Assembly: GCF_900090195.1 (NCBI RefSeq)
Contig: NZ_LT607803.1
Span: 4,986,229-5,050,228, forward strand
Origin: Variovorax sp. HW608
GTDB lineage: Bacteria; Pseudomonadota; Gammaproteobacteria; Burkholderiales; Burkholderiaceae_C
Reading direction: 5' to 3'
DNA length: 64,000 bases
In this document: in pieces, positions 1 to 64,000 of the stretch
Position numbering within the stretch: position 1 is the stretch's first letter
Layout: each line of letters starts with the position of its first letter
Program-made: the position numbers and the translations under genes
Notes under the pieces: model-generated
Told to the model about the DNA's origin: nothing
The model's database searches: none
The model's input: only the letters and a program-made list of their open reading frames with translations

Positions 1-1
1 G

Positions 2-127
2 CTGGCGCTGTCGGTGCCGCCGCTGATCCGGGACGCGCCGAGGTCCGTGGCCCTGATCCGGACGATCGGGCGCCTGGGCTGGTGGGCGCGGCCTGCCGGC
101 GACGGAGGCGCCGGATCGGGCGATTGA
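2..127 (+). CDS. C-terminus of an unidentified protein (5' end outside window)
   Basis: Forward frame 2 is open from the left edge to a TGA at 125-127 and gives 41 residues. They include LALSVPPLIRDAPRSVALIR and a Gly-rich end (GDGGAGSGD). The piece converges on the ABC ATPase gene with a 14-nt gap. No ATG, GTG or TTG occurs on the minus strand between the left edge and the ATPase stop, so this stretch does not begin a downstream partner of that gene. I do not recognise the family. It could be chance open frame, since only 126 nt are visible. Confidence 0.35.
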   Translation: MALSVPPLIRDAPRSVALIRTIGRLGWWARPAGDGGAGSGD

Positions 128-141
128 GCCTGCGGGGCGCG

Positions 142-795
142 TTAGCGCACGCCGTCGGCGCTCAGATGCAGCACCCGGTCGGCGCGCCCCGCCGCGGCTT
201 CCGAGTGGGTAACCAGGACCAGCGCCGCGCCCTGCTCGCGCGTCTGCGCGAGCAGCACCTCCAGCACGCGCGCCGCGGTGGTCGGATCGAGGTTGCCGGT
301 CGGCTCGTCCGCGAGCAGCAGCGACGGCCGGTGCACCAGCGCACGCGCGATCGCGACGCGCTGCAACTGGCCGCCGCTGAGCTGCTGCGGCAGACGATCG
401 CCGAGCCCGGCCAGCCCCACTGCGTCGAGCATCCGCGCCACGCGCTCGTCGGCTGCCGCGCCGCGTTGGCCGAGCAGCATCAGCGGCAGCGCGACGTTCT
501 GCGACACGTCGAGATGCGGCAGCACATGGAAGGCCTGGAACACGAAGCCGACATGGCGGCGCCGCCAGACCGCGCGCGCCTCGGCATCGAGCGATCCGAT
601 GTCGACGCCGTCGTGCACCACGCTGCCGGCATCCCAGTGGTCGAGCCCGGCCATGCAGTTGAGCAGCGTCGACTTGCCCACGCCCGATTCGCCGACGATC
701 GCCACGAATTCGCCGCTCGCGACCTCGAGCGAGACATGCTCGAACACGGGCACGTCCCCATAGTGCTTGCCCAGGTCGTTGACTTGCAGCGTCAT
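142..795 (-). CDS. ABC transporter ATP-binding protein, LolD/MacB-like
   Basis: A 217-residue nucleotide-binding subunit that would power a membrane export or lipoprotein-sorting permease. Visible motifs are Walker [10 protein letters not shown] (35-43), Q-loop Q87, signature LSGGQ (139-143), Walker B LLLADEP (159-165) and the switch histidine in LVTHS (about 197). The [14 protein letters not shown] segment is typical of the LolD/MacB/FtsE subgroup. The ATG overlaps the miaA stop (ATGA at 792-795), implying translational coupling. A longer reading starting at 1227 only runs through the miaA antiparallel frame and was discarded. No FtsX-type permease gene lies beside it in the window, so the substrate cannot be named. 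Confidence 0.88.
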
Positions 796-1745
796 GCGAC
801 CTTTGCCACCTGTCGCACCACCTGCGCGATCGCATCCGGCGCCTCGGCCGCGATGACGTGGCGCTCGCGCATGCTGCGCAGCCAGGTGATCTGCCGCTTG
901 GCGAGCTGGCGCGTGGCGGCGATGCCGCGCTCGCGAAGCTCGGCCATCGGCCAGCCGCCGTCCAGCGCCTCCCAGGCCTGCCGGTAGCCGACGCAGCGCA
1001 TCGAGGGCAGGTCGGCGTGGAGGTCGCCGCGTGCGCGCAGGGCCTGCAGCTCGGCGATGAAGCCCGAGGCCAGCATCGCATCGAAGCGCATCGCGATGCG
1101 CTCGTGCAGCCATGCGCGTTCGGTGGGTTCCAGCGAGATCAGCGCCGCGGCCGGCCATCCGCTCGCGAGCGCGCCGGTGTTGCCGGCCGCATGGAAGCTC
1201 GAAATCGGCTGCCCGCTGGTGTGCCACACCTCCAGCGCGCGCTGGATGCGCTGGCTGTCGTTCGGCGCCAGCCGGGCCGCGGTGGTCGGATCGACTTCGG
1301 CGAGCCGTGCATGCATCGCGGGCCAGCCCAGCGCGGCGGCGTCGGCTTCGAGGCGCTTGCGCAGTTCGGGGTCGGCGGCCGGCATCGCATCGATGCCTTC
1401 GGCCAGCGCCTTGAAGTACAGCATCGTGCCCCCGACCAGCAGCGGCAAATGGCCACGCGCGGCAATCTCGACGATGAGCCGCCGCGCATCCTGCACGAAG
1501 GCGGCCGCGCTGTAGGCATCGCGCGGGTCGATGATGTCGATCAGGTGATGCGGCACCTCGGCGCGCTCTTCGCGCGTGGGCTTGGCGGTGCCGATGTCCA
1601 TGCCGCGATAGACCAGCGCCGAATCGACGCTGACGATCTCGACCGGGCGCAGGCGCGCGACGGCCAGCGCTGCCGCGGTCTTGCCCGATGCGGTCGGTCC
1701 TGCGAGCGCCACGTAGCGCGGCGCGGCGCTGCCGTCAGTGGCCAT
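792..1745 (-). CDS. miaA: tRNA dimethylallyltransferase
   Basis: MiaA transfers the dimethylallyl group of DMAPP to N6 of A37 in tRNAs reading UNN codons. The P-loop GPTASGKT (16-23) is followed by the conserved [16 protein letters not shown] block, the HHLIDI segment, and the late [12 protein letters not shown] tRNA-binding motif. I chose the internal ATG (MATDGS, 317 aa). An upstream ATG four codons earlier would lie deeper in the preceding MFS gene, which already overlaps by 11 nt. Length fits the family. It sits in a minus-strand run mutL, hydrolase, MFS, miaA, ABC ATPase; mutL and miaA are commonly near each other in proteobacteria. Confidence 0.95.
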
Positions 1746-2988
1746 GCGCCTCTCCATGCCGGCGCACCAGCGTCCAGGCCACGAGCGCGATGCAGACGCT
1801 CCAGAACCACATGCCGAGCGTGAGCGGCATCACGGTGCCGTCCATGCGGGTTCCGAGCCAGCCGCCGATGCCGAAGGCGGCCAGCATCATGATGAAGCCG
1901 TTGAGCGCCGATGCCGCGCCCGCCGCCTGCGGAGAAGGCCCGACCGCGCCCGTCTGTCCGCAGGGCTGGTGCACCCCGTGTCCGAGCATCATGAGGGTGA
2001 GCGGCCCCACGATCGACGCGACCGACTGCACGCCCGCCAGCGAGAGCACGCCCATCGCGGTGCCGCCCACCAGCGTGAGAACGCCGGCCCGCGACACGCT
2101 GCCGCGGACGCCATGGCGCGCGAGCCAGCGGCGGCAGATGAAGGTGCCCGCGATGTAGGCGACGGAGTTCCACAGCATCACGAGCCCGTACTGCGTCTTC
2201 GAGAGGCCGAGTACCTGGATGAAGACGAAGGAGGATGAAGCGAGGAATGTGAAGAGCAGCCCGTAGGCCGCGGTCGTGAGCGCGCTGAAGGCGAGGAAGG
2301 TCGGGTTGCGCAGCACCATGGTCCAGGTCGAGGCCATCGTGGCGAGGCGCAGCGCCTCCGGGTTGCGCGCCGGCAGCGTCTCGTTGAAGCGCAGCGCGAT
2401 CAGCGCCAGCGTGGCCGCGCCGAACAAGGTCGGCACCAGGAGCGCGAAGCGCCAGCCGAAGAGGTCGGAGACCCCTCCGCCCGTCGGCGCGCACAGGCAG
2501 GCGATGACGCCCAGCCCGGTCAGCGCGCGCGACATGACGCGCGCGCCCTCGGCCGGCTGGTAGAGGTCGCGCACGATCGCGCGTGCCGCCATCACGGCCG
2601 AGCCCATCGCTGCGCCCTGCAGCGTGCGCCAGACGATCAGCACTTCGATCGAGGGCGCGACCGCGCCGCCGATGCTCGCGATCACGTAGCCGCCCAGTCC
2701 CCACAGCAGCACCGGCCGCCGGCCGAAGCGGTCCGACAGCGGCCCGAAGACGAGTTGCGAGCTGCCGAAGGCCAACAGCAGCGCGCTCAGCGTGAGCTGC
2801 GCCTGCGCCATCCGCGCGCCGAGGCTGGCCGTGAGCGCGGGAAGTGCGGGCAGGTAGAGATCGGTCGTGACCGGCTGGAGGCCCAGCAGCAGCGCGAGCA
2901 CGAGCACGAGCAGGGCGGCCGGCATGCCGGCGATGCGGGAAGCGGTCCGGGAGGAAGGGGAGAGGGCCTGTGCGGCGGGGGGCGGCAT
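1735..2988 (-). CDS. Bcr/CflA-family MFS drug exporter
   Basis: A 417-residue, 12-helix proton-coupled exporter of the inner membrane. The N-terminal signature [12 protein letters not shown] and the loop 2-3 motif [16 protein letters not shown] are characteristic of the Bcr/CflA drug-resistance branch; [10 protein letters not shown] and the LCAPTGGG motif-C-like segment also fit. The start at 2988 (MPPPAAQ) is preferred because 80 upstream residues of the longer frame are Arg/Ser/Thr-rich and unlike a membrane protein. Its 3' end overlaps the miaA start by 11 nt. Substrate is unknown; bicyclomycin- or chloramphenicol-like compounds are only family-level guesses. Confidence 0.9.
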
Positions 2989-3013
2989 GCGCCCAAGGGT
3001 AACAAAGCCCGCG

Positions 3014-3937
3014 TCAGAGCGAAGGCGCGGCCGCGCCGTGCGCGACGGCGGGTGCGCTCGCCGCCACGTCCGCGGGCGCTTCGAGCGGCGGCTCGTGCAT
3101 GCGGAACAGTTGCGCGAGCGCCGCGCGGTACTGCGCCTGCCCGATCGAATTGAGGTTGTGGTGCGATCCGCCTTCGACCAGCACGAACATCTTCGGCACC
3201 GTGGCGGCGTCGTAGAGCTTGCGGCCAAGCGTCGGGTTGATCAGGCTGTCTGCGGTGCCATGCACCACGAGCAGCGGGGCATCGATGTCCTTGACCTTGC
3301 TGATCGCCTCGAAGCGCTGCGTGATGAAGGGGCCGAAGGGCAGCCAGCCCCACTTGAAGCTGCTGACCACGTCGGCGATCGAGGTGAAGGTGCTCTCGAC
3401 GATGATGCCGCTCTCGTCGTGCACGCGCGATGCGAGGTCGATGCCGATCGCGCCGCCGAGGGAGTGGCCGAAGATGTAGCGCGGCTGCCTGGGATGGTGC
3501 GCGGCGAGCCACTTCCAGGCCTCGAGCGCGTCCTCGCGCGCCGAATCTTCGGACGGCAAAGCTTTGGAGCTCTTGCCGAAGCCGCGGTAGTCGATCGCGA
3601 GCACCGAGAAGCCCAGCTCGTTCATGCGCCGCATCCGCGGCGATGAGCCGGTCACGTTGTAGCGCGCACCATGCAGGTAGAGCATGACCGGCTGGCCCGG
3701 AGATTCCGGCGCGCGGCCGAGCCACAGCCCGTGCAGCTTCACCGGCTCGCCGGTGAGCGAGGACTTGAACTCGATCCAGACGTCGTCCATGCCCCTGCTG
3801 CTGGCTTCCGAATTGCCCCAGCTGCGGTCGCTGGGCTGGAAGATCCATTCGCGCTGGCGCTCGTCGAGCGTCGAACAGCCGGCTGCCAGCAGGGCGACCA
3901 GGGCGGTGGCGGATGCGTACAGGGACCAGGGTTTCAT
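3014..3937 (-). CDS. Lipoprotein alpha/beta hydrolase
   Basis: A 307-residue serine hydrolase predicted to be lipid-anchored. A hydrophobic signal ends in the lipobox LAAGC (Cys21). The core shows the oxyanion-region HGARYN, YRGFGKS, nucleophile elbow GHSLGG (Ser159), the acid-bearing strand VVHGTADSLIN and the catalytic histidine in GGSHHNL. This layout matches the BAAT/Bem46-like hydrolases. Substrate is unknown. It lies 25 nt upstream of the MFS exporter in the same orientation and may share its transcript. The Ala/Pro-rich C-terminus (residues about 286-307) is probably disordered. Confidence 0.85.
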   Translation of the reverse strand: MKPWSLYASATALVALLAAGCSTLDERQREWIFQPSDRSWGNSEASSRGMDDVWIEFKSSLTGEPVKLHGLWLGRAPESPGQPVMLYLHGARYNVTGSSPRMRRMNELGFSVLAIDYRGFGKSSKALPSEDSAREDALEAWKWLAAHHPRQPRYIFGHSLGGAIGIDLASRVHDESGIIVESTFTSIADVVSSFKWGWLPFGPFITQRFEAISKVKDIDAPLLVVHGTADSLINPTLGRKLYDAATVPKMFVLVEGGSHHNLNSIGQAQYRAALAQLFRMHEPPLEAPADVAASAPAVAHGAAAPSL

Positions 3938-4116
3938 GAACGTCGAAAGATAGGCACTCAGCCGGAAAGTTCAACGAAAGACCTCATGCAACGGATGTGC
4001 CCGCCAAGCCGATGACCCCGGAAAACCCTAGGTTTGGCGCGCGCGTGCGCGGATCCGGGGCAAGGATGCCGCCGGATGTAAGCGTGGTAAGGAAAAGAAG
4101 AGCGGTGAGCGTTCGC

Positions 4117-5994
4117 TCAGCGACCGCGCATGAAGAGCGCGTCGAGCTCGCGGACCGACAGTTGGCGCCATGTCGGCCGCCCGTGGTTGCACTGGTCGGA
4201 GCGTTCGGTGGCTTCCATCTGGCGCAACAGCGCGTTCATCTCGTCGATGGTCAGCTTGCGGTTGGCGCGCACCGCGCCGTGGCAGGCCATGGTCGAGAGC
4301 AGCTCGTTCTGCGCGCGCTGCACCACGGTGCTGGCATCGTGCTGGGCCAGCTCGGCGAGCACGCTGCGCGCGAGCTCGACCGGATCGCCCTCCGCCAGCG
4401 TGCTGGGCACGGCACGCACCGCGAGGGTGCGCGGCGAGAACGGCGATATTTCGAGTCCCAGCGAGGGCAGCACCGCGGCACATGCTTCCGCGGTCGCGAC
4501 TTCCTGTGGCGTCGCCGCGAAGGTGGCGGGAATCAGCAGCGGCTGGCTCGCGATCGCCGCGCCGTCGAGCTGCGTCTTCAGCCGTTCGTAGACGATGCGT
4601 TCGTGCGCCGCGTGCATGTCGACGATCACGAGGCCCTGGCTGTTCTCCGCGAGGATGTAGACGCCCTGCAGTTGCGCGAGCGCGCGGCCCAGGGGCCAGC
4701 TTCCCTCCGCGGCCGTGCCGATGCCGGGCGGGACTTGCGCTGCCGGCGCGAATGCAGACGGCGCGAGGGGTGCGCTCGCGGGCGCTGCGCGGGTGTCCGA
4801 TGTCGGCAGCGAAACCGGCGTCGCCGATTTGTCGCGGTAGGCGGGCCACATCGCCGCCGCATCGCCGAGGCCGCGTTCGGACGCGAACGGAATCGCGGGT
4901 TGCGTCCAAGAAGCCGCTTGGGGCAAGGCGCGCGGCTTGAAGAAGGGCTCGGCAGGCGCAGCAGCCGCATCGCCGGCGCGCGGCGCCGCGAGTGCGTTCT
5001 CGATGGCATGGCGCACCGCCTGATGCACTTCGCGGCTGTCGCGGAAGCGCACTTCGATCTTGGTCGGATGCACGTTGACATCGACGCGCGCCGGATCGAT
5101 CTCGAGGTAGAGCGCATACACCGGCTGGCGCTGGCCGTGCAGGACGTCCTCGTAGGCGCTGCGCACCGCGTGGGCGAGCACCTTGTCGCGAACGAAGCGC
5201 CCGTTCACGTAGAAGAACTGCTGGTCGGCGCGCGACCGCGCCGCATCGGGGATGCCCGCGCGGCCGGTGACGCGCACCGGGCCGGCCGCGTGATCGACCA
5301 CCACGCCGTGCTTCACGAAGTCGTCGCCGAGCGTGTCGGCCAGCCGCTGCTCCAGCGTGGCCGCCGTGCGCCATTGTTCGACCAATCGGCCTTCGTGCCA
5401 GATCGAGAAGCCGACATCGGGCCGCGCGAGCGCGTGGCGGCGCACGGCCTCGATGCAGTGCGCGAGTTCCGTCGCATCGGTCTTCAGGAACTTGCGGCGC
5501 GCGGGTGTCGCGAAGAAGAGTTCGCGCACTTCGACCGTGGTGCCGGTCGCGCGCGCCACGGGACGCAACTCGCCGGTGCGGCCATCGAGCGCGAAGGCGC
5601 CGTCGGCGCCGGCGAAGCGCGACTGGATGCTGAGTTCGGCGATCGCGTTGATCGCCGCGAGCGCCTCGCCGCGAAAGCCCATCGTGCCGACGGTCTCGAG
5701 GTCGTGCAGGCTTGCGATCTTGCTTGTCGCGTGGCGGCGCAGCGCCAGCGGAAGCTCATCGCGCGGCAGGCCCGTGCCGTCGTCCTCGACCGAGATCAGG
5801 CGAACACCGCCCGCGGAGAGCCGCACCGTGATCTGCCGCGCGCCGGCGTCGAGCGCGTTGTCGAGCAGCTCGCGGATCACCGACGCAGGGCGCTCCACCA
5901 CTTCGCCGGCCGCGATCTGGCTGATCAGTTCGTCGGCAAGCTCGCGGATCGGGCGCCGCGTGGCAGGGTCTGCGGAAGAGGGGAGTGCGCTCAC
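4117..5994 (-). CDS. mutL: DNA mismatch repair protein MutL
   Basis: MutL couples MutS mismatch recognition to strand incision. The GHKL ATPase is clear: ELLDNALDAGA (42-52), DDGTG (71-75) and GFRGEAL (106-112). A Pro/Ala-rich linker separates it from a C-terminal domain holding DMHAAHERIVYE, which fits the DxHA(x)2E(x)4E endonuclease motif. This suggests the protein itself nicks DNA, as in bacteria without MutH. The 625-residue length is normal. The start is the only good ATG before the divergent dedA-like gene (48-nt gap), so promoters for both must lie in or near 5995-6042. Confidence 0.96.
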   Translation of the reverse strand: MSALPSSADPATRRPIRELADELISQIAAGEVVERPASVIRELLDNALDAGARQITVRLSAGGVRLISVEDDGTGLPRDELPLALRRHATSKIASLHDLETVGTMGFRGEALAAINAIAELSIQSRFAGADGAFALDGRTGELRPVARATGTTVEVRELFFATPARRKFLKTDATELAHCIEAVRRHALARPDVGFSIWHEGRLVEQWRTAATLEQRLADTLGDDFVKHGVVVDHAAGPVRVTGRAGIPDAARSRADQQFFYVNGRFVRDKVLAHAVRSAYEDVLHGQRQPVYALYLEIDPARVDVNVHPTKIEVRFRDSREVHQAVRHAIENALAAPRAGDAAAAPAEPFFKPRALPQAASWTQPAIPFASERGLGDAAAMWPAYRDKSATPVSLPTSDTRAAPASAPLAPSAFAPAAQVPPGIGTAAEGSWPLGRALAQLQGVYILAENSQGLVIVDMHAAHERIVYERLKTQLDGAAIASQPLLIPATFAATPQEVATAEACAAVLPSLGLEISPFSPRTLAVRAVPSTLAEGDPVELARSVLAELAQHDASTVVQRAQNELLSTMACHGAVRANRKLTIDEMNALLRQMEATERSDQCNHGRPTWRQLSVRELDALFMRGR

Positions 5995-6042
5995 GGGGAC
6001 ATTCTAGAAGGGCCCCCTTGTGCAGTCGTGATAATGCGCGCC

Positions 6043-6693
6043 ATGGAAATCATCAGCTTTCTCGTCGATTTCATCCTCCATATCGACAAGCATCTCGAAG
6101 CCTTCGTTGCGGCCTACGGCGTCTGGGTCTACGGCCTCCTGTTCCTCATCGTGTTCGTCGAAACGGGGCTCGTCGTGATGCCCTTCCTGCCCGGCGATTC
6201 GCTCCTCTTCATCGTCGGCGCGTTGAGCGGCGCGGGGCTGATGAACGTCGGGCTCGCGGTGCCGATCCTGCTCGCGGCCGCGGTCCTCGGCGACCAGTGC
6301 AACTACAGCATCGGCCGCTACTTCGGGCCGAAGGTGTTCCAGTGGGAGAGCTCGCGCTTCTTCAACCGCAAGGCCTTCGACCAGGCGCATGCGTTCTACG
6401 AGCGCTATGGCGCCATCACGATCGTGCTCGCGCGCTTCATGCCGTTCATCCGCACCTTCGCGCCTTTCGTGGCCGGCGTGGCCGAGATGACGCGCGGCAG
6501 GTTCACCTTGTTCAACGTCGTGGGCGGCTTGATCTGGGTGCTGGGCATCACGACCGCGGGCTACTTCTTCGGCAACCTGCCGCTGGTGCGCGAGCATCTG
6601 GAGAAGATCATCTGGGGCCTGATCCTCATCCCCGGATTGATCGCGATCTTCGGTGCATGGCGCGGCTCGCGCAGTGCTTCCGCAGCGCGCTGA
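6043..6693 (+). CDS. DedA-family membrane protein
   Basis: A 216-residue polytopic inner-membrane protein of the DedA/VTT family, members of which support envelope homeostasis and undecaprenyl-phosphate or phospholipid flipping. Visible hallmarks are the re-entrant motif FVETGLVVMPFLPGDSLLF near residue 40, the GxRxxxx-like ILARFMPFIRTFAPFVAGV segment around 130-148, and terminal helices. ATG at 6043 (MEIISF) is preferred; 6034 would add three residues. A much longer upstream open frame covers the antisense of mutL and is not coding. The gene is followed by a strong bidirectional terminator. Confidence 0.92.
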   Translation: MEIISFLVDFILHIDKHLEAFVAAYGVWVYGLLFLIVFVETGLVVMPFLPGDSLLFIVGALSGAGLMNVGLAVPILLAAAVLGDQCNYSIGRYFGPKVFQWESSRFFNRKAFDQAHAFYERYGAITIVLARFMPFIRTFAPFVAGVAEMTRGRFTLFNVVGGLIWVLGITTAGYFFGNLPLVREHLEKIIWGLILIPGLIAIFGAWRGSRSASAAR

Positions 6694-6717
6694 CGGACAA
6701 GCGATTCCCACAACAAG

Positions 6718-6745
6718 AAAGCGCGCCCGAAGGCGCGCTTTTTCG
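6718..6745. terminator. Bidirectional rho-independent terminator
   Basis: The arms AAAGCGCGCC (6718-6727) and GGCGCGCTTT (6732-6741) form a perfect 10-bp stem around a CGAA loop, with T-rich sequence on the right and A-rich sequence on the left. It lies between the convergent DedA gene (ends 6693) and the glycine-zipper gene (ends 6760), so it can serve both. Confidence 0.85.
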
Positions 6746-6759
6746 TTTGTCCGGGCCGC

Positions 6760-7047
6760 TCAGTAACGAGGTCCGTTGTTCGGGTAGTAGCTGTTGCTCG
6801 GGTAGTAGTCCCGGCCGTAGTAGTAGTTGCGTTGGTCGGCGCTGCGGCCGACCTGGTTGCCGATCAAGCCACCGACTGCCGCGCCGCCCACCGTCGATGC
6901 GGTGTTGCCGCCGATCGCGTGGCCGATCACCGCGCCGCCCACTGCGCCGCCTGCCGTGCCCAACTGCTCGTTCGGTCCTGCGGCGCAGCCTGCCAAGGTC
7001 AAGATCGCAGTGGCAGCCGCAGCCGTGATCCAAAGTCTCGTCTTCAT
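6760..7047 (-). CDS. Small glycine-zipper lipoprotein
   Basis: A 95-residue predicted outer-membrane lipoprotein. A signal peptide ends in lipobox LTLAGC. The middle repeats small-residue motifs GGAVGGAVIGHAIGG and GGAAVGGLIGNQVG, the glycine-zipper 2TM pattern seen in SlyB/17-kDa-antigen-like proteins, and the C-terminus is Tyr/Asn-rich (YYYGRDYYPSNSYYPNN). ATG 7047 is preferred to an in-frame GTG three codons upstream. Function is unknown; the family is generally tied to envelope stress. Confidence 0.82.
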   Translation of the reverse strand: MKTRLWITAAAATAILTLAGCAAGPNEQLGTAGGAVGGAVIGHAIGGNTASTVGGAAVGGLIGNQVGRSADQRNYYYGRDYYPSNSYYPNNGPRY

Positions 7048-7175
7048 GATGTTCACCTTTCAGTGATTGGTGAACTTCATTCTCCGGAGACGGCTGTGCG
7101 CACGTGTAGGAAATGACCCCGGTGTCTTGAACGAATGCGCTATCGGCACGTGAACGACAAATTGCGCGCAGGGCA

Positions 7176-8128
7176 TCAGTGCAGGCGTTGCGCGTCGCGC
7201 TGCCTCGGTGCAAGGTGAATGCCCGCGATCATGCAGCGCACCGAGCCGCCGGCCATTTCCACCGTCGGCACCGCGAGCGGCACGAGTCGCGCGGAGCGCT
7301 CGATCAGCGCTTTCTGCGGCGCGGTGAGGCTCGCGCACGCGCGCTGCGAGAGCGCGAGGATGCGCCCATCGCGTCCCGACAACTCGATCGCATTGCCTGC
7401 GAAGTCGGCGATCTGTCCGGCGCTCAAGGCGATGACTTCGCGTCCCGATTCTTCGAGCCGTGCACGCACTTCGTCCGCGCGGCGGCGGTCCGGGATGAGG
7501 TCGAGGCCCACCATCGCGAACGCGGTCGCGACGCACATCAGCACGTTGGTGTGATAGACCGGCCGGCCCGTTGGATCGCAGGTGTCGAACGCAATCGGTT
7601 CGAAATTGAAGTGCGTGCTGAAGCGTTCGAGCGCGACCTGGTCGGCGCGGTTCGAGCGTGCGACGTAGGCCACGCGCGCCATGTGGTCGAGCACCATCGC
7701 GCCGGTGCCTTCGAGGAAGAGCCCGTCGTGCTCGAGGCCCGAGTAGTCGATCACCTCCTGCACGCGGTAATCGGCCTTGAGCGTCTCGATGATCTCCGGG
7801 CGGCGCTCGCGGCGGCGGTTCTCGCAGTACATCGGATAGAGCGCGACGTGGCCGCCCGGATGCGTGGAGAACCAGTTGTTCGGGAACACCGAGTCCGGCG
7901 TGTCGCGCTCGCCGCGGTCCTCGAAGAGGTGCACTCGCACGCCTTCGCTTTCGAGGCGCTCGGCAGCCGCGGTCACTTCGCGGTAGGCCGAACGCGCGAG
8001 GGCCTCCGCGGATTCCCGGCACGCGTCTGGAATGCGTTGTCCGCCGCGGTTTCGGGATTGGGGGTGAAGCCATGCGGGCGGATCATGACGATGGCAGAGG
8101 GGGCCTGGATGGAGCGGAGCGTGGACAC
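7176..8128 (-). pseudogene. ctlX: CtlX-like citrulline/arginine-deiminase-family hydrolase, frameshifted
   Basis: An amidinotransferase-fold hydrolase of the CtlX (citrulline utilisation) group. The 5' part starts at GTG 8128, behind an AGAGAGGAA ribosome site, and reads IVMIRPHGFTPNPETAADNAFQTRAG. It then loses frame at the CCC run 8015-8017 (GGG on the coding strand). The remainder resumes one frame over with ESAEALARSAYREVTAAAERL and continues to the catalytic-Cys region GGSVRCMIAGIHL. Adding one base restores a normal 317-residue protein. As written the gene is split; it may be a true mutation or a homopolymer sequencing error. It is 32 nt downstream of an ornithine cyclodeaminase gene. 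Confidence 0.85.
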
Positions 8129-8160
8129 GGGTGCGGTTCCTCTCTCTGGTGACGGGGAGT

Positions 8161-9210
8161 TCAGGCCACGCGGCGCATCACTGCGCGCGAAGCGCCGGGG
8201 CGGGTGTATCGAAACAGGTCCTTCGGGTCGTCGGCCGCCGGCACGAGTTCGACGTCGACGCCCATGTCGCGCGACATGGCCTGGTCGAACACGTAGCGCA
8301 AGGTGGAATAGTCCTCGAGCGCGAAGCCCACCGAGTCGAACACGGTGACCTGCGATGGATGCTGGCGGCCCGCTTCGATGCCGGCAAGCACGCGCCACAG
8401 GTCGATCACCGGGAAGTCCTTCGGCAACTGCTGGATGTCGCCTTCGATGCGCGTCTGCGGCTCGTACTCGACGAACACGCGCGCATGGCGCAGCACGTCC
8501 ACGTGCAGTTCGGTCTTGCCGGGGCAGTCGCCGCCGATCGCGTTGATGTGCATGCCCGGCTCGATCATGTCGGGCGTGAGGATGGTGGCGTAGGTCTTGT
8601 CGGCGGTGACCGTGGTCACGATGTCGGCGCCGCGCACCGCTTCGGCGGTCGATGCAGAGCGGATCAGCTTCAGCTGCGGATAGACCGAGAGGTTGCGAAC
8701 CAGCTTGTCCGTGGCGCGCGGATCGACGTCGTAGACCGCGATCTCGTCGATGCCCAGATGCGCATGGAAGGCGAGCGCCTGGAACTCGCTCTGCGCGCCG
8801 TTGCCGATCAGCGCCATGCGCCGCGCGTCGGGCCGTGCGAGCGCGCGCGCCGCCATCAGCGAGGTCGCGCAGGTGCGCAGCGCGGTCGCGACGGTGAGCT
8901 CGGACAGCAGCACCGGATAGCCGGTGTCCACTTCCGCCAGCACCCCGAAGGCCATCACCGTGTAGAGGCCCTTCGCGGTGTTGCTCGGGTGGCCGTTGAC
9001 GTACTTGAAGGCATAGGTCTTGGCGCTGGAGACCGGCATCAGCTCGATCACGCCGATGTCGGAGTGGCTCGCCAGGCGGGCCGATTTGTCGAAGTCGGCC
9101 CAGCGGATGAAGTCCTCGCGGATCACGTCGGAGAGCTCGCCGATGAACGGGATCACGCCGACGTCCTGGATCAGGCGGGACATGGTGGGGACATCGATGA
9201 AGCGGGTCAT
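8161..9210 (-). CDS. Ornithine cyclodeaminase family protein
   Basis: A 349-residue NAD-dependent enzyme of the ornithine cyclodeaminase/mu-crystallin family, expected to convert L-ornithine to L-proline and ammonia. Seen are the N-terminal substrate-site stretch DKSARLASHSDIGVIELMPV, the dinucleotide-binding GNGAQSEFQALAF, and DIVTTVTADK and GDCPGKTEL, all typical of the bacterial Ocd branch. ATG 9210 follows a GGAGAGCCTC ribosome site; the 15-codon extension is rejected. With the downstream ctlX gene and the divergent Lrp regulator it forms a plausible arginine/citrulline/ornithine catabolic unit. Confidence 0.93.
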   Translation of the reverse strand: MTRFIDVPTMSRLIQDVGVIPFIGELSDVIREDFIRWADFDKSARLASHSDIGVIELMPVSSAKTYAFKYVNGHPSNTAKGLYTVMAFGVLAEVDTGYPVLLSELTVATALRTCATSLMAARALARPDARRMALIGNGAQSEFQALAFHAHLGIDEIAVYDVDPRATDKLVRNLSVYPQLKLIRSASTAEAVRGADIVTTVTADKTYATILTPDMIEPGMHINAIGGDCPGKTELHVDVLRHARVFVEYEPQTRIEGDIQQLPKDFPVIDLWRVLAGIEAGRQHPSQVTVFDSVGFALEDYSTLRYVFDQAMSRDMGVDVELVPAADDPKDLFRYTRPGASRAVMRRVA

Positions 9211-9321
9211 GAGGCTCTCCTTGCGGGGCGCAGGGCATTGGTCGGATGAGCTCATTGTTCCGCCCGGCGGTGCCAGATTGAACCCCTCAACCTGTCAAAT
9301 CCAGCGATTAAGCTTGCAATC

Positions 9322-9339
9322 TGCTAGATATGAATAGCA
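9322..9339. promoter_or_regulatory. Inverted repeat in the ocd/Lrp divergent promoter region
   Basis: TGCTA (9322-9326) and TAGCA (9335-9339) form an inverted repeat with an 8-nt AT-rich spacer. It sits in the 141-nt gap between the divergent cyclodeaminase and Lrp-family genes, 13 nt before the Lrp start. Lrp-family proteins usually bind short AT-centred palindromes near their own gene, so this is a reasonable operator candidate. That role is inferred. Confidence 0.45.
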
Positions 9340-9351
9340 AAATGCCATGTC

Positions 9352-9774
9352 ATGGACGACATCGACCGTCAGCTCATCGCGCTCCTCAGGGACAACGCCC
9401 GCCTGTCGGTGGTGGCGCTGGCGCAGAAGCTGCGCGTGGCGCGCGCGACAGTGCAGAACCGCATCGCGAAGCTGGAGGCCGAGGGCACCATCGTCGGCTA
9501 CACGGTGCGCCTGCGGCCCGATGCGGAGGCCTACCGCATCCGCGCGATGATGAGCATCGAGGTCGACGGCCCCAACGGCGACGAGGTGCGCCGCGCGCTG
9601 CGGGGCCATCCGAACGTGATCACGCTGCATTCCACCAACGGCCGCTGGGACCTCTTGGCCGAGTTGCGCGCGGACACGCTCGAAGCCTTCGACCGCGTTC
9701 TGACCGCGATCCGCTCGATCCCCGGGATCTCGAACAGCGAGACCAGCATCCTGCTGTCGACCTACAAGCTCTGA
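9352..9774 (+). CDS. Lrp/AsnC-family transcriptional regulator
   Basis: A 140-residue regulator. The N-terminal helix-turn-helix covers about residues 5-55 (DRQLIALLRDNARLSVVALA, then KLRVARATVQNRIAKLEAEG). A RAM ligand-binding domain follows (about 65-135), with VITLHSTNGRWDLLAEL and IRSIPGISNSETSILLSTYKL. It is divergent from the ornithine cyclodeaminase gene, so it probably controls that operon in response to an amino acid such as ornithine, arginine or citrulline. Its 3' end overlaps the convergent znuB-like gene by 13 nt. Confidence 0.93.
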   Translation: MDDIDRQLIALLRDNARLSVVALAQKLRVARATVQNRIAKLEAEGTIVGYTVRLRPDAEAYRIRAMMSIEVDGPNGDEVRRALRGHPNVITLHSTNGRWDLLAELRADTLEAFDRVLTAIRSIPGISNSETSILLSTYKL

Positions 9775-10535
9775 ACGAGGCGCGGCCGCAGCACCAGCGC
9801 GCCCGCGAGCGCGCAGGCCGCGAGGGTCCACACGATCACCGCGCCCGAAGGCAGGTCGAACAGCGCCGACAGCGCGAGCCCGAGCGCGTAGCCCAGCGCG
9901 CCCACGACGTAGGCGATGCGCAGCCGCCGCGCCCCGTCGTGCGCCCGGGTGCCGAGCGCCGGGATGATGAGGCTCGAGAACACGAGGTACACGCCGACGA
10001 GCTGCACCGAGGCCGTCACCGCGAGCGCGAAGGCCGCGTAGAAGCCGAAGCGGCCCAGCCGCGCGATCCATCCGAGCCGCATCGCGACCAGCAGCACGGC
10101 GGAGATGCCGCCGAGCCACAGCAGTTGCGTCTTGTTGACCCACAGGATCTGGCCGACCAGCAGGTCCTTCAGATGCTCGCCGCCGTGCGGATTGCTCGCC
10201 AGCAGCAGGATGCCGGCGCAGGCCGCGAGGATGAACATCACGCCGATCAGCGCCTCCTGCTGCTGCGGTGCGCGGCGTTCGGTCCACGTGAGCAGCCAGG
10301 CGCCGAGCAGCGCCGCGGTGACGGCCGCCGCCTGCACCGCGACGCCGCCCTCGGGCATGCCGAAGGCGTCGGCGGCGATCACGCCGAGGCCCGCGATCTG
10401 GGCGATCGCGAGGTCGATGAACACGATGCCCCGGTCCAGCACCTGCATGCCCAGCGGCACGTGCGTGGCGAGCACCAGCAGGCCGGCGATCAGCGCCGGG
10501 CCGAGGATGCCGGCGTCGAGCGAGCTCCAGTTCAC
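9762..10535 (-). CDS. znuB: Zinc/manganese ABC transporter permease
   Basis: A 257-residue permease of the ABC-3 (ZnuB/MntB) family with about eight membrane helices. Signature stretches include LATHVPLGMQVLDRGIVFID, AIAQIAGLGVIAAD and VGVYLVFSSLIIPAL. The GTG start at 10535 overlaps the znuA stop (GTGA), implying coupled translation. No ATP-binding subunit is encoded next to it on either side, so the complex must borrow a ZnuC-like protein from another locus. The metal is inferred to be zinc from family and context. Confidence 0.9.
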   Translation of the reverse strand: MNWSSLDAGILGPALIAGLLVLATHVPLGMQVLDRGIVFIDLAIAQIAGLGVIAADAFGMPEGGVAVQAAAVTAALLGAWLLTWTERRAPQQQEALIGVMFILAACAGILLLASNPHGGEHLKDLLVGQILWVNKTQLLWLGGISAVLLVAMRLGWIARLGRFGFYAAFALAVTASVQLVGVYLVFSSLIIPALGTRAHDGARRLRIAYVVGALGYALGLALSALFDLPSGAVIVWTLAACALAGALVLRPRLVQSL

Positions 10536-11455
10536 GACTTCGTCCCGGCGCCGAGCAGCCGCGCGAGCGTGTCGTCGAAGAGGCCGAACAGGTCCTTCGC
10601 GCCGTCGGTGCCGCCCACGGTGAAGGGCAGCTTGACCGCCGGGGTGCCCGCGTTCTTGCTGAGCCAGTCCGAGGGCCGCGAGTCCTGGTAGGCGGCGTAG
10701 ATCACCATCTTCGCGGGCGTGCCCTTGAGCGTCGCCTGCACCTCCTGCAGATGCGAGGCCGTGGGCTCGACGCCGGGCTTGGGCTCCAGCACCGCGACCT
10801 CCTTCATGCCGAGCCAGTCGTAGAGATAGACGAAGGCGTTGTGCTGCGAGACGACGGGCGCGCCCTTGAGCGGCGCGGCTTGCGTGCTCCAGCGCGCCAT
10901 CGCCTGCTGCCAGCGCTGGCCGAAGTCGGCGCCGCGCTTCGCGTACTCGGCCGCGTTGCCCGGATCGACCTGCGCAAGCCGCTTGCCGAGCGCGGTCGCG
11001 ACCAGCGCGATGTTGCGCGGATCGGTCTGGATGTGCGGGTTGCCCGCCGCGTGCACGTCGCCCTGCGAGCGGTCGACCTGCGTCGGCACTTCGAGCTTGC
11101 GCACGAAGTCGGCAGCGGCGAAGTTGCCTGGCTGGCCGGGCTGCACCTTCGCGTTGCCCGACTGCTGCAGCAGCACCGGCAGCCAGCCGATCTCCAGCTC
11201 GGCGCCGGTGCAGACCACGAGGTCGGCGCTGCGCGCGCGGGCGATCAGGCTCGGCTTGGCCTGGATCTGGTGCGGGTCCTGCAGCGCATTGGTCGCGACC
11301 GAGACGTCGACGAGATTGCCGCCGAGCTCCTGCGCGAGCGCGCCCCATTCGGGCTCGCAGGCGAAGACGCGCAGCGCAGCCTGCGCGGGCGCGGCCAGCA
11401 GCATCAGCGGTGCGGCCAGCAGGGCGATGAGGGGAAGGCGAGAGCGGTAGTTCAT
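10532..11455 (-). CDS. znuA: Periplasmic metal-binding protein of a zinc ABC transporter
   Basis: A 307-residue cluster A-I solute-binding protein. A signal peptide (LIALLAAPLMLLAAPAQA) is followed by a family-typical fold. Candidate metal ligands are the histidines in GNPHIQTDP (about 145-153) and SQHNAFVYLYDWLG, plus an acidic residue in the YAAYQDSRPSDW region. The charged His-rich loop of many ZnuA proteins is absent. It is upstream of znuB and downstream of a porin-like outer-membrane protein, suggesting one metal-uptake operon across both membranes. Confidence 0.9.
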   Translation of the reverse strand: MNYRSRLPLIALLAAPLMLLAAPAQAALRVFACEPEWGALAQELGGNLVDVSVATNALQDPHQIQAKPSLIARARSADLVVCTGAELEIGWLPVLLQQSGNAKVQPGQPGNFAAADFVRKLEVPTQVDRSQGDVHAAGNPHIQTDPRNIALVATALGKRLAQVDPGNAAEYAKRGADFGQRWQQAMARWSTQAAPLKGAPVVSQHNAFVYLYDWLGMKEVAVLEPKPGVEPTASHLQEVQATLKGTPAKMVIYAAYQDSRPSDWLSKNAGTPAVKLPFTVGGTDGAKDLFGLFDDTLARLLGAGTKS

Positions 11456-11480
11456 GGTGTGCTCCTTGTTCGTGGGTCGA

Positions 11481-12899
11481 TCAGTAGTTGTGGGCGCCGT
11501 GGGCGCCGAGGCTCATCTGGTATTGCAGGGTGATCTGGTTGTCGGTGAAGCCTTCGCGCGCGCGGTCCTGCGCGAACTGCAGCCGGATGCGCGAGAACTC
11601 GCTCGGGCTGAAGTCGACCATGATCGAGTTCTTGCGCGGCCGGTAGTCGCTGAACAGTGCGGTGGAGGCGAGCCCGAAGCTCGGCGTGCCGGGGTCGAGC
11701 CTTTCGGTGCGCAGGCCGACGCGCCAGCGCGGCATGAACTGGTAGACGCCCTGCACGTACCAGCCCGATTGCGCCACGCGATAGTCGCCGAAGGCATCGG
11801 TGTTGCCGACGTCGTAGAGCAGGTTGCCGTTGCGCGTGCTGTGCAGGTATTCGCCCTGCAGCTTGAAGTTGGTCCGCGTGGCGTTGCCGTTGGGTGCCCA
11901 CTTCCACACGCCATCGAGCACCCACACGCGGGTGTCGCCGTTGAAGATGTCGTTCACCGTCGCGCCCGCCGCGTTCGTCGAGACCAGGGCCTGGTTGTTC
12001 GCCTTGGCGTTGAGCACCGAGACGCCCGCGCGCCAGTTGCTGCTGTCGCCGATGTCGCCACCGGTATGCAAGGTCAGCGCGGTCATGCCGGCGCCGTTGC
12101 TGCTCGAATCGCTGCCCGGAAAGGTGCGGCCCCGGCCGATCTCGGCGCCGAGCTCGATGTAGTGGTCGATCGGCGCGATCCAGGTCAGCTGCAGGCCGTC
12201 GTCGCCGTACTGCGTGCCGAGCATCGCCTGGTAGGCAAGCGGGTTGTCGACGAAGTCCCAGGTGTGGGAATGCTGCGAATTGAGATAGCCGATGCCCGAG
12301 AAGAAGCGGCCCGCTTTGAGCGAGAACCCGTTGTCGAGCGAGGTCGTCTGGATGAAGGCTTCCTCGACCGACACGGAGTTGTCCGGATTGAGCGCGATGT
12401 TGGCCGCACCGCGCAGCCAGGGGTCGATGCTGGCCGAGAAGCCGAGCTCCGATTCCGAGAGGCTGAAGCCGCGGGTGCCGGGCCCGATCTCTGCGTTCGG
12501 CGGCAGCGGGAAGCCGGTGATCGCGTAGTTCGCCGGGTCCTGCGACGTGCGCGTGTAGGCACCCGAGAGGATCAGCGACAGCGCGGGATTGAAGGAGTTC
12601 GCGCCACCGCCACCGCCAGCCGTCGAAGCGACGGCCGCCGCGGCGGGTGGTGGGGGGGCGAGCGGTGCGGCCGCGGCGCTGGCGGTGCCGCCCGTACTGG
12701 CGCCGGCGGGCGGCTGCGCCGCGGCGGCCTCGGCCGCCTTGACGCGCTGTTCGAGCGCCTGCAGGCGCGCTTCGTAGTCGGCGCGCATGGATTGGATCTC
12801 CCGTCGAAGCGCGTCGACGTCGGAGGACGTGGGTTCGGCCAGTGCGCCGAGCGGCATGGCCAGGGCCAGCACGAGGCCGGCCCGGGAAAGGAATTGCAT
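11481..12899 (-). CDS. Porin-like outer-membrane beta-barrel with coiled-coil N-terminus
   Basis: A 472-residue secreted protein. After the signal peptide (LALAMPLGALAE) comes a short coiled coil (SSDVDALRREIQSMRADYEA, about 24-60), an Ala/Pro-rich linker, then a barrel-like domain rich in alternating aromatic strands such as GFSLSESELGFSASIDPW and GWYVQGVYQFMPRWRVGLR. It ends in an aromatic residue (HNY), as barrel proteins do. The coiled coil/linker/barrel plan resembles trimeric porins tethered to peptidoglycan. With znuA and znuB just downstream, it may pass metal through the outer membrane. No TonB box is evident. Confidence 0.75.
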   Translation of the reverse strand: MQFLSRAGLVLALAMPLGALAEPTSSDVDALRREIQSMRADYEARLQALEQRVKAAEAAAAQPPAGASTGGTASAAAAPLAPPPPAAAAVASTAGGGGGANSFNPALSLILSGAYTRTSQDPANYAITGFPLPPNAEIGPGTRGFSLSESELGFSASIDPWLRGAANIALNPDNSVSVEEAFIQTTSLDNGFSLKAGRFFSGIGYLNSQHSHTWDFVDNPLAYQAMLGTQYGDDGLQLTWIAPIDHYIELGAEIGRGRTFPGSDSSSNGAGMTALTLHTGGDIGDSSNWRAGVSVLNAKANNQALVSTNAAGATVNDIFNGDTRVWVLDGVWKWAPNGNATRTNFKLQGEYLHSTRNGNLLYDVGNTDAFGDYRVAQSGWYVQGVYQFMPRWRVGLRTERLDPGTPSFGLASTALFSDYRPRKNSIMVDFSPSEFSRIRLQFAQDRAREGFTDNQITLQYQMSLGAHGAHNY

Positions 12900-12930
12900 G
12901 AGCGGAGGCTCCTCGCAGGAACGTTGGAGA

Positions 12931-12960
12931 GCGCCCGCCCCGCGCGGGGCGCGGGCGGGC
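12931..12960. other. GC-rich hairpin in porin 5' leader
   Basis: A near-perfect GC palindrome (GCCCGCCCCGCGC with its complement) lies 31 nt upstream of the porin ATG and 15 nt after the DUF2946 stop. It has no clear U-tract on the minus strand, so it is more likely an mRNA-stability or attenuation hairpin than a full terminator. Confidence 0.5.
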
Positions 12961-12974
12961 GTGGGACCGACGGA

Positions 12975-13337
12975 TCAGAGCGAGGAAGCGGGCGGCGCGC
13001 GGCTGCGGTAGGGATGCGCGGGCGATCCCGGCCAGCCGGCGGCGAAAGCCGCGAGCGGCGCTTCGTGCCGTGCGGGCGGGTGCGGGAGCAGGATCGGCGC
13101 GCTGGGCAGCGCACCGCCGTGAATGGTGGCCGCCATGAGGCAGAGGTCGCAGTGGTCTGCCTGCGACAGCGGCCCGTCGGGTGTCGGCGCGCCCTGCTGG
13201 ACTGCCTGGACCGCTGGCGCCACATGAGACACGCCGTGCCATAGGCTGGCGGCCTGCGCCACCGGAATGAGCAGCATGACCCACAGCAGCCACGTGAAGC
13301 GGCGCGTCGAAGGTCGTGGAATGCGTGGGGCTGCCAT
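12975..13337 (-). CDS. DUF2946-family small protein
   Basis: A 120-residue protein with an N-terminal hydrophobic segment (WLLWVMLLIPVAQAASLWHG, about 15-34) and the DUF2946-type core SQADHCDLCLMAATIHGG, in which His and two Cys could bind a metal. Pro/Arg-rich tail. The family is often encoded beside metal-transport or TonB genes in betaproteobacteria. Here it heads the apparent operon DUF2946, porin, znuA, znuB. Role unknown. Confidence 0.75.
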   Translation of the reverse strand: MAAPRIPRPSTRRFTWLLWVMLLIPVAQAASLWHGVSHVAPAVQAVQQGAPTPDGPLSQADHCDLCLMAATIHGGALPSAPILLPHPPARHEAPLAAFAAGWPGSPAHPYRSRAPPASSL

Positions 13338-13352
13338 GGCGAACCCCGGATC

Positions 13353-13769
13353 TTAGCGAGTGGCGCTGCGGCTGGCTTCGGCGCGGCTTCCGCAGGCCGG
13401 GGTCTCATTGGCGTGCCGAAGGTACGCGATCAGGTCGGCGCGCTCGGCAGGGTCGGCGACCCCGGCATAGGTCATCGTGGTGCCGGGCACGGTGGCGGGC
13501 GGATTCGCGAGAAAGCGGTCCAGCGTCTTGTCGTTCCACACGATGCGCGAGTTCTTCATCGCATCCGAGTAGGGGTAGCCCGGGATGCTGCCCGCGCGCC
13601 GGCCGAAGAGTCCGCAATGCCGCGGGCCGACGCGGTCGCTGGCGAGTGCGTGGCAGGCCATGCATCGCGCGTAGATCTCTTCGCCGCGCGCCACGTCCGG
13701 TGCCGCGAACGCAGGCACGGCCGCGCCGGCGGCCAGCGCGACCGCCGTCGCCATGCGGCGCGCATTCAC
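13353..13769 (-). CDS. Class I monohaem cytochrome c, periplasmic
   Basis: A 138-residue secreted electron carrier: signal peptide (VALAAGAAVPAFA), haem-binding CMACH (36-40) and a methionine ligand in TTMTYAG (Met99). The LADLIAYLRHA-like final helix is standard for small class I cytochromes c. The GTG start at 13769 overlaps the stop of the upstream ferritin-like gene (GTGA). It is the third gene of an ECF sigma/ferritin-like/cytochrome unit, so it may exchange electrons with that protein or be part of the same stress response. Confidence 0.88.
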   Translation of the reverse strand: MNARRMATAVALAAGAAVPAFAAPDVARGEEIYARCMACHALASDRVGPRHCGLFGRRAGSIPGYPYSDAMKNSRIVWNDKTLDRFLANPPATVPGTTMTYAGVADPAERADLIAYLRHANETPACGSRAEASRSATR

Positions 13770-14335
13770 GACACGAAAGCCGCAGGAACGGGCGGCTCGC
13801 CCACGGCCTGGCGCAGCACGGCCCAGTGCATCGCCTCGTCGCCGAGGATGCTGGCGGCCGCCTTCGAGAGATCGCGCTCGTGGAACAGCGGCACCGCGCC
13901 CAGGTAGGCGCTGACCGCCCCCTGTTCGAGCTTCGCCGCGAAGCGCAGCACGTCGGCCTGCGACTTGAGCTGCTCGGCCGGAAAGTCGTATTTCGACTTG
14001 GCCGTGACGGGTTTGCCGCCCAGCTTCGAGATGGTCGCGGCGAGCAGTTCCGCATGCTGCCTGTGATGGCCCTGGAAGGTGGTCGCCAGGTCGAGCACCG
14101 GTTTCTCGAGCAGCTTGCTTTCGGCGCCGAGCTGATAGGCCGCGACGGCCTCGAGCTCCGCGCCCAGCGCGGTGTTGAGGATGCGCACGTCGTTGGCGCC
14201 GTCGCCACCGGCCTTGGCCGCGAGCGCATGGTCGCCGGCCAGCAGCGCGACTGCCGTGCCGGAGAGCACGAGCCCCGTCTGGCCGAGAAAGAGACGCCGC
14301 GCGGCGGCGGTCGTTGGCATCCGGAAGAACGACAT
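13766..14335 (-). CDS. Tat-exported ferritin-like domain protein
   Basis: A 189-residue protein with a twin-arginine leader (ARRLFLGQTGLVL) and a helical domain. Spaced Glu/His pairs include ELEAVAAYQLGAE, GHHRQHAELL, EQGAVSAYLGA and DEAMHWAVLR. These fit a four-helix ferritin-like fold that could carry a di-iron site; the exact ligand set cannot be proven by eye. It starts 11 nt after the ECF sigma gene and overlaps the cytochrome c gene, so all three are probably cotranscribed. Confidence 0.82.
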   Translation of the reverse strand: MSFFRMPTTAAARRLFLGQTGLVLSGTAVALLAGDHALAAKAGGDGANDVRILNTALGAELEAVAAYQLGAESKLLEKPVLDLATTFQGHHRQHAELLAATISKLGGKPVTAKSKYDFPAEQLKSQADVLRFAAKLEQGAVSAYLGAVPLFHERDLSKAAASILGDEAMHWAVLRQAVGEPPVPAAFVS

Positions 14336-14346
14336 GATGGCTCCCT

Positions 14347-15054
14347 TCAGTGGTGGGTCGGGTCAATTCTTGCGAGCACGCCGGCCACGATGCGGTCGCA
14401 GCGTGCGCCGGCGAACGAGAAGGCGTCGCCGAGCGCAAGGTCGATGTCGCGCGAAAGGTGCTCGCGCAGCATGCCGCGCGCACGCAGGAAGCGCGTACGC
14501 ACCGTGGCCTCGTTGAGCTGGAGCGCCTCGGCGGTTTCCGAAACGCTCATCTCCTGGACCGCGCGCAGCATGAACACGGTGCGGTAGGCCTCGGGCAGCC
14601 GGTCGATGCGGCGCTCGATGAGGTTTCGGATTTCCTGCCGCATGGCCATGCGCTCCGGTTGAAGGTCGGGATCGGCTTCCTCCCATGGCTCGCCGGTATC
14701 GGCGGCGGCATCGATCGCGCTGTCGAGCGGGATCACCTGGGCGCCATGGCGGCGCAGGCGCGCGAGGGCTTCGTTGATGACGATGCGCGCGAGCCAGGTC
14801 GAGAGGCGGGCCTCCTCGCGGAAGCTGCCGATCGCGCGCCAGGCGCGCAGGTACGCTTCCTGCAGAGCGTCCTCCGCTTCGTCGTCGTTCCGCAGGATGC
14901 TGCGTGCGGTGCGGAACAGCAGCTGGTTGTGCCGCCGCATGATGAGCGCGAAGGCCTGCCCTTCGCCGCCGGCGGCGCGGACCGCGAGCCCGGCATCGGA
15001 GTCCTGCGGCGAGGGCGGGCATGAAGGTGTGGGAGTGGATGCGATGTGTGACAT
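14347..15054 (-). CDS. ECF-type RNA polymerase sigma factor
   Basis: A 235-residue sigma-70-family factor. Region 2 spans about 35-100 (HNQLLFRTARSILRNDDEAE, DALQEAYLRAW, STWLARIVINEALARLRR), and region 4 about 155-205 (LPEAYRTVFMLRAVQEMSVS, ALQLNEATVRTRFLRARGML). An acidic linker lies between. No anti-sigma gene is adjacent, and the downstream genes encode a ferritin-like protein and a cytochrome c. The C-terminal 30 residues after region 4 contain a single Cys (GARCDRIV) and could be a sensing extension; that is speculation. Confidence 0.93.
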   Translation of the reverse strand: MSHIASTPTPSCPPSPQDSDAGLAVRAAGGEGQAFALIMRRHNQLLFRTARSILRNDDEAEDALQEAYLRAWRAIGSFREEARLSTWLARIVINEALARLRRHGAQVIPLDSAIDAAADTGEPWEEADPDLQPERMAMRQEIRNLIERRIDRLPEAYRTVFMLRAVQEMSVSETAEALQLNEATVRTRFLRARGMLREHLSRDIDLALGDAFSFAGARCDRIVAGVLARIDPTHH

Positions 15055-15191
15055 GCGTGCTTCTCTTGCCCATTGGATGGTCCGTCACGCCGTCACGTTT
15101 CAACTTTCGTGGAAGCCGCCATATACATCCGGCGCAAGACCCGGCAACATCGTCATCGTCGCCGCCGCGTGGCGGCTCCAGAGGAGAACGG

Positions 15192-15701
15192 ATGAACGGG
15201 GCCTGGCGCGCGATATGCGCGATACGCGCGTTGCTGGTGGTGGCTGCGGCGCTGGCGTGCGCGCACGGTGCGGGCGCGGCGCCCGCGGCCAAGCTGGAGC
15301 GCGAGGTGCAGCGCTTCGCGGTCGCCTGCGCCAAGAACGAGGACTACCCCGAGCTCTACGACTGCCGCTGCCTCACCGAAGGCTACAGGGAGGCCGTGAA
15401 GGAAACCGGCTCCACCTTCCGTCGCCGGGCGCTCGTGCGCGACTACAAGCTGCTGCAGCAATGCCCGGCCGCGAAATCGAGCATCTATGCGTGGTTCCGG
15501 CAGGACTGCATCTCGAACGCCAGCCGGCAGCCGAGCCATGGCGACTTCTGCAGCTGCAGCGCCGAGGCCTTCGCGACCGCGTTCCGCGCTTCACCGCCCG
15601 CATCGAAGGGCGAGATCGACAACCTCAAGAAGGCCTCGATGCGCTCTTGCGGCGCCAAGGAACAGCTGCCGGTGCGGCACCCGCAGATCGAGCTCAAGTG
15701 A
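15192..15701 (+). CDS. Secreted Cys-rich protein of unknown function
   Basis: A 169-residue protein with a signal peptide (ALLVVAAALACAHGAGA). About eight Cys follow, grouped as YDCRC, QQC, QDC, FCSCS and RSC, which suggests disulfides in the periplasm. The start at 15192 follows a GAGGAGAAC ribosome site. It is divergent from the ECF sigma gene with a 137-nt gap and may be in the same stress circuit. I do not recognise a named family. Confidence 0.72.
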   Translation: MNGAWRAICAIRALLVVAAALACAHGAGAAPAAKLEREVQRFAVACAKNEDYPELYDCRCLTEGYREAVKETGSTFRRRALVRDYKLLQQCPAAKSSIYAWFRQDCISNASRQPSHGDFCSCSAEAFATAFRASPPASKGEIDNLKKASMRSCGAKEQLPVRHPQIELK

Positions 15702-15719
15702 GCGGTCGCTGCACCGGGG

Positions 15720-17183
15720 CTACAACTGCCGGCTGCGTGCCAGGGGCGGGTTCTGCGCGAAGTAGCGCTGAATGCCGCGCATCAGCGCATCCGCGAGGTC
15801 TTCCTGGTAGGCCGTGCTGCGCAGCTTGCTTTCTTCCTCGGGGTTGCTGATGAAGGCGGTCTCGACCAGCACGCTCGGGATGTCCGGCGCCTTGAGCACC
15901 GCGAAACCGGCCTGTTCGACCTGCCCCTTGTGCAGGCGCGCCCCGATGCCGCGGATTTCCCCGAGCATCGCGCCGCCGAGACGCAGGCTGTCGTTGATCT
16001 GCGCCGTGGTGCTCATGTCGAGCAGCGCGCGCTGCACCTGCACCTCGTGGTCGCCCACGTTCACGCCGCCGACCTTGTCGGCCTGGTTTTCCTTGTTCGC
16101 GAGCCAGCGCGCGGCGCTGCTCGATGCGCCGCCCTGGCTCAGCGCGAACACGCTCGCGCCGCGTGCGTCGGGCGTGGTGAAGGCGTCCGCATGGATGCTC
16201 ACGAAGAGGTCGGCCTGCACCCGGCGCGCCTTCTGGACGCGCGTGCCGAGCGGCACGAAGAAGTCCGCATCGCGCGTGAGGAAGGCGCGCATCGGATTGC
16301 CGTTGACGCTGCTCGCGTTGATCCGCTCGCGCAGGCGGTGCGCGATCTGCAGCACGATGTCCTTTTCGCGCGTGCCGTTCGAGCCGATCGCGCCCGGGTC
16401 CTCGCCGCCGTGGCCGGGGTCGAGTGCGACGATGATGATGCGGTCGGTCTGGTTCGGCATCGCGCCGCCGCGCGCGGGCGCGGGCGCGGGGGGCGGGGCG
16501 CTGGCCACCGGCGGGACCTGCAGCGGCAGGCCGCCGGCAGGCGCGCGCCCGGCCGCAGCAGCGGACGCGGCGGAAGAGGGCTGCTGCGACGCGCGCACCG
16601 ACTGCTGCGCCATCAGGTCGCCGAGCGGATCGGGCGCTTCGCTGCCGGCGCTCGCTGCGGCAGGCGCCTCGGCGACCGGCGGTGCATTGCGCGATGCCTG
16701 CGTCTTTGGCACCTCGCGCATGCGCTCGGCGATGAAGGTCTCGAGCGGATCGATCGGCTTCTGCGGATAGAGGTCGAGCACCAGCCGGTCGCGATAGGCC
16801 GCCACCGGCGCGAGCGAGAAGACCTGCGGCGCGACCGCCTGCTTGAGATCGAACACGATCCGCACCACGCTCGGCGCGAACTGGCCGACGCGCAGGCCGT
16901 TGATGTAGGGGTCGTCGGGCTTGATCTTGCCGACCAGCTCGCGAAGCGCGGGGTTGAGGTCGATGCCCTCGATGTCCACCGCGAGCCGGGGCGGATTGCC
17001 GACGACGAGCTGCTGTGAATTCAATCGCCCGTCGGATTCGATGGTGACGCGCGTGTAATCCTCGGCGGGCCAGACGCGCACCGCGACGATGGTCGCGCCG
17101 CGCGCGATCTCGTGAATGCCGAGCAGGAGGGCGAGACTGCCGCCTTGCAGCAGTGCGCGGCGTTTGAATCCTTCGGCGTTCAT
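15720..17183 (-). CDS. amiC: N-acetylmuramoyl-L-alanine amidase with AMIN domain
   Basis: A 487-residue periplasmic zinc amidase that cleaves the amide between MurNAc and the stem peptide to separate daughter cells. A twin-arginine-like leader (KRRALLQGG) is followed by an AMIN septal-targeting domain (about 30-135), a long Ala/Pro-rich linker (about 160-245) and an Amidase_3 domain with DPGHGGEDPGA, SIHADA and VETAFISNPEEE carrying zinc ligands and the catalytic glutamate. ATG 17183 is chosen because upstream residues derive from the intercistronic repeat. tsaE lies just upstream, the usual tsaE-amiC arrangement. Confidence 0.95.
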   Translation of the reverse strand: MNAEGFKRRALLQGGSLALLLGIHEIARGATIVAVRVWPAEDYTRVTIESDGRLNSQQLVVGNPPRLAVDIEGIDLNPALRELVGKIKPDDPYINGLRVGQFAPSVVRIVFDLKQAVAPQVFSLAPVAAYRDRLVLDLYPQKPIDPLETFIAERMREVPKTQASRNAPPVAEAPAAASAGSEAPDPLGDLMAQQSVRASQQPSSAASAAAAGRAPAGGLPLQVPPVASAPPPAPAPARGGAMPNQTDRIIIVALDPGHGGEDPGAIGSNGTREKDIVLQIAHRLRERINASSVNGNPMRAFLTRDADFFVPLGTRVQKARRVQADLFVSIHADAFTTPDARGASVFALSQGGASSSAARWLANKENQADKVGGVNVGDHEVQVQRALLDMSTTAQINDSLRLGGAMLGEIRGIGARLHKGQVEQAGFAVLKAPDIPSVLVETAFISNPEEESKLRSTAYQEDLADALMRGIQRYFAQNPPLARSRQL

Positions 17184-17352
17184 GAAGCCCCCACGCTCGG
17201 CACTGACGTGTCCTCGCTGCCCCCCGAGGGGGCTGAATGCCGCGGCTCCAAGCCTGCCTGCGCAGGCTTGGACGGCATAAAGAGCCGCTGCGTCTCGCAG
17301 CGGCGCGGCCTGCAAGGCCGAGCTTGCTTGGGGCGGCCCGGCGCGGCGCTCA
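17184..17352 (-). repeat. Comamonadaceae-type intercistronic repeat, copy 1
   Basis: Fills the tsaE-amiC gap. It shares with 40349-40430 the core GCTGCCCCCCGAGGGGG (17216-17232), the stretch before the downstream start, and the segment covering the upstream stop codon (GCATGAGCG on the minus strand). This copy is longer, with two extra hairpins in the middle (CCAAGCCTGC/GCAGGCTTGG near 17250-17274 and GCCGCTGCG/CGCAGCGGC near 17284-17306). Confidence 0.75.
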
Positions 17353-17844
17353 TGCAGCGTTGAGCAACCGGCTGCCGCGCTCGGTATTGGCGCGCAGGGT
17401 CACGGTGCGGGTGTCGTCGGTCATTGCTTCGATTTTAATAGCAAGATCCGCAAGCGGGATGCGCCCTGCGGCGTTCTCGGGCCATTCGGCCAGCTTGACG
17501 CCGGGGCCCGCGAAGATGTCGCGGAAGCCCGCGTCTTCCCATTCGCGCGGATCGCTGAAGCGGTAGAAGTCGAAATGAAAGATCGCGAGTCCATCGGGTG
17601 CCTCGTGCGGTTCCACCACTGCATAGGTCGGGCTCTTGATGCGGCCCGTGATGCCGAGCGAACGCAGCAAGTGGCGCACGAAGGTGGTCTTGCCCGCGCC
17701 GAGATCGCCCTGCAGTGAGATGAACGCATCACGCAGCGCCGGCGATGACGCGAGCGCGCGAGCCAATGCTTGCGTGTCGGATTCAGTGCGCCAGACGCGC
17801 GTGACGCTGTGCGTTTCTACAATCGGCAGGTGATCGGCAGCCAT
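17350..17844 (-). CDS. tsaE: tRNA threonylcarbamoyladenosine biosynthesis ATPase TsaE
   Basis: TsaE is the ATPase that resets the TsaBD complex during t6A37 formation in tRNA. The 164-residue protein has Walker A GDLGAGKTT (46-54), SPTYAVVEPHE and the HFDFYRF block, all standard. The start at 17844 overlaps the divergent queG 5' end by 15 nt. Its last Ala codon and stop lie inside the intercistronic repeat, followed by amiC. Confidence 0.93.
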   Translation of the reverse strand: MAADHLPIVETHSVTRVWRTESDTQALARALASSPALRDAFISLQGDLGAGKTTFVRHLLRSLGITGRIKSPTYAVVEPHEAPDGLAIFHFDFYRFSDPREWEDAGFRDIFAGPGVKLAEWPENAAGRIPLADLAIKIEAMTDDTRTVTLRANTERGSRLLNAA

Positions 17845-18900
17845 CAACTCGTGAGTCGGATTCGGGCGCTGGCCCGGGAACTTGGATTCTCCCAAATCGG
17901 GGTTGCGGGTGTCGATCTGTCGAGTGCCGAGCCGGGCCTCAGGCAGTGGCTTGCAGAGGGCTTTCACGGCGAGATGCACTACATGGCCGCGCATGGCATG
18001 CGGCGCGCACGTCCGGCCGAGCTGGTGCCGGGCACGGTGTCGGTGATCACCGCGCGCATGGACTATCTGCCGCGCGGCACGCCCGACGGCTGGCAGGCCG
18101 TGGAGTTCGCGCGGCTCGAGCGGCGCGGCGAAGGCATCGTGTCGCTCTACGCGCGCGGAAGGGACTACCACAAGGTCCTGCGCTCGCGCCTCTCGAAGCT
18201 GGCGGAGCGCATCGCAGAGGAGGTCGGACCCTTCGGCCACCGCGCCTTCACCGACTCCGCACCGGTGCTCGAAGCCGAGCTCGCATCGCGCAGCGGCCAG
18301 GGCTGGCGCGGCAAGCACACGCTGGTGCTGGACCGCGAGGCCGGGTCGATGTTCTTCCTCGGCGAGATCTACGTCGACATGGCGCTGCCGCCGAGCGAGC
18401 CGGTCGGCGCGCATTGCGGCAGTTGCCGCGCCTGCATCGACGTCTGCCCGACGGGGGCCATCATCGCGCCCTACCGGCTCGACGCGCGGCGTTGCATTTC
18501 CTACCTCACCATCGAGCATGCGGGGCCGATCCCGGTGGAGTTGCGGCCGCTGATGGCGAACCGCGTCTACGGCTGCGACGACTGCCAGCTCATCTGCCCG
18601 TGGAACAAGTTCGCCAGGCAGAGCGCGCTGCCGGATTTCGATGCGCGCGAAGGGCTCACCGGCCGGCAGCTGGCCGAGCTCTTCGCCTGGAGCGAAGAAG
18701 AATTCCTGCGCCACACCGAGGGCAGTCCGATCCGCCGCATCGGCCATGAACGCTGGCTGCGCAACGTGGCGATCGCGCTCGGCAATGCGCTGCGTGCGGG
18801 CGATGAAAGCGCCCGCGCAGCGCTGGAAACGCGCCTGTCGCACCCGAGCGCGCTGGTGCGCGAGCATGTCGAATGGGCGCTCGGTCTCAGTGCCGGATGA
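17830..18900 (+). CDS. queG: Epoxyqueuosine reductase
   Basis: QueG reduces epoxyqueuosine to queuosine in tRNA using cobalamin and two 4Fe-4S clusters. Motifs include the N-terminal LGFSQIGVAGVDL, the FFLGEIY stretch, cluster cysteines CGSCRACIDVCPTGAI, and the second set CISYL/CDDCQLICPWN. A HEAT-like C-terminus follows. The start is taken as GTG 17830 (356 aa); GTG 17851 would remove the overlap with tsaE. A more upstream ATG at 17770 lies within tsaE and is unlikely. Confidence 0.93.
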   Translation: MIGSHQLVSRIRALARELGFSQIGVAGVDLSSAEPGLRQWLAEGFHGEMHYMAAHGMRRARPAELVPGTVSVITARMDYLPRGTPDGWQAVEFARLERRGEGIVSLYARGRDYHKVLRSRLSKLAERIAEEVGPFGHRAFTDSAPVLEAELASRSGQGWRGKHTLVLDREAGSMFFLGEIYVDMALPPSEPVGAHCGSCRACIDVCPTGAIIAPYRLDARRCISYLTIEHAGPIPVELRPLMANRVYGCDDCQLICPWNKFARQSALPDFDAREGLTGRQLAELFAWSEEEFLRHTEGSPIRRIGHERWLRNVAIALGNALRAGDESARAALETRLSHPSALVREHVEWALGLSAG

Positions 18901-19312
18901 TGGCGGAGATCTGCGCGGTGCCGGTTTCGAGCGAGTGCGTGGAGCTCAGCCGGATCGAGGCGTATTTCAGCGCCGGATTGTTCAGCAGCTTGCCGCTGTA
19001 GCGGCCGTTGAAGCGCACGTCGTGACAGCCGCTCACGTCGAGGTCGATCGTCGCGTTGACCGGCGATACGTAGTCGGCGCTCGTGCCGGCCATCAGGCAG
19101 GCCGCATCGGGCACGCTGCCGTGCACGGTGCCGTCCTGCTCGATCTGGAGCGTGCCGGGGTAGACCATGGGCGGCCCCAGCGCACCGCCGTCCTGCTGCG
19201 CGAAGTAGAGCAGGAAAGAGCCGTTCCATGCGCCCTGATAGCGCGTGTAGTCCTGCGCCTGCGCGGCGCCCGCGAGCGACGCTGCAGCGACGGCGGCGAG
19301 GAAGTAGCGCAT
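18887..19312 (-). CDS. Periplasmic protein of unknown function
   Basis: A 141-residue protein with a clean signal peptide (FLAAVAAASLAGAAQAQ). The mature part begins with an aromatic-rich stretch (YQGAWNGSFLLYF) and reads like a small beta-sandwich (TLQIEQDGTVHGSV, ATIDLDVSGCHDVRFNGRYSG), with two Cys that may pair. Its 3' end overlaps the queG 3' end by 14 nt. No family recognised. Confidence 0.7.
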   Translation of the reverse strand: MRYFLAAVAAASLAGAAQAQDYTRYQGAWNGSFLLYFAQQDGGALGPPMVYPGTLQIEQDGTVHGSVPDAACLMAGTSADYVSPVNATIDLDVSGCHDVRFNGRYSGKLLNNPALKYASIRLSSTHSLETGTAQISAIIRH

Positions 19313-19355
19313 CGGCGCATCGTAGCCGCTGGCGCGCTTTCCGGCAGGGCCGGCC

Positions 19356-20264
19356 TCAGCGCGAGATCAGCGACAGCGCAAAGGGCAGGCTCGCCACGCC
19401 CAGCAGCGTCGAAAGCGTGACCAGCCCCGCGACGTAGGGCCCGTTGTAGCCCATGCGCGCCGCGAGCACGTAGGCGCTCGATGCGGTCGGCACCGCGGCG
19501 AAGGTCATCAGCACTGCTGCCTGCGCCGCGTCGAGCTTGAGCGCGACCGCGAGGCTCCAGCCGATGAGCGGCAGGGCCAGATGACGGATCGCGAGCAGCG
19601 AGACCGCGAGCAGCTTGCCGCGTGCGAGCGACGCGAACTGCATGCCAGCGCCGGCCGCCATCAGCCCCAGCGCGAGCGATGACGCCCCGATGCGCGCGAG
19701 CGTGGGTTCGAGCCACGTCGGCACCGCCAGCCCCAGCAGGTTGGCGATGAGCCCGGTGACCGTCGCGATGATGAGCGGATTGCGCGCGAGCTGGCGCGCG
19801 AAGCCGGCCCCAGCATGCCGCGCCATCGGCCACACCGCGGCGATGTTGAACATCGGCACGCACACGCCGATCAGCACCGCGATCATCAAGAGCCCCTCGG
19901 GTCCGCCCACGCGGCCCGCGAGCGCGAGGCAGATGAACGAGTTGAAGCGGAAGGCGATCTGCGCGCTCGCCGCGTGCTCGCGCCGGTCGATGCGCGCGCC
20001 GATCAGCGGCAGGAAGGGCAGGGCGTAAGCGAGCGCGATGCCCGAGAGCCCGACGCCGACGCCCGCTGTCAGCAGGTTCGAGGTGGCGTTGAAGTCGAGC
20101 GGGCTGCGCACGATCGAATGGAACAGCAGCACCGGGAAGAGGAAATAGTAGACGAGGCTTTCGACCTGGTCCCACACGAGGCGGTTGAGTGCGGTGTAGC
20201 GGCACAGGAGCCAGCCGCAGGCGATGAGTGAGAAGTCCGGGAAGAGAAGCTGCGCATAGTTCAC
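19356..20264 (-). CDS. AEC-family (auxin efflux carrier-like) transporter
   Basis: A 302-residue membrane protein with about ten helices in two similar halves. Conserved features are the N-terminal LLFPDFSLIACGWLL, the mid-protein AFRFNSFICLALAG and RNPLIIATVTGLIANLLGL, and the C-terminal TFAAVPTASSAYVLAARMGYN, where Pro/Ser residues break the substrate-site helix. Bacterial AEC proteins usually export dicarboxylates such as malate or malonate. The start is GTG 20264. A Bug receptor gene is divergent, so both could handle carboxylates. Confidence 0.87.
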   Translation of the reverse strand: MNYAQLLFPDFSLIACGWLLCRYTALNRLVWDQVESLVYYFLFPVLLFHSIVRSPLDFNATSNLLTAGVGVGLSGIALAYALPFLPLIGARIDRREHAASAQIAFRFNSFICLALAGRVGGPEGLLMIAVLIGVCVPMFNIAAVWPMARHAGAGFARQLARNPLIIATVTGLIANLLGLAVPTWLEPTLARIGASSLALGLMAAGAGMQFASLARGKLLAVSLLAIRHLALPLIGWSLAVALKLDAAQAAVLMTFAAVPTASSAYVLAARMGYNGPYVAGLVTLSTLLGVASLPFALSLISR

Positions 20265-20374
20265 CCGGTCGAGGATAAACGCTGGTCTCTTGTGGGTTAT
20301 CCACGAGGTAGCGCGGCGAGCGAGCCGCTAGCATCCAGACTTTTCGTTTCTTCTTGGCTCAAGGAGGCCATTCA

Positions 20375-21352
20375 ATGAACCGTCGTCAATGGAATGCGTT
20401 CGCCGGCGCAGCCGCGCTGTTCGCGGTCGCAGGGTCCAGCTGGGCGCAGAGCAGTTACCCGAACCGGTCCATCGAACTGCAGGTGCCGTTCGCGCCGGGC
20501 GGCACCACCGACATCGTCGCGCGCGTGATTGCCGAACCGCTGACCAAGGCGCTGGGGCAGAGCGTGGTGGTGATCAACAAGGCGGGCGGCGGCGGCATCG
20601 TCGGCGCGGCCGAGACCGCGCGCGCCGCGCCGGATGGCTACAAGCTCGGCATCGCGACGGTGTCGAGCACGGCGGCGAATCCGGCGATCAACCCGAAGAC
20701 GCCGTACGACCCGATCAACGACTTCACGCCGATCATCAACATCGCGGCAACGCCGAACATCATCGCGGTGCATCCGGGCTTCCCGGCGAAGAACTACGCC
20801 GAGTTCCTCGCCGCGATCAAGAAGAACCCGGGCAAGTATTCGTACGCCTCGTCGGGCACGGGCGGCATCGGCCACCTGCTGATGGAGCTCTACAAGAGCC
20901 TCACCAACACCTACGTGACCCACATCCCGTATCGCGGCGCGGGCCCGGCGCTCAACGACGTGGTGGCGGGCCAGGTGCCGATCATGTTCGACAACATTCC
21001 TTCGGCGCTGCCCTTCATCAAGAGCGGCAGGCTGGTGCCGATCGTGGTCGCGGCGCCGCAGCGGCTCAAGGAACTGCCCGACGTGCCGACCTTCAAGGAA
21101 GTCGGCCTGGAGCCGGTGAACCGCATGGCCTACTACGGCATCCTCGGTCCGAAGGGGCTGCCCAAGGAAGTGGTCGACAAGATCAACGCCGCCGTCAAGA
21201 AGGCGGTCGAGGATCCGGCGGTGCGCAAGCGCATCGAGGACACCGGCTCGCTGATCGTCGCCAACACGCCCGAGCAGTTCGCCGCGCAGATCAAGGCCGA
21301 GTACCAGGTCTACAAGGAAGTCGTGACGAAGCAGAAGCTCCAGCTCGATTGA
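20375..21352 (+). CDS. Bug/TctC-family tripartite tricarboxylate transporter receptor
   Basis: A 325-residue periplasmic ligand-binding protein. Signal peptide AGAAALFAVAGSSWAQ; the mature part has the family hallmarks VPFAPGGTTDIVARVIAEPL, NKAGGGGIVGAAETARAAPDG, YPYR-type THIPYRGAGPALNDVVAGQVP and a late FKEVGLEP. The start follows a strong AAGGAGG site eight bases upstream. The membrane subunits TctA/TctB are not adjacent, so it is an orphan receptor, which is common in this bacterial group. Ligand unknown, probably a carboxylate. Confidence 0.93.
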   Translation: MNRRQWNAFAGAAALFAVAGSSWAQSSYPNRSIELQVPFAPGGTTDIVARVIAEPLTKALGQSVVVINKAGGGGIVGAAETARAAPDGYKLGIATVSSTAANPAINPKTPYDPINDFTPIINIAATPNIIAVHPGFPAKNYAEFLAAIKKNPGKYSYASSGTGGIGHLLMELYKSLTNTYVTHIPYRGAGPALNDVVAGQVPIMFDNIPSALPFIKSGRLVPIVVAAPQRLKELPDVPTFKEVGLEPVNRMAYYGILGPKGLPKEVVDKINAAVKKAVEDPAVRKRIEDTGSLIVANTPEQFAAQIKAEYQVYKEVVTKQKLQLD

Positions 21353-21926
21353 GCTTTCGCACCAGGCGTCTGCCGCCATCGAAACCGTGGCAGATGCCGG
21401 TGGCGACCAGGGCGGTCACCGCGAGCATCGCCGCCGTGTGAATCCCCACTGCCGCGAGCGCCAGCGCCAGCGCGCCCGACGCGGTGCTCGCCTGTCCCGG
21501 CGCGCTCCCCATGCACAGCGGGACCAGCGCCGGCACCAGCATCAAGCCCGCGCCGTGCGCGCTGGACATCATGAAGGACCAGAGCGCCAGGCCCGCATGC
21601 CCGACCGGGCCGTGCCCGTGCGCAGGCGGATCGGGGTGGCGCGACTTCCGGCCCGACAGATGCACGAGCGCCACGATCACGAGCAGCCCCGCGGCCATGG
21701 CCTGCAGCAGCGCGCGGTCCATCGACACGCCGAGCGCCACCGCCACGGCGACCAATGCGATCGATGCCGCATGCCCGCCGGCGATCGGCGTCAGCGCCCG
21801 CAGCGCCTGCGACCGGTCGCCCGAGCGCAGGCCCCAGACCGCAGCGAACATCCAGCCGGTGGCGGGGTTGAGCCCATGAAGGGCGCCGCTGCCCGCGACC
21901 ACCAGCCAGGGCCAGAGCTGTGCCAT
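21291..21926 (-). CDS. Polytopic membrane protein of unknown function
   Basis: A 211-residue protein with about six hydrophobic helices. It has an N-terminal GALHGLNPATGWMFAAVWG motif, a His-rich loop (HPDPPAHGHGPVGHAG) and a helix reading FMMSSAHGAGLMLVPAL. His-Gly motifs in helices plus a His loop resemble nickel/cobalt or TauE-type permeases, so metal transport is possible but unproven. It is the last gene of the DUF899 operon. Its 3' 62 nt overlap the convergent Bug receptor gene. Confidence 0.72.
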   Translation of the reverse strand: MAQLWPWLVVAGSGALHGLNPATGWMFAAVWGLRSGDRSQALRALTPIAGGHAASIALVAVAVALGVSMDRALLQAMAAGLLVIVALVHLSGRKSRHPDPPAHGHGPVGHAGLALWSFMMSSAHGAGLMLVPALVPLCMGSAPGQASTASGALALALAAVGIHTAAMLAVTALVATGICHGFDGGRRLVRKLNRAGASASSRLPCRPGTRP

Positions 21927-21957
21927 GACGCTTGCCCCATCGCCCGCCGTGCGCCTG

Positions 21958-22740
21958 TCAGCCGTGCGAGCTGCAGCACGACCCGGCGGCCGCCGAGCTC
22001 TTCTTCGGCGCCGGCTCGTAGCGGTCGTGGTGGCGCACCCATCCCATGCCTGCATCGCCTTCATCTCGGCCCTTGGGCGTGAGGTCCACCATGTTGTAGG
22101 CGCCCATCATCACTTCCACGCCGCGGCCGTAGGTGGAGTAGGTGTGGAACACCTCGCCTGACTCGTCCTTGTAGAAGACGCTGATGCCGGGCGCTTCCTC
22201 GTGCGGAAAGGCCTGCATCGCATAGTTGTAGTAGACCTCGCCGCGCGCCGTCTCCTCGGGCGTGAAGCTGACGCCGAAGTCGTGGTTGAAGGGGCTGCCG
22301 TTCGACGACACCCAGTTGAACTTCCAGCCCATGCGGCGCTGGAAGCGTTCGATCTCCGCCAGTGGCGCGCGCGAGATCGCGACCCATGCGATGTCGCGGT
22401 GCTCGAGATGCACCGTCATGCCGTCGGTGTGGTCCGCCATGTAGGAGCAGCCCACGCAGCCCTGCTCCCATCCCGGGCCGAGCATGAAGTGCTGCACGAT
22501 GAGCTGGCTGCGCCCTTCGAACAGGTCGGCCAGGGTGCGCGGCCCGTCGGGCGTGTCGAAGACGTAGCGCTTGTCGACGCGCACCCATGGCAGCGCGCGG
22601 CGTTCGCGGGCGATCTGGTCGTGCAGGTGCGAGAGTTCCTTCTCGCGCGCGAGCAGCGCCTTGCGCTCGGCGACCCAGCGGTCTCGCGAGACCACAGGAT
22701 GGTTCGCGGTGCCCGTTTCAACGGCGGTCGATGTGGTCAT
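21958..22740 (-). CDS. DUF899 thioredoxin-like protein
   Basis: A 260-residue soluble protein. The N-terminal VVSRDRWVAERKALLAREKE and the core FMLGPGWEQGCVGCSYMADH define the DUF899 family, related to thioredoxin/AhpC folds; the CVGC pair is the obvious redox candidate. Later segments GWKFNWVSSNG and SVFYKDESGEVFHTYSTYGR are also typical. A Cys-rich tail (GSCCSSHG) could bind metal. It lies between a beta-propeller-like gene (31-nt gap) and a membrane-protein gene (31-nt gap). Confidence 0.9.
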   Translation of the reverse strand: MTTSTAVETGTANHPVVSRDRWVAERKALLAREKELSHLHDQIARERRALPWVRVDKRYVFDTPDGPRTLADLFEGRSQLIVQHFMLGPGWEQGCVGCSYMADHTDGMTVHLEHRDIAWVAISRAPLAEIERFQRRMGWKFNWVSSNGSPFNHDFGVSFTPEETARGEVYYNYAMQAFPHEEAPGISVFYKDESGEVFHTYSTYGRGVEVMMGAYNMVDLTPKGRDEGDAGMGWVRHHDRYEPAPKKSSAAAGSCCSSHG

Positions 22741-22771
22741 GGTGTGCTCCTGGATGCAATTTGGGAGGTCA

Positions 22772-23449
22772 TCAGGCGGCGGTCTTCGGCCGCCGCACGA
22801 CGCGGACTTTTCCGCTCGTTCCGCCGCCGCAGTAGAAGAGGCCGTCGCCGTCGGACTCGAGCCCGCTCACGCCGGTGCCCTTGGGCATCTCCAGGCGTTC
22901 GAGCACCTCGCCGCTCTCGGGATCGATGCGGCGAAGCTCGCTTTGCTCGTCTTCCCAGGTGCCGTGCCAGAGCTGGCCGTCGACCCAGGTCACGCCGGTG
23001 ACGAAGCGGTTGGACTCGATGGTGCGCTTGATCTTCCCGGTCTCGGGATCGATCTGGTGGATCTTGCGGTCGCGGTACTGCCCGACCCACAGGCTGCCCT
23101 CGGCCCAGGTGAGGCCCGAGTCGAAGCCGTTGCCCGGCGCGGGAATCGATGACAGCGTCTTGCCGGTGACCGGATCGATCTTGTCGATGCGCGATTCGGC
23201 GATCTGGTAGAGGTGCTTGCCGTCGAAGGCAGTGCCTGCGTCGCACGCATGGTCGAGCGTGCGCGTGGTGTCGCCGCTCTCGGGATCGAAGGCGAGCAGC
23301 CGGGGGCCGGTGGCGGCCCAGACGCGCTCGCCGTCGTAGCTCACGCCGTGGATGTGATCGGCGCCCGCGAAGGGGCCGTACTCGCGCACCACCTCGGCGG
23401 CGTGTGCGGTCGGCGTGGCGCTGCTGTCCTTGCTCGTCTTGCTGCTCAT
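22772..23449 (-). CDS. Beta-propeller-like repeat protein
   Basis: A 225-residue cytosolic protein built from at least four repeats ending in motifs FDPESGDT, IDPVTGKT, IDPETGKI and IDPESGEV, each followed by a short strand. This is a propeller similar to glutaminyl-cyclotransferase or SMP-30/Vgb-like proteins. No signal peptide is visible. The repeats include LWVGQYRDRKIHQ and LWHGTWEDE. Second gene of the DUF899 operon. It could bind a small molecule; enzyme activity cannot be assigned. Confidence 0.75.
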   Translation of the reverse strand: MSSKTSKDSSATPTAHAAEVVREYGPFAGADHIHGVSYDGERVWAATGPRLLAFDPESGDTTRTLDHACDAGTAFDGKHLYQIAESRIDKIDPVTGKTLSSIPAPGNGFDSGLTWAEGSLWVGQYRDRKIHQIDPETGKIKRTIESNRFVTGVTWVDGQLWHGTWEDEQSELRRIDPESGEVLERLEMPKGTGVSGLESDGDGLFYCGGGTSGKVRVVRRPKTAA

Positions 23450-23494
23450 CAAGGGCTCCTGTTGGGCGCCGGAAGCGGCGCCGTTGGGAGCACT

Positions 23495-24715
23495 CTATTC
23501 AAACGGCAGCGACGCGGGGAGTAACAAGATCGTCGTGAATCCCGCCAGCGGCGGCGCCAGCCAGCGCTGCGCCCGCGCACGGCCGATCGAACGCACGCGC
23601 CCCGTGGCCTCCAGTTCGACCAGCGCCCGCTGCACGGTGCGCTGGCTCGCGCCCAGCGCCAGCGCGAGCGCGGAGGTGGACCATGCGGCGCCGTCCGACA
23701 GCAACGCCACGAGCGATGCCTGCTCGCCGTCGATCGGCGGGGCGAGCAGAACGACTTCGCGTTCATCGCGTGGCTTGAGTACGAAGCCCTGTGCGGTGGC
23801 CTCGACATCGGCCATCGGCTTGACGAGTGCACGCAGCCGGCCGATCTCGACCCGCAGGCGCGCGCGATGCGTCTCGTCGGGCTCGCGCATGCGAAACGCG
23901 GTCGCGATCAGGGCATCGCGATCGGCGTCGCCCGGCCATGCCTCGGCCAGGGACCGGGCCAGCGCGAACAACACCGGCCGGCGCGCAAGCGGCAGCCATG
24001 TGTCGCCCATGCGGACGCCATGGCGGCATGCGTCCACCACCAGCGCACCGCCGCTCACGAGCGCGGCGACTTCGCCCAGGCGCAGAGCCTGGACGCGGCC
24101 CGCGGACCGCCGCCGTGCCGCGGGGCGGTCGAGCGCGGCGCGTGCCTCCGCGACCTCGGCCATGAGCGCGGGAACGCCGCTTTGGCGCGCGGCATCCTCA
24201 GCACGGGCGAGCGCCGCATGCGCCGCTTCGATGCGCAGCGAGCGAAGCCCGAGCTCCGCCCCGGTCAGCTCGGCAATGGCGGCGGACAACGGCGGCAGGC
24301 CGTGCGCATCGAGCTGCGCCAGCGCAGTCCCGGCCTCGTCGAGCCGGCCCAGCAGCAGAAGTCGCCGCGCCGCGATCAGCCGCGCCTGCAGGGCATTCGC
24401 GCGGTCGGCGCGCGCTTCGAGCGTGGCCGATGCCGCCATGAGCGCGCGCGGCGAACCGCCGAGGTCGCGCATCGCGAGCGCCACTTCAGCTTCGGCGACC
24501 ACGCAGCGCGCGCGCGCCAGTTCCTCGTGCGCGCCGAAGCCGCGCGCCGCGCGCCGCAGCAGCTCGCGGGCGCGCGGGTGCTCGCCGAGCTGGGCCATCG
24601 CGATGCCGCGCAGCGCCAGCGCGGGCGGGTCGTCGCGCAGCGCGACCCGCTTGAGCGCGCCGAGCGCATCGCCGGTGGCGAGCGCGCGTGCGGAGGCGGC
24701 GATCAGGGAATCCAT
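23495..24715 (-). CDS. Winged-helix regulator with large Ala-rich helical-repeat N-domain
   Basis: A 406-residue protein. Residues about 1-210 are TPR/ARM-like helices (ALALRGIAMAQLGEHPRARE, ALQARLIAARRLLLLGRLDE). The middle holds a DNA-binding-like segment (FRMREPDETHRARLRVEIGR, LRALVKPM). The C-terminus has a helix-turn-helix (TSALALALGASQRTVQRALV, ELEATGRVRSIG). It heads the four-gene DUF899 operon (45-nt gap), so local control of that operon is likely. The start at 24715 is the first ATG after the non-coding stretch. Ligand or signal unknown. Confidence 0.78.
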   Translation of the reverse strand: MDSLIAASARALATGDALGALKRVALRDDPPALALRGIAMAQLGEHPRARELLRRAARGFGAHEELARARCVVAEAEVALAMRDLGGSPRALMAASATLEARADRANALQARLIAARRLLLLGRLDEAGTALAQLDAHGLPPLSAAIAELTGAELGLRSLRIEAAHAALARAEDAARQSGVPALMAEVAEARAALDRPAARRRSAGRVQALRLGEVAALVSGGALVVDACRHGVRMGDTWLPLARRPVLFALARSLAEAWPGDADRDALIATAFRMREPDETHRARLRVEIGRLRALVKPMADVEATAQGFVLKPRDEREVVLLAPPIDGEQASLVALLSDGAAWSTSALALALGASQRTVQRALVELEATGRVRSIGRARAQRWLAPPLAGFTTILLLPASLPFE

Positions 24716-24742
24716 TGCCGCGAGGCTACCAGCCCGCCTCCC

Positions 24743-25024
24743 GCAGTTGAAAATCCGGTCGATGCCGGCACGCGCGAGCTGAAGCCCGGCGAATGGATGT
24801 CCACCCCGCGCGGCTCGGTGCACGGCTTCAGGAACGGCGGGTCGCAGCCGGCGCGCGCGCTCGTGGTGCTCACGCCGGACATCGGCGCGCAGTACTTCCG
24901 CGACGTCGCGGCGGTGATCAACGCCGGCGGCCCGCCCGACAAAGCGAGGCTGGTCGAGGTGGTGTCGCGCTACGGGCTGACGCTCGCGGCGCCTTCGCGT
25001 TCCGCCGCGGCAGGGGGTGCGTAG
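24743..25024 (+). pseudogene. 3' remnant of a cupin-domain gene
   Basis: The plus frame reads the second half of a small cupin: TRELKPGEWMSTPRGSVHGF, then ARALVVLTPDIGAQYFRDVA, then VINAGGPPDKARLVEVVSRY. The GD/EWMxTPRGxxHGFRN strand pair is the second cupin motif; the first motif and N-terminus are missing. Upstream is the start of the divergent regulator gene, and the 3' end overlaps the ClC gene by 55 nt. An ATG at 24797 could give 75 residues, but without half the barrel it is unlikely to function. Confidence 0.75.
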
Positions 25025-26340
25025 CCGGTTTCGTCGCGTGCGCGCCAGACCATGTATTCGGCGAGCGTGTCGTAGAGCGGCCGGCTGATCATGCGCGAGA
25101 CCAGGCTGGCCAGCATCGCGGCGGCCATCAGGCTCAGCACCATCGAGTGGCCGTCGACCATCTCCATCACGATGATGATGGCGGTGAGCGGCGCCTGCGT
25201 CACCGCCGCGAGGAAGGCCGCCATGCCCATCGCGATGAGCGCGGGCGCGAGGTCGGCATTGGCGATCGCCGAGATCGCATCGCCGATGCCCGCGCCGATC
25301 GACAGCGAAGGCGCGAAGATGCCGCCCGGCACGCCGCTCCAGGCCGTGAGCCAGGTGGCGACGAACTTGAGGAGCGTGTAGAGCGGCGTCAGCTCGTCAT
25401 GGCCCCGGAGCATCTGCTTGACGGCTTCCGAACCCGCGCCGAAGGTGATGCCGCCCGTGGCGAGCCCGATGATGGCGACGCACAGTCCGAGCGCGGCCGC
25501 GAAGCGCACCGGATAGCGCGCCCGCCATGTATTGAAGCGTCCGCTTGCGCCGGTCAGCGAGGCGGTCATGAGCCGCGCGAACAGCCCGCCCGCGGCGCCG
25601 CTCGCCAGCGCCACCAGCAGCCCGGGCCCGAGCAAATCCCAGCCCAGCCGCGGCACGTGGATCACGCCGAAGTAGCTCACGTTGCCGAACACCGACACCG
25701 CCACCAGGCCGGCCAGGACGATCGCGGTGATGATCAGGCCGCTGGAGCGTGTCTCGAGCCGCCCCGTCAGTTCCTCGATCGCGAACACCACGCCCGCGAG
25801 CGGCGCATTGAACGCCGCCGCGATGCCGGCCGCCCCGCCGGCCACCAGCAGCGCGCGTCCGTCGATCGTGCTGCCCGGCGAAAGCCAGCGCCGCGCATGC
25901 TGCATCACGCCGGCGGCGACCTGCACCGAAGGGCCTTCGCGCCCGATCGACAACCCGGCCGCGAAGCCCGCCGCGCCGAGCCCGATCTTGGCGAGCGTGA
26001 GCCGCAGCGAGGCGAAGAAGAAGCGCTTCTCGTGCGGCAGGTCCTGATGCAGCGCCGCCTTGACCTGCGGAATGCCCGAGCCGCCCGCGCCGGGGAAGTA
26101 ACGCCGGGTCAGCCACACGATGCCCGCGGTGATGAGCGGCGTGGTCAGAAGAATGGCCCAGGGCCAGCGGCCGTAGAGGCGCTGGAAGTGTCCGAACACC
26201 CAGTCGCTGATCAGGGTGAAGCCCACCACGAGCAATCCGGCGGCGATGGCATAGCAAAGCACGATGGCCCGGTCGATCCACATGCGGCCGCCCGATAGTT
26301 CGGCGCGCAGGTGCGCAAGAAAATCAGGCTCGCGATTCAT
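24970..26340 (-). CDS. ClC-family chloride channel/antiporter
   Basis: A 456-residue membrane protein. The ion-path motifs are intact: GSGIPQ (about 86-91), the gating glutamate in GREGPSVQ (about 133-140), and GGIFAPSL near 315. AAFNAPLAGVVFAIEE is also classic. There are no C-terminal CBS domains. It probably exchanges chloride for protons and helps acid resistance or charge balance. The last 55 nt overlap the cupin remnant, suggesting the 3' end was reshaped by the same rearrangement. Confidence 0.93.
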   Translation of the reverse strand: MNREPDFLAHLRAELSGGRMWIDRAIVLCYAIAAGLLVVGFTLISDWVFGHFQRLYGRWPWAILLTTPLITAGIVWLTRRYFPGAGGSGIPQVKAALHQDLPHEKRFFFASLRLTLAKIGLGAAGFAAGLSIGREGPSVQVAAGVMQHARRWLSPGSTIDGRALLVAGGAAGIAAAFNAPLAGVVFAIEELTGRLETRSSGLIITAIVLAGLVAVSVFGNVSYFGVIHVPRLGWDLLGPGLLVALASGAAGGLFARLMTASLTGASGRFNTWRARYPVRFAAALGLCVAIIGLATGGITFGAGSEAVKQMLRGHDELTPLYTLLKFVATWLTAWSGVPGGIFAPSLSIGAGIGDAISAIANADLAPALIAMGMAAFLAAVTQAPLTAIIIVMEMVDGHSMVLSLMAAAMLASLVSRMISRPLYDTLAEYMVWRARDETGYAPPAAAEREGAASVSP

Positions 26341-26742
26341 GAGGCGGCCAGTTTAAGCACGACATGCGCCAGATCGGACGCGTGCGCCGCAAGTGAGTTG
26401 CCGCTTGCATCCCGTTGTGGAAAAGAATGGGGCACGATGCACCAACATGGCTTGCTGCAACGCCGTGCTCAACGCACGCAGGATGGGCTGCTTCCAATGG
26501 GAAAAGCGTGTTTGTGCAGTGCACCAAAACACGTAAGTCAAGGCCCTGTTTTCCCCTTGGGCGGTGGATGACTCTGTGGATAACGAAGTGGGCATCTCGC
26601 CGGACCCGCATTCCGCTTGGCTTCCATTGCGATGCCTATGGAACGGGCACAGCGCCGCTTCCCGATCGATTTTTTTTGCCGTGGCGCCGCGCGGCCGGCC
26701 CGTCCACGCCGGCCCTTTTGCTTTTTTGCTATCTTGCCCCGC
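26341..26742. other. 402-nt intergenic region with TGCACCAA repeats
   Basis: No coding frame is convincing between the ClC start and xerD. TGCACCAACA (26438) and TGCACCAAAACA (26520) form a direct repeat, and CGTGTTT/AAACACG (26507-26513 and 26527-26533) an inverted repeat. Similar TGCACC half-sites occur in NtrC targets of betaproteobacteria, but the matching half is incomplete. T-rich sequence before xerD (26680-26730) may hold its promoter. Confidence 0.4.
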
Positions 26743-27645
26743 ATGACCGCGGTCACCGAATCCACTGAAATCGACGAGTTCATCGACGCCCTCTGGCTGG
26801 AGGACGGACTTTCCAGGAACACGCTGGCCGCATACCGCCGCGATCTGGAACTGTTCGCCAAGTGGCTCGCCGCCGAGCGCGCCAAGGCGCTCGATGGCGC
26901 GCACGAGATCGACCTGCAGGCCTACATGGGCGTGCGGCTGTCCGACAAGGGCAAGGCGACCTCGGCCAACCGGCGGCTGACCGTGTTCAAGCGCTACTAC
27001 CGCTGGGCGCTGCGCGAGCGCCGCATCGCGGCCGATCCCAGCCTGCGGCTGATGCCGGCGCGGCAGATGCCGCGTGCGATCAAGACCCTCTCCGAAAAGC
27101 AGGTGGACGACCTGCTCGCCGCGCCGGATGTCGAAACGCCGCTCGGCCTGCGCGACCGCGCGATGCTGGAGCTGATGTACGCGAGCGGCCTTCGGGTGAG
27201 CGAGCTGGTCGCGCTCAAGGTGTTCGAGATGAGCCTGAACGACGGCGTGCTGCGGGTGCTCGGCAAGGGCAGCAAGGAGCGGCTGGTGCCCTTCGGCGGC
27301 GAGGCGCGGCGCTGGATCGAGCGCTACCTGCACGAGTCGCGCCCCGCGATCCTCGACGGCCAGCAGACGCAGGACCTGTTCGTGACGAACCGCGGCGCGG
27401 GCATGACGCGCGCGATGTTCTGGGTCATCGTCAAGAAGCAGGCGCAGGCTGCGGGCATCCATGTCCCGCTGTCGCCGCACACGCTGCGGCATGCGTTCGC
27501 GACGCACCTGCTCAACCACGGCGCGGACCTTCGGGCGGTGCAATTGCTGCTCGGGCACGCGGACATCTCGACCACCACCATCTACACGCACGTCGCGCGC
27601 GAGCGCCTCAAGCAGCTGCACGCGCATCACCACCCGAGAGGATGA
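26743..27645 (+). CDS. xerD: Tyrosine recombinase XerD
   Basis: XerD works with XerC at dif to resolve chromosome dimers. The 300-residue protein has the SAM-like N-domain (DEFIDALWLEDGLSRNTLAA) and the full catalytic set: Arg151 (ASGLRVSEL), Lys175, HTLRH (His246, Arg249), His272 (LLGHADI) and Tyr281 (TTIYTHV). ATG 26743 is preferred over an upstream one at 26617, which would add a basic, low-complexity leader. It is a housekeeping recombinase with no nearby element ends, so it is not the prophage integrase. Confidence 0.95.
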   Translation: MTAVTESTEIDEFIDALWLEDGLSRNTLAAYRRDLELFAKWLAAERAKALDGAHEIDLQAYMGVRLSDKGKATSANRRLTVFKRYYRWALRERRIAADPSLRLMPARQMPRAIKTLSEKQVDDLLAAPDVETPLGLRDRAMLELMYASGLRVSELVALKVFEMSLNDGVLRVLGKGSKERLVPFGGEARRWIERYLHESRPAILDGQQTQDLFVTNRGAGMTRAMFWVIVKKQAQAAGIHVPLSPHTLRHAFATHLLNHGADLRAVQLLLGHADISTTTIYTHVARERLKQLHAHHHPRG

Positions 27646-27653
27646 GGAGTTGA

Positions 27654-28631
27654 ATGATGTTCTTGAATAAACGCTTGCGAGCCGTCGTGGGCGCCATGGG
27701 GCTTGCCCTAGCCGCAGCGGCTGCGTACGGGCAAGCGGTGCCCAAGACCGTCCGGCTCATCGTGGCCTATCCCTCGGGCGGCGTCAGCGACGTGGTCGCG
27801 CGCGCGCTGGCCGACAAGCTCTCGGCGCAACTCGGCGTCACCTTCATCGTCGAGAACCGGGCCGGCGCGAGCGGCACCATCGGCATGGACGCGGTCGCGA
27901 AGGCCGCGCCCAACGGGGCGACGCTGGGCTTCTCGTCCGTCAGCCCGCTGGTGCTCAACCCGCACCTCACCAAGTCGCCCTTCGATCCGCTGAAGGACAT
28001 CGCGCCGGTGGCCAGCGTGATGTATTCGCCGGTGCTGCTGCTCGCGACACCGGCCACCGGCACGCGCGATTTCAAGACCCTGCTCGACGATGCGCGCGCA
28101 CGTCCCGGTGCGGTGCGCTGGGCCACGTCGGGGCAGGCCTCGCTCGGCCACATCGTGCTCGAGCAGGTGCGCGCAGCGGCGAATGTCGACATCACGCACA
28201 TCCCTTACAAGGGGGGTGGCCAGCAGCTGAACGATGCGGTCGGCGGACAGTTCGAGATCCTCTCGACCAACGCCGGCCCGTCGGTCGCGGCGCAGATCCA
28301 GACCGGCAAGCTGCGCCCGCTGGCGGTAGCTGCGCCGAAGCGGCTCGAGAGCCTGCCCAAGGTGCCGACGCTGGCCGAACTGGGCTACGGGGACGCCAAC
28401 CAGTCCTCGCTCTTCGGCGTCTTCGCGCCGGCGGGGACGTCGCCGATCCTGATCGAGAAGTACAACGTCGAGATCAACAAGGCGCTCGCGAGTCCCGATC
28501 TCCGCGCTCGGCTGCAATCGACCGACAACGTGCCGACCGGCGGCCGTGCCGAAGAGTTCGCGACCGAGATCGCGAGCGAGTTCGAGAGCAATGGGCGGAT
28601 CGTGCGGGCGGCCGCGATCAAGCCCGAGTGA
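27654..28631 (+). CDS. Bug/TctC-family receptor, second copy
   Basis: A 325-residue periplasmic receptor with signal peptide (GLALAAAAAYGQA) and family motifs VAYPSGGVSDVVARALADKL, NRAGASGTIGMDAVAKAAPNG, ITHIPYKGGGQQLNDAVGGQ and TLAELGY. A GAGGAG site precedes twin ATGs at 27654 and 27657. It is only 8 nt after xerD, so it is probably cotranscribed with it, with no obvious functional link. It is clearly diverged from the 20375 copy. The IS element begins 15 nt after its stop. Confidence 0.92.
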   Translation: MMFLNKRLRAVVGAMGLALAAAAAYGQAVPKTVRLIVAYPSGGVSDVVARALADKLSAQLGVTFIVENRAGASGTIGMDAVAKAAPNGATLGFSSVSPLVLNPHLTKSPFDPLKDIAPVASVMYSPVLLLATPATGTRDFKTLLDDARARPGAVRWATSGQASLGHIVLEQVRAAANVDITHIPYKGGGQQLNDAVGGQFEILSTNAGPSVAAQIQTGKLRPLAVAAPKRLESLPKVPTLAELGYGDANQSSLFGVFAPAGTSPILIEKYNVEINKALASPDLRARLQSTDNVPTGGRAEEFATEIASEFESNGRIVRAAAIKPE

Positions 28632-28646
28632 GCGCGGCGCCTAATA

Positions 28647-29201
28647 CTAAGTTGCGTTCAAAGATATAGAAGTTATCCAATCGAAACCGGTCATCGATCG
28701 GGTTCTCTCGTGATCTGATTCGAGCGCCACCAGCCCTGTCGTGAGGGCGCGTTCGACGGCGTCGAGGTTGGCGAAGACATGGTTGGCAAAGCAGTCCTCG
28801 CGAATCGCCTCCCACAGATGCTCGGCCGGGTTGAGTTCGGGGCTGTACGGAGGCAGGTAGATCAGTCGCATGTGATCCGGGACCGCGAGTTGACCTGCCA
28901 GATGCCAGCCCGCCTGGTCCATGACCATCACGATGAATTCCTCGACATGGCGCTGGGCGACCTCGGCCAGGAATAGCGACATGGTCTCGGCGTTCACCCA
29001 GGGCAGCACGAGGCTGTCCATCACGCCGTCGTGTGGGCTGACGGCACTGAAGGCATAGATGTACTTGCGCTCCAGGCGAGCGCCGACGACAGGTCGAATG
29101 CGGTGTGGCGCCCAGCAGCGACGCGGCGTGCCCAGCAATCCGAATCGCCCCTCGTCCTGGAACATCAGCCGCACCGCGCGACCTTGTTCAGCCTGGCGCA
29201 C
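28647..29201 (-). CDS. IS630 transposase, DDE catalytic part (orfB)
   Basis: The 184-residue C-terminal half holds the DDE triad: LMFQDEGRFG, VMVMDQAGWH and NPAEHLWEAIRE, with the YLPPYSPELNPAEHLW block diagnostic of IS630. The stop codon is part of the terminal repeat. Its frame is +1 relative to orfA; the in-frame upstream residues (KLRRQVRQEVV) continue back to an A7 run. A full transposase therefore needs realignment at 29229-29235. Confidence 0.87.
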   Translation of the reverse strand: MRQAEQGRAVRLMFQDEGRFGLLGTPRRCWAPHRIRPVVGARLERKYIYAFSAVSPHDGVMDSLVLPWVNAETMSLFLAEVAQRHVEEFIVMVMDQAGWHLAGQLAVPDHMRLIYLPPYSPELNPAEHLWEAIREDCFANHVFANLDAVERALTTGLVALESDHERTRSMTGFDWITSISLNAT

Positions 29202-29712
29202 GACCTCTTGGCGTACCTGGCGGCGGAGTTTTTTTAAAGGCGGCCTGTGCCGCGACGTCCGCCTTGGGATGCCGGGGCCGGGGCACGACCTTGCGCCAGC
29301 CGTGACGGTCGAGCAGCCGATAGATCGTCGAGGGCGCCACCGCCTTGCCGAGTTGCTTCTGGTAGGCCTGCTGGATCTCAGCTACCGTCAACATCCCGCC
29401 TGCCTGTGCGCGTTCGACGAAGGGTGCCAGCAACTCCTGCTCCTGTTCGGCGCTCAAATGCTGGTGGTGTCTGCCACCGCGGCCTCGAAGATCGAAGATG
29501 GCATCACCTTCCTTGGCCCATCGAGAGTGCATCACATGCACGGTGGTGGTTGACCAACCCAGCAACTGTGCAATCTGCGCGGCCGAGCTGCCCAGCGTGG
29601 CCCTGATCAGCACGCACTGGATGCGCTGGTACTGCGCATGGCTGTCGGCTTGCTTGAGCCGTTCTGCCAAGCGCATCACGGTCGCCTTATCCCCAACGAT
29701 CAGACTCTTCAT
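29188..29712 (-). CDS. IS630 transposase, N-terminal DNA-binding part (orfA)
   Basis: The 174-residue N-terminal half has two helix-turn-helix regions: AQIAQLLGWSTTTVHVMHSR (about 43-62) and LTVAEIQQAYQKQLGKAVAP with STIYRLLDRHGWRK (about 108-145). It ends out of frame after PRPRHPKADVAAQAAFKK, where the coding strand has seven A (T7 at 29229-29235). Many IS630-like elements make the full protein by slippage at such A-runs. A simple inactivating indel is the alternative. Confidence 0.85.
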   Translation of the reverse strand: MKSLIVGDKATVMRLAERLKQADSHAQYQRIQCVLIRATLGSSAAQIAQLLGWSTTTVHVMHSRWAKEGDAIFDLRGRGGRHHQHLSAEQEQELLAPFVERAQAGGMLTVAEIQQAYQKQLGKAVAPSTIYRLLDRHGWRKVVPRPRHPKADVAAQAAFKKTPPPGTPRGRAPG

Positions 29713-29748
29713 CCACGACTCCTTGAAGTACGTGGACAGACATGATAT

Positions 29749-30150
29749 CTAATCTATTGAACGCAAATTGGTATAAAGCGTCTCCGACGGATCGAAATCC
29801 AGCTCCACCTTCGCACCGTTCGGGTCGTGGCAGAACAGTTGCCACGTCCCTGCGCCGGCGAGCCGGCGCAGGTCGTACTTCGTGCCGCTGTCATCGAACC
29901 GCGCCTTCATTTCGCGCAAGCCCCGCGCGGTGAAGGCAATGTGGTCGATCACGCCCGCGCGCTGGGCGGGCGCCGGGCGGTCGAAGAAGAGGTGCAGCAC
30001 CGACTGCGGCGCATCGCCGTAGAGCCATGCGCCATCGAAGCCGAGGTCGGGCCGGTGGCCGACCCGCAGGCCGAGCAGGCCGGTGTAGAAGTCCAGCGTC
30101 GCCTTCGGGTCCTCCGCGATCACGGTGAAGTGGTTCATGCCGACGATCAT
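29749..30150 (-). CDS. Glyoxalase/VOC-family protein with IS-altered C-terminus
   Basis: A 133-residue vicinal-oxygen-chelate protein. Metal-site elements are visible: GMNHFTVIAEDPKATLDFYT with His7, HLFF, GVIDHIAFTARGL and DPNGAKVELDFD. The start has a good AGGAGA site six bases upstream. The last residues (TNLRSID) and the stop come from the IS630 end, which inserted in or just after the natural C-terminus. The group II intron begins directly beyond the Shine-Dalgarno, so its original promoter is separated from it by about 1.95 kb. The fold is probably intact; expression is doubtful. Confidence 0.82.
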   Translation of the reverse strand: MIVGMNHFTVIAEDPKATLDFYTGLLGLRVGHRPDLGFDGAWLYGDAPQSVLHLFFDRPAPAQRAGVIDHIAFTARGLREMKARFDDSGTKYDLRRLAGAGTWQLFCHDPNGAKVELDFDPSETLYTNLRSID

Positions 30151-30553
30151 GGGTTGTCTCCTGTGCGCCGGTCAAAACCGGCAAAGTGTTGTGAATGAAA
30201 GTTTCATACGTTGAAGGCTTAGCCAGCTACGGCGGCCCCGAGTCATGCGTGCACATCCGCGAGGGTGTGGGCGAAGCGTTGATAGGGGGACGAGCGGGCC
30301 GGGTATCGAGCCGCGTAATACATGCCCCGTGGCGACAGCTGCGGGTGGTCCGGGGTGCCGAGGCAGTAGGAGAATGCCGAAGGTCACACCGTCGCTGCCG
30401 CATTGGCGAGGCAGAGGCGGACCCCGCGCGGTCAAAGACCCCGAGCACGCACGCAAGCACTTTGTTCGGGAACCGGGAGATCCCGCGTCCTTCTGCGCAG
30501 CGCTGGGAAGCGCTGGCTGCAGAGCGCATCGTGAAGCCCAAGGGCGTACGACG

Positions 30554-32062
30554 ATGAGCCACAGGCGCGGGAAGTCGGACTGCTGCGTAGTACCGAAGAA
30601 GCTGCCGAACAAGGCTGCGGGGGAAGCTCCTGCGGCGGCGGAGGTGGTGGAGGGAAGGCGGCAGGCCAAGGGAAATGCCATCGCGGCGCGCATGTCCCGC
30701 AGATCGGTGCGGGTCTATGACATGGGAACCGCGCTCGATGGCATACGACAGACGGCAAAGGGCCGTCGTGATGCGAGGTTCACGGGACTGCTGCATCACA
30801 TCTACGCGGTCGAACGCCTGCGGGCGGCTTACCTCGCGCTCAAGCGCGACGCGGCCGCCGGGGTGGACGGCCAGACCTGGCAGACGTACGGACAGGACCT
30901 GGAGGGCAATCTCCTGGAGTTGTCCGAGCGGCTGGCCCGAGGGGGCTACCGGCCCCAGCCTGTGAAGAGGGTGTACATCGACAAGGCCGACGGCAGCAAG
31001 CGCCCGCTGGGCGTGCCGGCGCTGGAGGACAAGCTCGTCCAGCGTGCCACGGTCGAAGTGTTGAACGCCATCTACGAGCAGGACTTCCTCGGGTTCAGCT
31101 ACGGCTTCAGGCCCGGGCGCAGCGCGCACAACGCGCTGGATGCCGTGGCGGTGGGTGTGGGCGCAAGGAAGGTGAACTGGATACTCGATGCGGACATCGC
31201 CAAGTTCTTCGACACGATCGAAAGGGACTGGCTGGTGAAGTTCATCGAACATCGCGTGGCTGACACGCGCGTGGTGCGGCTGATCAAGAAATGGCTGCAC
31301 GCGGGCGTGCTGGAGGACGGCAGGCTCACGCAAGGTGAGTTGGGGACGGTTCAGGGCGGGAGCATCAGTCCGCTGCTGGCCAACATCTACCTGCACTATG
31401 CGTTGGACCTGTGGGTGAAGCAGTGGAGGGGGCGCCATGCCCGGGGTGACGTGATCGTCGTGCGCTACGCCGACGATTGGGTTGCGGGGTTCCAGTTCCG
31501 TGATGACGCCGAGCGCTTCCAGCGCGCGGTGGCCGAGCGGCTGGGCCAGTTCGGGTTGAAGCTGCATCCCGAGAAGACGCGGCTGATCGAGTTCGGGCGC
31601 TTCGCCCACGAGAACCGACGCCGCAAGGGACAAGGCAAGCCGCAGACCTTCGACTTCCTGGGGTTCACGCATTGCTGCGGGACGACCCGAAAGGGCAAGT
31701 TCATGGTCCTGCGACTCACCAGTGCCAAACGCCTGCGAGCCAAGCTGCAGGTGATCAAGCTCGAACTCAGAAGGCGCATGCACCAACCCATCCCGGAGCA
31801 GGGCCAGTACCTGCGGGCGGTGGTGACTGGGCATGCGCGCTACTTCGGCGTGCCGTGCAACGGCGCGCGGCTGAGGACATTCCGCCATCAGGTCGTCGGG
31901 CTGTGGCATCGCACGCTGTGCCGCCGCAGCCAGAGCCACGACCTGCCTTGGCGACGCATGTATCGCTTGATGGCGCACTGGCTGCCTGTCCCGAACATCT
32001 GCCACCCCTACCCGCACCAGCGTCTGATCGTCATGACCCAAGGCAGGAGCCGTATGCGGTAG
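30554..32062 (+). CDS. ltrA: Group II intron reverse transcriptase/maturase
   Basis: A 502-residue LtrA-type protein. RT blocks are clear: ALKRDAAAGVDGQTW, SKRPLGVPALEDKLVQRA, YGFRPGRSAHNAL, DADIAKFFDTI, GTVQGGSISPLLANIYLHY and catalytic YADD (305-308). The maturase domain X follows. There is no HNH endonuclease domain at the C-terminus, so mobility would rely on pre-nicked or single-stranded targets. ATG 30554 starts the RT-0/N-terminal extension; an upstream start at 30245 lies in the domain I RNA. Its stop codon falls within domain V. Confidence 0.93.
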   Translation: MSHRRGKSDCCVVPKKLPNKAAGEAPAAAEVVEGRRQAKGNAIAARMSRRSVRVYDMGTALDGIRQTAKGRRDARFTGLLHHIYAVERLRAAYLALKRDAAAGVDGQTWQTYGQDLEGNLLELSERLARGGYRPQPVKRVYIDKADGSKRPLGVPALEDKLVQRATVEVLNAIYEQDFLGFSYGFRPGRSAHNALDAVAVGVGARKVNWILDADIAKFFDTIERDWLVKFIEHRVADTRVVRLIKKWLHAGVLEDGRLTQGELGTVQGGSISPLLANIYLHYALDLWVKQWRGRHARGDVIVVRYADDWVAGFQFRDDAERFQRAVAERLGQFGLKLHPEKTRLIEFGRFAHENRRRKGQGKPQTFDFLGFTHCCGTTRKGKFMVLRLTSAKRLRAKLQVIKLELRRRMHQPIPEQGQYLRAVVTGHARYFGVPCNGARLRTFRHQVVGLWHRTLCRRSQSHDLPWRRMYRLMAHWLPVPNICHPYPHQRLIVMTQGRSRMR

Positions 32063-32080
32063 CTCCGCACGTACGGATCT
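32047..32080 (+). ncRNA. Group II intron domain V (catalytic hairpin)
   Basis: The 34-nt hairpin begins GAGCCGTATGCGG and ends CCGCACGTACGGATCT, with the conserved AGC near the 5' base, a short TAGCT loop region and the asymmetric bulge of the lower stem. Length and sequence match the domain V consensus closely. The last codons of the maturase (RMR-stop) are read from its 5' strand. Confidence 0.85.
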
Positions 32081-32204
32081 GTGGAGGGGGTGTTGGGTGA
32101 CTGACATTCCTACTCTGACTGCGGGTTCGGTCAGGGTAGCAGCACCGGCGCGCCGATGGTGGGGCGCGGTCTGAAGTCGCGAGCAAAATCCCCTTGATCA
32201 TTCA

Positions 32205-32220
32205 TGTATAGACAAGTACA
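32205..32220. promoter_or_regulatory. Candidate GntR-type operator upstream of MFS gene
   Basis: TGTATAGACAAGTACA is an inverted repeat with TGTA/TACA arms in a notably AT-rich patch, with TTGATC just upstream as a possible -35. It lies 72 nt before the OFA-type MFS start. The shape resembles sites of GntR/HutC-family repressors. No such regulator gene is adjacent, so the assignment is tentative. Confidence 0.4.
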
Positions 32221-32291
32221 GTCATTTTGACTGCGGCACGCCCCGACACCCGGACGTTCGGCGGTCGACATCATTGGTCGAGGGGGAGCAT

Positions 32292-33560
32292 ATGAAAAGC
32301 AACGGTCTGTTCAGGGGCTGGTACATCGTGGGTGCGGTCCACGTTCTGCTGGCGTTGATCTTCGGCGCGGCGTATTCCTTCGGCGCGTTCTTTTCCAGCA
32401 TCCAGGCGAACTTCGATGCGGGCCGTTTCTCCACCGCATCCATCTTCTCAGTGACCGCGTTGATCTACTACGCGGTGGGTGTGTTCTCGGGCGCGCTCAG
32501 CGACAGAAGCTCCGTTCGCGTCGTGACGGGCGCGGGCATCGTGCTGTTGTCCCTGGGCTTTCTGCTCAGCAGCCTTCTGTCGTCTTCGCTCGTGCTGTTC
32601 CTCGGCGCCTTTTGCGTGCTGGTCGGTCTTGGCGTGGGGCTTGTTTATGTGCCGGCTGTTTCGACCATCCAGCGCTGGTTCGTCGTGCGGCGCAGTTCGG
32701 CCTCGGGCATCGCGCTGGCCGGCACGGGGCTGGGAACGCTGGTCGGTCCGATGGTCGCAGGCCTGCTCATGCGCCACTTTTCCTGGCAGGTCACCATGCA
32801 GGTCTATGCCGGCGCGATCGCACTCCTGGGCTTGGCTGCCGCGATGAGCCTGAGGGGGCGACCTGAAGAACTTGGCTTGCACGCAGACGGCATCGCTGTG
32901 CGTGCCGGGCTGGCCGATCTGCAGGCGCAAGGAGGGCTTGCCTTGGGGGAGGCAGCATTGACGGTCCGGTTCTGGTGGTTCTTCGCCGCCATCTTCTTCG
33001 GCTCGATCGGCCTCTTTCTCGCGCTCGTCCACATCAATCCTTACGCGCAGCAGCAGGGGCTTTCGATGACGCAGGCGAACCTGCTCATCGGCCTGATCGG
33101 CGTCGGCAACATCCTGGGACGTCTGGTGCTGGGACGGATCGGCGACAAGATCGGCGCGCTGCGATTCCTGGTGTGGCTTACCGTCAGCCTGGCTGTGCTG
33201 TGCGCACTCTGGAGCGTGGCGTACGGCTTCGTCGGACTCGCGGTCTTCGCGCTGCTGTTCGGCGCCGCCAACGGCGGATGCATCGCGCTGTATCCGGCGG
33301 TGGCGGCAAGCTGGTTCGGCACCAAGAGCCTCGGAGCGATCCTCGGGGCGCTCTACATCGCGGTGGGCATCGCGGCCGTGGCGGGCGGCAGCCTCGCAGG
33401 CCTTCTGTTCGATCTCTACGAGAGCTACACGCTGTCGATCATGCTGGCCGGCGCGTGCGCACTGCTGTCGGCCGTGGCGGTGCTGATGGCAGACCGTGCC
33501 GACGGCAGCGGCCACCGGGCCTTCAGGGCTGTGCGAGGGCGCGCAGTTCCTCGTCAGTGA
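32292..33560 (+). CDS. OFA-like MFS transporter
   Basis: A 422-residue, 12-helix carrier. GWYIVGAVHVLLALIFGAAY and SFGAFFSSIQANF at the start, GALSDRSSVRVV (loop 2-3) and RLVLGRIGDKIGALR (loop 8-9) match the oxalate/formate antiporter or monocarboxylate branch. ATG 32292 follows a GAGGGGGAG site. It probably imports or exchanges small carboxylates; the exact substrate is unknown. Its 3' 38 nt overlap the convergent DUF455 gene. Confidence 0.87.
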   Translation: MKSNGLFRGWYIVGAVHVLLALIFGAAYSFGAFFSSIQANFDAGRFSTASIFSVTALIYYAVGVFSGALSDRSSVRVVTGAGIVLLSLGFLLSSLLSSSLVLFLGAFCVLVGLGVGLVYVPAVSTIQRWFVVRRSSASGIALAGTGLGTLVGPMVAGLLMRHFSWQVTMQVYAGAIALLGLAAAMSLRGRPEELGLHADGIAVRAGLADLQAQGGLALGEAALTVRFWWFFAAIFFGSIGLFLALVHINPYAQQQGLSMTQANLLIGLIGVGNILGRLVLGRIGDKIGALRFLVWLTVSLAVLCALWSVAYGFVGLAVFALLFGAANGGCIALYPAVAASWFGTKSLGAILGALYIAVGIAAVAGGSLAGLLFDLYESYTLSIMLAGACALLSAVAVLMADRADGSGHRAFRAVRGRAVPRQ

Positions 33561-34326
33561 AGCCCGCCTGCGCCCGAGCGTCCAGATTGAACGGCGCCTT
33601 GAGGCGCGGCGCCTCGTGGCGGCGGTACAGCACGCGGTAGTGCGAGACCGGATCGAGCCCTTCGCGCTCGCAGAGCCAGCGATACCAGCGATTGCCGATC
33701 GCGACATGGCCGACCTCGTCGCAGAGGATGATGTCGAGGATCGCGCAGGCCGCGAGCGCATCCGGCGTGTTGACGCGGCGCAGCTTGGCCTGGATCAGCG
33801 GCGTCGCATCGAGTCCGCGCGCTTCGAGCGTGCGCGGCACCAGTGCCATGCGCGCGACGATGTCATCCTTGGTCTTCTCGCACATGGACCACAGGCCGTC
33901 GTGGCCGGTGAAGTCGCCGTAGCAGTGGCCCATGCCCTGCAGGTGCGCGTGCAGCAGCGTGAAGTGCTGCGCCTCTTCGTCCGCGGTGCGGAGCCAGTCG
34001 CGATAGAAATCCTCGGGCATGCCATCGAAGCGCCATGCGGCGTCCAGCGCGAGGTTGATCGCGTTGAACTCGATGTGGCAGATCGAATGGATCAGCGCCG
34101 CGCGGCCTTCGGGCGTGAAGGGCGAACGTTTCTCGACCGCGGTGGCCGAGACGCGCAGCGGGCGCTCCGGCCGGCCGGGCACGCCGGCATCGTCGCCGGG
34201 CGAGCGCACCGGTTGCAGTGACAGGGGCCGTCCGGCCAGTTGGGCGAACAGCGCGCGGGTGGCGGCGACCTTCTGTTCGGGGTCCGTGAGGCGCAGCGCA
34301 GCGAGGGCGCCAAGGCGGGGGTGCAT
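33523..34326 (-). CDS. DUF455 ferritin-like protein
   Basis: A 267-residue protein of the DUF455 family, which belongs to the ferritin-like superfamily. Paired ligands are visible in HIEFNAINLALD, DEEAQHFTLLHAHL and CDEVGHVAIGN, consistent with a di-iron four-helix bundle. The function is not established; related proteins act in tRNA or small-molecule oxidation. The start at 34326 lies 39 nt from the divergent gamma-carbonic anhydrase start. A much longer frame on this strand, back to 36345, is only antisense of hslO and carbonic anhydrase. Confidence 0.88.
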   Translation of the reverse strand: MHPRLGALAALRLTDPEQKVAATRALFAQLAGRPLSLQPVRSPGDDAGVPGRPERPLRVSATAVEKRSPFTPEGRAALIHSICHIEFNAINLALDAAWRFDGMPEDFYRDWLRTADEEAQHFTLLHAHLQGMGHCYGDFTGHDGLWSMCEKTKDDIVARMALVPRTLEARGLDATPLIQAKLRRVNTPDALAACAILDIILCDEVGHVAIGNRWYRWLCEREGLDPVSHYRVLYRRHEAPRLKAPFNLDARAQAGFTDEELRALAQP

Positions 34327-34365
34327 CCCTACAATTCTAGTTTTTCGACCTTTGGAGACACCGCG

Positions 34366-34890
34366 ATGGCCTTGTACGAACTCGATGGCGTGGCGCCGCA
34401 ACTGGGAGAGGGCGCCTGGGTCGCCGACAGTGCACAGGTGATCGGCGATGTGGTGCTGGCCGAGAACGCCAGCGTCTGGTTCGGCGCGGTGCTGCGCGGC
34501 GACACCGACACGCTGCGCGTGGGGCGCAACAGCAACATCCAGGACCAGTCGGTGCTGCATGCCGACCGCGGCTGCCCGCTGACCATCGGCGAGAACGTCA
34601 CGGTCGGCCATCAGGTGATGCTGCACGGCTGCACCGTCGGCGACAACTCGCTGATCGGCATCCAGGCGGTGGTCTTGAATAACGCGAGGATCGGCCGCAA
34701 TTGCATCGTCGGCGCCGGCAGCGTCGTGACCGAGGGCAAGGAGTTTCCGGACAACTCGCTCATCATCGGGTCGCCCGCCAAGGTGGTCCGCACGCTGGAC
34801 GAGGCGGCCGCCGCCAAGCTGCGCCAAAGCGCCGAACACTATGTCGAAAACGCCCATCGCTTCGCGAAGGGCCTCAAAAAGATCGCTTGA
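34366..34890 (+). CDS. Gamma-carbonic anhydrase family protein
   Basis: A 174-residue left-handed beta-helix protein with hexapeptide repeats (VIGDVVLAENASVWFGAVLR, GENVTVGHQVMLHGCTVGDN, LIGIQAVVLNNARIG). The three zinc-ligand histidines (His65, His82, His87) are conserved. This is the YrdA/PaaY group, in which hydration activity varies. Its stop abuts the hslO ATG with no gap (TGA then ATG), so the two are translationally coupled. Confidence 0.92.
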   Translation: MALYELDGVAPQLGEGAWVADSAQVIGDVVLAENASVWFGAVLRGDTDTLRVGRNSNIQDQSVLHADRGCPLTIGENVTVGHQVMLHGCTVGDNSLIGIQAVVLNNARIGRNCIVGAGSVVTEGKEFPDNSLIIGSPAKVVRTLDEAAAAKLRQSAEHYVENAHRFAKGLKKIA

Positions 34891-35889
34891 ATGTCTGAAC
34901 TCCACAAGTTCCTGTTCGAAGGCCTGCCGGTGCGCGGGATGATCGTGCGCCTGACGGAGTCCTGGCAGGAAGTGCTGGCGCGCCGCGCGTCCAATTCCGA
35001 CACCGGCGCCTATCCGCAGCCGGTGGCCGAACTGCTCGGCGAGATCACCGCCGCGGCCACGCTGATGCAGGCCAACATCAAGTTCAACGGGTCGCTGATC
35101 CTGCAGATCTTCGGCGACGGGCCGGTCAAGGTCGCGGTGGCCGAGGTCAAGCCCGACCTGAGCCTGCGCTCGACGGCCAAGGCGATCGGGGAGATCGCGG
35201 CGGATGCGAAGCTGTCGGACATGGTCAATGCGCACGGCAAGGGCCGCTGCGCGATCACGCTCGATCCCAAGGACAAGCTGCCGGGCCAGCAGCCCTATCA
35301 GGGCGTGGTGCCGCTCATCGACGAGAACGGCCGCAAGCTCGAGCGCATGAGCGACATCCTCCAGCACTACATGCTGCAAAGCGAGCAGCTGGACACCACG
35401 CTGGTGCTGGCCGCCGACGACAAGATCGCGGCCGGGCTCCTGATCCAGCGCCTGCCGGTCAAGGGCGAGGCCAATCTGGAAGGCACCGCCGAGGGCGGCC
35501 GCGAGCAGGTGCAGCAGGACCAGATCGGGCACAACGAGGACTACAACCGCATCTCGATCCTGGCGTCGAGCCTCACGCGCGACGAGTTGCTGACGCTGGA
35601 CGTCGACACGATCCTTCGCCGCCTGTTCTGGGAAGAGAAGCTGCTGCGCTTCGAGCCGCAGACGGGCATGCTCGGCCCGCACTTCGCGTGCACCTGCGGC
35701 CGCGCGCGCGTGGAGAACATGATCCGCGGCCTCGGCCGCGAAGAAGCCGAGAGCATCCTCGCGGAGCGCGACAACATCGAGGTCGGCTGCGATTTCTGCG
35801 GCAAGCAGTACCACTTCGATGCGGTGGACGCGGCGCAGATCTTCACTGCGCCCGGCAATCAGATGCCGGGCAGCGCGGTCGTCCAGTAG
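34891..35889 (+). CDS. hslO: Redox-regulated chaperone Hsp33
   Basis: Hsp33 is an ATP-independent holdase activated by oxidative unfolding. The 332-residue protein has the N-terminal core (FLFEGLPVRGMIVRLTESWQ, VQPYQGVVPL-like GQQPYQGVVPL) and the zinc-binding redox switch CTCGR and CDFCGK near 266-268 and 299-302, with all four cysteines present. It is immediately downstream of the gamma-carbonic anhydrase gene. The window also holds several redox or ferritin-like genes, but no shared control is visible. Confidence 0.95.
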   Translation: MSELHKFLFEGLPVRGMIVRLTESWQEVLARRASNSDTGAYPQPVAELLGEITAAATLMQANIKFNGSLILQIFGDGPVKVAVAEVKPDLSLRSTAKAIGEIAADAKLSDMVNAHGKGRCAITLDPKDKLPGQQPYQGVVPLIDENGRKLERMSDILQHYMLQSEQLDTTLVLAADDKIAAGLLIQRLPVKGEANLEGTAEGGREQVQQDQIGHNEDYNRISILASSLTRDELLTLDVDTILRRLFWEEKLLRFEPQTGMLGPHFACTCGRARVENMIRGLGREEAESILAERDNIEVGCDFCGKQYHFDAVDAAQIFTAPGNQMPGSAVVQ

Positions 35890-35908
35890 TCGCGCAGCGC
35901 GCGGCGAT

Positions 35909-36892
35909 TCAGTTGCGCCGCGCGTTTTCGAAGTCGCTGAAGCGGATATCCGGCGCGCTGGTGTTGTGGCGCGATGGCGTGGTCCGTGCAAAGTGCACCT
36001 GCGCGGCCTCGATCGATGAAATCTCGGGCAGCGGCCTTGTCTCCGGCCCGGCGGAGCGGGCCGATTGCCAGGCGAGTTCGCTGACATCGGCGTTGTCCGC
36101 GGACACGTACATCGAACGAAGCACCGCGAAAGGCTGCGACTTCTGCGTGGCCGGATGAAGCGACACGTCGAGCGCGGTGCGTTCTTCGCTGATCTGCGCG
36201 ACCTTGACCGAGGCGCTGCCGCCATTGGCGAAGCGCAGGCGCAGCGCGAGCGGCTGTGTCTGGATCGAGATCGACGCGATGTTGACCACCGGCCGGCCGG
36301 CATCCTCCACGGGGCCCATGAGGAACGACGAGCCGTACGCGCCATCGCCGAAGCGCGCCAGGGGCAATGGCTTGAGGCGCCAGTAGCCGTCAGCCGGGTA
36401 GAGCACCAGCGCTTCCATCGGCTTCTTGTCCTTTTCCTTGGCCTTGGCGAAGACCTGGACCAGATGGAAGTCGTTGCCGGACCGCGCGCCGACGCGCACC
36501 GGCACGCGGTTCGGCCGCCAGAAAGACGGCAGGGTCATGCCGACGATCATCCATTGCGGGCCGTCGTACAGCACCACGCGGCGCGGCTTGAACTTGTAGC
36601 TCGGGTCCGTGGGGTGCGCGCCACCGTCGAAGTTGCAGCCCGAGAAGTCGGGCGCGGTGACGTCCTTCTCGATCCTGTCGATGTAGGCGGGCTGGAGCGC
36701 CTCGACGCGGAAGCTCGTGATGCCCTGGCCGCGCAGCACCATCGAGACGTTGTCTTCCTCCGCGCAGGCGGTCGGCCGTGTCTTGTTCTCGACGATCACC
36801 GTCGCCGGTGCCGCCGACGCCGCAGCAGTGAACCAGAAGGCGAGGGCGGCCGCGCCGGATGCTGCGAGAAGCCTGGGGTGGGGCGATGCCAT
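35909..36892 (-). CDS. Secreted protein of unknown function
   Basis: A 327-residue protein with a signal peptide (ALAFWFTAAASAAPA). The mature protein is beta-rich with conserved-looking stretches RVVLYDGPQWMIVGMTLPSF, GNDFHLVQVFAKAKEKDKKP and LRLRFANGGSASV. Two Cys flank an early loop (TACAEED and SGCNFDGG). I do not recognise the family. It is 26 nt downstream of the P-loop gene at the end of the pyrG-to-ftsB gene string, so it may be carried on that transcript. Confidence 0.72.
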   Translation of the reverse strand: MASPHPRLLAASGAAALAFWFTAAASAAPATVIVENKTRPTACAEEDNVSMVLRGQGITSFRVEALQPAYIDRIEKDVTAPDFSGCNFDGGAHPTDPSYKFKPRRVVLYDGPQWMIVGMTLPSFWRPNRVPVRVGARSGNDFHLVQVFAKAKEKDKKPMEALVLYPADGYWRLKPLPLARFGDGAYGSSFLMGPVEDAGRPVVNIASISIQTQPLALRLRFANGGSASVKVAQISEERTALDVSLHPATQKSQPFAVLRSMYVSADNADVSELAWQSARSAGPETRPLPEISSIEAAQVHFARTTPSRHNTSAPDIRFSDFENARRN

Positions 36893-36918
36893 GGGGATCG
36901 TGCGCTGAATCGCCGGCG

Positions 36919-37569
36919 CTAGGGGCGCCGCGCGATGAGATCGCGAAAGAGCCTGTGCTCGCAGGCCGGGTCGGAGCACTTGTCGCAGGGCCAGAACCAG
37001 GCGCGTTCGCCGGAGGCGGTCCGGCCCGAGCTCGAACTGACGCCGGCATCCTCGGCCCGCGCGTTGATCGCGTTCCAGGCGCTGGCGAGCCGTTCCGGGC
37101 CGCGGCCGTGGATGACGGCGTAGGGCGATCCGGCGCGGGCGAGGGCGGCGCGCAGGAGCGCGTCGGCTTTTTCCGCCTGCGCCAGTGCATCGGGGGCGGT
37201 GCCGTCCGTGGGCAGCAGATCGAGCGCCATCAGCAGCGTGATCGCATGGCTGCGGTGCGCGGCCAGCGCGTGATCGTAGAGCGCGGTTTCGCCGAACCGC
37301 ATGTCGGCATCGACTGCGGCCGCGAGTGCGGTCGAATCCGCGATCACCACGCCGCGCCGGGCTGCTTCGGCGATGCGATTCGTCTGCTCGAAGGCCGCTT
37401 CGGCCTGTTGCCGATACGTCGGCGATCGGGGCGCGGGATCGGTCACCAGCTCGGCGGCGATGCCGCGCTGCAAGAGCCGCGCAGCGAGCGCATTCGCGAG
37501 TTCGCTCTTGCCGGTGCCCCGGGCACCCAGCACTGCAATCACGCAACCGACGGGAAGAGCGGGCGTCAT
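36919..37569 (-). CDS. NadR-like P-loop ATPase with C-terminal Cys/His motif
   Basis: A 216-residue protein. Walker A GARGTGKS (15-22) and ELANALAARLLQRGIAAELV, with VVIADSTALAAAV and LLMALDLLPTDG, resemble the AAA/kinase domain of NadR-type nicotinamide-riboside kinases. The C-terminus carries CDKCSDPACEHRLF, a likely zinc knuckle. No NMN adenylyltransferase domain is present. A nucleotide or nucleoside kinase role is possible but not proven. It is 34 nt after ftsB. Confidence 0.72.
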   Translation of the reverse strand: MTPALPVGCVIAVLGARGTGKSELANALAARLLQRGIAAELVTDPAPRSPTYRQQAEAAFEQTNRIAEAARRGVVIADSTALAAAVDADMRFGETALYDHALAAHRSHAITLLMALDLLPTDGTAPDALAQAEKADALLRAALARAGSPYAVIHGRGPERLASAWNAINARAEDAGVSSSSGRTASGERAWFWPCDKCSDPACEHRLFRDLIARRP

Positions 37570-37603
37570 GGGGTCGCCGCGAACTCAGATCACCCGTCGC
37601 AGA

Positions 37604-37879
37604 TCACTTCGTGATCTGGACGAAAACTTCATTGGGCTTGACCATCCCTAGCTCCTGCCGGGCCCGCTCCTCGACCATCTCGAGCCCTTCCTTCAGATCG
37701 TTGACCTCGGACTCCAGGCGCTCGTTCGCCAACGCGGCGCGCGCGTTGGACTGTTTTTGTTCGGCGAGCTTTTCCTGCAGTTGCGCCACGTCGGGCACGC
37801 TGCCGCGCCCGGTCCAGAGCTGCCACTGAACCAGCAGCAGCAGCAGGACCAGGATGATCGGGACGATGCGGGAGCGCAT
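37604..37879 (-). CDS. ftsB: Cell-division protein FtsB
   Basis: FtsB joins FtsL and FtsQ in the divisome and links cell-wall synthesis to the Z-ring. The 91-residue protein has one membrane helix (VPIILVLLLLLVQWQLW, about 6-22), then a leucine-zipper coiled coil (VAQLQEKLAEQKQSNARAAL, about 30-65) and the conserved EERARQELGMVKPNEVFVQ end. It is just downstream of eno (21-nt gap), the classic eno-ftsB order. Confidence 0.95.
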   Translation of the reverse strand: MRSRIVPIILVLLLLLVQWQLWTGRGSVPDVAQLQEKLAEQKQSNARAALANERLESEVNDLKEGLEMVEERARQELGMVKPNEVFVQITK

Positions 37880-37900
37880 GGCGCCTGATCCGCCGGACGA

Positions 37901-39490
<1,590 letters not shown>

Positions 39491-39494
<4 letters not shown>

Positions 39495-40348
39495 GCTTGG
39501 AAAGTGTCCTCGAGGAAAGCGTTTTTCTTGGTGACGGTGTCGAGCGCGAGCAGCGTCTCGAGCAGCGCCTTCATGTGCTTGAGCGGCACCGCATTGGGCC
39601 CATCGCTCAGCGCCTTGGCGGGATTCGGGTGCGTTTCCATGAACAGGCCCGCCACGCCCACCGCGACCGCGGCGCGCGACAGCACCGGCACCATCTCGCG
39701 CTGGCCGCCGGAGCTCGTGCCCTGGCCGCCGGGCAGCTGCACCGAGTGCGTGGCATCGAAGACCACCGGCGCGCCGGTCTCGCGCATGATCGCGAGCGAG
39801 CGCATGTCCGAGACGAGGTTGTTGTAGCCGAAGCTCGCGCCGCGCTCGCAGGCCATGAAGCTGTCTTCGGGCAGGCCCTTTTCCCTGGCGGCCGCACGCG
39901 CCTTGTCGATCACGTTCTTCATGTCGTGCGGCGCGAGGAACTGGCCCTTCTTGATGTTGACCGGCTTGCCCGACTGCGCCACGGCGCGAATGAAATCGGT
40001 CTGGCGGCAGAGGAAGGCCGGGGTCTGCAGCACATCGACCACCTTGGCGGCGGCGGCAATGTCGTCCTCGGTGTGCACGTCGGTCAGCACCGGCAGGCCA
40101 AGCTCGCGCTTGACCTTGGCGAGGACCTCCAGCCCGCGCTCGCGGCCCGGACCGCGGAAGCTGGTGCCGGACGAGCGGTTGGCCTTGTCGAAGCTGCTCT
40201 TGAAGATGAAGGGGATGCCGAGCGAGGAGGTGATTTCCTTCAGCGTGCCGGCCGTGTCCATCTGGAGCTGTTCGGACTCGACGACGCACGGACCCGCGAT
40301 CAGAAAGAAGGGCTTGTGAAGCCCGATGTCGAATCCGCAAAGCTTCAT
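39491..40348 (-). CDS. kdsA: 3-deoxy-D-manno-octulosonate 8-phosphate synthase
   Basis: KdsA condenses PEP with arabinose 5-phosphate to make Kdo8P for lipopolysaccharide inner core. The 285-residue protein shows [57 protein letters not shown] and [20 protein letters not shown], all diagnostic. It lies downstream of pyrG across the second intercistronic repeat and upstream of DUF1330 and eno. Confidence 0.97.
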
Positions 40349-40427
40349 AGTGCCCCCTCGCTTGCCACTTCGTGTGCTGCGCTGCCCCCCGAGGGGGTCT
40401 TCGCGTCTTGGAGCGGTCCTGCGACGC

Positions 40428-40430
<3 letters not shown>
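40349..40430 (-). repeat. Comamonadaceae-type intercistronic repeat, copy 2
   Basis: Fills the pyrG-kdsA gap. It shares the exact 17-nt core GCTGCCCCCCGAGGGGG (40381-40397) with 17216-17232, plus similar flanks (CACTTCGTGTGCTGC against CACTGACGTGTCCTC). It also shares the segment spanning the upstream stop codon (GCATGAGCG on the minus strand). It is shorter than copy 1, lacking the inner hairpins. Confidence 0.75.
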
Positions 40431-43465
<3,035 letters not shown>

Positions 43466-43493
43466 ATTCAACACCCACCCAAGGACCCATTCA

Positions 43494-43940
43494 GTGAAAG
43501 TCGACGTTCGCATCCTCGATCCCCGCATGCAGGACCAGCTGCCTGCCTACGCCACACCCGGCAGCGCCGGGCTGGACCTGAGGGCCTGCCTCGACGCGCC
43601 GATCACGCTCGAGCCCAACGCTTGGCAACTGGTGGGCACCGGCATCGCGATCCACCTCGCGGACCCGGGCTACGCGGCGCTGATCCTTCCGCGGTCGGGG
43701 CTGGGGCACAAGCACGGCATCGTGCTCGGCAACCTGGTCGGCCTGATCGACAGCGACTACCAGGGCGAACTCAAGGTGAGCGCCTGGAACCGCAGCGACA
43801 CGCCCTTCGTGCTGCAGCCGATGGAGCGGCTGGCCCAGCTGGTGATCGTGCCGGTGGTGCAGGCGCAGTTCCGCGTGGTGGCGGAGTTCCCGCCGAGCGA
43901 ACGCGGCGAGGGCGGCTACGGGTCGACCGGCAAGCACTGA
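43494..43940 (+). CDS. dut: dUTP pyrophosphatase
   Basis: Dut cleaves dUTP to dUMP, preventing uracil misincorporation. The 148-residue protein carries all five trimeric dUTPase motifs, including [28 protein letters not shown], and the C-terminal arm GGYGSTG that closes over the substrate. The start is GTG 43494 ([10 protein letters not shown]). It is 28 nt downstream of coaBC. Confidence 0.95.
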
Positions 43941-44116
43941 GCCGGCACGCACGGGATCGGCGCCAGACGTTTCGCGTGCGTAAAGACGGGAACCGTTCGC
44001 CTTGCCGGCGGCTCGAAAGTGTCAACATGTGACCGTCGTCATCGCCTGCGGCGTTCGCGCGTTGTCAGGTCCATGAGCGCGTATCGAACGCGCCATTTTT
44101 GAGAAAGCCATCCAAC

Positions 44117-44611
44117 ATGAAGATCTCGATCCGTCCCCTGGCCGCTGTCGCCTCGGTCCTGGCCCTGTCCACGCTCGCGGCCTGCGTGGCACCGCAACCG
44201 GTCTATCAGACCTCGCGCTACCCCTACCAGCCGCCGGTCCAGCAAGTGGCGCCCGGCCCCTACGTCGAATACGGCCGCGTCGCCAACATCGAGGTGATCC
44301 AGAGCCAGTCCTCGGGCGCTCCGACCACGGGCGGCGGTGCGGTCGCCGGCGGTGTGGTCGGCGGCGTGCTCGGCAACCAGATCGGCCACGGCAACGGCCG
44401 CGCGGCGGCGACGGCGCTGGGCGTGGTCGGCGGTGCGCTGCTCGGCAACAGCATCGAAGCCAACAGCAATGCCCCGCGGACCTACCAGACCTACCGCGTG
44501 TCGGTGCAGACGGACAACGGCGGCTATCGCGCGTTCGACGTGCCCTCGCCGGGCGATCTGCGGATCGGCGACCGCGTGGTCATCAACAACGGCCAGATCT
44601 CGCGCTACTGA
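44117..44611 (+). CDS. Glycine-zipper 2TM outer-membrane lipoprotein
   Basis: A 164-residue lipoprotein: lipobox STLAAC after the signal, then a Pro/Tyr-rich stretch, a glycine-zipper (GGGAVAGGVVGGVLGNQIG and VVGGALLGN) and a small beta domain (YRVSVQTDNGGYRAFDVP). This resembles SlyB/Rickettsia 17-kDa antigen proteins. It is larger than the glycine-zipper protein at 6760 and not a copy of it. It probably helps outer-membrane integrity. A terminator follows. Confidence 0.87.
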   Translation: MKISIRPLAAVASVLALSTLAACVAPQPVYQTSRYPYQPPVQQVAPGPYVEYGRVANIEVIQSQSSGAPTTGGGAVAGGVVGGVLGNQIGHGNGRAAATALGVVGGALLGNSIEANSNAPRTYQTYRVSVQTDNGGYRAFDVPSPGDLRIGDRVVINNGQISRY

Positions 44612-44640
44612 TCAAGGAAGAGCGGCTGGCGCCATCGAAA

Positions 44641-44666
44641 AAGCCGGGCGTGGCCCGGCTTTTTTG
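44641..44666. terminator. Rho-independent terminator
   Basis: Stem AAGCCGGGC (44641-44649) and GCCCGGCTT (44653-44661) around a GTG loop, with a T-run on the right and A-rich sequence on the left. It ends the glycine-zipper gene transcript and, in the opposite direction, can serve the convergent slyD gene (ends 44690). Confidence 0.88.
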
Positions 44667-44689
44667 CGTCCGCCCGCCTCGGGGACGGC

Positions 44690-45214
44690 TCAGTGCAACA
44701 GGTCGTTGCCCGGCGCGGTCGGGGGGATCTTGAAGAAGCCGGTGCCGGCGGTTCCGCGGCCGACTTCCTCCTCCGTCGCTTCGCGCACCGACTTCACCGT
44801 GATGTCGAGCCGGATCGCGATGCCCGCGAGCGGATGGTTGCCATCCAGCACGAGGTGCTCCGGATAGATCTCGCTCACGGTGTAGAGAACATCCTTCGGC
44901 ATGTCCGGATTCACGCCCGCGGGCAGCGCGGCGCCATCGAAGGTCATGCCTTCCTCGATGCCTTCGGGGAAGAGCGAACGCGGCTCGAGAAAGAGCAACT
45001 GGTCGTTGAAGTCGCCGAACGCCTGCTCGGGCTCGAGCTGGATCTGCACCCGGGCACCGGGCCCGTGGCCGAGCAGGGCGGCTTCGATGGCGTCGAAGAG
45101 GTCCTCGCCGCCGACGAGGAATTCAACCGGCTCGTCCAGCACGTCGAGCACGTCACCGAGCGTGTCCTTGAGGGTCCAGGTGAGGCCGACCACGCATTGT
45201 TCAGAGATTTCCAT
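44690..45214 (-). CDS. slyD: FKBP-type peptidyl-prolyl isomerase, SlyD-like
   Basis: A 174-residue isomerase/chaperone. The split FKBP domain with an inserted flap is visible: TLKDTLGDVLDVLDEPVEFL, VGGEDLFDAIEAALLGHGPG, then IQLEPEQAFGDFNDQLL, and DGNHPLAGIAIRLDI near the end. The His-rich nickel-binding tail of E. coli SlyD is absent. ATG 45214 is preferred over 45229. The prophage integrase gene is divergent, so the phage has probably inserted in or just upstream of its promoter region. Confidence 0.88.
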   Translation of the reverse strand: MEISEQCVVGLTWTLKDTLGDVLDVLDEPVEFLVGGEDLFDAIEAALLGHGPGARVQIQLEPEQAFGDFNDQLLFLEPRSLFPEGIEEGMTFDGAALPAGVNPDMPKDVLYTVSEIYPEHLVLDGNHPLAGIAIRLDITVKSVREATEEEVGRGTAGTGFFKIPPTAPGNDLLH

Positions 45215-45340
45215 ACGAGAATTCTCCATTCACTCTAAGATGACGCATTAAAAGTCCAAAAAAGCTAATGTTCATGCGGGTTTTCAGAGGTTTTTTATTC
45301 CGCGCTATACTTCATCATTCCGTACCATTCCACGCTTCAA

Positions 45341-45376
45341 ATGTAGGTACGAATGTAGGTAAACATGTAGATAGGG
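45341..45376 (+). repeat. Three 12-bp iterons upstream of the integrase
   Basis: ATGTAGGTACGA, ATGTAGGTAAAC and ATGTAGATAGGG lie head to tail with a strict 12-bp period (45341, 45353, 45365), ending 21 nt before the integrase ATG. Such repeats next to int are often arm-type integrase sites, or sites for an excisionase or autoregulator; the role is inferred. Confidence 0.7.
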
Positions 45377-45397
45377 TTCAGAAAGGACACCAAACAA

Positions 45398-46783
45398 ATG
45401 CCCCGCTTCATGCACCGGCTCAGCGCAGCCATGGTCGCCAAGCAGGTCACGCCCGGAATGTACGCCGACGGGGGCAACCTGTGGCTTCAGGTCACCAGCC
45501 CCACCGCCCGCTCATGGGTGTTTCGCTACACGCTCAACGGCCGCGCCCGCACGCTCGGCCTCGGCCCGCTGCACACCGTCAGCCTCGCGCAAGCACGCCA
45601 GAAAGCGCAGGACAAGCGGGCTGCGCTGCTGGTTGAGCGCAGCGCCGGTTCGCCGCTTGCTGCGGCCCCGGCGGTCGCGCACGCATCGGCTGCGCCATCC
45701 GCAGCCGCCCCGGCCTCCCTTGCGCCGCTGGCCTCTCGGCGCACGCGCCAGCAGGTCGAGCTGTCACACGCGCGTACCAGCGCCGCCAGTGCGGCCACAC
45801 TCGCCGAGGCTTATGACATGTACCTCGCGGCGAAGGGCAGCGAGTGGAAGGCGAACCGCGCCACGCTCGTGAAGCGCCGCTTCGAGCTGCACGCCAAGAA
45901 ACGCATCGGCCACATGCAGCCGGACCAGATCACGCACCTCGACGTCCTGGCCGTGATCGAGCCGATCTGGAAGACCAAGCATCCGACTGCGAACGACCTG
46001 CGCGGTGAGCTGGAGGACGTACTGGCCTTCGCCACGATCCGCGGCATGCGCGCGGACACGCCGAACCCCGCTTCGTGGAAGGGCAAGCTCGAGCACGCGC
46101 TGGCCGCGCCCGACAAGGTGCACAAGACCAAGGGGCACGCCGCGCTCGAATGGAAGGACATGCCCGCGTTCATGGCGCAGTTGGCCGAGGCGGCACCCGA
46201 CGCGGGCGACCGCGCCCGCGCGCTGCTGGTGGCTATCTACTGCCAGTCGCGCAGCAATGAGATTCGCGGCATGCGCTGGGCGGATCTCGTGGATATCGAC
46301 GGCAAGCGCCCGCTGTGGGCGCTCGATGCCGAGGACATGAAGGGCGAGCGCAAGCACTTGGTGCCCATGCCGGCCGAGGCCGTGAAGATCATCCGTGCGC
46401 AAAAGCGCGGCAAGCCCTCGGATCTCGTCTTCATGGAGAACGGGGTCGAGTTGCACAAGGACGCAATGGGCAAGCTCGTGGCCAAGCTCGGCCATGCGGC
46501 CACGCCGCATGGGCTGGCGCGCGCGACGTTCAAGACGTGGTCGCTGGAGGCCACCGAGTTCGACCAGAAGATCGTCGAGATCGCGCTGGCACACAAGGTC
46601 GGGGACTCGACCGAGGGGGCCTATGTGCGCGGCGGCGCGGTCGATCGCCGCGCGGAGATCCTCAATGCATGGGCGGGCTTTCTGAACGGCCGGCAGTCCA
46701 AGGATGCGCGCGTGCGCACCTACAAGACGGCCGCGAGCGAGAAGGTCGTCAGCATCATTGAGGCACGTCGCAAGGCAGCCTGA
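45398..46783 (+). CDS. int: Prophage tyrosine integrase (DUF4102/P4-type)
   Basis: A 461-residue integrase. The N-terminal arm-binding domain reads DGGNLWLQVTSPTARSWVFR and RTLGLGPLHTVSLAQARQKA, typical of P4-type enzymes. An Ala-rich linker (about 84-125) is unusually long. The catalytic set is Arg285 (QSRSNEIRG), His371/Arg375 (HGLAR), His399 (ALAHKVG) and Tyr409 (GAYVRG). No tRNA gene borders it, so the target may be the slyD 5' region. It sits next to the tail-fibre end of the phage genome. Confidence 0.93.
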   Translation: MPRFMHRLSAAMVAKQVTPGMYADGGNLWLQVTSPTARSWVFRYTLNGRARTLGLGPLHTVSLAQARQKAQDKRAALLVERSAGSPLAAAPAVAHASAAPSAAAPASLAPLASRRTRQQVELSHARTSAASAATLAEAYDMYLAAKGSEWKANRATLVKRRFELHAKKRIGHMQPDQITHLDVLAVIEPIWKTKHPTANDLRGELEDVLAFATIRGMRADTPNPASWKGKLEHALAAPDKVHKTKGHAALEWKDMPAFMAQLAEAAPDAGDRARALLVAIYCQSRSNEIRGMRWADLVDIDGKRPLWALDAEDMKGERKHLVPMPAEAVKIIRAQKRGKPSDLVFMENGVELHKDAMGKLVAKLGHAATPHGLARATFKTWSLEATEFDQKIVEIALAHKVGDSTEGAYVRGGAVDRRAEILNAWAGFLNGRQSKDARVRTYKTAASEKVVSIIEARRKAA

Positions 46784-46788
46784 TCCTC

Positions 46789-46962
46789 TCAGGCCTCGGG
46801 CACAGCGCGCAGTGCGGGCGGCTGGCCCGCCTGTTGCGCCTGCTGCTGCTTTTCTATCTGCTGCAGGATCGGCCCGAGGATCGGCTGCACTTCGCGCCAC
46901 GGGTGCGACGCCAGGTAGTTCAGCAGGTTCTGCAGCTGTTCGTTCGTGAATTCGAGCGTCAT
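46789..46962 (-). CDS. Small phage protein downstream of tail fibre
   Basis: A 57-residue protein starting MTLEFTNEQLQNLLNYLASH and ending Gln/Ala-rich (EKQQQAQQAGQPPALRAVPE). Its ATG overlaps the fibre stop (ATGA at 46959-46962), and it is the last gene of the minus-strand module, 5 nt from the convergent integrase end. It has no membrane segment, so it is not a holin. Its position suits a fibre-associated accessory protein. Confidence 0.65.
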   Translation of the reverse strand: MTLEFTNEQLQNLLNYLASHPWREVQPILGPILQQIEKQQQAQQAGQPPALRAVPEA

Positions 46963-48296
46963 GCTTTGGCCTCCAAGGTTTCGACGCGCGCGATCAGTTC
47001 GGCGACGCCGGCATAGGTGAGCGCAATCATCGGCATGACGTCGAGCGTTCGCATCGCTTCGGGCGCGGCCACGGTGGCGACCTCGCCGCCACTCTCGGCA
47101 GCTTCGGCCAGTGCGGCGGCGAGCGCCGTCGAATCGAGAGCCGCCGAATAGCCGACTGCTACCGGGAAGACCGTCTCGACCTCCTGCGCAACGAAGCCCG
47201 CCGAGTGCGCGATCGAGCCGTCCAGCGGCTTCACGTCGTTGCGGTCGTAGGTGACGGCGCGCAGCTGCTTGATCTTTGCGCATGCGTCCGTGAGCGTGGC
47301 GACGTTGTCCTTCAGGCGCGCATCCGAAGCCTGCCGCCACCCGGCCGGCGCTTCGCCCCAACCATCGGTGCGAAAGGTGTAGCTGCCCGAGTTGTCGAAT
47401 TGCATTTGCCAGCCGGCGACGTTGCCGGGCGTGTGGATCGACGACAGCCGCATGTAGCCGTAGCTACTCGCTGAATTGATCGTGTTGCAAAAATCGGTGC
47501 CCGCGTTGTTCGTGTAGCCGCTGGCCCAGAAGGGCGACGTCCCGGCACAAACGAACTGCTGCGCCGTCGTCGTCACGCCCGCATAACTGATGGTGAACGG
47601 GATGCCGGCCTGGGTGATCCAGTCAAGCCGGCCGTCCTGATCGTTCCAGCGCCAATAGTAGTTACCGGCGAATTGAAGGATGTAATACGGGGCGGAGCGA
47701 TAGGTTGAGAAACCCGGCATGAACTGCACGCCGCTTTGAAAGCTCCCCCCCGCTCCCGTAATGTTCCCCGGTGTCGCGATGTTGCAGGAGACATCGATGG
47801 TCACGCTGCGCCCGCCTGCGGTGTTCCACACAAGGCTCCCGGTCGTGCCGTCGAACGCAAGGTAATAGTTCGTCCACATATTGAGCGTGGGCGTATTGGC
47901 GTTCAGCCAGGACGCATAAAAGCTCGTGCCCTGCGACGTCCCGAGAGTCAACGACCCCGGCACCGATGTATTGCCCGCCGAATTAACCACGATCTTGTCG
48001 TGATTCGGTATGCCAAGCGCGGCGAGTGTGGTCGCGGGATCGCCTGCGCTCGAGATCGCAGGCAACATCGATACCCACGAGCCGTTGGCCGCGTCGCGCA
48101 AGCGAAGGACGCCATTGGGCTGGTCCGCGACCGAGGTATCGAGCCAGATCTGCCCGGGGAACGTGCGAGGCGGCGAGGTCGGTCCTGCGTTCGAGGTGTT
48201 GATCGCCGAGTTTTGCCGGTTGAGGATATCGGCCAGGGCATCGCCCGAGGTCGTTGTCGGGTCTATCGGAAAGTCGGCGGCTAGGCTTTGAGACAT
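46959..48296 (-). CDS. Phage tail fibre with S74 self-processing chaperone domain
   Basis: A 445-residue fibre. The N-terminal part (PGQIWLDTSVADQPNGVLRL) is a short baseplate-attachment/fibre head module, and the middle is beta-rich. From about residue 323, SDARLKDNVATLTDACAKIK, RAVTYDRND and AGFVAQEVETVFP form a Peptidase_S74 intramolecular chaperone; the Ser of SDARLK is the expected self-cleavage site. The C-terminal helix (LIARVETLEAKA) fits the trimer tentacle. It probably recognises the host surface after releasing the chaperone. Confidence 0.88.
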   Translation of the reverse strand: MSQSLAADFPIDPTTTSGDALADILNRQNSAINTSNAGPTSPPRTFPGQIWLDTSVADQPNGVLRLRDAANGSWVSMLPAISSAGDPATTLAALGIPNHDKIVVNSAGNTSVPGSLTLGTSQGTSFYASWLNANTPTLNMWTNYYLAFDGTTGSLVWNTAGGRSVTIDVSCNIATPGNITGAGGSFQSGVQFMPGFSTYRSAPYYILQFAGNYYWRWNDQDGRLDWITQAGIPFTISYAGVTTTAQQFVCAGTSPFWASGYTNNAGTDFCNTINSASSYGYMRLSSIHTPGNVAGWQMQFDNSGSYTFRTDGWGEAPAGWRQASDARLKDNVATLTDACAKIKQLRAVTYDRNDVKPLDGSIAHSAGFVAQEVETVFPVAVGYSAALDSTALAAALAEAAESGGEVATVAAPEAMRTLDVMPMIALTYAGVAELIARVETLEAKA

Positions 48297-48309
48297 AGCT
48301 CTTTCTCCT

Positions 48310-51300
48310 TCAGATCGAGGCCGGCCGTAGACGCCCGTACCCCTTTGCCATGATGTCGACCTGGCCCGCCTCGGGCGCGGCCGTGTTGAGATTCAGGAGC
48401 TGGATGTGCACGCCGATCGGGCTGCGGTCCGAGACGTGGGCTACCTGCGGATTCACCGAGCCGTCGATCGTCACCGCCACGGCCTCACACACACGAAACG
48501 CGGGGTCCCACAGGAAGTCGATGCCCGCAGGCGGGACGATCACATCGGGATACGAGTCGGTCCGATCTGGCATGTCCACATCAACCTGCCCCCACTTCAC
48601 GACCGGCCGCACGCCCGGGTTTTTGCTTTGCAGGCGGATGCGGAATTGGAGGAGCTCGCCCGTGATATCGGCGACCTCGATCCAACGCCAGGCGGACCAG
48701 GAATCGGGCGAGCCCATCCCAATCGGGTCGACCTCGGAGAGCGTGGGCCACTCGCTCATGAACGAAGCCTGATTCGAAACGCGCATTTCGAGCCAGACGT
48801 TCCACAAGTCCGAGGTAGCGGAGACCATCGATACCACCGAGGAGAGCGCCGCCCAGTTGTGCATCAGGTCGCCCTGCGTGATGCCGAAGGCCTTGAGCTT
48901 GCTCGACACCCGGCATTCGTACACTGCGCCGAGATCGAATAGCGTGTCGAAGTAGTAGATCGCATCCTGTGGGATCGAGCCCCACGCGCCGGCCGTTTCG
49001 AGCACGCCGCCACCGCCCATCTCGGTGTTGTCGTGGATGCCAGTCCACGGGGGATCGAGAAGCATGTCGTTCACTGTCGCGATGACGTTGATATCGGGAA
49101 GCGTCGCCACCGTGGTGCGCCGCATCTCGACGGTCGAGACGTTGCCCGAGGTGTCGACCGTGCGAATCATGTAGGTGCCGGTGCGCGCCCCCGCGCTCGC
49201 CTTCGTCGTCGGCCAGGCCACCTGCGCGAGGAGCGTCGAGGCGTCCCACGAGGGGATATCTACCTCGGGCGTGTAGCGCAGCACGTAGTGCGCGATGTCA
49301 GGGTCGGCGGGGTGCTGCCAGAAGAGATCGATGGTCTCCTTCTGCACGTTCACTCCGTACTCGGCCGGCGGACCAGGCGGCGTACGGTCGGGTACCAGCG
49401 TGATCGAAACGTACCCCGCTATGCCGTTGAAGCCCGCCTCCGAGGTCGGCGTGACCTCGAACTGGAGCGGCATGTCGAAGTATCTGCGCCGCCGGATCGC
49501 GTCGACGATCCAGAGGAACGACATCGCGGCGACTTGCCCGAGTTGTTCGCGCACGCCCGAGGGCAGGATCAGCACGACCGTATGGTGGTGCAGCGCATAG
49601 CCTTGCGTGGTCCACACGAGTTGCACGTCGCACAGGGGCTCGCGCTCGACGTAGCGCAGCGACTGCGACGCCTGGACGTTGAAGGTGCGCAAGTCCGTGC
49701 CGTTCTGGAAGTCGATGCCGATGCCTGGGTCCCACCCCGGCAACGCGCCGATATCAGCGGTGTAGACGGCGGGGTCGTAGCGCACGAGCGTGAGCTCGGC
49801 CGTCAGGTCCGCCCCGGGCGTTATCTGCTGGACGAGATAGGGGTACGTCACGCGTGAGAACTCGCCCAAGACGATCAGGTCGTCCGCGCCGACGTTGGTG
49901 AGGTCGTCCACCTCGATGACGTGGCCCGACGCATCGACCGAGAGTACTCGCCCGGTCATCACGACACCGTCGGCACTCCGCCGGATCGCGTACCCGGTCG
50001 GCGCGGCGGCGAGCGTGATAGCGATCCTGACGAGCCCGCCTCCGTTCGCTCCGGCGGCCCAGCCATAGTCGACGATGCGCGTGGACGTTCCGCCCATGCG
50101 CGGCACGTCGTGCGCTACGTCGATGCGGTCGCCGCGCTGCGCGACGAGATTCTCCACGTCCATCGAGACGGTGAAGGTCTCGCTGCGCATGATCCCCTGC
50201 GCCATCATGTAGCGGCCATACGCCCACGCGTGCGGGTAGTCGGTGATCCCGAAGGTATCGAGGTCCTCGAAAACGGTCGCGTTCGAGCCGTCATAGCCGT
50301 CCGCGTATACCGGGACTGTATCGGTCTGGTAGTTGGTGTCCCGGTTGATGAACGACACGCGCAGGCAGTGCGGAATCTGCGAGAAGGTGCGCAGGCCCGA
50401 GAACCCCCACGAGTTGCTCGGCGTGAGGAGTTGCCTGGGCGTTGCCTTCTCCTCGTCGACGAGCACGCCCCACTTGCCGTTGGTCATGAGCATGAGCGAC
50501 GCACGGCAGCCCGAGAGGATCGAGTCGACGAGCTCCTTGATGGTAGTGAAATCGACGATCACCGCATCGAAGAGAAAGCGCGCCGCGGTGAACGGCTGGC
50601 CGTTCACGATCCACGAGCGAAGCGCGTCGCAGACCGAGACGAGGTGCAGCCAGGAGGGCCAGTCGATCGCGTCGCGCGAAACCGGCCTCGGGTTCTTCTC
50701 GGAGGTTAGGACATCGAGCGCGATCCACGCGGGGTTACGCGTCTCCGCGTACCAGAAGGAGCCCGAGCCATCAGTCACGAGCACGACGCCGCGCCCCATC
50801 AGGCTCAGGTTCTGCACCACGCCCTGCAGCTTGTCGGTGGCGCGCACCTGCATTTCGAGCCATGTGTGGCGAAGTCGCGGCGCGACGACCGGCCCGGCCT
50901 TGTAGGAGCGCAGGATCGAGAGCACCGCTTTATTGACTCGGCCCGTCACCGCGCCGCCGCTGATGACGTTGATCGTCGAGTCGGTCCCGTCCTCTACCAC
51001 GTCGGTGCGCCAGATCCGAAGGTCGTAGCGCCCTGGCGTCGGGAAGTTGAAGGCGATGCGCAGCCAGTACTGACCAAGGAAATTCGCGATCAGGCGCACG
51101 TCCAGATCGGCGTTCCCGTCGTAGGGGTTGCGACCTTCGAAAGCACCAAAGTTGGTGAAGTGCGTCCACGGGTCCATGCCCGCGGCCGCCACGTCCGGGT
51201 AACGGGCGAGATAACCGTCGCCGTCGAAGGCGCCCGTCGTCACGCGGAACTCGATCGGCGCGGCGCCGATCGCCTGCGAGGGCATGCCCTGCTGGATCCA

Positions 51301-52806
51301 CTGCCAGCCACCGACGAGCGGGTCGTCCGATGCGTAGAGCATGTCGTACTGGTGCAGCGTCGAGGGCGAGGTTGCGGGGTCGTACCAGCCGATGTTGGGC
51401 ACCGAGATATAGACGTTGGCCGCCGCGCCCATGATCCGGCCCTCACGCGAGCCGATCGACATGAAGTGGTCATAGGCATTGCGGGCGACCGGGTCCCAGC
51501 CGGCCGCGAGGATGTCGGGATAGCGGCCGAAGTAGTCTTCCGATGACCATGAGCCGACGACGATGTAGTTCGAGTCCGGCAGCGGCTTGAAATTCGGATA
51601 AGGGTTGTTTCTCGCCGCCTGCGCCCGATACGTCGCTTGGAGCTCCCTGAGCCTGGCCGGGGAGCTCGCGGGGTCGTAGTCGTACCACGTCGCCGCATAG
51701 TCCCCGTAGTTGAGCCTGAACTGGATCTGCGCCTGCGGCGGCTTCTGGTACTGGCGACCCATCGCGCCGAGATACCAGTCGATTGGCACGGCCTGCCACG
51801 CATCATTGGAGCCCGAGCGCCGCCACTGCGAGCGCATGTCGATCCAGTACGGTATCGAGCCGAACTGAGGCGCGATCTGCCCGATCCCGAGCGGAAAGCT
51901 GATGTCGAGCTCGGCCGAGTAGCTGTCCTCTTTGGTCGTCAAGGTCACTGGCACGTTCTGCTGAAGCTCGATCGCATACTGGTCATAGCCGATCTGCGAG
52001 AAGTTCAGCCGCATGTCCTGGCCGAGCGAATTCCAGTGCCCCATGAGCGCCGGCTGGTACTCCGAGATCTGCACGTCGCCGATGCGAATGTCATCGAAGT
52101 GGACATAGCCCAGGCCCAGGTCATACAGCGCCGTGAGCTTGCTTTCCTCGCCGAGGTTCTCCACGCGCGGATTGGTCGCCGTCACGGGATAGAGCCGGTG
52201 CTGCCCATAGACCACGATGCACGCGCCATAGGCCCGCGCCGCGTTCGATTGCCCGGTGAGCGAGTAGCTCTTGGCCGCACTGGTGGAGACGTTGCCGGTA
52301 TTGACCGAGGGCGGGCGCACGAGCGCGGAGATCAGCAGGTTGCCCACGAGCGTGATGCCGACCATCGTTGCGGCATAGCTCACTGTCCCGACGCCGCCGA
52401 TCACCCCCGCGCTTGCAAGCGCGCCGGCCGCATAGGGCGCAACGACCGCGACGGCGATCGCGAGCACCGCGCCGATGATCCCCTTCCTGCTGCCGCCGCC
52501 TCCCTGTGGCACGACGAGGAGAAGCAGCGCGTCGGAGGGCCGCACGCGAAAGGTGTCCCAGTCCTCGACGCGCCGGCCGTGGTTGAAGACCTCCACGAGC
52601 GGCCACAGCTGCGGCTCGACGGCGGCCTCGACGATCTCGCGCACCGACATACCCGCGACGACTGCGACAGCGCGCCGCTCGCCACCGGGCAGCACGACGC
52701 GGCCAGGCGCCGGCGTGAGCTCCGGCAGTTCGATCGCGATCTCGCAGTCGTTCACCTCGCGGGCCTCGATCTCGATCACTCCGCCGTCGATCACTTCGCG
52801 GTCCAT
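48310..52806 (-). CDS. Phage tail tip/central fibre protein J-like
   Basis: A 1498-residue host-specificity protein. The N-terminus has a short beta-grasp-like segment (VVAGMSVREIVEAAVEPQLW) and a hydrophobic stretch (AVLAIAVAVVAPYAAGALAS, about 115-190), as in lambda-like J/TipAttach proteins. The middle holds DRID VAHD-type and long beta domains; fibronectin-like GPPAEYGVNVQKETIDLFWQ near 1160 follows. Two EGR-type repeats lie near 422-457 and 530-558. ATG 52806 overlaps the NlpC gene by 16 nt; a longer upstream reading is antisense to that protein's frame. Confidence 0.87.
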   Translation of the reverse strand: MDREVIDGGVIEIEAREVNDCEIAIELPELTPAPGRVVLPGGERRAVAVVAGMSVREIVEAAVEPQLWPLVEVFNHGRRVEDWDTFRVRPSDALLLLVVPQGGGGSRKGIIGAVLAIAVAVVAPYAAGALASAGVIGGVGTVSYAATMVGITLVGNLLISALVRPPSVNTGNVSTSAAKSYSLTGQSNAARAYGACIVVYGQHRLYPVTATNPRVENLGEESKLTALYDLGLGYVHFDDIRIGDVQISEYQPALMGHWNSLGQDMRLNFSQIGYDQYAIELQQNVPVTLTTKEDSYSAELDISFPLGIGQIAPQFGSIPYWIDMRSQWRRSGSNDAWQAVPIDWYLGAMGRQYQKPPQAQIQFRLNYGDYAATWYDYDPASSPARLRELQATYRAQAARNNPYPNFKPLPDSNYIVVGSWSSEDYFGRYPDILAAGWDPVARNAYDHFMSIGSREGRIMGAAANVYISVPNIGWYDPATSPSTLHQYDMLYASDDPLVGGWQWIQQGMPSQAIGAAPIEFRVTTGAFDGDGYLARYPDVAAAGMDPWTHFTNFGAFEGRNPYDGNADLDVRLIANFLGQYWLRIAFNFPTPGRYDLRIWRTDVVEDGTDSTINVISGGAVTGRVNKAVLSILRSYKAGPVVAPRLRHTWLEMQVRATDKLQGVVQNLSLMGRGVVLVTDGSGSFWYAETRNPAWIALDVLTSEKNPRPVSRDAIDWPSWLHLVSVCDALRSWIVNGQPFTAARFLFDAVIVDFTTIKELVDSILSGCRASLMLMTNGKWGVLVDEEKATPRQLLTPSNSWGFSGLRTFSQIPHCLRVSFINRDTNYQTDTVPVYADGYDGSNATVFEDLDTFGITDYPHAWAYGRYMMAQGIMRSETFTVSMDVENLVAQRGDRIDVAHDVPRMGGTSTRIVDYGWAAGANGGGLVRIAITLAAAPTGYAIRRSADGVVMTGRVLSVDASGHVIEVDDLTNVGADDLIVLGEFSRVTYPYLVQQITPGADLTAELTLVRYDPAVYTADIGALPGWDPGIGIDFQNGTDLRTFNVQASQSLRYVEREPLCDVQLVWTTQGYALHHHTVVLILPSGVREQLGQVAAMSFLWIVDAIRRRRYFDMPLQFEVTPTSEAGFNGIAGYVSITLVPDRTPPGPPAEYGVNVQKETIDLFWQHPADPDIAHYVLRYTPEVDIPSWDASTLLAQVAWPTTKASAGARTGTYMIRTVDTSGNVSTVEMRRTTVATLPDINVIATVNDMLLDPPWTGIHDNTEMGGGGVLETAGAWGSIPQDAIYYFDTLFDLGAVYECRVSSKLKAFGITQGDLMHNWAALSSVVSMVSATSDLWNVWLEMRVSNQASFMSEWPTLSEVDPIGMGSPDSWSAWRWIEVADITGELLQFRIRLQSKNPGVRPVVKWGQVDVDMPDRTDSYPDVIVPPAGIDFLWDPAFRVCEAVAVTIDGSVNPQVAHVSDRSPIGVHIQLLNLNTAAPEAGQVDIMAKGYGRLRPASI

Positions 52807-53207
52807 CGATAGGCCCCCGTGCAGCGGTGCGCCCAGTTCGTGTGGTCGAGCGACTCGATGCACGAGGCGCGCCCGGCCAGCGAATGTAGGAAGTCCCGGC
52901 CGCCCACCGCGATTCCGCAGTGCGTCTCGAAGCCGCGGATGCGAAAGATGAGAACGTCGCCTGGGCGGATCGATCGGCGGGCGATAGGCGTCCAGTGCGG
53001 TGCCTTCGTCTCGCGCCCGATGTGCGCGCACGCGTGTTCGAGGATCGCCGCCTCATCGTAGTAGTACTCGGGCAGCTCCAGGCCGAGCTCCTCGCGGGCA
53101 TAAGCCAGAACGATCCCCCAGCAATCCATCCCGGTGCGGTCGCGCCCCTTGGGCCGGTACGGGATGCCGACCCAGCGCGAGAGATCGATGGCAACGGGCG
53201 CGTTCAT
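52791..53207 (-). CDS. Phage NlpC/P60-like tail peptidase
   Basis: A 138-residue tail-tip hydrolase like lambda K. The catalytic Cys29 is in GMDCWGIVLAYA and the His in THCGIAVGG (His96). PGDVLIFRIRGFETHCG is a typical family segment. It probably cuts peptidoglycan during DNA entry or aids tip assembly. It overlaps the J-like gene by 16 nt and the DUF1833 gene by 4 nt. Confidence 0.9.
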   Translation of the reverse strand: MNAPVAIDLSRWVGIPYRPKGRDRTGMDCWGIVLAYAREELGLELPEYYYDEAAILEHACAHIGRETKAPHWTPIARRSIRPGDVLIFRIRGFETHCGIAVGGRDFLHSLAGRASCIESLDHTNWAHRCTGAYRWTAK

Positions 53208-53671
53208 CGGAAAAGCCCCGGAAACTGTGGCGGCAGGTACGCCTCGGCCGGAAAGCGCTGCGCGAGGAAGTTGTCCACGTCGAGCGATCCCTGAATCGTG
53301 ATCGCGTCGTACGTCACAGTCGTGAGCTTTAGGAAGTCAAGCGCGACCTCGACGGTATCGGGGTATGCCGAGGTCACGAGCTCGATCGTGATCGCGGGCG
53401 GCGTCAATTGCGAACGGATGTACTCGATGATCGAAGCGTCCACGTTCACGAGCGAGAGCGTCACCTTCGGCAGTGCCTCGGAGTCATCGGGCGGTAGCAC
53501 CACCGTGAACGGAAACGGCGCGAAGGAATAGCCGCGCGAGACCACCGCCTCGTTGTTGTTGACGACCCGCAGCGGATCAAGCCCGGTCTGCGTGATCGTG
53601 AGCAGGAACAGCCACACCACCGAGCTCGACGATTCGAGCACCGCGCGGATGTTGGTCTGCGAGATCGGCAC
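53204..53671 (-). CDS. DUF1833-like phage tail protein
   Basis: A 155-residue protein starting at GTG 53671 (VPISQTNIRAVLESSSS) and ending in LPPQFPGLF. The VNVDASIIEYIRSQLTPPAI and VALDFLKLTTVTYDAI segments match the DUF1833 tail-protein type encoded just before NlpC in many lambdoid phages (gpL-like place). It is probably a tail-tip hub component. The overlap with the next gene is ATGA-like. Confidence 0.75.
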   Translation of the reverse strand: MPISQTNIRAVLESSSSVVWLFLLTITQTGLDPLRVVNNNEAVVSRGYSFAPFPFTVVLPPDDSEALPKVTLSLVNVDASIIEYIRSQLTPPAITIELVTSAYPDTVEVALDFLKLTTVTYDAITIQGSLDVDNFLAQRFPAEAYLPPQFPGLFR

Positions 53672-53682
53672 GGCGAAAGCTC

Positions 53683-54063
53683 CTACAGCGAGGCCCACTC
53701 GGGCATCTGTTCGAGCGTCATCGAGACGCGGAAGGCCCTCGCCCCCGCGTCGACGCCCCAGTCGAAGGCGGGCGGAGCCGTGAAGCGCATCACGACCTCC
53801 GCGCCCCATGGCGTCTTGAAGCGCGTGGGGAGTACCCCCGATTGGCAACTGACGCGGAACCAGTCGCGGAAGGTGAGGTAGAGCGAGGCATCGAGCGTCA
53901 CGCTCGCGTCCACGAGCCAGACGACGGCCGTGAAGCGGCGGCGTACCTTGATCGCGCCGGTTTCCATCGACGAGCGCACGACCTGGACCTCGTCGTGGTC
54001 GGCCCACGATTGCAGGCAGCCGTCGATCTCGTTCGGGCGCGGGGCGACTTGAATGCTTGCCAT
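53683..54063 (-). CDS. Minor tail protein (gpM-like position)
   Basis: A 126-residue soluble protein with beta-rich sequence (DEVQVVRSSMETGAIKVRRR, YLTFRDWFRVSCQSGVLPTR, TPWGAEVVMRFTAPP). It lies between the tape measure and DUF1833 genes, the slot of lambda M-type minor tail proteins. No clear domain recognised by eye. The call rests mainly on position. Confidence 0.72.
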   Translation of the reverse strand: MASIQVAPRPNEIDGCLQSWADHDEVQVVRSSMETGAIKVRRRFTAVVWLVDASVTLDASLYLTFRDWFRVSCQSGVLPTRFKTPWGAEVVMRFTAPPAFDWGVDAGARAFRVSMTLEQMPEWASL

Positions 54064-54069
54064 GGTGCG

Positions 54070-56373
54070 TCACCCCGCGATCGGTTGGCGCGTGAGGCCG
54101 TAGCCCTGGCGCATGGTGCGATCCATCGAGCCGTTGGCGAACATCGTCTTGACCTTCTGCTCAACGTAGACCTCAATCTGGCGCGAGCCGTCCGCGTTGT
54201 CCTTGTTCTGTGTCGACACATCCACGGCTGCGTTGTTGTGGATGTTCACCGTCACGGGCGAGGCAGCGACACCGAGGTCGCCGCTCGTGCCTCGACGTAG
54301 GGGCACCACGGCCTCGGCCCCGGCCTCGCCCGCGACAGCGAGCCCGCCGCCGGTTGCGAAGAAGGTCGGCCGCGAGAGGATGCCACCGCGTGCCATGAAC
54401 TCGACGCCGCTCGCGTCCCAGGCGCCTCCCTGTGCCGTGCCCGAGACGCTGCCCCAGCCCATCGTCCTGAAGAGGTTCGCGATCTGCTGATTCACGAGCA
54501 GCTTGGCGAGGTTCTTGAGCATGCTCTCGATCATGTCGCTGAACGCCTGATCGGTTTTTCCGAACCCGTCGATGAGCGTGCCGACGAAGTCCGTCACGAA
54601 GCGCGCCCCGGCCTCCTCGATCGCGTCGGCCAGGTCCTTCGTTTGTTTGACGCTCTTTTCCATCCCGTCCTGATAGGTCTGCATGTGCTTGCTCGCGCCC
54701 TCGGCGAACTCTTGCGTCGTGACGGCGCCATCGGCGAGGAGCCGAAACCACTCGGCCTCCATCTCGGCGTTGCGGCGCGTCTCGGCGCGCATCTTTTCGA
54801 GCTCGAGCGTGACAGCCGCGATCGGGTCCTTGGCCGCTTCGAGCTTGAGGATCTCTTCGCGCAGGAGCCTGAACTCCTCGGTGCCTCCCTTGCCGGCGGC
54901 CATGAGCTCGGTCATGCGCTCGGACAGGCCCGCGATGATCGCCGGCTGATCATCGAGCGCCTTCGCTGCCCTGGCGATCCGTTCGAGCGCATCGGCAACC
55001 GGGTCGGGCTGGAGCCTTCGAAGCTCGGCGGTCCATCGCTTGAAGGCCTCGCTTATCGTGTCGCCGTTGGCCGCGAGGACCGCGAGATGGCTCGTGAGCC
55101 ATTCGATCTTTGCGCCCGCGTCGTCGCTCGCCGTGGCGAACTTGAGCATCGAGTCCATCCACTTCTCGAAGTCGCTCGTCTGGATCGCGGTGGGCGTCCT
55201 TCTGGACGTGCCGGCCTTCTTGGTGGTGCCATCGAGTTGCTTTTCGAGGCTTTCGAGCTGCTTGGTGTAGGACTTGAGCAGCAGCGCGTCCTTTTCGACC
55301 GCGGGGTCGAGGAACGAGATCGCCTCGCGCAGCGCCTTGACCTTCTGCGGTACCTGCGCGAACCCCTCGGCAGTGTCGCGGGCCTGCTCCTCGAACTTTT
55401 TGAGCCACCTCGGACCGGCCTCCTGCTCGGCCGCTTTCTGCAACGAGTCGGCGAAGGTGCCGACCGAATCGGCCATGGACTTCAGGCCCGGTGGCGGCCC
55501 CAACTGCGCGGAGGCGACCGAGAAGGCTTTCGCGGCGATGGCTCCGGCGCTGAAACTGGCGTTGAGCTCGTTGAGCCAGCTGATGGCCCGGGACACCGGA
55601 CTGACCATCGACAGGCACCAGTCGAGGAACTTGTTCAGTCCCGGCAGCAGCTCGGCGACGATCGCCTTGCCGACGCTGATGCCGACCTCCTCGAGCCGGG
55701 TGAGCTTGTCGTTGAACTCCGAGGCCTGGCGGGCCGTCTCCTCGCTCACCTGACCATACTGGCTCTGCTCGGCGATCAGCTGCTCGACGGCGGCCGAGCC
55801 ATCGTTGAGCGCGGGAATCATCTTCATGCCGAGGGTGCGGCCGAAGGTGTCCACCGCAATCGAGGTCTTCTCGGTGCCGTCGCTCATGCCCTGGAATGCG
55901 TCGGCCATCTTCAGGATTGCAGTGGACGCGTCGTCGCCGGCCGCAATCCCCATCGAACGGAGGCCGCGTGACGACTTGTTGGTCATGTCGTCGATGTCGG
56001 CGAGCTTGTCCGTGAGGCGCCCCAGCACCGTGACGGTCTCACTTCCCTTGAGGCCCGCGAAGCCGAATGCGTACTGCAGCTCCTGCACCTGCTCGACCGT
56101 GAGGCCCACCTGCTGGGCGCTTTTGCCCAGCTGGTCCATCTGGTCGATCATGCCCTTGACGGCGTCGGTGACCTGGCCGATCACCTCCTTGGCGATGTAG
56201 AACCCGGCGGCGATATCGAGCTTGGTGCCGATGGAGGCGAGCTGGCCGCCCACGTTGTCCATCTGCTCGGCGTTGCGCTGCGTGGCAGCGGTGAGCTTGT
56301 CCAGCTGCGCGATCGCCTGCGAGGTGTCCGCCTCGTATCGGACGATGCGCTCGATATTGTCAGTGGTGGCCAT
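54070..56373 (-). CDS. Phage tape measure protein
   Basis: A 767-residue protein that sets tail length and is ejected with DNA. It has a coiled-coil N-terminus (IAQLDKLTAATQRNAEQMDN), a TMP core (AFGFAGLKGSETVTVLGRLT, TFGRTLGMKMIPALND), a hydrophobic patch (IAAKAFSVASAQLGPP region), long helices and a C-terminal GGILSRPTFFATGGGLAVAG segment common in tape measures. Length predicts a tail of roughly 110-120 nm by the usual scaling, which is an inference. It follows the small basic protein gene. Confidence 0.92.
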   Translation of the reverse strand: MATTDNIERIVRYEADTSQAIAQLDKLTAATQRNAEQMDNVGGQLASIGTKLDIAAGFYIAKEVIGQVTDAVKGMIDQMDQLGKSAQQVGLTVEQVQELQYAFGFAGLKGSETVTVLGRLTDKLADIDDMTNKSSRGLRSMGIAAGDDASTAILKMADAFQGMSDGTEKTSIAVDTFGRTLGMKMIPALNDGSAAVEQLIAEQSQYGQVSEETARQASEFNDKLTRLEEVGISVGKAIVAELLPGLNKFLDWCLSMVSPVSRAISWLNELNASFSAGAIAAKAFSVASAQLGPPPGLKSMADSVGTFADSLQKAAEQEAGPRWLKKFEEQARDTAEGFAQVPQKVKALREAISFLDPAVEKDALLLKSYTKQLESLEKQLDGTTKKAGTSRRTPTAIQTSDFEKWMDSMLKFATASDDAGAKIEWLTSHLAVLAANGDTISEAFKRWTAELRRLQPDPVADALERIARAAKALDDQPAIIAGLSERMTELMAAGKGGTEEFRLLREEILKLEAAKDPIAAVTLELEKMRAETRRNAEMEAEWFRLLADGAVTTQEFAEGASKHMQTYQDGMEKSVKQTKDLADAIEEAGARFVTDFVGTLIDGFGKTDQAFSDMIESMLKNLAKLLVNQQIANLFRTMGWGSVSGTAQGGAWDASGVEFMARGGILSRPTFFATGGGLAVAGEAGAEAVVPLRRGTSGDLGVAASPVTVNIHNNAAVDVSTQNKDNADGSRQIEVYVEQKVKTMFANGSMDRTMRQGYGLTRQPIAG

Positions 56374-56408
56374 TCAGTTGCCCCCTGTGTGCGACGCCAG
56401 CGCGGCGC

Positions 56409-57152
56409 TCACCAGCGCCCGCGCCCGGAGGACGGCGTGATGACCAGCGTGCCCGTGCCCTGCCGCCTGTTGACTTCGCCCTCGATGGCATGCCGATGCG
56501 TGAAGCTGACCCGCACGTTGAAGCCGCGAAAGAGCGAGTGGCGCTTCGCGCGCCGCGCGGCGAACGCGAGGAAGCCCAGCCGCTGGTTCGCCTTCGTGGG
56601 TCGCTCGGCTCTCTGGCGCGTCTTGCGCAACGTGAGGGCGCGCGAGCCGTTCGCGACGCGCAGGTTCACGATGCTCGCGTACGGCACGCGCGGGCGCAGG
56701 ACGATGAAGTCTCCGGGGCGCATGGTGATGCCGCTCGTCCCCATGATCGGCAGAGGCTGCCTGCGGCCGTCGCGCACGTAGACCCATTCCCAGTTGTTCA
56801 TGTTGGCCAGGTCGCCGCTGCGCCGAATCGTGCTCTGCTCGATCGCGCGCTGGAGCTCGGCCTTCAGGACGTTGAGGGCCGCGGCCCTGACCGCGGATCC
56901 GAAGTTGACGGCCGTGCGCCGCACGGCCTGCAGGATGGGCTTGCCGCGCGTGTTGTCCACGACCGCAGCCTCCGGGGGATTCTCCAGTCGGATCTGCTGG
57001 GCCACGGTGTCCACGGTGTCCTTGCGCAGCGCGACGATGAGCTGATTGCGCGACCAGCCCTGTACGTCCTTGGTGATCGACTGCGTCATGCGCCCGTCGC
57101 CGCGCGCCCTGACGACCTGGCGCTTGATGACAGGGACGTAGGCCTCAACCAT
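56409..57152 (-). CDS. Basic phage protein of unknown function
   Basis: A 247-residue, Arg-rich protein (RALTLRKTRQRAERPTKANQ, LAFAARRAKRHSLFRGFNVR). It has PGDFIVLRPRVPYASIVNLR in the second half. It lies between the G/G-T pair and the tape measure, where lambdoid phages usually have no gene. The ATG at 57152 overlaps the G-T end by 8 nt. No family recognised; its charge suggests nucleic-acid contact or assembly of the tail. Confidence 0.7.
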   Translation of the reverse strand: MVEAYVPVIKRQVVRARGDGRMTQSITKDVQGWSRNQLIVALRKDTVDTVAQQIRLENPPEAAVVDNTRGKPILQAVRRTAVNFGSAVRAAALNVLKAELQRAIEQSTIRRSGDLANMNNWEWVYVRDGRRQPLPIMGTSGITMRPGDFIVLRPRVPYASIVNLRVANGSRALTLRKTRQRAERPTKANQRLGFLAFAARRAKRHSLFRGFNVRVSFTHRHAIEGEVNRRQGTGTLVITPSSGRGRW

Positions 57153-57758
57153 GGGACGGCGCTCCGGTGGACGGTGCTGCAGGCGCTGCTGTCTCCTTGG
57201 CCCTCGCCCGCGGCTTGCGCGCCGCTGCGCCGCTCGCCTTGAGCAGCGCCTGCACGGCGTTCGGGTCGTCGGTGCGGATCTCGCCCTTGGCGCGCGCCGC
57301 TGCCCGCGACCGGTCCTGCTCGCGATCATTGAAGTACTGGACCCAGTCCAAGAATTCAGCCCAGGACAACATGGCGGTGAGTTCTCCTACGGTCTTGCCC
57401 AGCTCCAGCGCGAGGTCATGCAGTTGCCTGCGAACCGGGCTCAGGCGTTTCCCTCGGCGCTGCCTTCCGGTTGCTTGCCTTCCGGCTGCGTCTCGTACCG
57501 CTTGCTCACTTCGGTATAGGCTTCCATCAGCTCGTTGAACAAGGCGGGCGGCAAATCCAGCACGGCATCGCGACCGATGGGCTCCCCGGTGCCGTTGCTC
57601 ACCGCATGGCCGAGGTACCCCGCCGCGCGCTCGATGCCAGGCTCCGGGTAGTCCTTCATCACCTGCAGGTGCAGTCGCATCGACAGCTCGTGCACGACAA
57701 AGTCGCCCACGCGCTGGCTGCGAAAGACGACGCCCCCTTTGTCGCGCTCGGTCGTCAT
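57145..57758 (-). CDS. Tail assembly chaperone fusion G-T (via -1 frameshift)
   Basis: Reading through the slippery site joins the 105-residue G protein to a second frame that begins RLSPVRRQLHDLALELGKTV and runs through WAEFLDWVQYFNDREQDRSR to an Ala/Lys/Arg-rich end, 204 residues in all. The second frame has no ATG or GTG of its own after the G stop, so it is reached by frameshifting, as in lambda G-GT. The fusion is expected to wrap the tape measure and recruit tail-tube protein. Confidence 0.82.
57441..57758 (-). CDS. Tail assembly chaperone G (unshifted product)
   Basis: A 105-residue acidic protein (MTTERDKGGVVFRSQRVGDF, VLDLPPALFNELMEAYTEVS) ending in EGSAEGNA. The ATG overlaps the major tail protein stop (ATGA at 57755-57758). 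The stop is 3 nt past the slippery heptamer. Length and place match lambda G. Confidence 0.85.
   Translation of the reverse strand: MTTERDKGGVVFRSQRVGDFVVHELSMRLHLQVMKDYPEPGIERAAGYLGHAVSNGTGEPIGRDAVLDLPPALFNELMEAYTEVSKRYETQPEGKQPEGSAEGNA
57447..57453 (-). other. Programmed -1 frameshift slippery site GGGAAAC
   Basis: On the coding strand the heptamer reads G GGA AAC in the G frame, the X XXY YYZ form (lambda uses GGGAAAG). Slipping back one base leads into the open G-T frame. The G stop TGA (57441-57443) follows one sense codon later. This is seen directly; the efficiency is unknown. Confidence 0.85.
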
Positions 57759-58474
57759 GCCGCGACCCCTTCGGTGAGCGGAATGAGCTCGCCCGTGCTT
57801 TCGGTGTCGTCCCACACGTGCTCGGGCCGCGACTTGAGGTTGGCGGTCGCGGTCCATGCCATGCCGCCATCTCCCATCGGGATGTCCCAAGTCATGCTCA
57901 CGAAGTTGACGGCCTGGATGAGCTCGCCCTGACCCTGTCCGAGCAGGATCGAGAGCACCCGTGTCTTGCCGTCCTTGACGGCCCGGTAGACCGCCGGATA
58001 GGCCGAGTCCTGCACGTCGATGTAGCCGCCGAGGGTCATGGTTCCGGGCGCCCCGGCGGTGGCCGGGAGCGTCGCGCTCGGGTTGCAGTACGTGCCGACG
58101 TCCACCGTTCCCGGAGTCTCCAGTGCATAGGCGAACGATGACAGGCACAGCGGCGTGAGGTCCGTGTTGTCGTACACGAGAACCTCCGCACCTGCGCTCG
58201 ACAGCGATCCGGTGCTGTCGGTGGTGTCGCTGCCGGTGGCTGTGAAAGAGTCCCCGGTTGAGCTTCCGATCGTGAAGAAGTGGTTGTCCAGCTCGGGGAA
58301 CCCGGTGCCCTGGAACATCACCGGTGCGCCGAGCTGCCAGCCTCCGGCGGGCGAGGCGGCCGTGATGACCGCGGGCCTGGATTTCGAGACGCCCGTGACC
58401 TCGACCGAGATCGGGGCCGATCCGTCGCTCAGGTAGATGCGAACGTCTTTGCTGCTCTTGGCTTCTGCGACCAT
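57755..58474 (-). CDS. Phage major tail tube protein
   Basis: A 239-residue protein. VRIYLSDGSAPISVEVTGVS, AVITAASPAGGWQLGAPVMF and VNFVSMTWDIPMGDGGMAWT are typical of long-tailed phage tube proteins. It includes a PGTMTLGGYIDVQDSAYPAV stretch. A weak Ig-like/insert loop with Ser/Thr-rich SFTATGSDTTDSTGSLSS may be surface-exposed. It precedes G. Confidence 0.85.
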   Translation of the reverse strand: MVAEAKSSKDVRIYLSDGSAPISVEVTGVSKSRPAVITAASPAGGWQLGAPVMFQGTGFPELDNHFFTIGSSTGDSFTATGSDTTDSTGSLSSAGAEVLVYDNTDLTPLCLSSFAYALETPGTVDVGTYCNPSATLPATAGAPGTMTLGGYIDVQDSAYPAVYRAVKDGKTRVLSILLGQGQGELIQAVNFVSMTWDIPMGDGGMAWTATANLKSRPEHVWDDTESTGELIPLTEGVAA

Positions 58475-58487
58475 GGCTGACTCTCCT

Positions 58488-58874
58488 TTAGTGGTGCATG
58501 AACTGGTAATCGACGGCCGAGCTCAAGGTGAACCAGCGCGCCACAGCGGGTTGAAAGAAGTCCTCGAAGGGACTGGCGGTGATCAGGGCCAGCCGGCGGT
58601 CGCGCTGCGCCATGAACGTCTTGAGGTCAGCTTCGGCCTGCGCGAGCACCACGTCGCTCGTGTTGCCCTTCGTGAGCACGATGAGATCGAAGGTGCCGCG
58701 CTCCCACATGCCATTGCAGAAGTCGAGCTGCGAGTTGCTCGCGGTGACGAACTGCACCGTGAGCCAGGCCGGGTGAGGCGGATCGGGCTGATTGACGTTG
58801 ACGGTGTCGTAGAACGGCAGCGTGAGGCCCGCGCACCAGTCGCGTACCTTCGTGCGCACGTACAGGCTGCTCAT
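58488..58874 (-). CDS. Tail terminator/completion protein
   Basis: A 128-residue protein (MSSLYVRTKVRDWCAGLTLP to SSAVDYQFMHH) that fits the gpU/tail-terminator type by size and place: just upstream of the tail tube. TGLVQ-type WLTVQFVTASNSQLDFCNG and GTFDLIVLTKGNTSDVV suit the alpha/beta fold. Its ATG overlaps the upstream gene's stop (ATGA at 58871). Confidence 0.72.
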   Translation of the reverse strand: MSSLYVRTKVRDWCAGLTLPFYDTVNVNQPDPPHPAWLTVQFVTASNSQLDFCNGMWERGTFDLIVLTKGNTSDVVLAQAEADLKTFMAQRDRRLALITASPFEDFFQPAVARWFTLSSAVDYQFMHH

Positions 58875-59233
58875 ACCGTGCGCCCTCGCACATAGGCCGT
58901 GAATGCGATGACGGTGTCGTCGAGCATGCGCGCGAGCACGGTGTCCAGCGCATAGGTGGGCTGCTCGGGCGTGCCCACGAGCACCAGGTCGTACTTGGCG
59001 GGCGGCTTGGCCAGGAGCTCCGCGATCGGCGGCAGGGTCAGGATCAGCGCGTTGATGCCGAAGGCGTTGACGATCTGCTCGTCGCGTCGTTGCGGGTGCG
59101 TGCGGAGGAACCGCAGCGGCAGCGGCGACGCGTCGGGATCGGAAGCGCGCACGAGCTGGCCGCTCACCCCCAGCATGCGAATGGACACATGCAGCGACTG
59201 GATCGCGGCGGTGGCGGCGCGGCTTGTCATCAT
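58871..59233 (-). CDS. Head-tail joining protein (neck)
   Basis: A 120-residue protein with a basic start (MMTSRAATAAIQSLHVSIRM) and VTALVR-like IRMLGVSGQLVRASDPDASP, the usual opening of HK97-type head closure/stopper proteins. Overlaps both neighbours by 4 nt. Function inferred from place between adaptor and tail terminator. Confidence 0.68.
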   Translation of the reverse strand: MMTSRAATAAIQSLHVSIRMLGVSGQLVRASDPDASPLPLRFLRTHPQRRDEQIVNAFGINALILTLPPIAELLAKPPAKYDLVLVGTPEQPTYALDTVLARMLDDTVIAFTAYVRGRTV

Positions 59234-59934
59234 CCGATCCCGATGACCGTCTCTGCCCGGTAGGGGTGCAGCAGCGACGTGGCCGACAGCGGCAGGAACG
59301 GCCCGAAGGAGCCCACATCGCCGCCGGCCTGGCTCGCGGCCTTGTCGCCGCTACCCGTGTCGAAGGCCAGCGCCATGCCGTCGATGTTGAAGGACTTGAC
59401 GGCACCGCCTGCGCCCGCGCCGGCTTGCGACCCGGCGTCCGCTCCCCATCCGGGCGTCGCGAACCAGACGGCGTCGAAGACCAGCCACAGCGCCTGTTCG
59501 AGATCTGCGGGCAACGGGTCATAGCCGCCGGTGTAGTTCAGCACGAAGCCGGCGCTCTCGCGGCCGTAGAACGGGCTCGGCGCCGCGGCGTCCACCCCTC
59601 CTGCAACCCATGGCGGCGCTCCGACGACGAAGACGATGCCGCGCTTCTTGTCCATGCGCCAGGCCGCCGAAACGTCATAGGGCTCGGGCGGCGGGTCGGG
59701 CTGCGGATCGATCGGCTCGATGGTTTCGAGCGAGACGAGGGGATAGCGACGCACGAGCAGGTTCGGCCCGCACGGCAGCGTGAACTCCTGCCTGTCTTCC
59801 TGCTTGAGAAAGCGACGGTCGCAGTAGCTTTCGGCCACGGCGAGCGCGAAGTTCATCGCGGACTCGATGACCTCGTCCTGTTCGCCGCCCTCGATGCCCA
59901 GGCGCTTCCTGGCGGTGTCGAGATCCCAGCTCAT
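59230..59934 (-). CDS. Head-tail adaptor (gp6-like) protein
   Basis: A 234-residue protein. DTARKRLGIEGGEQDEVIES, AMNFALAVAESYCDRRFL and LVRRYPLVSLETIEPID are typical of HK97 gp6-type connector proteins that dock on the portal. A Gly/Ala-rich insert (about 170-215) is unusual. It follows the small membrane peptide (overlap 4 nt). Confidence 0.78.
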   Translation of the reverse strand: MSWDLDTARKRLGIEGGEQDEVIESAMNFALAVAESYCDRRFLKQEDRQEFTLPCGPNLLVRRYPLVSLETIEPIDPQPDPPPEPYDVSAAWRMDKKRGIVFVVGAPPWVAGGVDAAAPSPFYGRESAGFVLNYTGGYDPLPADLEQALWLVFDAVWFATPGWGADAGSQAGAGAGGAVKSFNIDGMALAFDTGSGDKAASQAGGDVGSFGPFLPLSATSLLHPYRAETVIGIG

Positions 59935-60083
59935 TTGAAGACCGCTCCCCAGTTGGCGATGACGAGGGAAAGATCCGCGAGCGCGAGACCGACAGCCATG
60001 AAGTTGAACGGCTGCTTAACCGCGGGAATGCAGGCCAGCACGAAGAACACTTCGGCCAGCACGAGAATCGCGTCAGAGAGCAT
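59931..60083 (-). CDS. 50-residue membrane peptide in the head module
   Basis: A short gene found by direct reading: MLSDAILVLAEVFFVLACIP, then AVKQPFNFMAVGLALADLSL, ending VIANWGAVFK. It has two hydrophobic helices joined by a short basic turn. The ATG at 60083 overlaps the repeat-protein stop by 11 nt and its TGA overlaps the adaptor ATG (ATGA). Tight packing supports coding. It could be a small holin-like or membrane-attached factor; unknown. Confidence 0.72.
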   Translation of the reverse strand: MLSDAILVLAEVFFVLACIPAVKQPFNFMAVGLALADLSLVIANWGAVFK

Positions 60084-62007
60084 GACCGTCTCCTTGCGGT
60101 GGGGTGGTAGGGGCGCGCGTGAAGCGCGCGATCAGGCGCTGTTCGATGGCCTCGCCCAGCGTTTCGAGCATCGGAACCAGATCGACGGCGAAGTCCTGTA
60201 GCTGGCCCGAGGCGTTGCGCGCTAGCACCGCGAGCATGCCGCCCTTGAGCTGCATGTCCTCGATACCGTAGCCGTCGCGACCGTTGTTGCCGTCCTTGCC
60301 GTTGGTGCCGTCGCGGCCCTTGCCGTCGCGCCCCTTCTCGCCGGCGGGTCCGCGCGCAGCGAACAGGTGCAGCTCGCCGCTCGCATCGATCACGAAGGTG
60401 CTGAAGTCGTGCATGACGAGATCGCCCAGCGCGTACTGGGCGCCCTCGGCGTAGGGCTTGGCCAGGTGCAGGCCCAGGGTGCCCACGCGCTGCCAGTCGC
60501 GGCTGCCGTAGGGCTCGTCAGTTGTGTCGCGCAGCGCCCGATAGAACTGGCCCATGTAGGCCTGCACCAGCGCGCCTTCGCGGTGGATGCCCGGCGCCCA
60601 TGCCGGGGTGTCGATGCCGGCGCCGTCCTGGCCATCCTTGCCGTTTGTGCCGTCCTTGCCCTCGGTACCGGGCCGCCCTTCGAGCGCGCCCGCGTGCGTG
60701 AGCATCAGCGCCTCGGCCACCTCGTGCGCTGCAGGCGCCTCGGCCTTCAGGCTCGCAAGCCACTCGGCCTGGCTGCCGTCAAAGCCTTCGGCCCGCGCGA
60801 TGTCGTAGGCCGAGCGCGGCTTCGCGTCCAGCAACTGCGCGTGCAGCGCGCGCACCTCGGCTGCCAGGTCGTCCGCCGCCTGCAGGCGGCGCAAGAGAAG
60901 ATCCTGGCTGCCGGCGAGCTCGCGGGCGGCCGCCTCCTTCACCAGCTGGCACAGCCGGTCCTCGGCCGCCGACACTTGCTCGCGGATCTCGGCCGCATCT
61001 GCCTTGGGGCTCGCCTGCTGCAATTGCACGTGCAGCGCGCGCACCTCGGCTGCCAGGTCGTCCACCATCTGCAGACGGCGCAACAGAAGATCCTGGCTGC
61101 GCGCCACCTCGGCGGCGGCCGCCTGCCGCATCGTGCTCACCGCGTCCCCCGTACGGTCCTTGACCAGTTCGCGCAACCGGTCCTCGGCCGCCGTCACTTG
61201 CTCGCGGATCTCGGCGGCATCCGACTTGGAGCTCGCTTGCTGCAACTGCGCGTGCAGCCCTCGCACCTCGCTAGCCAGGTCGTCCACCATCTGCAGGCGA
61301 CGCAAGAGAAGGTCATGGCTTCGCGCGACCTCGGCGGCGGCGGCCTGCCGCATCGTGCTCACCGCGTCCACCGTGCGGTGCTCGACCAGCTCGCGCAACC
61401 GGTCCTCGGCGGCCGTCACCTGCTCGTGGATCTCGGTGGCATCCGACTTCGGGCTCGCCTGCTGGAGTTGCACGTGCAGCGCGCGCACCTCGGCTGCCAG
61501 GTCGTCCACCATCTGCAGGCGGCGCAACAGGAGATCCTGGCTGCGCGCGACCTCGGCGGCGGCCGCCTGCCGCATCGTGCTCACCGCGTCCACCGTGCGG
61601 TCCTCGACCAGGTCGCGCAGCCGGTCCTCGGCCGCGGTCACTTGCTCGTGGATCTCGACCGCATCCGACTTCGGGCTCGCCTGCTGCAACTGCGCGCACA
61701 GATTGCGCACCTCGGCATCCAAGGCCTCGGCCGTCTGCATACGGCGCATCAGCAGGTCCTGGCTGCGCGCGAGCTCGGCGGCCGCGGCCTGTTGCATGGC
61801 GAGCGCGGCATCGGTGGTGCTGCGCTGGAGAAACTCGCGCAGCCGATCCTCGGCGGCGCTCACCTGCTCGCGCGCGACCTCGCTGGCCTGTGCGGCGTCC
61901 ATGCATTCAGCCCGTCGCAGCTCGATGAGCGCCTCCAGCGTCTGGCGCTGGTCGGCCAGCGCGAGCTCGATCACCTGCGCGATGCGGTCCACGTCCTGCG
62001 CATTCAT
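60073..62007 (-). CDS. Tandem coiled-coil repeat and collagen-like phage protein
   Basis: A 644-residue protein with no named family recognised as a whole. Five 74-residue coiled-coil units start at residues 47, 121, 195, 269 and 343 (each opening EQVTAAEDRL or EQVSAAEDRL; the last is 11 residues shorter). Next come SAYDIARAEGFDGSQAEWLASL (phage collagen-like leader), a Gly-X-Y stretch (443-464), a module like CBM5/12 (GALVQAYMGQFYRALRDTTD to DWQRVG, about 478-508) and a second Gly-X-Y stretch (552-582). It is probably a trimeric fibre or head appendage. Overlaps the portal by 4 nt. Confidence 0.85.
   Translation of the reverse strand: MNAQDVDRIAQVIELALADQRQTLEALIELRRAECMDAAQASEVAREQVSAAEDRLREFLQRSTTDAALAMQQAAAAELARSQDLLMRRMQTAEALDAEVRNLCAQLQQASPKSDAVEIHEQVTAAEDRLRDLVEDRTVDAVSTMRQAAAAEVARSQDLLLRRLQMVDDLAAEVRALHVQLQQASPKSDATEIHEQVTAAEDRLRELVEHRTVDAVSTMRQAAAAEVARSHDLLLRRLQMVDDLASEVRGLHAQLQQASSKSDAAEIREQVTAAEDRLRELVKDRTGDAVSTMRQAAAAEVARSQDLLLRRLQMVDDLAAEVRALHVQLQQASPKADAAEIREQVSAAEDRLCQLVKEAAARELAGSQDLLLRRLQAADDLAAEVRALHAQLLDAKPRSAYDIARAEGFDGSQAEWLASLKAEAPAAHEVAEALMLTHAGALEGRPGTEGKDGTNGKDGQDGAGIDTPAWAPGIHREGALVQAYMGQFYRALRDTTDEPYGSRDWQRVGTLGLHLAKPYAEGAQYALGDLVMHDFSTFVIDASGELHLFAARGPAGEKGRDGKGRDGTNGKDGNNGRDGYGIEDMQLKGGMLAVLARNASGQLQDFAVDLVPMLETLGEAIEQRLIARFTRAPTTPPQGDGHAL
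60834..61869 (-). repeat. Tandem 222-bp coding repeats (74-residue units)
   Basis: DNA-level repeats inside the fibre-like gene with a strict 222-bp period; the inner copies are very similar (DAVSTMRQAAAAEVARSQDL is near-identical in three). The last unit lacks 33 bp. Such repeats can recombine and change copy number. Confidence 0.85.
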
Positions 62008-63464
62008 GACTGCGGCTCCCGCACGCCCAAGCGCTTCATCAAGGCGCGTGCAACCTGCTCTGAACTCATGGTCTCGCCGACGGCCAGCGAGAGCTCCACG
62101 GGCCCGCCCTGGCCGTCCCCGGGGCCGTCATTGGCGGCCGGCTCGGCGGGGGAGGGCGGGGCGGCGATGGGGGTCGTGGACTGGCCCGTCGTGCCCAGTG
62201 GCACCATCTGCTGCTGCACGTAGACCGTGTCGCCACCGGGCACGCGTCCGAGCCCTTCGCGCGCACGCGCCTCGTCGGGCTTGTACAGGCCGCCCTGAAT
62301 GCCCTTGCACAGCGCCTCGATGCGCCCTGCGAAGTCCGTGCGCAGCAGCGCCGTGGTGTCGAAGTCGCAGTACTCCGTCACGTTGTCGAAACCGAACATC
62401 TCGTCGAAGGCGCGCTCCACCAGTTCGAGGAGCGACCCCAGGCCCGTCGAGAGCCAGAAGCTGATCAGCGATTCGACGTTAGTGAGGGTGGCGTGCGTGA
62501 GGTCGCCGATGACCGGCAGCGGCACGCGGTAGACCCGCGCGATGTCCTCGATGCTCAAGCGCTGTGCCTCGATGAGCTGTGAGTCCTCGCTGGTGATGGT
62601 CATGGGGATCCACTTCATGCCGTTGCCCAGCACCGGAACGCCCCCCTGTGCGAGGAGCGTGGCCTGGCTTTCCCAGTTCTCCCGCGCGCGCGTGATCTGT
62701 ACCGCAGTGAGCTGCTGATCGGACACCAGCACGCCCGAAGGGCGAGACATGCGCGAGAAGAACACGGCCTGCGAGCGCGACAGCGCCACGTTGATGCCCA
62801 TGGCCAGCGCCGCCGCGGTGGCCGGCGACTCGCCCCGCAGCGGATGGCGCGGGCAGTACTGGCGCAGCGCCATGACATCGCGCGCTGCCACCACGTAAGC
62901 CAGGCCCTCGATGCTGCCCGTGAAGTCCGGAGTCAGCTCGTTGTGCCCGATGCTGTAGTAGACCGAGCCGTCGACGGGGCTGATGAAAGGCGCGGCGCCT
63001 CCGGTTGGCACGCGGTGCAGCGATGTGATCGCGCCCTTGTCATCGCGCAGTGCAATCGCATAGCCGGTGCCGTCGAACTGCATGGCCGCCACCAGGTTGA
63101 GCATGAAGACGGGCCATGTCTCGTAGGCGTTGGGCTTGCGGAAGATGCGAAAGGCCGGGCTCGTGGTCACGCGCGCGAACTCGGCCGCGGCTCCGGTCTC
63201 GCGCAGGTGCCGCGGCCAGCACTGCGCAACGGCGGCGGCGTTCGCCATCACGGCCGCATAGGCGGCCGGGATGCGCCGCACGCCGAAGGTGGGCACTTCG
63301 AGGTTTCGCTGCCAGCCGTCGCCGGTGGGCTCGACCCGGAAGCTGCCGCCGAGTTCCCCGATGGCCATGAACGGTCCGCGCCACGACCCTTCGGTCGAAA
63401 AGAACCCCTTGACGGCATGGGCCAGGCGCGGCATCAGGCTCGGCACCAGCTCGCGCAGCTTCAT
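62004..63464 (-). CDS. Phage portal protein, HK97 family
   Basis: A 486-residue portal that forms the DNA gate at a capsid vertex. VPTFGVRRIPAAYAAVMANA-type start, ALRDDKGAITSLHRVP, SPVDGSVYYSIG, VFFSRMSRPSGVLVSDQQLT, IARVYRVPLPVIGDLTHATL, and NVESLISFWLSTGLGSLLEL are diagnostic. ATG 63464 lies 4 nt after the small protein's stop; an upstream start is in that gene's antiparallel frame. Its 3' end is Pro/Ala-rich. The usual prohead protease and capsid genes do not follow it. Confidence 0.92.
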   Translation of the reverse strand: MKLRELVPSLMPRLAHAVKGFFSTEGSWRGPFMAIGELGGSFRVEPTGDGWQRNLEVPTFGVRRIPAAYAAVMANAAAVAQCWPRHLRETGAAAEFARVTTSPAFRIFRKPNAYETWPVFMLNLVAAMQFDGTGYAIALRDDKGAITSLHRVPTGGAAPFISPVDGSVYYSIGHNELTPDFTGSIEGLAYVVAARDVMALRQYCPRHPLRGESPATAAALAMGINVALSRSQAVFFSRMSRPSGVLVSDQQLTAVQITRARENWESQATLLAQGGVPVLGNGMKWIPMTITSEDSQLIEAQRLSIEDIARVYRVPLPVIGDLTHATLTNVESLISFWLSTGLGSLLELVERAFDEMFGFDNVTEYCDFDTTALLRTDFAGRIEALCKGIQGGLYKPDEARAREGLGRVPGGDTVYVQQQMVPLGTTGQSTTPIAAPPSPAEPAANDGPGDGQGGPVELSLAVGETMSSEQVARALMKRLGVREPQS

Positions 63465-63468
63465 GGCT

Positions 63469-63807
63469 TCAGCCCTCGAACGGCGCCGGCGCAGGCGCGG
63501 CGTCCGTTTCCTCGACTGGTGGTGCGGCCGGTGCCGCAGGCGCAGGCGGCGGTGCTGGTGGCCTGGGGAACCCGGTTGGCTCGGTACCGGCTCGGAACGG
63601 GTACTTCGTGCGCCCATCGGCCTTGACCGCCACGCCCTCTGCGATGAGTGCTTCGCCTTCCTCCTTCGTCACCATGCGCAGGCCCAGCTTCGGCAGCGGC
63701 AGTCCATCGAACTGCCAGATGGCGAAGTTCCTGCGCACCGGGGCGGCGGCTGCCGCAGCCGCGCCTGCCGCTTGGGTCTTCGCTGCAGTTTTCGTTCTCG
63801 TGGCCAT
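63469..63807 (-). CDS. Small Ala/Pro-rich phage protein
   Basis: A 112-residue protein: basic, Ala-rich start (MATRTKTAAKTQAAGAAAAA), a central folded-looking part (RNFAIWQFDGLPLPKLGLRM, TKEEGEALIAEGVAVK) and a Pro/Ala tail (PPAPPPAPAAPAAPPVEETD). It lies between the capsid end and the portal gene. Unknown; a capsid decoration or portal-associated role is suggested only by position. Confidence 0.7.
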   Translation of the reverse strand: MATRTKTAAKTQAAGAAAAAAAPVRRNFAIWQFDGLPLPKLGLRMVTKEEGEALIAEGVAVKADGRTKYPFRAGTEPTGFPRPPAPPPAPAAPAAPPVEETDAAPAPAPFEG

Positions 63808-63890
63808 GTCCTGTACTCCTTCAATCAAAGAGGGGCCGGCCCCCCGAGACGGGATGCCGGCCCCCCTGTGCTTCGCGTCGAGGCGGAGAC

Positions 63891-63998
63891 TTACCAGGCT
63901 GCCCCGGTGATCACTTGCACCGAGTGGTCGCGCATGCGCGCCCAGCTCACGTTCCACAGGGCACGGATGCCGCCGCTATTGGTCTGCCAGAGGCTTCG
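63891..63998 (-). CDS. Major capsid protein, C-terminal end (5' part outside window)
   Basis: The last 35 residues read RSLWQTNSGGIRALWNVSWA and end RDHSVQVITGAAW. The pattern Q-T/N-x-x-x-I/V-R-A-x-x-x-V-x-W followed by V-x-T/L-I-T-G is the usual end of HK97-like capsid proteins, placed on the outer E/P-loop face. Only the end is visible. It lies upstream of the portal in transcription, which is not the usual order. Confidence 0.7.
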   Translation of the reverse strand, partial: RSLWQTNSGGIRALWNVSWARMRDHSVQVITGAAW

Positions 63999-64000
63999 AG

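Follow-up and report, generated by a model that had tools for sequence, protein, structure and literature searches.

A repeat-built fibre gene with a near-invariant place behind the portal gene in an HK97-type siphophage lineage, and its possible role as a neck fibre

The window analysed here, a stretch of 64,000 nucleotides from Variovorax sp. HW608 (contig NZ_LT607803.1, positions 4,986,229 to 5,050,228), contains part of a prophage. Its integrase gene is on the plus strand (45398..46783; Phage_integrase and Phage_int_M domains), and the other features of the window described below are on the minus strand, where the genes follow in the order protease-like ORF, capsid, small gene, portal, fibre, connector, major tail protein, tape measure, tip genes and a fibre with an S74 end. 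The gene of interest (60073..62007) is an intact ORF encoding a fibre-like protein of 644 aa, and is supported by its family and a conserved slot. It lies directly behind the portal gene and before the connector gene, and its start overlaps the portal end by 4 bp. The portal, the place of DNA entry into the virus head, is of HK97 type with 486 aa (62004..63464; PF04860, E 2e-62; phrog_12). Past the end of the HK97 portal match, it carries a C-terminal tail (62007..62192) made of a Pro/Gly-rich linker and a terminal helix-like peptide.

Between capsid and portal there is a small gene (63469..63957 for the ORF as listed; probable protein of 112 aa), which matched phrog_4366, named 'head fiber protein', very weakly (E 0.074). 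The 3' end of the major capsid gene (63891..64000) runs past the window and was recognised from a 497-aa ORF in L005, PF05065 and phrog_617, so that the idea of a missing capsid was rejected. The ORF upstream of the capsid gene matched the N-terminal part of phrog_617 and had no Pfam match at E<=0.001, and is thus a putative protease on this weaker PHROG match. The earlier note had considered the fibre slot unusual because a protease and capsid were expected there; this expectation was mistaken, as both are encoded upstream of the portal.

Downstream of the fibre gene are a head-tail connector or adaptor (59230..59934; phrog_442, E 6.7e-19; Phage_connect_1 below the cut-off), the major tail protein (57755..58474; phrog_584, E 8.1e-17), the tape measure protein (54070..56373; Tape_meas_lam_C and PHROGs tape-measure matches) and a separate tail-tip fibre with an S74 chaperone end (46959..48296; Peptidase_S74, E 2.2e-14). 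The large terminase gene, with TerL domains, is located about 17 kb beyond the protease-like ORF (G000:C1:5069574-5071202), and the DNA between the two contains a UvrD-like helicase gene and what looks like a complete type I restriction-modification set. The prophage may therefore be disrupted. No tRNA genes were detected at the prophage edges, either in positions 43000-64000 of the window or in L004.

The fibre protein is built from an N-terminal helix, a repeat array, a SAYDIARAEGFDGSQAEWLASL motif, a first collagen-like run, a two-part module, a second collagen-like run and a C-terminal region. The N-terminal amphipathic helix (aa 1-35, 61903..62007; residues 3-35 helical in the structure model) is proposed as the virion anchor. 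Over residues 4-33 of this helix, the mean maximal hydrophobic moment in 70 family members was 0.381, compared with 0.327 for shuffled sequences (sd 0.008). The SAYDIARAEGFDGSQAEWLASL motif occupies aa 399-420 (60748..60813), and motifs of this type recur repeatedly in several collagen-like proteins among the matches. The collagen-like runs at aa 444-464 (seven triplets, 60616..60678) and aa 553-581 (one interruption, 60265..60351) flank the module, as had been proposed, and structure models place strands and a helix at aa 581-630 (60118..60267). The model of the full-length protein was weak, with a pLDDT of 66.

Five exact-period units of 74 residues had been described, and this holds for the first four: aa 49-122 (61642..61863), aa 123-196 (61420..61641), aa 197-270 (61198..61419) and aa 271-344 (60976..61197), each supported by a unit profile match and its register. 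The fifth unit is shortened to aa 345-399 (60811..60975) and was matched over 55 residues with an E-value of 2.7e-17. The profile was made from units 1-4 of the HW608 protein itself. At the DNA level, the array has a period of 222 bp with a score of 1238; together with the exact register, this rules out a chance origin of the repeats. Units 2, 3 and 4 are 88-92% identical to each other, compared with 75-76% between unit 1 and units 2-4, and the differences in the three pairs among units 2-4 fell at third codon positions in 17 of 27, 11 of 18 and 17 of 26 cases.

The earlier note had also suggested that the fibre could change in length through the copy number of these units. The unit profile found five matches in the HW608 fibre and one in each of 11 relatives, all 11 having been picked for similar-looking N-termini; the closest of these relatives to the HW608 protein is P0114 (297 aa, 70% identity in alignment A8). 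An additional diverged segment was seen by eye in P0109. Growth from one to five units on the HW608 branch would be the simplest account of these sequences. Among five otherwise similar coliphage genes examined in the equivalent slot, a different unit of 54 aa is present in three copies (L126, L127 and L128), four copies (L123) or five copies (L125), showing that copy-number change does occur in such proteins and supporting the suggestion. The predicted helix would be about 53 nm long with five units, against about 10.5 nm in one-unit relatives.

The first half of the module (aa 461-512, 60472..60627) has a predicted fold of the CBM5/12 type, in agreement with the proposal of a CBM5/12-like module between the collagen-like parts. 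The second half (aa 513-552, 60352..60471) forms strands in the model and lies outside the structural matches, so it is CBM-like by sequence pattern only. The predicted fold is shared with the chitin-binding CBM5/12 domains of chitinase B and chitinase C and with the CBM5/12 copies in the tail fibres of Pa193 and cyanophage A-1(L), at a low sequence identity of 14-30% in the matches named. The best Foldseek matches in the PDB by E-value were phage tail fibres (9rkv), the tail fibres 9b45 and 8kec were among the VIA matches, and most partial matches of the family in PHROGs carry the name 'tail fiber'. By sequence, the HW608 protein did not match Pfam PF02839 (CBM_5_12) at E<=0.1. Within the family, L020 passes the CBM_5_12 cut-off by means of a further module, and L101 shows a weak match below the cut-off at the corresponding place.

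The module has a conserved pattern, W-GI/VYREG-V-GQ-A-DT-EP-W-R-G, which is present in the HW608 fibre. A module profile built from 18 sequences, with the HW608 module included, matched the HW608 fibre with 197 bits over aa 447-620, and the HW608 module was 31-59% identical to the 44 others in alignment A7. The family, which is defined here, belongs to uncultured siphophages and shares this module, was found by searches of predicted proteins, and its members range from 136 aa (L101, a helix and a module) to 2,196 aa (L033). When nine members were scanned for adhesin-type parts, a Collar domain was found in L025 (1,733 aa), Phage_tail_C in L028 and a Peptidase_S74 end in P0118, a protein known without its gene neighbours; members besides L025 also exceed 1,500 aa. 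As far as seen in these sequences, the N-terminal helix and the module appear to be the constant core, and coiled coil, collagen and adhesin parts appear to be optional.

With the module as bait, 25 viral contigs were fetched, and with the portal as bait 80, the latter being the best 80 of 111 and having some contigs in common with the former. The portal alignment used as bait was drawn from HW608 and from seven contigs in which the module had been recognised beforehand; the linkage of portal and fibre found with it therefore holds for the HW608-type portal lineage, not for portals at large. A module ORF lies behind the portal in 67 of the best 80 of 111 portal-bait loci, so the repeat-built fibre with a sugar-binding-like module that the earlier note had recognised has a fixed place. 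All but one of the 67 begin within 100 bp of the portal, the one being L028, in which the module ORF starts at 431 bp, after another ORF. Portal fusions account for two of the best 80 of 111 loci (L052 and L053). Ten of these 80 contigs end within 600 bp past the portal, among which L019 still shows the module, and one further locus, L091, has no module in the 632 bp left past its portal. The best 80 of 111 loci include 72 distinct portal C-terminal ends.

Over both bait sets, 74 of the 86 loci scored have a gene start that overlaps the portal stop, the overlap being 1-11 bp (4 bp in 43 of them), and the remainder comprise six with a gap of 4-12 bp, three in which the genes are separated and three in which they are fused. 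Of the best 80 of 111 portal-bait loci, 31 had a recognisable connector behind the fibre, which lay within 300 bp in 25 of them; ten loci with at least 800 bp left gave no connector match. The combination of a place behind the portal in nearly all of the related viruses examined and occasional fusion to it suggests a fibre at the head-tail junction. The C-terminal piece had two matches in 61 kin genomes, HW608 itself and a weak one with internal stops, and a related portal at E<=1e-30 was present in two of 300 genomes of the order, one being HW608. Scans of genome contigs with the module and portal alignments gave none that could be confirmed.

In cultured phages, tblastn of four family queries against 50,697 phage records returned no matches (limits E 1e-5, 1e-3, 1e-3 and 0.1), and two further family queries gave weak matches with E 0.06 or worse. 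A portal-based search led to four cultured phages that share the gene order and have a protein in the slot: Salmonella phage FSL SP-016 (SP016_00155), Rhizobium phage RHph_X2_26 (QWY83564), Escherichia phage JLK-2012 (gp62) and PAJU2 (ORF007). As with the HW608 fibre, these proteins are encoded between portal and adaptor; their start overlaps the portal stop in three of the four, and RHph_X2_26 has a 4-bp gap. By eye, they have a helix-like start, repeats or a helical shaft, and CBM5/12-like patterns near the C-terminus. They differ from the HW608 fibre in their repeat (54 aa in the coliphages) and contain little collagen. In Agrobacterium phage Rivra, portal, protease and capsid follow each other in the classic way and no such gene adjoins the portal.

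All four slot proteins, and also EBPR siphovirus 3 gp5, match phrog_1289, which is named 'portal protein'. P0312-P0315, P0317 and P0321 match it strongly, the relative L028 matches it weakly (E 5.4e-4), and the HW608 fibre protein had no match to it at E<=0.1. Comparison of the HW608-type module with the slot-protein C-terminal module by hhalign gave a probability of 73 and E 3e-5, and the module profile matched one of five unfused slot proteins (P0313), weakly. Homology between the two modules is therefore suggestive only. A coliphage slot protein searched by sequence against the PDB had one match, at E 0.48.

The slot protein is annotated as 'portal protein' in RHph_X2_26 and JLK-2012 and as hypothetical in FSL SP-016 and PAJU2, and phrog_2271, with 859 positions, joins the portal and the slot protein. 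In PHROGs and several public records, 'portal protein' is thus the name given to a structural gene whose place is near-invariant in a siphophage lineage, which suggests that databases partly mislabel the portal-adjacent fibre as portal. Of 5,426 complete E. coli genomes, 1,237 gave a match to a slot-equivalent. Among the open-licence PMC papers listed in searches on PAJU2, ECs1975 and fibres of the head, neck or portal, there was no study of this protein and no function described for it. The fibre gene is a real, conserved and little-recognised structural gene.

In some relatives the portal and the fibre are encoded as one protein. A search that used a fused protein as query covered the best 120 of 270 matches, of which 116 were new (P0196-P0311), and seven of these 116 were longer than 560 aa and had a portal match. 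A clear module was found in six of these seven, all metagenome proteins (P0196, P0197, P0198, P0199, P0215 and P0216; E 2e-55 to 8e-8), and the seventh, P0307, has a weak module. In P0222 (505 aa), which is incomplete at the portal side, both portal and module could be placed weakly. Length and contig show that P0196 and P0198 are encoded by L052 and L053, and a third fused contig, L023, came from the module bait. The fusion in L053 is without the N-terminal helix; others keep a helical stretch.

The slot protein is also joined to the portal in one ORF in coliphage 705R7 and E. coli AVS0343. In coliphages, the fused alleles are distinguished from the split ones by substitutions and by a short homopolymer run immediately ahead of the slot protein start, which differs in length between them. 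Among 5,426 E. coli genomes, the fused junction, queried with 56 bases, matched 824 records (742 at >=99%) and one split junction, queried with 55 bases, matched 375 records (341 at >=99%), ORF integrity having been checked in the named records only; at least two genomes (E2863 and E2855) were in both lists. In the predicted proteins, such fusions tie the fibre physically to the portal.

Tail-tip fibre was rejected as the main reading, as a separate fibre occupies the tip slot and the portal-adjacent fibre gene lies in the head module. The N-terminus of the tail-tip fibre was also found behind the tip gene in five of six relatives (weak in L134, not found in L135), which makes the portal-adjacent fibre a second appendage. 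We consider this protein to be most likely a trimeric neck fibre of an HK97-type siphophage lineage, adjacent to the portal, anchored by its N-terminal helix and pointing outward with a CBM5/12-like tip, and give this reading a probability of about 0.55. An outward neck fibre is the most likely form in view of the adhesin parts, the large size of the proteins and the separate tail-tip fibre, and the neck, a location already put forward in the earlier note, is the best single inference. The same note had named homologues known as ordinary tail fibres with a fixed repeat number as a refutation of its idea, and no such homologues emerged.

The fibre would probably be made in step with the portal, via the 4-bp stop/start overlap. 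The N-terminal helix could hold the trimeric rod at the portal vertex, at the neck, with the rod pointing outward, and the tip would probably bind surface sugars weakly and multivalently before the tail tip engages. In the prediction every 74-aa unit forms a single long helix, so that each 222-bp unit gained or lost in frame would alter the reach by about 11 nm. The last 20 residues of the portal had a hydrophobic moment of 0.329 against 0.312 (sd 0.009; 76 portals), an excess so slight that a 'docking helix' remains a suggestion.

The topology of the portal poses a puzzle for a neck fibre. The portal crown of HK97 is described at the inner side of the capsid (PMC10359639), as is that of R4C, which is formed by the C-terminus (PMC10276861). 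With the portal C-terminus inside the capsid, the fusions, taken literally, would put the fibre inside as well. This leaves three options: the Pro-rich tail lets the fibre reach outside, the fused form undergoes cleavage, or the protein lies inside. A tentative extension, which we hold to be possible and not probable, sees the fibre as a detachable arm at the portal ring's C-terminus. It would be separate and held by the portal C-terminal helix in most phages and covalent in others, and E. coli prophages would have fused and split alleles side by side, at a slippage-prone homopolymer. If so, the DNA-entry portal would carry host-binding fibres, which requires the portal C-terminus to be outside the head, against the accepted topology.

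It is rather unlikely that the protein is instead a side tail fibre, or a head fibre at the vertices of the capsid, with a gene that just happens to lie in the head module. The CBM5/12-like fold is common to phage tail-fibre structures, PHROGs calls partial family matches tail fibre, and head fibres such as Rcc01080 of RcGTA are described as binding capsule sugars (PMC7296036), all of which would fit such a fibre. Against it are the conserved portal adjacency, the presence of a separate tail-tip fibre, and the fusions to portal, which are the kind of fusion that was searched for.

An extension of the portal crown inside the capsid, with a module acting on DNA organisation or ejection, is quite improbable, even though the fusions follow the portal C-terminus, which faces the interior by known portal topology. 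L025 with its 1,733 aa and Collar domain, the other members longer than 1,500 aa and a rod some 53 nm in length would fit the head poorly, and the CBM5/12-like fold and the S74 end of one member suit an external trimeric fibre. Very unlikely is a factor that assists assembly of the portal ring and is absent from the finished virion: the translational overlap with the portal and minimal members such as L101 (136 aa), which consists of just a helix and a single module, are compatible with one, and adhesin modules, collagen and length variation would have no obvious purpose there. Least likely of all is a decaying gene in a defective prophage with repeat expansion by drift, for which the type I restriction-modification set between terminase and protease-like gene could be cited; the intact fibre ORF speaks against it, as do the differences among units 2-4, which are mostly at third codon positions.

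If the protein is a neck fibre, these phages carry a second adhesin of tunable length. The portal fusions also make the role of the C-terminal tail of such HK97-type portals, and the side of the shell on which it lies, testable by imaging.

Second appendages directed to receptors or sugars at the neck or head have been described as XM1 spikes, the lactococcal neck passage structure (NPS) and RcGTA head fibres (PMC10457771, PMC6669499, PMC7296036). The head fibre Rcc01080 of RcGTA is present besides tail fibres and serves for capsule polysaccharide (PMC7296036); it sits on capsid pentamers via a base protein and an Ile/Leu-Gly peptide, in contrast to the neck position proposed for the HW608 fibre. 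In 936 and TP901-1 phages, the NPS is described as having a coiled-coil rod and a sugar-binding tip with a CBM in about 500 to 900 residues (PMC6669499). It begins with a BppU-like beta-sandwich ring domain, whereas the HW608 fibre begins with a predicted helix, and the HW608 tip resembles CBM5/12, not the BppA of the NPS. The collar spike gp40 of Vibrio phage XM1 is a neck-attached trimer with a coiled coil leading to a receptor-binding end (PMC10457771); it has an Ig-like neck-binding domain and a tailspike end and belongs to a myophage, whereas the N-terminus of the HW608 fibre is predicted to be helical instead. By analogy with these systems, and if the neck reading holds, the HW608 fibre would work like known neck fibres but without their N-terminal domains.

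The portals of the window and its relatives (viral contigs with a related portal and/or CBM5/12-like module) carry C-terminal ends (62007-62192 in the window) that consist of a Pro/Asp-rich linker followed by a short helix-like peptide, both lying past the point where the match to the HK97 portal stops. Between the capsid and portal genes, a small gene (63469-63957) resembles, very weakly (E 0.074), a PHROG named head fiber protein.

Among the relatives, one contig (L083:1700-2854) was seen by eye to have internal repeats of its own, made of collagen-type units, and another (L080:3568-4536) to carry two CBM5/12-like modules in tandem. These internal repeats, as judged by eye, are additional signs of change in length and valency.

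In the prophage, approximately 17 kb separates the terminase from the protease-like gene. Within this insert, in a stretch of the Variovorax sp. HW608 genome fetched from outside the window (L004), there are a UvrD-like helicase gene with a small adjoining gene (L004:3940-6156) and hsdM, hsdS and hsdR-like genes of type I restriction-modification (L004:10597-17029), the latter adjoined by an ORF that appeared resolvase-like by eye. The window also holds a reverse transcriptase gene (30245-32062; RVT_1), which by eye looks like that of a group II intron protein.

In the portal regions of coliphage and E. coli (L123, L125-L128), the portal and the slot protein, encoded directly behind it, are joined in some alleles and separate in others. 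Fused and split alleles differ in homopolymer length, in addition to substitutions, and each junction is present in hundreds of E. coli records, with one split copy being flagged as frameshifted by RefSeq. PHROG 2271 corresponds to the portal and slot protein joined. PHROG 1289, labelled 'portal protein', is the slot protein and not a portal; its label was probably carried over from the fused forms.
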